Of a DNA stretch of 34,539 bases, positions 1 through 34,539 are shown in pieces. This DNA is from Acidobacteriota bacterium (GTDB lineage Bacteria > Acidobacteriota > Vicinamibacteria > Vicinamibacterales > UBA8438), in assembly GCA_026706755.1 (NCBI GenBank), contig JAPOYG010000188.1:1-34539 (forward strand), given 5' to 3'. How positions within the stretch are numbered: the stretch's first letter is position 1; every line of letters begins with the position of its first letter. The position numbers were made by a program, and so were the translations under genes. The notes under the pieces are model-generated. The model was not told the DNA's origin and did not search any database. It worked only from the letters and a program-made list of their open reading frames with translations.

Positions 1-485
1 TCGATGATCTCCGCCTCGAGCCCCGCGCCCAGCCCCAGCGGCTCGTGGGCGGACCACTCGTACTGACTGTCGAGCGCCCGGGCGGCGGTCAGGATCGCAA
101 GCTCCGCGAGCCGCTGGTCCCGGTTGCCGTCGGCCCCGAAGCGCAGGTAGGTGCTGGCCGGGAACAGATGCTCGGCCATGGGCGGACTGTACATCCACAT
201 GCCGATGGGACCCCGCAGCCCGGTGGCGTAGCGGCTGTCCGGATGGACGATGACGTCGTAGGCCCGCTGGCCGTCCGCGTCGAGCGACTCGCGCGCGATG
301 CGCGGCAGACGCGCCCAGGAGTCCTCGCGAATGTCCGGCGGGATGTCCTCCGACGTCACCACGCGGGGAGTGAACGTCTCGCCCTGCGCCGTGGCGACGG
401 CTCCGGCAGCGTCGACGACGACACCGGAACCGCAGGCGGCGAGCGCGGGCAGGCAGAGAGCGAGGACGAAGAGCCTCAGCGTCAC
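1..485 (-). CDS. Carboxymuconolactone decarboxylase-family lipoprotein (3' end cut by window edge)
   Basis: Partial gene: 161 codons are visible and the C-terminus lies off the left edge. The start is GTG at 485, chosen because GAAGGAGGT sits 5-6 bases upstream and because the protein then opens with a lipoprotein signal (LFVLALCLPALAAC), the Cys being the predicted lipidation site. The mature part ends in the window with a block typical of the carboxymuconolactone decarboxylase/AhpD-like fold: RLAELAILTAARAL, then YEWSAHEP and an alpha-helical Gly-Leu-Glu stretch. Family members are small all-helical proteins that act as decarboxylases or alkylhydroperoxidase-type reductases; the Cys pair of true AhpD is not visible in the part present. 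It is divergent from the radical SAM gene at 601, with a 115-base gap. The substrate is unknown; exported members are often annotated only by family. Confidence 0.8.
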   Translation of the reverse strand, partial: MTLRLFVLALCLPALAACGSGVVVDAAGAVATAQGETFTPRVVTSEDIPPDIREDSWARLPRIARESLDADGQRAYDVIVHPDSRYATGLRGPIGMWMYSPPMAEHLFPASTYLRFGADGNRDQRLAELAILTAARALDSQYEWSAHEPLGLGAGLEAEII

Positions 486-600
486 GGGGCACCTCCTTCG
501 GCAGGCGGGAATCGGAACCGCAGGCGACGACTCCCAAGCGTTGCTGCTATGCTGCGCTGCGGCGGCGCCGCGGCGCAAGTCCGCAGGGTGCCGCGCGCCG

Positions 601-1962
601 ATGTCGCTGAATCACCTGGCCACCCGCTTCGGCTGCTCCTGGCCCTGGAGCACGCTGGTGCTGTCGTGCGACGGGCGAGTGGTCTGCGGCTGCGCCGACC
701 CGTACATCAAGCGCGTGCTCGGCGACGCGCGGACCCAGCCGCTCGCCGAGATCTGGAACGCGCCGACGATTCGCAGCCTGCGCGACGACCTCAATTCCGG
801 CGGCTCCGGGTTCTGCGGGGACTGCCCGCTCAAGCTGCCGCTCGCCGACGACGCGGCACCCCATGTCCGGCCGATCGATGCCGGCCCGTTGCCCTCACGG
901 CTCTACGTCGAGTGCACCGCGGCGTGCAACATCTCGTGCTTCGAGGCGTGCTGCGCCCCGGAGACCGGCATCACGAGAACCCGCCAGGCCGGCATGCTGG
1001 ATTTCGATCTCTTCACCCGCGTGGTCGACGAGGCGGGTCCGGGGCTCGTGCGGATCGACTTCTTCAACTACGGCGAAGCCTTCCTGCACAAGCGGGCGGT
1101 GGAGATGTGCGAGTACATCAAGCAGCGCTTCCCGCAGACCTACCTCTACACGAGCACCAACGGGCTGGCGCTGAGCGAAGCGCGGGCCATCCGTCTGGTC
1201 CATTCCGGAATCGACGAGGTCACCTTCTCGATCGACGGCGCGTTCCCCGAGAGCTATGCCCGGTACCGGCAGCGCGGCCAGCTCGACGTGGCGCTCGGCA
1301 CCCTGCGCACGATGGTCCGCGAGAAGCGGCGCACCGGCCGGGACCTGCCGTTCATCAACTGGCGCTACATCCTGTTCCGGTGGAACGACAGCGCCGAGGA
1401 GATGGACCGTGCCCGGCAACTGGCGGCGGAGATCGGCGTCGACCGCCTGTCGTGGGAGATCACCGACCATCCGGAGTCGGCGTTCTCGCGGCGCTTCGCC
1501 CCGGGGACCCCGGACCATGCCGCGATCCGCCGCGAGGTCTGGGACGACAACGGCCTCGGCAACGCGATACCGGGCGCCACCCCCCGCGCGCGCATCGACC
1601 TGCCCGCGCGCGTCCCGGGGCTGCCGCTCGTCGGACGCCGGGGCGGCCGCATCCGGCTTCGAACGCGGGTCCACAACCTGTCGACCCGCGCGTTCCCTTC
1701 CCAGGCGACCTATGGACGCCGACTCGTCCGCCTCGGCGCCCAGCTCTGCGCAGCGGACGGCACCGTCACCGAGCGCGATCACGCGCGCGCGTGGCTCCCC
1801 GCCGCGCTCGAGCCGCGCGGCGCGGCCGACGTGGCCATAGAGGTTCCCATGCCGGCCGCGCCCGGACGCTACCGGCTGAAGCTCGATCTCGTGTTCGAGG
1901 GCGTCGACTGGTTCGAGGCGTGCGGCTCCCCGACGACGAGCCGGCCCTTGCTGGTCTGGTAG
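601..1962 (+). CDS. Radical SAM protein with N-terminal SPASM-like domain and C-terminal beta-sandwich
   Basis: A 453-aa protein starting at ATG 601; no strong ribosome binding site is visible, but homology-like sequence begins at this codon. Residues 10-80 look like a SPASM auxiliary cluster domain: Cys12, Cys23, Cys29, Cys31, the stretch AEIWNAP near residue 50, and Cys72-x2-Cys75. The radical SAM core follows (about 98-325): Cys105, Cys109, Cys113, Cys117 and Cys118, then FFNYGEAFLH (the SAM-binding GGEP-like strand) and FSIDGA. Cys109, Cys113 and Cys117 are spaced x3-x3, not the canonical x3-x2. Residues about 340-453 form an Ig/jelly-roll-like domain ending in a WFEACGSP stretch, a module I associate with surface-polysaccharide enzymes. 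SPASM domains normally follow the core, so the order here is reversed. The reaction and substrate cannot be told from sequence; peptide or glycan modification is plausible. Confidence 0.85.
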   Translation: MSLNHLATRFGCSWPWSTLVLSCDGRVVCGCADPYIKRVLGDARTQPLAEIWNAPTIRSLRDDLNSGGSGFCGDCPLKLPLADDAAPHVRPIDAGPLPSRLYVECTAACNISCFEACCAPETGITRTRQAGMLDFDLFTRVVDEAGPGLVRIDFFNYGEAFLHKRAVEMCEYIKQRFPQTYLYTSTNGLALSEARAIRLVHSGIDEVTFSIDGAFPESYARYRQRGQLDVALGTLRTMVREKRRTGRDLPFINWRYILFRWNDSAEEMDRARQLAAEIGVDRLSWEITDHPESAFSRRFAPGTPDHAAIRREVWDDNGLGNAIPGATPRARIDLPARVPGLPLVGRRGGRIRLRTRVHNLSTRAFPSQATYGRRLVRLGAQLCAADGTVTERDHARAWLPAALEPRGAADVAIEVPMPAAPGRYRLKLDLVFEGVDWFEACGSPTTSRPLLVW

Positions 1963-1982
1963 GCCGCGTATACTGGCGCTCG

Positions 1983-2447
1983 ATGCAGAGACCCGCCCGC
2001 CGCGGCGCCGGGCCACGGAGGGCCGCCATCGGCCTGGCGACGGGAGCCGCCGTGCTGGGCGCCTCGCTGGCGGCTGCCGCCGGGCGGGCCGCACAGCCTG
2101 CGGATCCGCCGCTCTATCGCTGTGCGGACGCCGCTCGCGTCGAGGCGGGACGGGTCGGCCTGACGCTGTGCGATGCCGCACCGACCCCCGCCCTTGCGGA
2201 CCGCGCCGAGCGCGACAACCTGCAGCTCCGTCCCGGCGCCCTGGTGGTGGCGGTGGTCCCGGAGGGCCTGGCGGCCCGCGAGGGGCTGCTGCCGAACGAC
2301 ATGATCTTCCGGGTGGCCGGCTCCGACGTGGCCGGCGGCGGAGCGGCTTCCGTCCCGCTCGCCGCGGTCGGGGCGGAGAGCGATACGCTCGTCAACTTCC
2401 TCCGTGGCGGACGCCCGTACCTCGTCAAGCTGCGGCGCACCCCCTGA
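1983..2447 (+). CDS. Small exported PDZ-like protein
   Basis: A 154-aa protein starting at ATG 1983, 20 bases after the radical SAM stop. Residues 1-37 are a signal peptide or anchor: Arg-rich N-region, then an Ala/Gly/Leu hydrophobic core, with a likely cleavage near GRAAQPA. The mature part has two Cys (in LYRCADA and LTLCDAA), which could form a disulfide outside the cytoplasm. Residues about 78-152 resemble a PDZ domain: ALVVAVVPEGLAAREGLLPNDMIF, split as PEGLAAREG and NDMIFRVAG, then a final strand YLVKLRR. PDZ domains bind peptide C-termini and are usually attached to proteases; here no protease domain is present. It may be co-transcribed with the radical SAM gene, but nothing in the sequence ties their functions together. 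Confidence 0.65.
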   Translation: MQRPARRGAGPRRAAIGLATGAAVLGASLAAAAGRAAQPADPPLYRCADAARVEAGRVGLTLCDAAPTPALADRAERDNLQLRPGALVVAVVPEGLAAREGLLPNDMIFRVAGSDVAGGGAASVPLAAVGAESDTLVNFLRGGRPYLVKLRRTP

Positions 2448-2587
2448 CTGGCGCGTTGGAGTCGAGGCCGGCCGGCGCCCTGCGCCCCGTCGATCATCCC
2501 GGGGCGCCGCGGTCGAGAATCCGCGCCCGATCGGCGGGGAGCCGCGCAGCCGCGGCCGACCCGACGCCGCGGAACGGGGCGCGCGGT

Positions 2588-3736
2588 ATGCTGACCGGCG
2601 TGCGCCGTCCGCCGTCCGCCCTCCTCCCCGCCCTGTCGCTCGCCGCCGCGGCCGCCCTGGCAGCTCCGTCGGCGCAAGCGCACCCGCTGACGTTCACCGA
2701 GGTGACGCTGACGCTCGGGCCCGGGCCCGTCTTCTTGGCCGACGTCATCTACGACCTGGACGCCCTCGCGCTCGGCGTGCCGATCGACACCGATGACGCC
2801 GAGCTGGCCTCGGCGCTGGCCGCGCTCGGGCCGGACGAGCTCGACCTCCGCCTGGCGCGTCTGCGCCGCCTCTTCGAGCGCCGCGTCCGCGTCCGCTTCG
2901 ACGGCGAGCCGGCGCCCTTCGAGGTCGGCTTTCCCGACCACGACGCGCCACGGACGGCGGCCGCCGACATACCGTCCGTGCTCGGCCTGACGGCGAGGCT
3001 GACGGGCGCCATCCCGCCGGGCGCGGTAACGGTCGGCTTCTTCGCCTCCCGCGCCTTCGGGGAGGTGCACCTGTCGATCGTCGACGCGGTGCGCGGCGGC
3101 GAGACCCGCTCGATCCTGGAGCCGGGCGCCCGGAGCGAGCCCCTCGACCTGTCGGGACCGTTCACCCCGCCGGGCCCGGGAGAGACGGCGTACCGCTACC
3201 TGCGACTCGGCTTCGTCCACATACTCCCGGCGGGCGCGGATCACATCCTCTTCGTGCTGGCGCTGTTCCTGCTGAGCACGCGCCTCCGGCCCCTGGTCTG
3301 GCAGGTCACGGCCTTCACCGTCGCCCACGCCGTCACCCTCACCCTGGCCGCGCTCGATGTCGTAGCCCTTGCCCCCCGCATCGTCGAGCCGCTCATCGCG
3401 TTGTCGGTCGCGGGGGTCGCCGTCGAGAACGTGCTGACCGATCGGCTCACCCGCTGGCGTGCGGCCGTCGTATTCGGCTTCGGCCTGCTGCACGGCCTCG
3501 GCTTCGCCGGCGTGCTCGGGGAGCTCGGACTTCCGGACGAGGGACGCCTGCTGGCCCTCGCGGCATTCAACGCCGGCATCGAGCTGGGCCAGTTGGCAGT
3601 GATCGCGGGCGCCGTGGCGGCCCTGGGATGGTGCCGCCGGAAACCGTGGTACCGGCGCCGGGTGAGCGTGCCGCTCTCCTGCGCCATTGCTCTCACCGGC
3701 CTCGCGTGGGCGGTGGAGCGCACCGCCGGCGGCTGA
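2588..3736 (+). CDS. HupE/UreJ-family membrane protein
   Basis: A 382-aa protein starting at ATG 2588. A signal peptide ends at SAQA, leaving His-Pro at the mature N-terminus, which is usual in this family. Residues about 28-200 form an extracytoplasmic beta-rich region. The C-terminal half is a bundle of about six membrane helices carrying the family's His-rich motifs: GFVHILPAGADHILF (about 207), FTVAHAVTL (about 240), GFGLLHGLGFAG (about 297) and FNAGIELGQL. HupE and UreJ relatives are thought to move nickel or assist metalloenzyme maturation, and the conserved His and Asp residues would fit a metal path. No hydrogenase or urease genes occur in the window, so the metal and client are unknown. 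It converges with the small membrane protein at 3792-4103. Confidence 0.85.
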   Translation: MLTGVRRPPSALLPALSLAAAAALAAPSAQAHPLTFTEVTLTLGPGPVFLADVIYDLDALALGVPIDTDDAELASALAALGPDELDLRLARLRRLFERRVRVRFDGEPAPFEVGFPDHDAPRTAAADIPSVLGLTARLTGAIPPGAVTVGFFASRAFGEVHLSIVDAVRGGETRSILEPGARSEPLDLSGPFTPPGPGETAYRYLRLGFVHILPAGADHILFVLALFLLSTRLRPLVWQVTAFTVAHAVTLTLAALDVVALAPRIVEPLIALSVAGVAVENVLTDRLTRWRAAVVFGFGLLHGLGFAGVLGELGLPDEGRLLALAAFNAGIELGQLAVIAGAVAALGWCRRKPWYRRRVSVPLSCAIALTGLAWAVERTAGG

Positions 3737-3776
3737 CCGCGGCCCGGGGACGAGACGCGGTTCCGCGGGGGCGGGA

Positions 3777-3791
3777 CGGGGCGACGCCCCG
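3777..3791. terminator. Short GC hairpin between convergent genes
   Basis: CGGGGC, loop GAC, GCCCCG: a perfect 6-bp stem lying between the stop of the HupE-like gene (3736) and the stop of the opposing gene (3792). It abuts the latter. There is no T-tract on either side, so intrinsic termination is only a suggestion based on position. Confidence 0.4.
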
Positions 3792-4103
3792 TCAACTCGA
3801 CGAGGCGCCGGCCGCGCGGCGGGCGATCAGGCGGCCGAGGACCCGCAGCTTGCTCCAGAAGAAGTCGAACTGCCCGAGCAACGCGCCGTACCCCAACAGG
3901 AGAAGCTGGTAGACAGGCAGCATGATGATCAGGTAGATGGCCCACTGCAGCCACCCCGGGGCGATGGAAGGGAGCAGGAAGCTCATGACCGGCCCCTTCA
4001 CCCACAGCGTCGTCATGCCGGCCAGGGCGAACGCCGCAAGAATGGCGACCACACCCATCGGCCCGACGCCCCAGCGTCTTCGCATGCGTTCGACTATCCG
4101 CAT
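3792..4103 (-). CDS. Small membrane protein resembling DUF6787
   Basis: A 103-aa protein. I place the start at ATG 4103 (MRIVERMRRRWGVG); a longer reading is possible but adds Arg/Gly-rich sequence without family character, and ATG 4085 is a shorter alternative. A basic N-terminus precedes two membrane helices: VVAILAAFALAGMTTLW (about residues 18-34) and WAIYLIIMLPVYQLLLLGYGAL (about 53-74). After the second comes the motif GQFDFFWSKLRVLGRL. The pattern of a basic helix, two membrane spans, a P-x-YQ turn and G-Q-F-x-F-F-W matches what I know of DUF6787 proteins, whose function is not known. The SD sequence is weak (GGACGGA). It is divergent from the propeller operon at 4356 and convergent with the HupE-like gene. 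Confidence 0.7.
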   Translation of the reverse strand: MRIVERMRRRWGVGPMGVVAILAAFALAGMTTLWVKGPVMSFLLPSIAPGWLQWAIYLIIMLPVYQLLLLGYGALLGQFDFFWSKLRVLGRLIARRAAGASSS

Positions 4104-4300
4104 TTTTGGGTCCGTCCCGCGTAGCGTACCGCTCGCACCATGCCGGATCGCGGCCACGCCCTCGCCCCCTGCCGGGCGCCGCGCCGTGTCACGGCGGCCC
4201 GGGATGCCGCGCTGCGTGAGATCGAGTCTCAGTATGGGGCGGCGCGATCCTACACCGCGGGCGGGTTGTCCGCCAAACGGCCGGCCCGTGGCCCGCCGCA

Positions 4301-4309
4301 TGCTAAGAT
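4301..4309 (+). promoter_or_regulatory. Candidate extended -10 promoter for the beta-propeller operon
   Basis: TGCTAAGAT reads as an extended -10 element (TG-N-TAAGAT) in the 252-base gap between divergent genes. It lies 46 bases before ATG 4356, giving an untranslated leader of about 40 bases that contains the SD AGAGAGG. No good -35 hexamer stands 17 bases upstream, which is tolerated by extended -10 promoters. The rest of the gap (4104-4300) is GC-rich with no other clear signal. Confidence 0.35.
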
Positions 4310-4355
4310 CTACGGCTGCTACGAGTCCGGTTACTCCATCTCAGAGAGGTTCGGG

Positions 4356-6563
4356 ATGACCAAGGCGAATCACGGCGCCGCCGCGCGCGTGGCGCTTCTG
4401 GTTCTGTGCGCGGCGCTCCTCGCCGGCTCCGCGCAGGCGCAGGACTGGCCGAGCTGGCGCGGCCGGGCCCAGACCGGGGTCTCCGCCGACACCGGGCTCG
4501 TGTCGAGCTGGTCGGTCGACGGGGACAACCTCATCTGGTTCCAGGAGTACATCGGTCGTTCCACCCCTGCCGTCTTCGACGGTCGGGTCTGTGCCAACGG
4601 CCGCATCGGCGACGGCGTCTCCAAGAAGGAGATCGTCACCTGCTGGAACGCCGAGGACGGCACGAAGCTGTGGGAGCACAGCTTCAGCATCCTCAACACC
4701 ACGGTCCCGTTCAACCGTGTCGGCTGGGGAAGCGTGACGGGGGACCCGGAGACGGGCTACCTCTACGCGATGAACATCGACGGCCACCTTCACTGCTTCG
4801 ATCGCGACGGAGCAATCGTCTGGAGCTGGCGGCTCGCCGAGGACCTCGGGCGCGCGTCGGGCTACGGCGGAAGGACGTCGACCCCGATCATCGACGAGGA
4901 CCGGCTGATCCTCGGCGTGATCGGTTCGATCTGGGGCGACCTCGGAGGGCCGCCGACGCATCGCTACGTCGCGTTCGACAAGGCGAACGGGCGCATCCGG
5001 TGGATCTCCACGCCCGGTGGCCGGCCCGCGGACATGAACACCCAGTCCGTTCCGATCGTCGCCGTGGTGAACGGCCAGCGCCTGATCATCGACGGGAACG
5101 CCGACGGGCACATCTACGCCCTCCAGGCGCGCACCGGGAGCAAGGTGTGGGAGTTCCACCTGAGCCAGCGCGGCATCAACGTCTCTCCCGTCATCGACGG
5201 CACGACGGTATACGTCGCGCACAGCGAGGAGAACGTCGACCGGGGCACGATGGGCCGCGTGGTGGCCATCGACGCGACCGGCGAAGGCGACATCACCGCA
5301 ACCGGTGAGCGCTGGCGCATCGACGATCTGCAGGTCGGATTCTCGTCGCCGCTTCTCAAGGACGGCCGGCTCTACGTCATCGACAACTCCGCCAACCTGT
5401 TCGCCATCGAGGCCGCCGACGGAACCGTGCTGTGGGAGCAGAGCGTGGGGACGGTCGGCAAGTCCTCCCCCGTCTGGGCCGACGGCAAGCTCTTCATCAC
5501 CGAGGTGAACGGCAACGTGCGGATCCTGGAGCCGGCGGACGACGGCGCGACCGAGCTCGACCACGACGAGCTCGAGGTGGCCGACGGCCGCTACGCGGAG
5601 ATCTACGGCTCGTTCGCATCCGCCTACGGCCGCCTCTACGTGACGGCCGAGTCGGGCATCTACTGCATCGGCGACCCTGACGCGCCGTTCGATCCGCAGC
5701 CCGCCGCCACACCGGCGCTCGCCGAGGAAACGGCCCCCGACGGCGTCGTCGCGAGCATTCAGGTCGTGCCCGCGGAGGTGATCGCGGCGGCCGGGCAGCC
5801 GATCCGCTTCAGCGTGCTGGGGTTCGACGCCAACGGCCGGGCGCTGGGTCCGCAGGACGCGGTCTGGACGCTGGACGGGCTCGGAGCGTCCCGCCTGCGC
5901 GTGAACGGCGAGTTCACGTCGCCGCCGGACGCGACCAACCAGACGGGCCGCGTGGTCGCCACGGTCGGCGACGTCTCGGCCGCGGCCCGCATCCGGGTCT
6001 TCTCGCCGCTTCCCTGGACCGAGACGTTCGAGAACGGCCGGCCGGCGCACTGGATCGGGGGCGGCGGCAGCCTGCAGGTGGTCGACGAAGGCGGCGAGCA
6101 GCTCTTCCGCAAGGGGGCGTCCCGCACCGGGATCCACCGGCACGCGATCTACATCGGGCCCTCCTACATGTCGGGCTACACCGTGCAGGCCGACGTCATG
6201 TCCACCCAACGCGGCCGCCGGCGCCCCGACATCGGCCTCATCAACGGCGGCTACACGATGGACCTGCAGGGCAATCACCAGCGCATCGAGGTCCGCTCGT
6301 GGGCGGCCGAACTGCGCATGGCGCAGCGCTTCCCGTTCGCGTGGGAGCCCGACACCTGGTACACCCTCAAGCTGCGCGTCGACGCCGACGAGGATCGGGC
6401 GGTCGTCCGCGGCAAGGTCTGGCCGCGCGACGATCCGGAGCCCGACGAGTGGACGGTGACGGTCGAGGACCCCGAGCCGGTGCGGAACGGCAGCCCGGGC
6501 CTCATCGGCTACTCGCCGATCGACATCTACTACGACAACGTCCGCGTGATGGAGAACCGATGA
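4356..6563 (+). CDS. Secreted PQQ-like beta-propeller protein with Ig-like and jelly-roll domains
   Basis: A 735-aa exported protein. ATG 4356 is preceded by AGAGAGG and opens a clean signal peptide ending at SAQA (residue 28); upstream in-frame codons give no signal. The mature start DWPSWRG is typical of PQQ-binding-like beta-propeller proteins. Residues about 30-445 carry repeated blades of the form GxxxALxxxTGxxxWE: HLHCFDRDGAIVW, IYALQARTGSKVWE and LFAIEAADGTVLWE. Residues about 465-550 look like an Ig-like domain (VPAEVIAAAGQPIRFSVLG), and 551-735 like a laminin-G/jelly-roll domain of the kind seen in carbohydrate-binding proteins. I see none of the known quinoprotein dehydrogenase signatures (no vicinal Cys pair or haem site), so enzymatic activity is doubtful; a binding or outer-surface scaffold role is as likely. 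It overlaps the next propeller gene by 4 bases. Confidence 0.85.
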   Translation: MTKANHGAAARVALLVLCAALLAGSAQAQDWPSWRGRAQTGVSADTGLVSSWSVDGDNLIWFQEYIGRSTPAVFDGRVCANGRIGDGVSKKEIVTCWNAEDGTKLWEHSFSILNTTVPFNRVGWGSVTGDPETGYLYAMNIDGHLHCFDRDGAIVWSWRLAEDLGRASGYGGRTSTPIIDEDRLILGVIGSIWGDLGGPPTHRYVAFDKANGRIRWISTPGGRPADMNTQSVPIVAVVNGQRLIIDGNADGHIYALQARTGSKVWEFHLSQRGINVSPVIDGTTVYVAHSEENVDRGTMGRVVAIDATGEGDITATGERWRIDDLQVGFSSPLLKDGRLYVIDNSANLFAIEAADGTVLWEQSVGTVGKSSPVWADGKLFITEVNGNVRILEPADDGATELDHDELEVADGRYAEIYGSFASAYGRLYVTAESGIYCIGDPDAPFDPQPAATPALAEETAPDGVVASIQVVPAEVIAAAGQPIRFSVLGFDANGRALGPQDAVWTLDGLGASRLRVNGEFTSPPDATNQTGRVVATVGDVSAAARIRVFSPLPWTETFENGRPAHWIGGGGSLQVVDEGGEQLFRKGASRTGIHRHAIYIGPSYMSGYTVQADVMSTQRGRRRPDIGLINGGYTMDLQGNHQRIEVRSWAAELRMAQRFPFAWEPDTWYTLKLRVDADEDRAVVRGKVWPRDDPEPDEWTVTVEDPEPVRNGSPGLIGYSPIDIYYDNVRVMENR

Positions 6564-8008
6564 CTCGACACGGATTGACCCTCGCGGCCGCCGCGCTGGC
6601 GGCAATCCTCGCCACGACGGCATCCGCCCAGGATGTCGCGATGTTCGGCAACTCGCCGTCGCGCAACATGGTGTCGGACGAGACCGGCATCGTCGGCGAG
6701 TGGGACGCCGACACCGGGATGAACGTCCTCTGGTCCCAGCCGGTCGGCTCGCAGGCCTACGGCGGCCCGGTCGTCGCCAACGGCCGCGTCTACGTCGGCA
6801 CGAACAACGAGGGCCGCCGCGACCCGTCCATCGAGGGCGACAAGGGCGTCGTCATGGCCTTCGCCGCCGACACCGGAGAGTTCATCTGGCAGATGGTCCA
6901 TCCCAAGCTCTCGGCGGGGCGCGTGAACGACTGGCCGCTGCAGGGAGTCTGCTCGACGGCGTTCATGGAGGGCGACCGCATCTGGTACGTCTCGAACGAG
7001 GCCCAGGTCGTCTGCCTCGATGCCAGGGGCTTTGCCGACGGCAATGCCGGGCCGTTCCTGGACGAGGAGGACACCGGGCCCATCGCCGGCGACATCGTCT
7101 GGTCCTACGACATGATCGGCGAGCTCGACGTCTTCCCCCACAACCTCGCCACCGGATCGCCGCTCATCATCGGCGACGTGCTCTACACGGTGACCAGCAA
7201 CGGGGTCGACGAGGGGCACGTGAACATCCCGTCGCCCTTCTCCCCCGACTTCATCGCCCTCGACAAGAACACCGGCGAGCTGCTGTGGGAGAGCAACCCG
7301 GTGGGCGAGAACGTGCTGCACGGGGCCTGGACGAACCCCGCCTACGGCGTGATCGACGGGCGCCCGCAGGTCATCTTCGCGGGCGGGAACGGCGTCGTCT
7401 ACAGCCTCGATCCCGCCACGGGCGAGCTCCTCTGGGAGTTCGACTGCAATCCCGAGGACTCCGAGTGGATCCTCGGCGGCCGCGGCACCCGGAACAACAT
7501 CCTGTCCACCCCGGTCATCTACGACGACAAGGTCTACATCGGCGTCGGCCAGGATCCGGAGCACGGCGAGGCGCCCGGCCACTTCTGGGTGATCGACGCC
7601 ACCGGCAGCGGCGACGTCACCGACACGCACGCCGTTTGGCACCGAGGCGGGGAGGACTTCTACCGCACCATGTCGACCGCCGCCATCGCGGACGGCGTGC
7701 TCTACATCCCCAGCCTCTCCGGCTTCCTGCATGCGCTCGATCCGCAGACCGGCGAGGAGTTCTGGACCTACGACACCTTCGCTGCCGTCTGGGGATCGCC
7801 GTTCGTCGCGGACGGCAAGGTGTTCCTCGGCGACGAGGACGGCGACGTGGTCGTGCTGCGCGCCGGAAAGGAGATGGAGGTCATCGGGGAGTACAACCTC
7901 GGGGCCGCCGTCTACTGCACGCCGGTCGCCAAGGACGGCGTGCTCTACATCCTGACCCGCAATCGCATCTGGGCCTTCCAGGATGGCGCCCAGTCGGATC
8001 CGTTCTAG
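6560..8008 (+). CDS. Secreted PQQ-like beta-propeller protein
   Basis: A 482-aa exported protein whose ATG overlaps the previous stop (ATGA), implying translational coupling. The signal peptide ends at TTASA (about residue 23). The rest is one propeller with several W-type blades: VVMAFAADTGEFIWQ, FIALDKNTGELLWE, VVYSLDPATGELLWEFD and FLHALDPQTGEEFWTYD. The opening MFGNSPSRNMVSDETG is a sequence style I know from Acidobacteriota and Planctomycetes propellers. Unlike its partner it lacks Ig-like and jelly-roll domains. The pair may assemble together in the periplasm or on the cell surface. Two Cys pairs (VCSTAF/VVCLDA) are possible disulfides. There is no evidence for bound PQQ beyond the fold name. 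Confidence 0.85.
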   Translation: MTRHGLTLAAAALAAILATTASAQDVAMFGNSPSRNMVSDETGIVGEWDADTGMNVLWSQPVGSQAYGGPVVANGRVYVGTNNEGRRDPSIEGDKGVVMAFAADTGEFIWQMVHPKLSAGRVNDWPLQGVCSTAFMEGDRIWYVSNEAQVVCLDARGFADGNAGPFLDEEDTGPIAGDIVWSYDMIGELDVFPHNLATGSPLIIGDVLYTVTSNGVDEGHVNIPSPFSPDFIALDKNTGELLWESNPVGENVLHGAWTNPAYGVIDGRPQVIFAGGNGVVYSLDPATGELLWEFDCNPEDSEWILGGRGTRNNILSTPVIYDDKVYIGVGQDPEHGEAPGHFWVIDATGSGDVTDTHAVWHRGGEDFYRTMSTAAIADGVLYIPSLSGFLHALDPQTGEEFWTYDTFAAVWGSPFVADGKVFLGDEDGDVVVLRAGKEMEVIGEYNLGAAVYCTPVAKDGVLYILTRNRIWAFQDGAQSDPF

Positions 8009-8082
8009 GAGCCTGCGCCTAGCTCTTGCTACCTTCGCGGCAGGCGGCGCGCTCGTCGAGCCGCCTGCCGCCCGGGAAGCCC

Positions 8083-8661
8083 ATGGTCCTCACGCCCTCG
8101 ACGATGCTCGCCCTGGGGACCCGCGCCCCCGACTTCACGCTTCCCGACGCCCTCGGGAACCGCGTGGCGCTGGCGGAGTTCGCCGGCGCCCCGGCCACCG
8201 TCATCGTCTTCCTGTGCAACCACTGCCCCTACGTGAAGCACCTGAAGACGGCGCTCGCGGAGTTCGCGCAGGAGTACCAGGCGCGAGAGGTGGCGGTGAT
8301 CGGCATCAACTCCAACGACGCCGCCGCCCACCCCGAGGACGGGCCGGAGGCGATGGCCCGCGACGTCGCCGAGTTCGGCTACGGCTTCCCCTACCTGATC
8401 GACGCCACGCAGGAGGTGGCGAAGGCGTACCGGGCCGCGTGCACCCCCGACTTCTTCGTCTTCGACGCCGCGCTCCGGTTGGCCTACCGGGGGCAGTTCG
8501 ACGACAGCCGGCCCGAGAACGTCACCGCGGTCACCGGGCGCGACCTGCGGGCCGCCGTCGATACCGTCGCCGCCGGCCAGCGCCCCACCGGCGATCAGCG
8601 GCCAAGCACCGGCTGCAACATCAAGTGGAAGCCGGGCAACGAGCCCGACTACTTCGGGTAG
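8083..8661 (+). CDS. Thioredoxin-fold redoxin (AhpC/TSA-like, CNHC active site)
   Basis: A 192-aa protein with ATG 8083 chosen because the family begins just before the segment LGTRAPDFTLPD; 19 upstream in-frame codons give low-complexity sequence. The active site is Cys45-Asn-His-Cys48 in FLCNHCPYVKHL, followed by VIGINSNDAAAHPEDG, GYGFPYLID, the cis-Pro loop CTPDFFVFD and the C-terminal stretch GCNIKWKPGNEPDYFG, which carries a third conserved Cys. This is the common thioredoxin-family/redoxin type of about 190 aa, probably reducing disulfides or peroxides. There is no signal peptide, so it acts in the cytoplasm. It lies 74 bases downstream of the propeller pair and could share its transcript, though its location differs from theirs. 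Confidence 0.9.
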   Translation: MVLTPSTMLALGTRAPDFTLPDALGNRVALAEFAGAPATVIVFLCNHCPYVKHLKTALAEFAQEYQAREVAVIGINSNDAAAHPEDGPEAMARDVAEFGYGFPYLIDATQEVAKAYRAACTPDFFVFDAALRLAYRGQFDDSRPENVTAVTGRDLRAAVDTVAAGQRPTGDQRPSTGCNIKWKPGNEPDYFG

Positions 8662-8697
8662 CGGTTGGAGCAGCCGCGATGCAGGGGGTGGGGCGTG

Positions 8698-8967
8698 TCA
8701 CTCTCCCCGCTGCTCGTTGCCGGGCAGCACAACGCGCTCGATCGTCAGCAGTCTCTGGTCGACCTTCCCGAGAGCGACCTCCACGTTCCGGAGTCGTTCG
8801 TCCAAGCCGTCGAAGCGGTTCTCCAGGCGGTCCATTCGGTTCTCCAGCCGTTCCATTCGGCTGCTCAGGCTGGTGTTCACGCCCTGGATCTGCGCGGACA
8901 GAAGCCCGCCGAGCAGCCCGGCGAGGACCACACCGGTTCCGATCAACCACTTCGTGTCGCCGGTCAT
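8698..8967 (-). CDS. Small membrane-anchored coiled-coil protein
   Basis: An 89-aa protein starting at ATG 8967, with GGGAG about 7 bases upstream. Residues 7-25 form one membrane helix (LIGTGVVLAGLLGGLLSA). Residues about 34-78 are a regular heptad series: RMERLEN, RMDRLEN, RFDGLDE, RLRNVEV, ALGKVDQ, RLLTIER. Leu or Ile at the a/d positions with charged flanks predicts a parallel coiled coil, so the product is probably an oligomeric rod anchored in the inner membrane. The first two heptads are nearly identical, a sign of local duplication. I do not recognise a named family. It is convergent with the redoxin gene (36-base gap) and lies just upstream of nothing on its own strand until the M28 peptidase, which ends 46 bases before its start. 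Confidence 0.7.
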   Translation of the reverse strand: MTGDTKWLIGTGVVLAGLLGGLLSAQIQGVNTSLSSRMERLENRMDRLENRFDGLDERLRNVEVALGKVDQRLLTIERVVLPGNEQRGE

Positions 8968-9013
8968 CGCGCCGCTCCCATCGTAGCACCGTCAGCCGGC
9001 ACGGGTTCCAGCC

Positions 9014-11068
9014 CTAGTCCCGGACCCGGGGCACGAGCTCCAGCACGACCCGCTCGCCCGAACGCAGGACGACCACCTCCGCCGGCTCGCCGACCTTCAG
9101 GAGGTCGAGCGCGTACATGTAGTCGTAGATGTTGGTGACCGTCCGTCCCGCGAGCCCGACGATGACGTCGCCGCCCTCGAGCCCGGCCTCGTCGGCGGGG
9201 CCGCCCCCGACGACGCCCGAGATCGCCAGCCCCTCGACGTCCTGCGAGTAGTCCGGGATCGTCCCCGTGAAGATCCGCATGGTGGCCCCGCCGCCGCGTT
9301 GCTGGACCTCCTCCACCCGGAGGAAGTCGGGCGCCTCCGGCCGGGCCAGCAGATCGGCGGTCACCGCCGTCGCGAGCTCGACGATGCGGTCGAGACCCTC
9401 GTAGTTGAGCGTGTGTGCGTCGTCCGTCGGCCGGTGGTAGTCCTCGTGGCTCCCGGTGAAGAAGTTGAGGCTCGGCACCTCCGCCGCGTTGAGGCTCCGG
9501 ACGTCGGTCGGGAGGTAGGGATCGGGGACCAGCGACAGGTCGAATCCCGTCCGTTCGTTGAGCTCCGTGACCAGGTCGGTCCAGATCGAGCTGCTGCCGG
9601 TCGCCTGCAGGGTGAGCGCGTTGTCGCGCAGGCGGCCGACCATGTCGAAGTTCAGGTAGGCGGCGATGTCGTCCATCGGCACCGGCGCCTGCGCGACGAA
9701 ATCCGCCGACCCGAGCAGCCCGAGCTCCTCCCCCGACCACAGGGCCAGGATGACGCCGCGGTTGCGCTCCGCCGACGCCAGCCGGGCGCCGGCCGCAAGC
9801 ACCACGGCCACACCCGAGGCGTTGTCGTCCGCGCCGTTGTGGATCTCACCCGCCTCGTCGCCGCGCGCCAGGGAGTCGCCGCCACGGCCGTAGCCGAGGT
9901 GATCGTAGTGCGCGCCGAGCAGGACGTACGGCCCTTCCGCCGCGACGCCGCCGGTCGGCGGCAGATAGCCGATGACGTTGTGCCCTGTCGCCTCCCGCTT
10001 CTCGACCCGCACGTCGAGGGTCGCCTCGAGCGGCAGGTCGAACCCGGCCACGTGCGGGTTGGCGCTGTCGAAGGAGGCCTGCACTTCTTCGAGGGGCCGT
10101 CCCGCGCTCTCGATGATCGCGGCGCCCAGGGCCCCGTTCACGGTCGCGGCTACGATGTCGGAATCGCTCACGGCGGTGTCGAAGCGGAGGGGCACGAGTG
10201 CCCCGGCGTTGGGAGAGCGGGGCCCGGTCACGACGATGAGTCCTCTGGCGCCCCGCTCGCGCGCCGCCGTCGCCTTGTAGCGGAGACCCGCGTAGCGCGC
10301 CAGGGTCGCGCGGAGCTCCCCCTCGGTGTCCTCGGGGAAGTAGCGGAGGACGACCACGATCTTGTCGGTGACGTCGAGCGTGGCGTAACTGTCGTAGCCG
10401 AAGTCATCCGTCTCCGGGACGGTGAGCCCGTAACCGGCGAAGACGAGGGGCCCCTCCACGGTGCCCGACTCCGAGAACGACAGCGCACGCACGGCCGGAC
10501 CCTCCTCGGCGGGCGGTGGCGGGGACACTGCCACGGCCGCACCGGGTGACGCCGGCGGCGCGGGAAGATTCGGCGGCGCGGGAGGATCGGGCGCCGCGGG
10601 AGGATCCGGCGGCGCTCCGCCTTGCACGTTGGAGGACACGGTGATCACGACGTTCCCCCGAGCTGTGACCTCCGACTCCGCAGAGTCGAGAGTGGCCTGT
10701 TCTGCGAGGAGTTCCCACGCGCCCGTCCCCGGCCCGATGGAGATCTCCTCGCCCTCGATCCGCAGCGTGGTGCCGGAATCGACGATCCCCGCCGTGTAGC
10801 GGAAGGGCTGCCGGAAGTCGGCCAGCGCCGGGAGCGGCACCGCACCGATGGCCTCGAACTGCTCGATGATGTAGTCGGCCGCCATCCGGATTCCCGGCGA
10901 GCCGGTCATGCGGCCCTCGAGCGCGTCGGCCGCCAGGTGCTCCACCAGGACCCGCGTGTCGAGCCGCGGCGGCTCCGCCGCCTCCTGTCCTGCGGTGGAA
11001 GGCGTGCCGGTCAGCAACAGTCCGGCGGCACAGGCAAGCGGCAGGCGTCCCTTCTTCAGTAGTGACAT
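9014..11068 (-). CDS. Secreted M28-family zinc aminopeptidase with PA-like insert and C-terminal PDZ domain
   Basis: A 684-aa protein. ATG 11068 is chosen because GAGGA lies upstream and a signal peptide begins here (KKGRLPLACAAGLLLTG). Residues about 200-345 resemble a protease-associated insert. The M28 core follows with the expected two-zinc ligands: His387 and Asp389 in GAHYDH, Asp414 in NGADDNASG, catalytic Glu447 and ligand Glu448 in SGEELGL, Asp475 in NFDMVGR and His545 in DYHRPTDD. Residues about 595-684 form a PDZ domain (VVGGGPADEAGLEGGDVIVG). M28 enzymes remove N-terminal amino acids from peptides; this one would act in the periplasm or outside the cell on scavenged protein. Residues 150-190 are an odd Pro-rich loop encoded by an 18-bp tandem repeat. 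The gene stands alone downstream of the Lhr helicase. Confidence 0.9.
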   Translation of the reverse strand: MSLLKKGRLPLACAAGLLLTGTPSTAGQEAAEPPRLDTRVLVEHLAADALEGRMTGSPGIRMAADYIIEQFEAIGAVPLPALADFRQPFRYTAGIVDSGTTLRIEGEEISIGPGTGAWELLAEQATLDSAESEVTARGNVVITVSSNVQGGAPPDPPAAPDPPAPPNLPAPPASPGAAVAVSPPPPAEEGPAVRALSFSESGTVEGPLVFAGYGLTVPETDDFGYDSYATLDVTDKIVVVLRYFPEDTEGELRATLARYAGLRYKATAARERGARGLIVVTGPRSPNAGALVPLRFDTAVSDSDIVAATVNGALGAAIIESAGRPLEEVQASFDSANPHVAGFDLPLEATLDVRVEKREATGHNVIGYLPPTGGVAAEGPYVLLGAHYDHLGYGRGGDSLARGDEAGEIHNGADDNASGVAVVLAAGARLASAERNRGVILALWSGEELGLLGSADFVAQAPVPMDDIAAYLNFDMVGRLRDNALTLQATGSSSIWTDLVTELNERTGFDLSLVPDPYLPTDVRSLNAAEVPSLNFFTGSHEDYHRPTDDAHTLNYEGLDRIVELATAVTADLLARPEAPDFLRVEEVQQRGGGATMRIFTGTIPDYSQDVEGLAISGVVGGGPADEAGLEGGDVIVGLAGRTVTNIYDYMYALDLLKVGEPAEVVVLRSGERVVLELVPRVRD
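10553..10615. repeat. 18-bp tandem repeat, 3.5 copies, inside the M28 peptidase gene
   Basis: Units begin at 10553, 10571 and 10589, with a half unit at 10607-10615. The unit is CGGCGGCGCGGGAGGATC with one to three changes per copy. It keeps frame and encodes six-residue blocks of the type APPDPP, forming a flexible Pro-rich linker between the N-terminal part and the PA-like region. Confidence 0.8.
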
Positions 11069-11172
11069 CGTTCCGTCCTCGTCTCGTCGGCGGTGTCGCG
11101 GCTTCCGGCGCCCCCCGCGGGTCGCCGGCCGGAGCCGGGAAAACGCCCCCACAGTAGCAGACGGGCCTCCGG

Positions 11173-11189
11173 CCGGGCGAATCGCCCGG
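11173..11189 (-). terminator. Hairpin downstream of the Lhr gene
   Basis: CCGGGCG, loop AAT, CGCCCGG: a 7-bp perfect stem 30 bases past the Lhr stop, within the 151-base gap before the M28 gene. No T-run follows, so this is a terminator candidate by position and stem strength only. The remainder of the gap (11069-11219) is GC-rich and shows nothing else clear. Confidence 0.35.
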
Positions 11190-11219
11190 TCCCGCCCTCC
11201 GGGCGAAGGGAGGCGGCCG

Positions 11220-14200
11220 TCAGGGTGCGGCGCCGGCAACCGCGGCGCCTCCGAGGTGCGGCGACACTTCCCCCGGCGGCAGCAGCTCCACCGTGTCGCC
11301 CGACAACGCGTTGATGCGCGCGCCCGGCGTCACTATGCCGGCCAGGTTGAGCGGATCGGCGGCGGCGACCCGCACGGCGGGACCGGCGCGACCCTCGCGG
11401 CGGACGACGCGCAGCAGCTCGACCGCGTCCGGTCGGGCGAACTGCTCGCCCACGAAGCCGGCCACGAAGCGCCCGCCGCGCACGTCGCCGCGGGCTTCCA
11501 GGCGTCGCAGCGCCTCCAGCACGTCCCGCCATGGAGGCATCAGCGTCTCGCGGCGCACGAGGTCGCGGAAGACCACGCCCCAGCGGAGCAGCAGCTGGCG
11601 CGCGAAGGCGTCGGCGCGGGCCCGCCGGCGGGCCGCCTCGGCGCCGCCGGCCGCTTCCGGCGCCGGCCGGGAACCGTCGTCGGACGGCTCGAGCAGGGCC
11701 CATCGTCCGGCGGCGTGGCGGGGCCGAGCGGCCCGGAACCGGCCCTCCCCCCGCCGCCGTCGCGGGTCGACGAGCGCGCGCAGGTTGTCGAATCCGTCCG
11801 CGGTTACGATCCCGGCCGCCACCAGCTCCCAGAGCCCGTCCTCGACCTCGCTCGCGAGCCGTCCCGTCTGCTGCACCAGGTCGCGCAGGAACGACGCTCC
11901 CCGGCGCCGGAGGGCGTCGAGGACGGCCGCGGCCGGATGGGACAGGACGCAGTCGGATCGCGGCCCGGCTCCGCCGTCCCCTGCCCCGGACTCCACGAGC
12001 CACTCGAGGTCCTGGCGCAGGAAGAGCGCCACCGGCGCGACCCGGGTGGGGCGCACGCGCCGCCGTCGGGCCGGAGCCCGCTCCGTGCCCGTCCCGCCGT
12101 CGACCGCGTCGAAAGCCGGATGGGGCGACAGGCGTCCCCACATCACCTCGCCCGAGAGGCAGAGCTGGTCGAGCATCTCCGGCTCGTAGTCCTGCACGCG
12201 GGCCCGGAGCACGTCGCGCTCCCAGGCCGCGGCCGAGATCTCGCACCCCTGAAGCTGCGTCACGACCTGGAGCAGCCCCGCCGCTCCGTGCTGGCGCGTC
12301 CCCGTGGCCAGGTGCTGCCAGCGCACCAGGAAGCGGACCAGGTCGGCGCTCGACACCGGCTCGATCTCCCGGCGCAGGCGACCCAGGGTCAGGCGGTGAA
12401 TGCGCGCCAGCACGCGCCGGTTGCACCACTCGATCTCCGCCCCGGCGGTGCGCCCGGAGGCCGTGAAGCGCCCCCGCAGCACCTGCCCCTCCCCCTCGAG
12501 CCGCGTCAGACCCGCCTCGACCCGGGGCGCCGGCACGGCCAGCGTCTCCGCCAGGACCGACGCGCGCAGCGGGCCGCTCGAGTCGAGCCATCCGCGGAGA
12601 ACCTCGACCACCGCCCCGTCGGCACTCTCCGGAACCGGCTGCTCGACGTCCGGAACGGGCGGCTCCTGCCGGCCGCCGGGGTGAATCGCCCGAACCAGAG
12701 CGGTCCGCTCGGTGGCCACCCAGAACGTTCCCGCGCCGGCCGCCGCCTGGAGGTGCGTCGCCCGCCGCGCGGCGATGAGCGGCTCGAGCCACGCCTCCCA
12801 GTCCGACCGCGGGGGCACCAGGCCCAGCGTCAGGAGCGCATCGTGCAACTCCTCGGGATCGCGCACCACCGGCCACGACTCGTGGGCGACCTCCGCGATC
12901 GCCGCCTCGTCGAGCGCTCCGATCTCGCCGTCGTCGGTCCCCAGCGTGCGGCGGAGCTGCACGGCGCGCGCCCGGCGCTCCTCCAGGGGCGCATCGTCCA
13001 GGAAGGCGTAGGGGTTCGCGTTCAGGATCTCGTGGCCGAACGGCGACGGCTCGGCGGTGTCGACGGCCCGCGTCTCGACCGTGCCCTCCTCGATTCCCTC
13101 CACCAGCTCCACGAGTCCCTCGACGTCCATGGCCTCGTGCAGGCAGTCGCGGATCGTCTCGTCGACCAGGGGATGATCGGGGATCCGGATCTCCCCGCTC
13201 AGGTTCTCCTGACACGCCACCTGATCCGGAAAGACCGCGGCCAGCAAGTCTTCCGTCCGCATCCGCAGGATGGGCGGCGGGACCTTGCGCCCACCCGCGA
13301 AGCGGAGCACGGCAAGGGCGCGCGTAGCGTTCCAGCGCCAGCGGGCCCCGAACATCGGGGCGGGCAGCATCGCCTGCGTCAGCACGTCGGCAAGCGTCGC
13401 CGGGCGAAGGAAGCGGAACACGATCTCCAGCGGAAAGCTGTGCTGCTCGGCGAGGGAGATCACGACGCCGTTGTCGGTGGCGGCGGCCTGCAGCTCGACG
13501 TTGAAGCTGCGGCAGAAGCGCTTGCGGAGCGCGAGTCCCCAGGCGCGGTTGATGCGCGCCCCGAGCGGGGCGTGCAGAACGAGCTGCATGCCGCCCCCCT
13601 CGTCGAAGAAGCGCTCCGCCACGAGCGTCCGGCGCGACGGCACCGCCCCGAGCGCCGCGACCCCCGCCCGGACGTAGGCCACCAGTTGCTCCGCCCCCGA
13701 CCGATCGACGCCGCACTCGCGCCCGACCAGCGCCGCCGCGTCCGCCCCGTCTCGCGACGCATCGTCCGGAGCCGCAACGAGCTCGCGGATCTCCGCGACC
13801 TCGTCGGAGAGCTCCCGCGTCCGCCCGGGCGCCTCGCCGAGCCAGAACGGAACCGTCGGCGCCGCGCCGCGGGCGTCCTCCACCCGCACGCGCCCCGCCT
13901 CCACCCGGCGAATGCGCCACGACGTGGTCCCGAGCAGGAACACGTCGCCCGCCATGCTCTCTACCGCGAAGTCCTCGTCGACCGTGCCTACGGTCGTCCC
14001 CTCCGGCTCCGCCACCACCAGGTAGTTGGCGTTGTCCGGAATCGCCCCGCCCGACGTGATCGCGGCCAGCCGCGCCCCGCGCCTTCCCCGCAGGACGCCG
14101 TTCACGCGGTCGCGGTGGAGCCACGTGCCGTGCCGGCCGCGCGACGAAGCGATGCCGTCCGAGAGCATGGCCACCACGGCATCGAACTGCGCCCGCGGAA

Positions 14201-15590
14201 GGTCGCGGTAGGGCGCCGCCGTCCGGACCAGCGCGAAGAGGTCGTCCTCGCGCCAGGCCCCCGTCGCGGCGGCGGCGACGATCTGCTGGGCGAGAACGTC
14301 GCGCGGCCAGGGACGCATGCGCCGCTCGTCGAGGGCGCCGCGGCGAATGGCGCGGACGATCGCCGCGCACTCGACCAGCTCGTCACGCGTCGTGGCGAAG
14401 AAACGCCCCTTCGGGACGAAGGACGGGTCCACCTTGTGTCCGGACCGTCCGATGCGCTGGAGCGCCACCGCGATGGAGCGCGGCGTCCCCACCTGGCACA
14501 CCAGATCGACCGATCCGACGTCGATGCCGAGCTCGAGGGAGGCCGTGGCCACCACCGCCCGCAGCCGCCCCTCCTTGAGCGCGAGCTCGGCCGTCTGCCG
14601 CAACTGGCGCGAGAGGCTGCCGTGGTGGGCGAGCACGGCGTCGCCGCCGAGGCGTTCCGCGAGGTGGTGGGCGACCCGCTCGGCCAGCCGCCGGGTGTTG
14701 ACGAAGACGATCGTGGTGCGATGGGCGAGCGCGAGCTCGGCGACGCGGTCGTAGATCTCGCCCCACATGCCGTTGGTGGCGACGGCGCCGAGCTCCTCGT
14801 GCGGCACCTCCACCGCGACGTCGAGCGCCCGCCGGTGCCCGGAGTCGACGACCGACACCGGAGGCCAGACCGGCTCGGCGGCGGGCAGCGGACGCGCCGG
14901 CGCCGGCCCGCCGTCCACCGCCGCGCCGGTGAGGAAGCGGGCCACCTCCCGGATCGGCTTGACGGTTGCGGAGAGCCCGATGCGCTGGGGCCTGGCGCCG
15001 TCGCTCTCCGCGACCAGGCGGTCGAGGCGGGCCAGGGTCAGCGCGAGGTGCGAGCCCCGCTTGTCGTCGATCACGGCGTGGATCTCGTCGACGATGACCG
15101 TCTCGGCCGTCGACAGCATCCGCCGGCTGCGCTCCGCCGTCAGCAGGATGAACAGCGACTCCGGCGTCGTCACCAGGATGTGAGGCGGGCGGCGCACCAT
15201 CTGCTCGCGATCCCACGTGGGGGTGTCGCCGGTCCGCACCGCGGTGCGGATCTCCCGAACCGGCCCGCCCCCGGCCGCCGCGAGCTCCGCGATCTCGCCG
15301 AGGGGCCCTTCCAGGTTCCTCTGGATGTCGCTGCTGAGCGCCTTGAGAGGCGAGACGTAGACCACCGAGGTCCGGTCCTCCAGCGTGTCGCGCGCGGATC
15401 GCGCAACCAGCCGGTCGAGGCAGATCAGGAACGCCGCGAGCGTCTTGCCGGACCCCGTGGGGGCGGAGATGAGCACGTCTCCGCCGGCCCGTATGCGCGG
15501 CCAGGCCTCGAGCTGCGCGGCCGTCGCGGCCGCGAACCGCTCCCCGAACCAGGCGCTGGTGATCGGGTGAAAGTCCTGCAACGGCCGCAC
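11220..15590 (-). CDS. lhr: Lhr-type large ATP-dependent helicase
   Basis: A 1456-aa protein, close to the length of full Lhr proteins (about 1,500 aa), so the long C-terminal region is present in addition to the core. Motifs of a superfamily 2 helicase are clear: the Q-motif region TAAQLEAWPRIRAG, Walker A PTGSGKT with Lys49, motif Ia YVSPLKAL, VTTPESL, the DEIH box at 168-171 (IVDEIHAVIDDKRG), motif III LSAT, motif IV IVFVNTRR and motif VI QRIGRSGH. Lhr proteins unwind DNA:RNA hybrids and forked DNA and belong to the DNA-damage response. The start is GTG 15590, with no SD ahead of it; a TAGACT about 7 bases upstream would suit a leaderless transcript. It is divergent from the histidine kinase at 15685, with a 94-base gap. 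Confidence 0.93.
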   Translation of the reverse strand: MRPLQDFHPITSAWFGERFAAATAAQLEAWPRIRAGGDVLISAPTGSGKTLAAFLICLDRLVARSARDTLEDRTSVVYVSPLKALSSDIQRNLEGPLGEIAELAAAGGGPVREIRTAVRTGDTPTWDREQMVRRPPHILVTTPESLFILLTAERSRRMLSTAETVIVDEIHAVIDDKRGSHLALTLARLDRLVAESDGARPQRIGLSATVKPIREVARFLTGAAVDGGPAPARPLPAAEPVWPPVSVVDSGHRRALDVAVEVPHEELGAVATNGMWGEIYDRVAELALAHRTTIVFVNTRRLAERVAHHLAERLGGDAVLAHHGSLSRQLRQTAELALKEGRLRAVVATASLELGIDVGSVDLVCQVGTPRSIAVALQRIGRSGHKVDPSFVPKGRFFATTRDELVECAAIVRAIRRGALDERRMRPWPRDVLAQQIVAAAATGAWREDDLFALVRTAAPYRDLPRAQFDAVVAMLSDGIASSRGRHGTWLHRDRVNGVLRGRRGARLAAITSGGAIPDNANYLVVAEPEGTTVGTVDEDFAVESMAGDVFLLGTTSWRIRRVEAGRVRVEDARGAAPTVPFWLGEAPGRTRELSDEVAEIRELVAAPDDASRDGADAAALVGRECGVDRSGAEQLVAYVRAGVAALGAVPSRRTLVAERFFDEGGGMQLVLHAPLGARINRAWGLALRKRFCRSFNVELQAAATDNGVVISLAEQHSFPLEIVFRFLRPATLADVLTQAMLPAPMFGARWRWNATRALAVLRFAGGRKVPPPILRMRTEDLLAAVFPDQVACQENLSGEIRIPDHPLVDETIRDCLHEAMDVEGLVELVEGIEEGTVETRAVDTAEPSPFGHEILNANPYAFLDDAPLEERRARAVQLRRTLGTDDGEIGALDEAAIAEVAHESWPVVRDPEELHDALLTLGLVPPRSDWEAWLEPLIAARRATHLQAAAGAGTFWVATERTALVRAIHPGGRQEPPVPDVEQPVPESADGAVVEVLRGWLDSSGPLRASVLAETLAVPAPRVEAGLTRLEGEGQVLRGRFTASGRTAGAEIEWCNRRVLARIHRLTLGRLRREIEPVSSADLVRFLVRWQHLATGTRQHGAAGLLQVVTQLQGCEISAAAWERDVLRARVQDYEPEMLDQLCLSGEVMWGRLSPHPAFDAVDGGTGTERAPARRRRVRPTRVAPVALFLRQDLEWLVESGAGDGGAGPRSDCVLSHPAAAVLDALRRRGASFLRDLVQQTGRLASEVEDGLWELVAAGIVTADGFDNLRALVDPRRRRGEGRFRAARPRHAAGRWALLEPSDDGSRPAPEAAGGAEAARRRARADAFARQLLLRWGVVFRDLVRRETLMPPWRDVLEALRRLEARGDVRGGRFVAGFVGEQFARPDAVELLRVVRREGRAGPAVRVAAADPLNLAGIVTPGARINALSGDTVELLPPGEVSPHLGGAAVAGAAP

Positions 15591-15684
15591 AGCAATAGTC
15601 TACGCGCTGAGGCCGGTCCCGGGCGCGTCCGGCGCAGGCGGGGTGATCGGATCGGCGGCGCGCGGGGTAGGATGCGTGAGAGCC

Positions 15685-17714
<2,030 letters not shown>

Positions 17715-17718
<4 letters not shown>

Positions 17719-18611
17719 GCCGGGACGCGGGCTCCGCGTGCATCCTCGTCGTGGACGACTCCGCGGCGGACCGCGAGCTGGCGGGACGCCTGCTCGCCAG
17801 GGCCTCCCTCGACGTGCTGCACGCCGGGGACGGGCAGGAAGGCCTGGCCCGCATGGCCGCGCACGACGTCGATCTCGTGCTGACCGATCTCGTGATGCCG
17901 ACGCTCGACGGCCTGGCTTTCGTGGAGCGCGCGAAATCCGAGCACCCGCTCGTCCCGGTGGTGCTCATGACGGCCCGCGGCAGCGAGGAGATCGCCGTTC
18001 AGGCGCTGGAGGCGGGAGCCGCAAGCTACGTCCCGAAGAAGGCGCTCGCCCGCGACCTCGTCGAGGTGGTTCAGCGCATGCTCGCCGCCTCGCACGAGCA
18101 GCGCAGCTACGCGCGACTCCTCGGGCGGCTGCGGGCTGCGTCGTTCGTGCTGGAGAACGATCCCGAGCTGATCTCGTCTCTCGTCAGCTACCTGACGCAG
18201 GTTCTGCGCGACTCGGCCATGTTCGACGAGTCGGACTGCCATCGCATCTCGACCGCTCTCGACGAAGCCCTGACGAACGCCTACTACCACGGCAATCTGG
18301 AGGTGCGTTCCGAGATCCGCGAGCACGATTCCCGCGCCTACCGCATGCTCGCCGAGCGCCGCCGGCATCTCGCGCCCTACCGGGATCGGCAGATCCTCGT
18401 GCGCGCCAGCCTCACGTCCGACGAGGCGTCGTTCGTCATCAAGGACGGAGGGCGGGGCTTCGACGTCGACGCCGTGCGCGACCCGACGCGACCCGAGAAT
18501 CTCGAGAGCCCGAGCGGCCGCGGGATCTTCCTGATGCGGACGTTCCTGGACGACGTGCGCTACAACGCGGCCGGCAACCAGGTGACGCTGCTCAAGCGGC
18601 GCCGGGCGTAA
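17715..18611 (+). CDS. Response regulator fused to an RsbW/SpoIIAB-like ATPase domain
   Basis: A 298-aa protein whose ATG overlaps the kinase stop (ATGA). The receiver (7-125) has acidic residues Asp14-Asp15, phospho-acceptor Asp58 in LTDLVMPTLDG, Thr86 and Lys108 or Lys109. After a linker helix, residues about 145-298 form a GHKL ATPase of the anti-sigma/serine kinase type: N-box DEALTNAYYHGN, G1 KDGGRGFD and G2 SGRGIFLMRTFLDDV. This matches RsbW-like kinases, which bind a sigma factor and phosphorylate a STAS antagonist, and not histidine kinases, since no HisKA precedes it. A roughly 40-residue insert lies between N-box and G1 (EIREHDSRAYRMLAERRR). The inferred logic: phosphorylation of Asp58 by the upstream HPt switches the ATPase, whose substrate may be the STAS protein encoded at 19817-20173. 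Confidence 0.88.
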
Positions 18612-18623
18612 CCGTGCTCGCGG

Positions 18624-19784
18624 TCACCCGGGCTCCGTGGCCTGGATGACGACCACCGTCTTGTCGTCCCCGGGGTCGGGATTCCCGCGCTCGAACCGCT
18701 CGGCGGCGTGGCAGATGCGCCGCGCGAGCTCGGCCGCCGGGCAGTCCGGGTGCTCGGCCATCACCGCGCGCACCCCCTCGAGGTCGAAGAACCGCTCGTC
18801 CTCGTCCTGGGCTTCGGTGACGCCATCGCTGTAGACGACGAGCCGCGCGCCCGCGTGCAGGCGAACTGTCCGCTCCTCCCACGCCGCGTCCGTGAAGAGC
18901 CTGAGCGGCGGTCCGGTCGACACCAGCGTCGATTCGGTGTCGCCCTCCTGGAGCACGGCCCGCGGATGGCCTGCGTTGACGAACGTGAACCGACCGGTCG
19001 TCGCTTCGAGCACGCCGTAGAAGAGCGTCACGAAGCGGTCCTGGCTGCGGTCGTGCAGCAGTGCGCGGTTCAGCGTCCGCACGAGCTCGAGCGGCGTGGC
19101 GCAGCCAGCTGCCTCGGCCCGCAGGACGCCCTGGGTCTCGGCCATGAGGATGGCCCCCGGGATCCCCTTCCCCGAGGCATCGCCCAGCGCCAGCGCGACG
19201 CGATCGCCGCCGAGCTCGATGAAGTCGTAGAAGTCGCCGCCCACCTGGCCGCTGGCGTGGAGGTGCGCGCCGATGTCATGGCCGGGAGCGGCCGGCATGC
19301 GCGAAGGCAGGAACGACTGTTGCACGAAGGCCGCGATCTTGAGCTCGTGCTGAAGGCGGCGGGTCTGCTCGGCCAGCAGCCGATGCCGTTCGCGAGCGTA
19401 GCGGATGCTGCGGGCGAGGAGGTCCGGCGTGAGGCGGTCCTTGACGAGGTAGTCCTGGGCGCCGCGCTGCACCGCGCGCACGGCCACGTCGTCGTCGTCG
19501 AGGCCGCTCAGCACGACGACGGGCGCCATCCGGTTGAGCCGATGGATGTCGTCGAAGGCGGCGCCCGATCGCGCCACGGTGCGGGAGAGGCCGAGCAGCA
19601 CGACGTCGCACTGCCGGGCGTCGAGCTCGGCCGGCGCGGCGTCGGCCTGGGCGACGTGCACGACCTCGGCGGTGCGGAACCCCGGCGCCGAAGCCTCCTC
19701 GAGGAGGGCGGACACGCGCGCCACGTCGTCCCCATCGCTCTCCACGAGCAACACGCGCACGCTTGCTGCGGCCTGACTGGACAC
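18624..19784 (-). CDS. SpoIIE/RsbU-type PP2C phosphatase with degenerate receiver domain
   Basis: A 386-aa protein starting at GTG 19784, with GAGGAG 4-5 bases upstream. Residues 8-125 keep the receiver fold and the late Lys115 (YLVKDRL), but the phospho-acceptor position is Gly65 (DVVLLGLSRT) where relatives have Asp, so phosphorylation there is not possible. Residues about 150-386 form a PP2C-like serine phosphatase with intact metal-binding motifs: QVGGDFYDF, GDASGKGIPGA, VNAGHPRAVL, YSDGVTEAQD and GDDKTVVV. Such enzymes dephosphorylate STAS antagonists in partner switches. The STAS gene lies 32 bases upstream on the same strand, making that the likely substrate. The gene converges with the receiver-ATPase gene, with only 12 bases between stops. 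Confidence 0.9.
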   Translation of the reverse strand: MSSQAAASVRVLLVESDGDDVARVSALLEEASAPGFRTAEVVHVAQADAAPAELDARQCDVVLLGLSRTVARSGAAFDDIHRLNRMAPVVVLSGLDDDDVAVRAVQRGAQDYLVKDRLTPDLLARSIRYARERHRLLAEQTRRLQHELKIAAFVQQSFLPSRMPAAPGHDIGAHLHASGQVGGDFYDFIELGGDRVALALGDASGKGIPGAILMAETQGVLRAEAAGCATPLELVRTLNRALLHDRSQDRFVTLFYGVLEATTGRFTFVNAGHPRAVLQEGDTESTLVSTGPPLRLFTDAAWEERTVRLHAGARLVVYSDGVTEAQDEDERFFDLEGVRAVMAEHPDCPAAELARRICHAAERFERGNPDPGDDKTVVVIQATEPG

Positions 19785-19816
19785 GCTCTCCTCGACCCCG
19801 CCGGGAGACGGGCCTC

Positions 19817-20173
19817 CTACGACGCGGACTCCTGTTCGAAGCTCCGGAGTGCCTCCGCCTCCGAGCGGAACGTCTCGAAGACCACCTCCAGCTTCGTCGT
19901 CACCATCAGATCCCAGACCCGATCCGTGAGGTGCAGGAGCTTGAGTTGCCCGCCGGCGTCCCGGAGGGAGGAGCGCTTCGACAGCAACTCCCCCAGCGCG
20001 GCGCTGTCGATGAACGACACGTTGCGGAGATTGAGGATCACGCGCGTGCGGCCTACCGCGATGAGATCGTCGATCCGCTGCGCGAGCGCGTCACCCGCCT
20101 CGCCGGCCAGCTTGCCGTGCAGATCGAGAATGGTCAGCTGATCGAAATCCCGCTGGCCGATCCGCAGCGCCAT
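19817..20173 (-). CDS. STAS-domain anti-sigma factor antagonist (RsbV/SpoIIAA-like)
   Basis: A 118-aa protein. ATG 20173 is chosen because AGGAGG sits 7 bases ahead and the product then has the normal length of a single STAS domain. The central strand-loop-helix is VILNLRNVSFIDSAALGEL, in which Ser57 (in FIDSAALG) occupies the position phosphorylated by RsbW-like kinases. In a partner switch the unphosphorylated form binds the kinase and frees its other partner. The neighbouring PP2C phosphatase would reset Ser57, and the receiver-ATPase at 17715 is a candidate kinase. The gap of 109 bases to the upstream CoxL-like stop holds GC-rich inverted segments (around 20236-20256) but no clear promoter. 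Confidence 0.9.
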   Translation of the reverse strand: MALRIGQRDFDQLTILDLHGKLAGEAGDALAQRIDDLIAVGRTRVILNLRNVSFIDSAALGELLSKRSSLRDAGGQLKLLHLTDRVWDLMVTTKLEVVFETFRSEAEALRSFEQESAS

Positions 20174-20282
20174 CGCTCCGCCTCCTGCCGCATGCTGACC
20201 CAAATCGAGGCGGAAACGCAACACGGGCAGCTCCGGCGCGCCTTGCCGGACCGGCTGCCGGGGCACGGCGCGCAACCCGTCG

Positions 20283-22652
20283 TCAGGGCCCTTCGCCGCC
20301 GTGGATGATGCGCCAGAGCCGTTCGGGGCGCAGCAGCATGTCGATGTGGCGCACGCCGAAGCCGCTCAGGGCGTCGACCGCTGCCGACACGACGCACGGC
20401 GTGGACCCGATCGTGCCGGCCTCGCCGATGCCCTTGGCACCGAGGGGATTCAGCGGGGTCGGGGTCACGGTGCCGTGCAACTCGAAGCGGGGGAAGTCGC
20501 TCGCGCGCGGGAGGGCGTAGTCCATCAGCGAGCCCGTCAGGGGCTGGCCGTCGCCGCCGTAGACGACCTCCTCGACCAGGGCCTGACCGATGCCCTGGGC
20601 CAGCCCGCCGTGCACCTGCCCTTCCACGATCAGTGGGTTGATCAGGTTGCCCGCGTCGTCCACCGCCACCATTCGCAGCAGCCGCGGCTCGCCGGTGTCG
20701 CGGTCCACCTCCAGCATCACGATGTTGCAGCCGAAGGGGTACGTGTTGTTGGCAGGCTCGAAGAACGCCTCCTCGCTCAGCCCGGGCTCGAGTCCCGCGG
20801 GCAGCTTGAGCGGCCGGTAGGCGTAGGCGGCGACCTCGGCGAACGGCTTCGCGGCCGACGGCGCACCCTTGACGCCGATGCGGCCGTTCTCGAACACGAG
20901 GTCGGCCTCGTGCGCCTCGAGCAGGAACGCCGCGAACTTCGCCATCTTGTCCTTCACCTTGCCGCCGGCGAGCACGATGGCAGTACCGCCCACGGCCTGC
21001 GAGCGGCTGCCGCCCGTGCCGAGGCTGCCCTGCTTGACCACCGCCGTGTCTCCGTGGTGGATCCGGACGTGCTCGAGCGGCACGCCGAACTGATCGGCCA
21101 GCATCTGGGCGAAGGTGGTCTCGTTGCCCTGGCCGTGCGGCGAGGCGCCGGTCGTGGCGCTGATCCGCCCGTCGCGCTCCACGGTGACCTGCGAGTGCTC
21201 CCAGCCGCCCATCGGCAGGGACGCCGACGGGCCCACCCCGCAGACCTCCACGTACATCGAGAGTCCCAGCCCGACCAGTCGGCCGTCGGCGCGGGCGGCG
21301 TCCCGCTCGGCCTTGAGCTGCTCCCAGCCCGCCTTCTCCAGCGCGTGGTCGAGCGCCTTGCCGTAGTCGCCCGAGTCGTACACGGCGCCGGTCTCGGTGG
21401 TGTAGGGGAACTGCTCCGGCCGGATGAAGTTCCTGCGGCGCAGCTCGGCCGGGTCCATCCGCAGCTCTCGGGCCAGCATGTCCATGGCCCGCTCCAGGAA
21501 GTAGATCCCTTCCGGCCGTCCCGCACCGCGGTAGGCGTCGGTCGGGGTCTTGTTGGTGAACACCTCCGTGAGCGTTGCGCGGATCGCCGGGATGGCGTAG
21601 TTGCCGCTCGCCATCATCATCGTGGAGGTCGGAATGGCGGCCGTGAACAGGTGGTTGTAGGCGCCGACGTCGGCGATGATGCGAAGCCTGACGCCCAGTA
21701 CGGTTCCATCGCGCCGCGCCGCCACCTCGACGTAGCCGATGAGGTCCCGGCCGTGGGCGGTCGCGAGAAACGCCTCCGAGCGCTCCTCCACCCACTTGAC
21801 CGGCACGCCGAGGCGCCGGGAGACGGCGGCCGTAACGTAGTCTTCCGCGGAACCGCCCGCCTTGCACCCGAAGCCGCCGCCGACCTCCGGCGCGATGGCG
21901 CGCACCTGGTCCTCGCCCATGCCGTTCATCGAGGCGAGGAACGTCCGCAGCAGGTGCGGGGACTGGGTCGACGACCAGACGGTGAGCGTGTCCTTGCCCG
22001 GCTCGTAGTGGGCCAGGGTGCCGCGAGGCTCGAGCGGCGTCGGCGCGAGCCGCTGATTGACCATGCGCTGCGAGATCACGACCTCCGCGTCCGCGAAGGC
22101 CCGGTCGATGGCCGTGTCGTCGATCCGGCCGTCCGCTCCGACGCCGGTGCCCATCGGCAGCGACGCGAGCATCAGGTTGTTGGGAAAGTCGGCGTGGAGG
22201 AGGGCTGGTTCACCGGTCATGGCCTGCTCGGGATCGACCACGACCGGCAGCGGCTCGCAGGCGACCGAGACGGCATCGACCGCATCCCGCGCGACGTAGC
22301 GATCGCGCGCCGCCACGACCGCTACCGGCTCGCCGACGAAGCGGACTACGCCGGTCGCCACCGCGCGGCGCTCGGGCGCCGGGAACGGCAGCAGGGTGGG
22401 CAGCGGTCCGACCATCTCCGCCATCTGCGCCCCGGTGAACACCGCCTCGACGCCGTCGATCGCCTCCGCGGCGCTCGTATCGACGGACAGGATGCGTCCG
22501 TGCGCGACGTCGCTGCGCTTGAACGCGAGATGCAGCATGCCGGCCAGCTTGACGTCGTCGACGTAGGTTCCGCGGCCCTGGATCAGCCGCGGGTCCTCGC
22601 GCCGCTTCACGCGCTGGCCGACGAGCTTGGGCAGGACGGGCGACAAGGTCAT
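20283..22652 (-). CDS. Xanthine dehydrogenase/CoxL-family molybdopterin large subunit, form II
   Basis: A 789-aa protein starting at ATG 22652, where the family N-terminus appears (VGQRVKRREDPRLIQGRGTYVDD). Molybdopterin-binding motifs include APEVGGGFGCKAG, SPHGQGNETTFAQ and KGIGEAGTIG, with the catalytic Glu at 744. The active-site loop is AYRGAGR (373-379). True carbon monoxide dehydrogenases of form I carry AYRCSFR with the copper-binding Cys; AYRGAGR marks form II, whose substrates are mostly unknown aldehydes or heterocycles. These enzymes need an FAD subunit and a 2Fe-2S subunit, neither of which is encoded within this window on either side, so the gene is an orphan here. It lies 52 bases downstream of the DUF349 gene and may be read from the same transcript. 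Confidence 0.92.
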   Translation of the reverse strand: MTLSPVLPKLVGQRVKRREDPRLIQGRGTYVDDVKLAGMLHLAFKRSDVAHGRILSVDTSAAEAIDGVEAVFTGAQMAEMVGPLPTLLPFPAPERRAVATGVVRFVGEPVAVVAARDRYVARDAVDAVSVACEPLPVVVDPEQAMTGEPALLHADFPNNLMLASLPMGTGVGADGRIDDTAIDRAFADAEVVISQRMVNQRLAPTPLEPRGTLAHYEPGKDTLTVWSSTQSPHLLRTFLASMNGMGEDQVRAIAPEVGGGFGCKAGGSAEDYVTAAVSRRLGVPVKWVEERSEAFLATAHGRDLIGYVEVAARRDGTVLGVRLRIIADVGAYNHLFTAAIPTSTMMMASGNYAIPAIRATLTEVFTNKTPTDAYRGAGRPEGIYFLERAMDMLARELRMDPAELRRRNFIRPEQFPYTTETGAVYDSGDYGKALDHALEKAGWEQLKAERDAARADGRLVGLGLSMYVEVCGVGPSASLPMGGWEHSQVTVERDGRISATTGASPHGQGNETTFAQMLADQFGVPLEHVRIHHGDTAVVKQGSLGTGGSRSQAVGGTAIVLAGGKVKDKMAKFAAFLLEAHEADLVFENGRIGVKGAPSAAKPFAEVAAYAYRPLKLPAGLEPGLSEEAFFEPANNTYPFGCNIVMLEVDRDTGEPRLLRMVAVDDAGNLINPLIVEGQVHGGLAQGIGQALVEEVVYGGDGQPLTGSLMDYALPRASDFPRFELHGTVTPTPLNPLGAKGIGEAGTIGSTPCVVSAAVDALSGFGVRHIDMLLRPERLWRIIHGGEGP

Positions 22653-22704
22653 GGGGCGTGGTCCTGAAGGAGGGATTCGCCGGCGCCGCGCGGACGGCGC
22701 GGGC

Positions 22705-25700
22705 TCACGTCGCGGTGGCTCGACTGCGCTGCAGCGCCCGGTCGCACGCCCGCTGGAAACGGGCTCCGAACTGCCGCGCGGCTTCTCCCGCAACCGGGCC
22801 GAGCCGGCGGCGCTCGATCTGCAACCGCTTGATCTCCTCGATGGCGGCCCGGCGCCGCGCTCCCTCGTCCACCCGCACGCCCATCGTGTTGCTGGCGAGC
22901 TGTTCGCGCCAGCGCCGGGCGAGCATCTCCGCCGGGGATGCCTTGGCGACGGTCTCCGGCGCCTCCGGGACGAGAGCCTCGGCACGTTCGCACAGTCGCT
23001 CCAACTGCTTCAACTGCCGCGCGGGATCCAGGTCCGTATCGCGGAACGCCTCGGGCCGCGCCTCCACCAGCCTTGCCACTGCCCGGCCGAAGCGCGCCGC
23101 GAGCCGGCGCCGATCGTCCGGCGGCACCTCCGGCGCCTGCCGCCAGCGGGCCTGAATCCCGCGGACCGCGGCGAGCAACGCCGCCGGCTCCAGAGGCGGT
23201 GCGGCGGCAGGCGGCAGGGGGGCGGCCGGCGCCGGCTCTTCCGCGGAGGGGGCCGCCGCGGCCTCCGCCGCCGGCTCCCCGGATGCTGCCGCCGCGGCAT
23301 CCGCGTCCTCGCCCGCCGCGGACGGCCCCGACCCGTCAGCCTCGCCCGCCGGCTCGGCCTCCGCCCCGGAGGCCGTCGAAGCCGCCGCCTCCCCCGTGTC
23401 GGGCGGGGACGCCCCGGGCGCCTCGTCCGCCGGCTCGGCCTCCGCCCCGGAGGCCGTCGAAGCCGCCGCCTCCCCCGTGTCGGGCGGGGACGCCCCGGGC
23501 GCCTCGTCCGCCGGCTCGGATTCCGCCCCGGAGGCCGCCGAAGCGGCCTTCTCGCCCGCGTCCGGCGCATTCGCAGGGGGTTCCGCCGCGGGCGGCGCGG
23601 ATGCGGCCGCCACCGGCGGAGTCGGCAGGAGCGCCTCCAGCTCGGCGCAGAGCGCTTCGCGCTCGGCGATGCGCGCCCCCGCCGCCGCGCGCTCCCCCTC
23701 GCGGGAGCGGTCGATGACCGCTTCGCACGCATCCCGGAACCGTTGCCACAGCGCTTCGGACTTCGACCGGCGCACGGCTCCGATCGTGCGCCATTCCCGC
23801 TGCGTCCGCTTGACCTCCTCGACCGCCGCCCCCAGATCGGCAGCATCCGCAAGGGCCTCGACGCGCGCGCAGAGGGCCTCCTTCTGCTCCAGGTTCTTCC
23901 CCCAGACCTTCTTGCGTTCGGCCAGGTCGGCCTTGCGGCGCGTGAAGAACAGGCTGCACGCTCCGTGGAAGCGCTTCCAGAGTGCACGCTGCTCCCGGCG
24001 CGGCACCGGCCCGAGCGCCTTCCACTCGGCCTGCAGGGTGGTCAGGCGCTGCGCCGTCTTGATCCAGTCGGTCGACTCGCTGAGTCGCTCGGCCTCCTCC
24101 GCCAGTGCTTCGAGCGCATTCAGGCTCCGTGCGCGGGCCGTGCGCTGCGCCTCGAAGTACGCCTCGCAGCGCGGATAGACGACATCGTGCGCGGCCTTGA
24201 AACGACGCCAGAGATCGTCTCCGCGGTCCTTCGGGACTTCCGCCGCCTGACGCCACCGGTCGATCAGGTCGCGGAAGCTGCGCGCGAGGGCCGCCTCGTC
24301 CACCTCGGCCGGACTCTCGCCGCCGTCCGCCGGGGGCGCGACCGTCGCGCCCAGCGCCTCCATCTCCCGGCAGAGCTCCTCCTGGACGCCGAGGTTGGCC
24401 CACCGCTGCCAATCGGCGAAGTCCCGGAGCTCCCGTACCCGGCCGAGCAAGGCCGTCTGCGCGTTGCGCAGGCGCCTTCCGAGCGCCGCGCGCTCCGCCC
24501 CCGCGAGCAGCGGGCCCGCTTCTTCGAGCGCCTGCCGCGTGCGGCGGAGGTGGCGTTCCGCATCCGTCAACTGGAGCTTGTCGCTCGCGGCCTCCGCTTC
24601 GACCGTGGCCGCCAGCCGCTCCAGGCGCGCGAGCCGCTCCCGCAGCCGGCGCTCGTCGTCGGCGTGCGCCCGGGTCTCCACGGCGCGCTTCTTCTCCTCG
24701 GCTGCCGAGCGCCGGCCCGTGGCGGCGGCGACGGCCGCGCCGACCTCCGCGTCGTCTGCCGCACCGCTGTCTCCCAGCCTCGCGACCTCCGCCCGCCAGC
24801 TCTCGTCCACCGACGGCCAGCGGGCGCGGATGGCGGTCGCGTCGGCGGCGGATGCCAGCGCCTCGAGATCCGTCGTCAATGCCTCCAGGCGCTGGAGATG
24901 CTCGAGCCGAGCCGCCCACTCGCGGTACCGGCGCTCGCACCCGGTCGCCGCCGCCTCGAACCGCTGCGTCAGGGCCGCCACCTCGGCCGTCCGTTCGGCG
25001 GCGTCCTCCTCCCCCGCGGCCGGCGCCACCAGTGCGCTCCACTCCTCCCGCGCCGCCCGCAGCACGTCGAGGGCGAGCGGGCCGCGGCTCCGCTCCACGC
25101 GCTCGCACAACTCCAGGAACGGGGCGACGGCCGCGGCGCGGCGCGCGGCAGCCTCCCGCGCGTCGCTCGTTTCCCGGTCGAGCTCGAGCAGGCGGTCCTC
25201 CGCGGCGCGGCGCGCGGCGGCGAAGCGGGCTGCCACCTCCGCGTCGCCAGGGGTGTCGAGCGATGCCCAGCGCTGGACGAGCGTCTCGATCTCCCGCCGC
25301 CCGGCATCGAGATCCGTTGCCCCGGCCAGGGCCTCGGCCGCTTCGCAGAGCGCGATGGCGCTGGCCGGATCGAACGTCGGCGCCTCTTCCGGTGCGGCGC
25401 CCTCCCGTGCCGCGAGCTCCGACCGGGCCCGTCGGGCCACCACCTTGTGATTCGCCCGCCGGGCGATGTCGGCGAGCGCCTCGGAAGCCAGCCCGCCCTC
25501 CGCCGCGGCGAGTCGATCGAAGGCGGCGAGGGCGATCGTCTTGCTCTCGGCCTTGACCACGACGCTGAGCAGCTCGTCCCGGCCATCGAGCCGCTCCAGG
25601 GCCTGCCGGGCCACCTCGGGGTGCTTCGCGCGCCGAGCCACGCCTCCGAGCAGCTTCGCGTCCGTCAGGCGGGCCACGGCGCGCTCGCTGACCGGCTCGC

Positions 25701-26055
25701 TCACCGCCAGACGGGCAACGGCCGCGACGTCACGGTCCTCCGGCAGGACGGCCAGCACGGCGTCGGCGCCGGATGCATCGGCCGCGCCGATGAGCAGGTC
25801 GCGCGCCGTGGTGACCGCCGCCGCCCGCACGCCCGGGTCGGCCTCCTCGCCGCTTCCGAGCAGCTCGGCGATCAGCGTCGCGTCCGTCAGGCGCTCGATC
25901 GCCGCGCGTCGCACCCCGGGGGCATCGTCGTGGCGGGCGATCTCGAGCAGCAGGTCCTGCTCGGCGTTCGACAGCGCGCGCACGGCGCTCGCGCGCACGG
26001 CCGGATCGTCACTCCGCCACTCGGGCTGGGAACGGAACCTGTCGAGGAGCTTCAT
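22705..26055 (-). CDS. Large DUF349 protein with N-terminal HEAT-like repeats
   Basis: A 1116-aa cytoplasmic protein starting at ATG 26055. The N-terminal quarter consists of HEAT-like helical repeats (DPAVRASAVRAL, APGVRRAAIERL, DPGVRAAAVTTA). From about residue 588 come DUF349 units, each with W-x-x-x-G-x-V and LW-x-RF: RWRQAAEVPKDRGDDLWRRF, WKALGPVPRREQRALWKRF, WRTIGAVRRSKSEALWQRF and two more near 972 and 1090. Between the third and fourth unit (about 800-960) is an acidic Ala/Glu/Pro/Ser-rich linker containing a 27-residue tandem repeat. The rest is predicted long charged helices. DUF349 proteins have no settled function; the architecture suggests a nucleic-acid- or ribosome-associated rod. 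The length is well above that of many family members, mainly because of the HEAT-like region and linker. Confidence 0.85.
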   Translation of the reverse strand: MKLLDRFRSQPEWRSDDPAVRASAVRALSNAEQDLLLEIARHDDAPGVRRAAIERLTDATLIAELLGSGEEADPGVRAAAVTTARDLLIGAADASGADAVLAVLPEDRDVAAVARLAVSEPVSERAVARLTDAKLLGGVARRAKHPEVARQALERLDGRDELLSVVVKAESKTIALAAFDRLAAAEGGLASEALADIARRANHKVVARRARSELAAREGAAPEEAPTFDPASAIALCEAAEALAGATDLDAGRREIETLVQRWASLDTPGDAEVAARFAAARRAAEDRLLELDRETSDAREAAARRAAAVAPFLELCERVERSRGPLALDVLRAAREEWSALVAPAAGEEDAAERTAEVAALTQRFEAAATGCERRYREWAARLEHLQRLEALTTDLEALASAADATAIRARWPSVDESWRAEVARLGDSGAADDAEVGAAVAAATGRRSAAEEKKRAVETRAHADDERRLRERLARLERLAATVEAEAASDKLQLTDAERHLRRTRQALEEAGPLLAGAERAALGRRLRNAQTALLGRVRELRDFADWQRWANLGVQEELCREMEALGATVAPPADGGESPAEVDEAALARSFRDLIDRWRQAAEVPKDRGDDLWRRFKAAHDVVYPRCEAYFEAQRTARARSLNALEALAEEAERLSESTDWIKTAQRLTTLQAEWKALGPVPRREQRALWKRFHGACSLFFTRRKADLAERKKVWGKNLEQKEALCARVEALADAADLGAAVEEVKRTQREWRTIGAVRRSKSEALWQRFRDACEAVIDRSREGERAAAGARIAEREALCAELEALLPTPPVAAASAPPAAEPPANAPDAGEKAASAASGAESEPADEAPGASPPDTGEAAASTASGAEAEPADEAPGASPPDTGEAAASTASGAEAEPAGEADGSGPSAAGEDADAAAAASGEPAAEAAAAPSAEEPAPAAPLPPAAAPPLEPAALLAAVRGIQARWRQAPEVPPDDRRRLAARFGRAVARLVEARPEAFRDTDLDPARQLKQLERLCERAEALVPEAPETVAKASPAEMLARRWREQLASNTMGVRVDEGARRRAAIEEIKRLQIERRRLGPVAGEAARQFGARFQRACDRALQRSRATAT
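23348..23590. repeat. 81-bp tandem repeat, three copies, within the DUF349 gene
   Basis: Copies occupy 23348-23428, 23429-23509 and 23510-23590. The first two are identical over all 81 bases; the third is diverged. Each keeps frame and encodes 27 residues of the form DEAPGASPPDTGEAAASTAS plus GAEAEPA. Perfect identity of two copies points to recent duplication or ongoing length variation of the linker. Confidence 0.9.
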
Positions 26056-26093
26056 GCGTTGTCGCCCTGACCTGCCTGGACAGGGCGTTTCGT

Positions 26094-26122
26094 ATTATGC
26101 ATACTCGGGACCGGATTGTGAG
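26094..26122 (-). promoter_or_regulatory. Candidate sigma-70-like promoter for the DUF349 gene
   Basis: On the minus strand CTCACA (26122-26117), a 17-base spacer and CATAAT (26099-26094) match the -35/-10 consensus at 4 and 5 of 6 positions. The -10 ends 38 bases before ATG 26055, giving a leader of about 30 bases. The local AT content is unusual for this window. Confidence 0.4.
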
Positions 26123-26196
26123 ACTCGTTCGACTCGGTGGAAGGCTCTAGTTCTGCGCGGTCGCCGGCCCGCCGACACGTTCCCCGGGCCGGCCAG

Positions 26197-26237
26197 GGAT
26201 TCCAGATCTTGGATCCTCGATTCTGCATATTGGATGC
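26197..26237. repeat. Cluster of short GGATTC-like motifs upstream of the cyclophilin operon
   Basis: GGATTC (26197), GGATCC (26211), CGATTC (26218) and GGATGC (26232) recur at 5-15-base steps in a less GC-rich patch of the 227-base divergent gap. They may be an operator, a remnant of a degenerate intergenic repeat, or chance. Confidence 0.3.
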
Positions 26238-26282
26238 CAGACCCGTCGTCGCGGCCGGCACGGGCCGCAGGGGGCCAGAATC

Positions 26283-26873
26283 ATGGCGTTGCGCAAGTTC
26301 GTACTCATGGGGGTCGTCGCCGCGATGACACTGGGATCAGCAGGGCCGGCGGACGCACAGGACAATCCGGTCGTCGTGCTGGAGACCAGCCTCGGCAGCA
26401 TGACGGTCGAGCTCTTCCGCGACCGGGCCCCCATCACCGTCGACAACTTCCTGGGGTACGTGGAGGACGGCTTCTTCGAGGGCACGATCTTCCACCGCGT
26501 GATCCCGAACTTCATGATCCAGGGCGGGGGGCTGACCCCCACCCTGGTCGAGAAGGCGACCCGGCCGGCGATCCGGAACGAGGCGGCCAACGGCCTGACC
26601 AACGATCGCGGCACGCTCGCGATGGCTCGCACCCCGGTCGTTGACAGCGCGACCGCTCAGTTCTTCATCAATCTCGTCGACAACCCCTTCCTCAATCACA
26701 GCGGCACCGATCCGCAGAGTTACGGGTACGCCGTCTTCGGGCGCCTCACCGAGGGGCTCGACGTGCTCGACGGCATCGGCGCCGTGCGCACCCAGCGGCA
26801 GGGACCGCACCAGGACGTGCCGGTGGAGCCGGTCGTCATCACCTCCGTGACTCTGCAGGGAGGGACGCCATGA
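26283..26873 (+). CDS. Secreted cyclophilin-type peptidyl-prolyl isomerase (first of a pair)
   Basis: A 196-aa protein starting at ATG 26283 behind a GGGGG-rich SD. The signal peptide ends at ADAQ (about residue 26). The cyclophilin core includes VELFRDRAPITVDNFLGYV, the catalytic stretch FHRVIPNFMIQGGG with Arg72, Phe77 and Gln80, TAQFFINLVDNPFLNH, and GYAVFGRLTEGLDVLD. All residues I can align with PpiA-type active sites are present. It would catalyse proline cis-trans isomerisation during folding of exported proteins in the periplasm. Its stop overlaps the next cyclophilin's start (ATGA), so the two are translated together. Confidence 0.93.
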   Translation: MALRKFVLMGVVAAMTLGSAGPADAQDNPVVVLETSLGSMTVELFRDRAPITVDNFLGYVEDGFFEGTIFHRVIPNFMIQGGGLTPTLVEKATRPAIRNEAANGLTNDRGTLAMARTPVVDSATAQFFINLVDNPFLNHSGTDPQSYGYAVFGRLTEGLDVLDGIGAVRTQRQGPHQDVPVEPVVITSVTLQGGTP

Positions 26874-27475
26874 GAACGACGCGATGCGCGCTGGCCGCCG
26901 TTGCCGGGGCCGCGCTCCTCCTCGCCGCCGCAACTCCGCCGGCAGCCGCGCAGCAGCCGCCGCCGAATCCGGAAGTCGTCATCGAGACCTCGATGGGCGA
27001 CATCACCGTCGAGCTGTTCCGCCCCGAGGCGCCGGTGTCGGTCGTCAACTTCCTCACCTACGTCATCGCGGGCTACTACGACGGCACGATCATCCACCGC
27101 GTCCTCCGCAACCAGATCATCCAGGGGGGCGGGTTGAACCAGGACCATACACCTCGCCTGGAGGGCCTGCGGGGGGGCATCCTCAACGAGGCGACCAACC
27201 GCCTGCGGAACGAGCGCGGGACGATCGCGATGGCCCGGCTCGACACGCCGAACTCCGCACGCGCACAGTTCTTCATCAACGTGCGCAACAACCCGTCCTT
27301 CAACCACCGCGACCGGTCCCGCAACGGCTTCGGCTACGCCGTCTTCGGCCGGGTCGTCGAGGGCATGGACGTCGTGGACGAGATGGCCAGGGTCCGGGTG
27401 TCCCGCGTCAACGGGATGCGGAACGTTCCGCGCGAGAACATCGTCATCCACACGATTCGCCGCCTCGAGCCGTAA
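26870..27475 (+). CDS. Secreted cyclophilin-type peptidyl-prolyl isomerase (second of a pair, altered active site)
   Basis: A 201-aa paralogue of the upstream gene, starting inside its stop codon. A signal peptide ends near PPAAAQQ (about residue 28). The core is recognisable (VELFRPEAPVSVVNFLTYV, ARAQFFINVRNNPSFNH, GYAVFGRVVEGMDVVDEM). The catalytic stretch reads IHRVLRNQIIQGGG: Arg77 and Gln85 are kept, but the hydrophobic-pocket Phe of the partner (Phe77) is Gln82 here. That substitution should weaken binding of proline substrates, so this copy may be a chaperone or a specialised isomerase. A gap of 123 bases (27476-27598) with no clear signal separates it from the acyl ligase fusion. Confidence 0.9.
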   Translation: MRTTRCALAAVAGAALLLAAATPPAAAQQPPPNPEVVIETSMGDITVELFRPEAPVSVVNFLTYVIAGYYDGTIIHRVLRNQIIQGGGLNQDHTPRLEGLRGGILNEATNRLRNERGTIAMARLDTPNSARAQFFINVRNNPSFNHRDRSRNGFGYAVFGRVVEGMDVVDEMARVRVSRVNGMRNVPRENIVIHTIRRLEP

Positions 27476-27598
27476 CCGGCGCCAGCGAGCCGTGGCCCTT
27501 CCCCCGCGGCGCTCTCGGCGCGCCCGGATCGCCTGCGCCACTCCACTCCGACGGACCTGCCGACGGCCGACCCGCCGGCGGGGGCGGCACTAGCCGGC

Positions 27599-30394
27599 AT
27601 GCCGACCGCACCCCGAACGCCGGCCGGGACCGGCATCGAGGAACGGGTGCTCGCGGTCGTCGCCGAGCTGGTCGGCGAGCTGCGCGGCGAGCGCGCGCCG
27701 GCCGTCGGCCCCGGCGACTCGCTGGAAGCCGACCTGGGCATCAACAGCCTGGAACGGGTGGAGCTGCTCGTGCGGCTCGAGCGCGCGTTCGGCGTGCCCC
27801 TGGGCGAAGGCGTCCTGGCGGAGGCCGAGACGCCGTCCGACCTCGCCGCCGGCGTTGCCGCGGCCGAAGCACCGGCCGCCGCCCCGCCCCCGCCCGGACC
27901 CGAACGGTACGCCCCGCGCCGCGCCGGCGCCGGCTCTCCGGGCAGCGCCCGAAGCATCGTCGACGCGCTCGCCTGGCACGTCGAGCGCGCCGGGGACCGG
28001 ACGCACATCCATCTGCGCGAGGAAGACGGTCGCGAGACGCCCCTCAGCTACGCCTGGCTGTGGGACGAGGCGTCGAAGGTGGCGTCCGGCATCGCCGCGC
28101 GGGGGCTGCGCCGCGGCGACGCCGTCGCCATCATGCTGCGAACCGAGCAGCGCTTCTTCCCGACCTTCATCGGGACGCTGATGGCGGGGTGCGTGCCCGT
28201 GCCGCTGTACCCCCCGTTCCGCGCCGACCGGATCGTCGAGTACGCCCGGCGCCAGACCGCCATCCTCCGCAACGCCGGCGCCCGCCTGCTCGTCACGTTC
28301 CGCGAGGTGGAGCGGCTGGCGGGCCTGCTGACCCGGCAGGTGGCATCCCTGGAATCGGTGGCCGGAGCCGATGTGCTGCCCGGCGAGCCGGGGACGCCGC
28401 GAGCGGCGGCCCTCGACGATCCGGCCCTCATCCAGTACACGTCGGGAAGCACGGGTCATCCGAAGGGCGTCCTCCTGTCTCACGGGAACCTGCTCGCCAA
28501 CATCCGCGCCATCGAGCGGCGTCTCGAGGTCGATCCCACCGATGTCGCCGTGAGCTGGCTTCCCCTCTACCACGACATGGGGCTGATCGGCGCCTGGCTC
28601 GGGGCGCTGTACTTCGGCGCCCCCCTGGCCCTCATGTCGCCCCTTGCCTTCCTGGCCCGGCCCGTCCGCTGGCTCCGGGCCCTCGACACCCATCGCGGGA
28701 CGCTCTCGCCGGCCCCGAACTTCGCCTTCGATCTCTGCACGACCAGGATTCCCGACCGTGAGCTCGAAGGGCTGGACCTCAGCTCGGTGCGGGTACTGCT
28801 GAACGGCTCCGAGGCCGTGCTGCCCGACACGATCCGACGCTTCGTCGAGCGCTTCGAGCCGTACGGGCTCGACCCGACGGCCGTGCTTCCCGTGTACGGC
28901 CTTGCCGAGTGCACGGTCGGGCTGTCCACGCCGCCGCTCGGCCGGCCACAGCGCATCGACTGGGTGCAGCGGGCGAAGTTCCAGTCTTCCGGGCGCGCCG
29001 CGCCGTCCCCCGCGGGCGATCCGCAGGCACTCGGCTTCGTCTCCTGCGGCCGGGCGCTCCCCGGTCACGAGCTCGGGGTGGTCGACGCCGACGGCTTGCC
29101 CGCACCGGAACGCCGCGAAGGCCGGGTCCGATTCCGCGGTCCCTCGGCCACCCGCGGCTACTACCGAGACCCCGGCGCGACGCGCGCAATCGCCCGCGAA
29201 GACGGCTGGCTCGACACCGGCGACCTCGGCTACATCGCCGACGGCGAGCTCTTCCTCACGGGGCGGTCGAAGGACCTGATCATCAAGGGCGGCAGCAATC
29301 TGTATCCCCATGAAGCCGAAGCCGCGGCCGGCGCCGTTCCCGGCGTCCGCGCCGGGTGCGTCGCGGCGTTCGGCGCCGCGGATCCCGAGCGCGGCACGGA
29401 ACGCTTCGTGATCGTCGCCGAGACGCGGGAGACGGGGCGGGACGAGCTGGCCGAACTGCGGCGCGCCGTGACTCGCAGCGTAACGGACGCGGTCGGCATC
29501 GCTCCCGACCGCGTCGTCCTCGCGCCGCCGGGCTCCGTCTCGAAGACGTCGAGCGGCAAGATCCAGCGGGCGGCGACCCGCGACGCATGGCTGCAGGGAC
29601 GCATCGGCCAGCGGCGAGCCGGCGCGGCGGCCCAGTGGCTGCGCCTCGGCGCGGAAGCGGCCAGGACCCTGCTCCGAGAATGGTGCGCGCGCGCCGGCCG
29701 CCTCGCGTTCACCGCCTGGGTCGTCACGCTCGTCGCGACCACGGCGCCGGTGGCCTGGGCGCTCGTGCGGATCGGGCCCGGCGGCCGGCGGGTCGATCGG
29801 ATCGTCGGCCGCTGGACCCGGCTCCTCATGACGCTCGCCGGTTGCGGGGTCGAGGTGACGGGTCGCGAGCTGACGGCAGCGGAGGGGCCCGCGGTCTTCG
29901 TCGCCAACCACGCCAGCTACCTCGACTCGCCGCTGATGATGAGCGTCGTGCCGGGTGGGGCGCGCTTCGCGGTCAAGGCGCGGCTGACCGGCTACCCGAT
30001 CCTGGGGATGGTCATCCGGCGCGGCGGGCACATCCCGCTTCACAAGGACGACCAGTCGCAGCGGATCGAGGGCGCCGGCGATCTCGCGGAGCCGCTGCGG
30101 CGCGGGGAACGGGTGTTCGTGTTCCCGGAAGGGACCTTCGACGAGGTGCCACGCCTGCTGCCGTTCCGCCTCGGCGCCTTCCGGGCCGCCGTCGATGCCG
30201 GTTGCCCGGTGGTCCCCGTGGCCATCCGTGGCGCCCGCCGCATCTTCCCGGCCGAGACGTGGCTGCTGCGGCCCGGACGAGTCGCGGTCACCTTCGGTCC
30301 GCCCCTCCGCCCCTCCGGAACGGACTGGTCGGAGATCGTCCGCCTCCGTGACGAAGCGCGCGCCTTCATCGCGGAGCACTGCGGCGAGTCGTAG
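27599..30394 (+). CDS. Three-domain fusion: acyl carrier protein, fatty acyl-AMP ligase, PlsC acyltransferase
   Basis: A 931-aa protein starting at ATG 27599, without a clear SD. Residues 12-90 form an acyl carrier domain with the phosphopantetheine Ser50 in LGINSLERVEL. Residues about 118-680 form an adenylate-forming ligase: P-loop YTSGSTGHPKG (from 280), LPLYHDMGLIG, VYGLAECTVG, LDTGDLGYI and SKTSSGKIQR, resembling fatty acyl-AMP ligases. A hydrophobic segment (about 700-725) leads to a PlsC/1-acylglycerol-3-phosphate acyltransferase domain with NHASYLD (His771, Asp776) and FPEGTF (842-847). The set implies activation of a fatty acid, loading onto the attached carrier and transfer to a lipid acceptor at the membrane. 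E. coli Aas also joins acyltransferase and ligase, but in the reverse order and without a carrier. The acceptor lipid is not evident. Confidence 0.9.
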   Translation: MPTAPRTPAGTGIEERVLAVVAELVGELRGERAPAVGPGDSLEADLGINSLERVELLVRLERAFGVPLGEGVLAEAETPSDLAAGVAAAEAPAAAPPPPGPERYAPRRAGAGSPGSARSIVDALAWHVERAGDRTHIHLREEDGRETPLSYAWLWDEASKVASGIAARGLRRGDAVAIMLRTEQRFFPTFIGTLMAGCVPVPLYPPFRADRIVEYARRQTAILRNAGARLLVTFREVERLAGLLTRQVASLESVAGADVLPGEPGTPRAAALDDPALIQYTSGSTGHPKGVLLSHGNLLANIRAIERRLEVDPTDVAVSWLPLYHDMGLIGAWLGALYFGAPLALMSPLAFLARPVRWLRALDTHRGTLSPAPNFAFDLCTTRIPDRELEGLDLSSVRVLLNGSEAVLPDTIRRFVERFEPYGLDPTAVLPVYGLAECTVGLSTPPLGRPQRIDWVQRAKFQSSGRAAPSPAGDPQALGFVSCGRALPGHELGVVDADGLPAPERREGRVRFRGPSATRGYYRDPGATRAIAREDGWLDTGDLGYIADGELFLTGRSKDLIIKGGSNLYPHEAEAAAGAVPGVRAGCVAAFGAADPERGTERFVIVAETRETGRDELAELRRAVTRSVTDAVGIAPDRVVLAPPGSVSKTSSGKIQRAATRDAWLQGRIGQRRAGAAAQWLRLGAEAARTLLREWCARAGRLAFTAWVVTLVATTAPVAWALVRIGPGGRRVDRIVGRWTRLLMTLAGCGVEVTGRELTAAEGPAVFVANHASYLDSPLMMSVVPGGARFAVKARLTGYPILGMVIRRGGHIPLHKDDQSQRIEGAGDLAEPLRRGERVFVFPEGTFDEVPRLLPFRLGAFRAAVDAGCPVVPVAIRGARRIFPAETWLLRPGRVAVTFGPPLRPSGTDWSEIVRLRDEARAFIAEHCGES

Positions 30395-30395
30395 A

Positions 30396-30411
30396 GCGCC
30401 CTTGCGGGCGC
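30396..30411 (+). terminator. GC hairpin immediately after the acyl ligase fusion gene
   Basis: GCGCCC, loop TTGC, GGGCGC: a perfect 6-bp stem beginning 2 bases past the stop codon, followed by CTTGAG. There is no long T-run, so termination strength is uncertain. Confidence 0.5.
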
Positions 30412-30416
30412 CTTGA

Positions 30417-30466
30417 GAGTCTGCGCGGGCCGGGAGTGCCCGTGACAGGTTCTGCGGCGCAGACTC
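30417..30466. terminator. Nested inverted repeat between convergent operons
   Basis: GAGTCTGCGC (30417-30426) pairs perfectly with GCGCAGACTC (30457-30466). Inside it CGGGC (30426-30430) and GCCCG (30438-30442) can form a second stem, sharing one base with the outer arm. The element stands between the stop of the acyl ligase fusion and the stop of the alcohol dehydrogenase, so it could end transcription from both sides. Confidence 0.5.
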
Positions 30467-30491
30467 CAGCCGCCGGCCGGGCTCCCTCCTC

Positions 30492-31571
30492 TCACGGGCG
30501 CAGTACGGCGCGCCCGAGCACCGCGCCGGCGCGAAGGTCGTCGAGTGCCGCCTGGGCCCCGACCAGAGGGCGCTCGTCGATCGGCAGAGCGGGAACCGCA
30601 CCGGCGCGCGCCAGCGCCATCAGCTCCGCCATCTCCGCGAGGCTGCCGACGTACGACCCGCGAATGGTGAGCTGCTTGAGGGGCAGGAGCGGCAACGACA
30701 GCTTGAGCGCGCCCCCGAAGAGCCCGACCACGACCAGCGTCCCCCCGGGGGCGAGCGCACCGAGCGCGAACGCCGCCGACTCCGGCGACCCAACGAAGTC
30801 GATTGCCGCCGAGGCGCCGCCTCCGGTACGGCGCCGTACCTGCTTCGCCGCGTCCGCGGCCGCCGCGTCCACGGTCCAGGCCGCGCCTCGCGCCGCCGCC
30901 TCCTCGCGCTTGGCGGCATCGACATCGGCGGCGATGACGGCGCCGGTGACGACGGACGGCGCCAGCCCCAACGCGGCCAAGCCGACTCCCCCCAGACCCA
31001 CCAGAAGCAGATGCGGCGACGGCGCGCGCCGGGCCGCCACCTTGCGGAGGGCACCGTAAGCCGTCAGCCCCGAACAGGCGCAGGTCGCGGCACGGGCGAC
31101 GGCAACCGTGCCGGCGTCGAAGAGATACCGCGCGTGCGGCACGAGCACGTGGTCGGCGAACCCTCCGGCCCGCGTGACGCCGAGCGCGCGCGGCGCCGCG
31201 CAGAGGTGCTCGTCGCCGCGGTCGCAGGTCGGGCACCCGCCGCATCCGATCCACGGGTACACGACGCGGCGCTCGCCGACCGCCACGCCCGCGGCCCCGG
31301 GGCCGCGGGCGACGACGACGCCGGCGATCTCGTGGCCGAGGGTGAACGGCAGGTCGCGGCCCCCGGTCAGATCGAGGCGGCGCCCGTCTCCGAGGTCGAA
31401 GTAGCCGTCCGCGAGGTGCAGGTCGCTGTGGCAGACTCCGCACGCCTCGACCGCCAGCAGCACCTCGTCGCCGGCGGGCTCCGGACGCGGGTCGTCCCTG
31501 CGTTCCAGCGGCTCCCGATAGCCGGTCAGTTGGTAGCTGCGCATGGAGGTGCCCGGCGCGCTCCCGCTCAT
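30492..31571 (-). CDS. Zinc-dependent NAD alcohol dehydrogenase (MDR family)
   Basis: A 359-aa protein. ATG 31571 is chosen over ATG 31544 because GGGGAGG lies 6 bases ahead and because it overlaps the methyltransferase stop by 4 bases. Catalytic zinc ligands are Cys47 in ACGVCHSDLH, His80 in LGHEIAG and a Cys in CACSGLTAYG; structural zinc ligands are Cys110, Cys113, Cys116 and Cys124. The nucleotide-binding motif is VGLGGVGLAALG, and the acidic end of the second strand (AADVD) predicts NAD over NADP. It would interconvert an alcohol and an aldehyde or ketone in the cytoplasm; the natural substrate is not evident. It is the last gene of the minus-strand operon. Confidence 0.92.
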   Translation of the reverse strand: MSGSAPGTSMRSYQLTGYREPLERRDDPRPEPAGDEVLLAVEACGVCHSDLHLADGYFDLGDGRRLDLTGGRDLPFTLGHEIAGVVVARGPGAAGVAVGERRVVYPWIGCGGCPTCDRGDEHLCAAPRALGVTRAGGFADHVLVPHARYLFDAGTVAVARAATCACSGLTAYGALRKVAARRAPSPHLLLVGLGGVGLAALGLAPSVVTGAVIAADVDAAKREEAAARGAAWTVDAAAADAAKQVRRRTGGGASAAIDFVGSPESAAFALGALAPGGTLVVVGLFGGALKLSLPLLPLKQLTIRGSYVGSLAEMAELMALARAGAVPALPIDERPLVGAQAALDDLRAGAVLGRAVLRP

Positions 31572-32308
31572 CGTAGCCTCCCCGGTCGATGGTGCGGCTG
31601 CCGTCGCCTGACGGCCGTGCCGTGGAGAAAGAAGGTCGGGGTGCCGCGCACCACGGCCCGCCACCCGAGCGACTTCACGTGCGCCTCCAGATCGTCGGGC
31701 CGATGGTAGATCTTGACAATCTCGAACTCGCGGCCGTCGGTGAGCCGGCGCCGGCTGCGGGCCGACCCGTCGCGCCGCAGCGCGTCCCGCCACCCGTCCG
31801 GGGGCAGTCGATTGTCCGCGAAGAAGACGCGGCCGCCCGGCGCGAGGCAGTCGCCCACCAGGCTCCAGAACCGGATGAAGGACCCGGCCGGGACGTGGGA
31901 CAGCCAGAAACCGAAGAAGATGAAATCGTAGCGCGCGGTCGGCCGCCAGTGGAAGAGATCGGCGCAGACATAGCGGATGCGCGAGCCACGCATCCGCTGC
32001 CGGTTGAGCGCCAGCACCTCGGGCGAGGCGTCGACGCACGTCAGCGCCGCGGCGTACGGCGCCAGGCGCTCGGTCCACAGCCCCGTGCCGCAGGCCAGCT
32101 CGAGGACGTTCCCCCCGGGCCGCGCCCGGTCGAGGGCGCCAGCCAGCTCGTCGAGCTCCGCCCGCCACCGCCCGTTCCACTCCGCACCGTTGTCGAAGGC
32201 GCCGCGGCGGTAGAACCAGTCGTCGTATTCCGGCGCCCGGGCCCGGTAGTACGCGATCTGCTCCGCGAGGACCCGCTGCTCGTCGGCTCCGGTGTCCCGG
32301 CGGCTCAC
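31568..32308 (-). CDS. Class I SAM-dependent methyltransferase
   Basis: A 246-aa protein with start GTG 32308, overlapping the acetyltransferase stop (GTGA). Residues 10-32 (EQIAYYRARAPEYDDWFYRR) are a substrate-cap helix common in this group. SAM-binding motif I is VLELACGTGLW (68-78), followed by an acidic strand end (LTCVDASPEVL), the motif II/III region YDFIFFGFWLSHVP and the post-motif LAPGGRVFFADN. The fold is clear but the substrate is not; small-molecule methylation in the cytoplasm is likely. Overlap with both neighbours shows it belongs to the operon. Earlier in-frame starts would lie within the acetyltransferase gene and give sequence without family character. Confidence 0.88.
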   Translation of the reverse strand: MSRRDTGADEQRVLAEQIAYYRARAPEYDDWFYRRGAFDNGAEWNGRWRAELDELAGALDRARPGGNVLELACGTGLWTERLAPYAAALTCVDASPEVLALNRQRMRGSRIRYVCADLFHWRPTARYDFIFFGFWLSHVPAGSFIRFWSLVGDCLAPGGRVFFADNRLPPDGWRDALRRDGSARSRRRLTDGREFEIVKIYHRPDDLEAHVKSLGWRAVVRGTPTFFLHGTAVRRRQPHHRPGRLR

Positions 32309-32811
32309 TCCCGCGATGCCTCCTCCGCCAGCGCCCACAGCGCGTCGCCGGTCAACCGGTAGACCGTCCAGTCGTCCATCGGAGCGGCGCCGACGCGCCG
32401 GTACGCCGCGATGGCCGGCGCGTTCCAGTTCAGCACCGACCACTCGAAGCGCCCGCAGCCGCGCTCCAGGGCCAGGGACGCGAGATGCGCGAGCAGTCGC
32501 CGGCCGATTCCGCGGCCGCGAGACGCCGGGCGCACGTACAGATCTTCGAGGTAGAGACCGCGGCGACCCACGAACGTCGAGAAGGTGTGGAAGAAGAGCG
32601 CGAAGCCGACCGCTTCACCGCCGGCCCGCGCGATGACCGCCTCCGCGGAGGGTCGCTCCCCGAAGAGCGCACGCTCGATATCGGCCGCGGTCGCCTGCAC
32701 CTGATCCGCCATCCGCTCGTACTCGGCGAGCTCGCGAATGAGGTCGAGGATCAGCGGCACGTCGGCGGCGGAAGCCGGGACGATGCTCACCGGCGTCCTG
32801 GAATCGCCCAC
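32305..32811 (-). CDS. GNAT acetyltransferase of the diamine/thialysine (SSAT-like) type
   Basis: A 168-aa protein. I place the start at GTG 32811 because TAGGAG, which includes the stop of the upstream gene, lies 7 bases ahead; GTG 32790 with AGGA is a close alternative. Acetyl-CoA-binding motif A is YVRPASRGRGIGRRLL (about 92-107). The surrounding sequence is characteristic of spermidine/spermine and thialysine N-acetyltransferases: FFHTFSTFVGRRGLYLEDLY, then WSVLNWNAPAIAAYRRVGA and DDWTVYRLTGDAL. Such enzymes acetylate polyamines or S-aminoethyl-cysteine. The gene directly follows a Cys/Met-metabolism enzyme, which would fit a sulfur amino-acid-like substrate, but this is inference. Confidence 0.88.
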   Translation of the reverse strand: MGDSRTPVSIVPASAADVPLILDLIRELAEYERMADQVQATAADIERALFGERPSAEAVIARAGGEAVGFALFFHTFSTFVGRRGLYLEDLYVRPASRGRGIGRRLLAHLASLALERGCGRFEWSVLNWNAPAIAAYRRVGAAPMDDWTVYRLTGDALWALAEEASRE

Positions 32812-32821
32812 CTGCACGCTC

Positions 32822-33979
32822 CTAGACGTCGACCGCCGCTCCGCGCAGCGCCTGCTCGAGGTCGGCCACGAGATCGTCCGCATCTTCGATGCCGATCGAC
32901 AGCCGCACCAGGTCGTCGGGCACCGGCGAGCCCGGCCCCTCGACCGGACCGCGATGCTCCACGAGGCTCTCCACGCCCCCCAGGGAGGTGGCGTTGTGGA
33001 ACAACGTCAGCCGTTCCACCATCCGGCGCGCCGCCTCCGCGCCCCCCGCCAGGCGAAGCGAGACGACCGACCCGTAGCCGCCCTCCATCTGCCGGGCGGC
33101 AATCGCGTGGCCCGGATGGGCCGGGAGCCCCGGGTAGAGAACGGCGGACACCGCGGGATGGCCGTCAAGCGCCTTGGCGATGCGCAGGGCGCCGGCCGCG
33201 GACGCCGCCACCCGCAGGCAGAGTGTGCGCATGCCGCGCAGCAGCAGCCAGCTCTCGAAAGGCCCGAGGACCGCCCCGCGGAATGCGCGCTCCCGGCGGC
33301 AGCCGGACCACAGCTCGTCCTCCTCCTTCGTCACCAGCGCGCCCGCCAGGACGTCCGAATGGCCGTTGAGCTGCTTGGTGGCCGAGTGCATCACGAGGTC
33401 GGCGCCGTGCGTCAGGGGTCGTGAGAGGACGGGCGTGGCGACCGTGTTGTCGGCCACCAGCCGCGCGCCGGCCTCGTGCGCCAGGGCCGCCGCGGCGGCG
33501 AGGTCGGTCACCGTGCCGCCCGGATTCGCCGGCGTCTCGACCCACACGATCCGCGTGGCCCCCGGTCGGAGCGCGCCGCGGAGCGCGTCCGGATCCCCGT
33601 TGGGCACGAGGTCGAGCGCGATCCGCCCGCGCCGGGCCTGGTCCTGCAGCCAGCGGCGCAGCATCCAGTACATCTCCCGTGGGGCGACGACGTGGTCGCC
33701 GACGTCGAGCGTCTCGAACACGGTGGTCGCCGCCGCCATCCCGGAGCTGAACAGCATCGCCGCGCGGCCGCCCTCGAGCGCGGCCAGCAGCGCCTCCGCC
33801 GGCTCGTAGGTCGGGTTCTGGTCGCGGGTGTAGATGGGCCGGCCGGGACCCCGGACGTACTGCACCGACGGATGCACCGGAGGCACCAGGCCGCCGGTGG
33901 AGGGGTCGATCCAGCCGAGGGCCTGCGCGGCGAGCGTCGGCATCCGGCCGGCAGGCGGGGACGGCGGGCGCGTGGACAT
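32822..33979 (-). CDS. Cys/Met-metabolism PLP-dependent enzyme (cystathionine gamma-synthase family)
   Basis: A 385-aa protein starting at ATG 33979. The fold-type I PLP signature is complete: YTRDQNPTYEPAEALLAALEG near residue 50 (TRDQNPT), FSSGMAA at the cofactor phosphate site, ETPANPGG, DNTVATPVLSRPL, and Lys202 in HSATKQLNGHSDV, which forms the internal aldimine. The segment that usually reads YGGT in gamma-synthases and lyases is MYWMLRRWL here, so substrate choice may differ from classical cystathionine gamma-synthase or methionine gamma-lyase. The reaction is probably an elimination or replacement at the beta or gamma carbon of a Cys- or homoserine-derived compound. It follows the MATE gene by 21 bases and precedes the acetyltransferase closely. 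Confidence 0.88.
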   Translation of the reverse strand: MSTRPPSPPAGRMPTLAAQALGWIDPSTGGLVPPVHPSVQYVRGPGRPIYTRDQNPTYEPAEALLAALEGGRAAMLFSSGMAAATTVFETLDVGDHVVAPREMYWMLRRWLQDQARRGRIALDLVPNGDPDALRGALRPGATRIVWVETPANPGGTVTDLAAAAALAHEAGARLVADNTVATPVLSRPLTHGADLVMHSATKQLNGHSDVLAGALVTKEEDELWSGCRRERAFRGAVLGPFESWLLLRGMRTLCLRVAASAAGALRIAKALDGHPAVSAVLYPGLPAHPGHAIAARQMEGGYGSVVSLRLAGGAEAARRMVERLTLFHNATSLGGVESLVEHRGPVEGPGSPVPDDLVRLSIGIEDADDLVADLEQALRGAAVDV

Positions 33980-34000
33980 GCGGGAAGACTCCCCCGGGAG

Positions 34001-34539
34001 CTACGCGCGCGCCGGACCGGTCCCGATGTCGATCTGGATGTCCTGCCACTTGCCCTGGCGGAAGCGGGCCACGCTCAGGCCGGCCCGCGTCATGTGGCCG
34101 AGCACGATCGCCAGCCAGATGTCGGTCGGCTCCAGGCCGCGCGTCGCCTGCAGCCAGGTGCACAGCCCGATCGGGATCAGGACCTGCGACACGATCGAGA
34201 TGTACAGCGGGCTGCGCGTGTCCCCCGTGCCCTGCAGGCCGCCGGTGTAGGTGAGGGCCACGGTCACGAACAGCCCCGATACGGCTAGGTAGGCAAGGAG
34301 CTGCCGCCCGATCTCGAACTGCACGCCCTCGTCCATGCCGAACACGGCGAGCAGCGCGCGGGGAACCGTCAGGAAGGCGAGGCCGACGATGCAGGCCACG
34401 CCGACACCGATGGAGGCCGCCACCAAGGCCGCGCGCTTGCTCCGTTCGGGCCGCCCCGCCCCGAGGTTCTGCCCCGCCACCGCCGCCGTCGCCCCCATCA
34501 GCCCGACGGAGGTCCACGTGATCAGCGAGAACAGCTCGG
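34001..34539 (-). CDS. MATE-family efflux transporter (5' part cut by window edge)
   Basis: Partial gene: the last 179 codons or so are visible and the N-terminus lies off the right edge. The reading frame is open to the edge, so ATG 34498 should not be taken as the start. Seen are the second-half MATE features: GATAAVAGQNLGAGRPERSKR, four to five membrane helices, and TYTGGLQGTGDTRSPLYIS. MATE proteins export cationic drugs or metabolites in exchange for sodium ions or protons at the inner membrane. It is the first visible gene of the five-gene minus-strand operon and may export a product or toxic substrate handled by the downstream enzymes. Confidence 0.88.
   Translation of the reverse strand, partial: ELFSLITWTSVGLMGATAAVAGQNLGAGRPERSKRAALVAASIGVGVACIVGLAFLTVPRALLAVFGMDEGVQFEIGRQLLAYLAVSGLFVTVALTYTGGLQGTGDTRSPLYISIVSQVLIPIGLCTWLQATRGLEPTDIWLAIVLGHMTRAGLSVARFRQGKWQDIQIDIGTGPARA

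Follow-up and report, generated by a model that had tools for sequence, protein, structure and literature searches.

The gene at positions 601-1962 of the analysed stretch (the window, 34,539 nucleotides of an Acidobacteriota bacterium) encodes a radical SAM protein in which a cysteine-rich domain precedes the radical SAM core and a beta-sandwich follows it. When a profile of 50 relatives (residues 1-330) was compared with the PDB, the top match by eight orders of magnitude was BtrN (4m7t; E 2.4e-18), aligned in two stretches of swapped order: residues 94-216 fall on residues 21-142 of BtrN, and residues 6-79 fall on residues 183-259, the C-terminal twitch domain. The swapped order of the two halves makes the protein a circularly rearranged twitch enzyme of the BtrN kind. 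It is a variant of the twitch-type radical SAM enzymes, new as a variant and not categorically new. The second match, at E 1.1e-9, is BlsE, cytosylglucuronate decarboxylase, another sugar enzyme. The features discussed below are as follows.

601-1962 (+): radical SAM protein gene, an open reading frame of 453 residues with the start MSLN; dN/dS 0.10-0.15
634-825 (+): N-terminal twitch domain, residues 12-75, from the Pfam SPASM match (12-76), the alignment to the C-terminal twitch of BtrN (183-259) and conservation
892-1470 (+): radical SAM core, residues 98-290, a partial alpha/beta barrel, from Pfam Radical_SAM, AF2 and Foldseek
925-954 (+): SAM-cluster loop CNISCFEACC, residues 109-118, with proposed ligands C109, C113 and C118, from conservation in 66 sequences
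1069-1077 (+): Tyr-Gly-Glu (YGE), residues 157-159, invariant or nearly so among 50 relatives
1615-1959 (+): C-terminal Ig-like beta-sandwich, residues 339-453, with an FW (NBR1-type) fold, from Foldseek matches 4ole, 6vhi and 3idu

The gene and its family

Relatives turned up at 38 loci in a homologue search; the majority are full length, with 65-98% identity, and nearly all are labelled as Acidobacteria or Vicinamibacterales MAGs. Many of these have an in-frame stop a few codons 5' of the MSLN start. The full-length relatives, the dN/dS of about 0.10-0.15 (against four relatives) and the G+C content of 0.92 at codon position 3 establish that this is a real, conserved gene under selection, in agreement with the reading frame given in a preliminary description, which had also correctly placed its cysteines (residues 12, 29, 31, 72, 75, 105, 109, 113, 117 and 118). 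The family belongs to uncultured soil and marine Acidobacteriota and is widespread within one bacterial class, and annotation libraries label it merely as generic radical SAM or SPASM. The Pfam Radical_SAM model (PF04055) matches residues 105-239 with E 3e-7 and 31.2 bits, above its curated cut-off of 29.5. Every NCBIfam model falls far under its cut-off, the top one being TIGR04317 with 85.8 bits against 380, and in a tree of the cores the protein groups with its family relatives as a clade; the earlier suggestion of a distinct subfamily with an unassigned reaction thus holds.

An initial AF2 model built from 32 sequences had a pLDDT of 82, with the loop of residues 107-130 below 50. With 50 sequences, the core and twitch (residues 1-330) were modelled at pLDDT 91 and pTM 0.89, and the same loop at about 88. 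Foldseek searches with the core model returned BlsE (7vob) as the best structural match, along with viperin and NifB. The glycoside hydrolases that head a whole-protein Foldseek search were not accepted as homologs, since they superpose poorly over long stretches (rmsd 13-20, TM about 0.2); these matches are probably due to mixed matching of barrel and beta-sandwich. The YGE motif, which we take to correspond to the radical SAM GGE motif, and an STNG motif are conserved in the family alignment.

The predicted beta-sandwich tail was confirmed as an FW-like fold: its AF2 model resembles the FW domains of NBR1 (4ole; Foldseek E about 1e-6, probability 1.00) and ILRUN (6vhi), with Pfam N_BRCA1_IG under its cut-off (13.1 versus 28 bits). 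FW domains of NBR1 and ILRUN are protein-binding. The same tail domain is present on Methyltransf_11 proteins of the window genome (G000:C138) and of relatives.

Three other parts of the window were read by eye. At 27599-30394 (+), a fatty-acyl-AMP ligase seems to share one open reading frame with an acyl carrier protein and a PlsC-type acyltransferase. The stretch 15643-20275 resembles a partner-switching system: it contains genes for a hybrid histidine kinase, an ATPase-domain response regulator and, on the minus strand, a SpoIIE-type phosphatase and a STAS protein. A low-complexity Ala/Pro/Glu stretch of nearly identical tandem repeats occupies 23336-23720 (-) within a large DUF349-like protein.

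The N-terminal twitch domain and the SAM-cluster loop

The Pfam SPASM model (PF13186) matches residues 12-76 with E 4.5e-10 and 40.1 bits (curated cut-off 21.5), ahead of the Radical_SAM match, which bears out the position claimed for the cysteine block and places the first 90 residues in a cluster-type domain. A SPASM domain has the seven-cysteine motif CX9-15GX4C-gap-CX2CX5CX3C-gap-C (PMC6231123), and a twitch domain is a shortened SPASM that holds one cluster (PMC6231123; PMC9012708). The block in this protein has just C12, C29 (in GX3C) and C72-X2-C75, with C31 in addition. Since the CX5CX3C...C part is absent and four conserved cysteines are present besides C31, the block is assigned as a twitch domain; a full SPASM with two clusters was ruled out for lack of second-cluster cysteines. 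The term SPASM-like in the preliminary description was therefore imprecise, and wrong if a SPASM-type domain with two clusters is meant. C12, C29, C72 and C75, the proposed ligands of the auxiliary cluster, are invariant across 50 relatives; C31 is conserved inside the family but lost in the more distant relatives L077 and L080.

The twitch domains of BtrN, MoaA and SkfB-type enzymes have been described as C-terminal extensions (PMC9012708); the domain of this protein, with the ligands expected for one cluster, is N-terminal. The domain order that had been called reversed is real but not unique, because twitch-then-core proteins also make up NCBIfam NF033640 (N_Twi_rSAM), which has true members in 3 of 60 genomes from the same class, and the order is common to further relatives (L075-L078 and L088). 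On a tree of 38 cores, sampled essentially from Acidobacteriota only, the swapped order needs one change, and the branch to NF033640 is long. The N-terminal part of TIGR04317 and TIGR04311 matches the core of the protein, and its N-terminal part, scanned alone, aligns with their C-terminal SPASM. One genome (G005, locus L093) has two adjacent radical SAM genes with FW-like domains, at 148-1788 (+) and 2293-4131 (-); one encodes FW-core-SPASM, the usual order, and the other FW-twitch-core-FW, the first FW of each having been assigned by eye and alignment. This pair, with a C-terminal SPASM beside an N-terminal twitch, may illustrate the origin of the rearranged order. No paper on an N-terminal SPASM, or on circular permutation with SPASM, was found in the open-access literature. 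The rearranged twitch makes it possible to ask whether an auxiliary cluster needs the same position for electron transfer.

The cluster loop of 66 family sequences has Cys at X4 and none at X2 throughout, so that the canonical CX3CX2C is absent from all of them. C113 and C118 are present in all 66 and C109 in 65. C117 is kept in 53, being Ile in eight close relatives and Val in five deeper ones, and C105 in 56, with Pro, Thr or Ser in the other ten (Pro in all seven deeper orthologs); C105 was ruled out as a cluster ligand by this conservation. Because C118 is constant where C117 turns to Ile or Val, the SAM-cluster motif is most likely CX3CX4C, formed by C109, C113 and C118 with a two-residue insertion. 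The x3-x3 spacing proposed earlier, with the cluster on C109, C113 and C117, finds some encouragement in the 53 sequences with Cys at 117 and in the distant relatives L077 and L078, which do carry CX3CX3C (CNFDCPTIC), but the substitution of C117 beside a persistent C118 leaves it without support for the clade, and it is probably wrong: we consider it very improbable for this protein.

Among the more distant N-terminal-twitch proteins, CX3CX2C is found in L075, L076, L080, L088 and the members of NF033640, and CX3CX3C in L077 and L078. The CX3CX4C spacing maps to one clade of the 38-core tree (SH-aLRT 93), arising once, with the loop columns left out of that tree. No paper naming CX3CX4C, or CxxxCxxxxC, was found in the open-access literature. 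CX3CX3C is written once for NifB in PMC9692996, but as that paper gives CX3CX2C elsewhere it was not taken as a precedent. The natural series CX3CX2C, CX3CX3C and CX3CX4C in related proteins makes the tolerance of the loop directly testable.

Gene neighbourhood and proposed reaction

In most relatives the enzyme gene is the last of a block of sigma factor, STAS protein, 85-amino acid protein and radical SAM protein, with lpxC and uvrA facing and lysA, tmk, comF, rsfS, nadD and obgE upstream (sigma factor and STAS named by Pfam, the other eight by eye from sequence). The block precedes the enzyme in 23 of 25 sampled enzyme-bearing genomes of the class, with the gene of the 85-amino acid protein directly upstream on the same strand. 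The window genome keeps the block, lacking the enzyme, at another site beside lpxC (C361, locus L042), where the STAS and 85-amino acid protein genes directly precede lpxC (L042:7073-7685) and the radical SAM gene is absent; the enzyme lies in a neighbourhood other than that of the block both in this genome and at L003-L005. Three orthologs of 46-48% identity (family f36; L090, L091 and L094) are directly downstream of a Robl_LC7 (roadblock) protein and a Ras/Arf-like small GTPase in the same direction. Of the deeper orthologs, L092 has a polysaccharide deacetylase directly upstream, and L093 has a HAD phosphatase, a PfkB kinase, a heptosyltransferase (GT9) and a GT2 nearby. A plasmid search gave distant core matches only.

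The best explanation, held with moderate confidence, is a circularly permuted BtrN-like core and twitch with an added FW domain, catalysing a BtrN-like two-electron oxidation. The [4Fe-4S] cluster for SAM binding and cleavage would have C109, C113 and C118 as ligands, and a single auxiliary cluster would be bound by C12, C29, C72 and C75. Hydrogen abstraction by the 5'-deoxyadenosyl radical would act on a substrate that the FW domain holds or recruits; with the second electron passing to the auxiliary cluster, the net outcome would be a dehydrogenation. BtrN oxidises a sugar-like alcohol by two electrons, with its fully ligated auxiliary cluster the likely electron acceptor (PMC9012708), and that cluster is ligated by four cysteines (PMC9012708; PMC6231123). 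Oxidation is favoured because BtrN is the closest solved enzyme and the four conserved twitch cysteines fit full ligation; the BlsE match, the model at pLDDT 91 and C118 as third ligand count in the same direction. The genes beside the distant orthologs L092 and L093 hint that the substrate might perhaps be an alcohol, such as a sugar, in an envelope glycan. Against a sugar enzyme, the neighbours in 23 of the 25 class genomes are the sigma factor, STAS and 85-amino acid proteins rather than sugar genes, and those in family f36 are the roadblock protein and GTPase. Our confidence stays moderate because similarity is an uncertain guide to function within the SPASM/twitch group (PMC6231123).

Less likely, though the strongest of the alternatives, is a protein maturase that modifies the upstream 85-amino acid protein (MRTIKTTTGA...ESLFLNTVKYEN) or a partner of the sigma-STAS system, with the FW domain binding protein. 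The conserved adjacency, the protein-binding nature of the nearest FW folds and, in family f36, the position of the enzyme after another switch module all agree with this. However, of 46 class genomes sampled, 43 have the 85-amino acid protein and just 25 have the enzyme, so that the small protein does not depend on the enzyme; the block stands without the enzyme in the window genome; and the 85-amino acid protein has no conserved cysteine and matches no Pfam or NCBIfam family. Because almost every sampled genome of the class has this protein, whether or not it has the enzyme, its co-occurrence with the enzyme is uninformative, and its role as an obligatory partner is unsupported. Rather doubtful is the idea that the permuted twitch and two-residue loop insertion create a new active-site geometry for a reaction new to radical SAM enzymes, which might modify a regulatory protein connected with the sigma-STAS block.

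Maturation of tungsten or molybdenum oxidoreductases is very unlikely: TIGR04317 and TIGR04311 rank nearest among the NCBIfam models, but the latter scores 81.6 bits against a curated cut-off of 400, the former is similarly remote, and AFOR_C (PF01314) is absent from the window genome and from 15 of the 25 enzyme-bearing genomes, on which ground a tungsten-oxidoreductase maturase was rejected. Equally hard to credit is a degenerate protein that has kept its fold and lost radical chemistry; the odd loop would suit it, and within genus g6 the reading frame is interrupted by a TAG at about residue 215 in one genome (L035/L047, on the same contig) and C109 is replaced by Tyr in another (L048), which suggests that the gene is decaying there, but the low dN/dS, the near-constant C109, C113 and C118 and the conserved YGE and STNG motifs argue against it for the family.

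Comparison with known systems

Accepted radical SAM enzymes that depart from CX3CX2C include ThiC (CX2CX4C), HmdB (CX5CX2C) and QueE (CX14CX2C) (PMC4389238); the protein resembles them in departing from the canonical spacing, but none of the three has CX3CX4C. BlsE (7vob), the best structural match of the core, differs in its identity of about 21% (Foldseek), its spacing and its domain order, and the FW tail belongs to the protein described here. TIGR04317 (W_rSAM_matur, W-oxidoreductase maturase) and TIGR04311 (putative metalloenzyme maturase) have the closest NCBIfam cores and a C-terminal SPASM that corresponds to the twitch in swapped order, but the scores are far below cut-off, the domain order is different, and the window genome has no AFOR gene. 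NF033640 shares the twitch ahead of the core; however, the protein scores 22.7 bits against its cut-off of 170 and lies on a separate branch of the tree, and the members seen here carry CX3CX2C. NF033640 is a named family for which no assigned reaction or characterisation was found. The closest likeness is to BtrN (2-deoxy-scyllo-inosamine dehydrogenase; 4m7t, 4m7s), with which both the core and the four-cysteine twitch align. BtrN has its core before its twitch, CX3CX2C (C16, C20 and C23; PMC9012708) and no FW domain, whereas the Acidobacteriota protein has twitch, core and FW domain in that order, with CX3CX4C.
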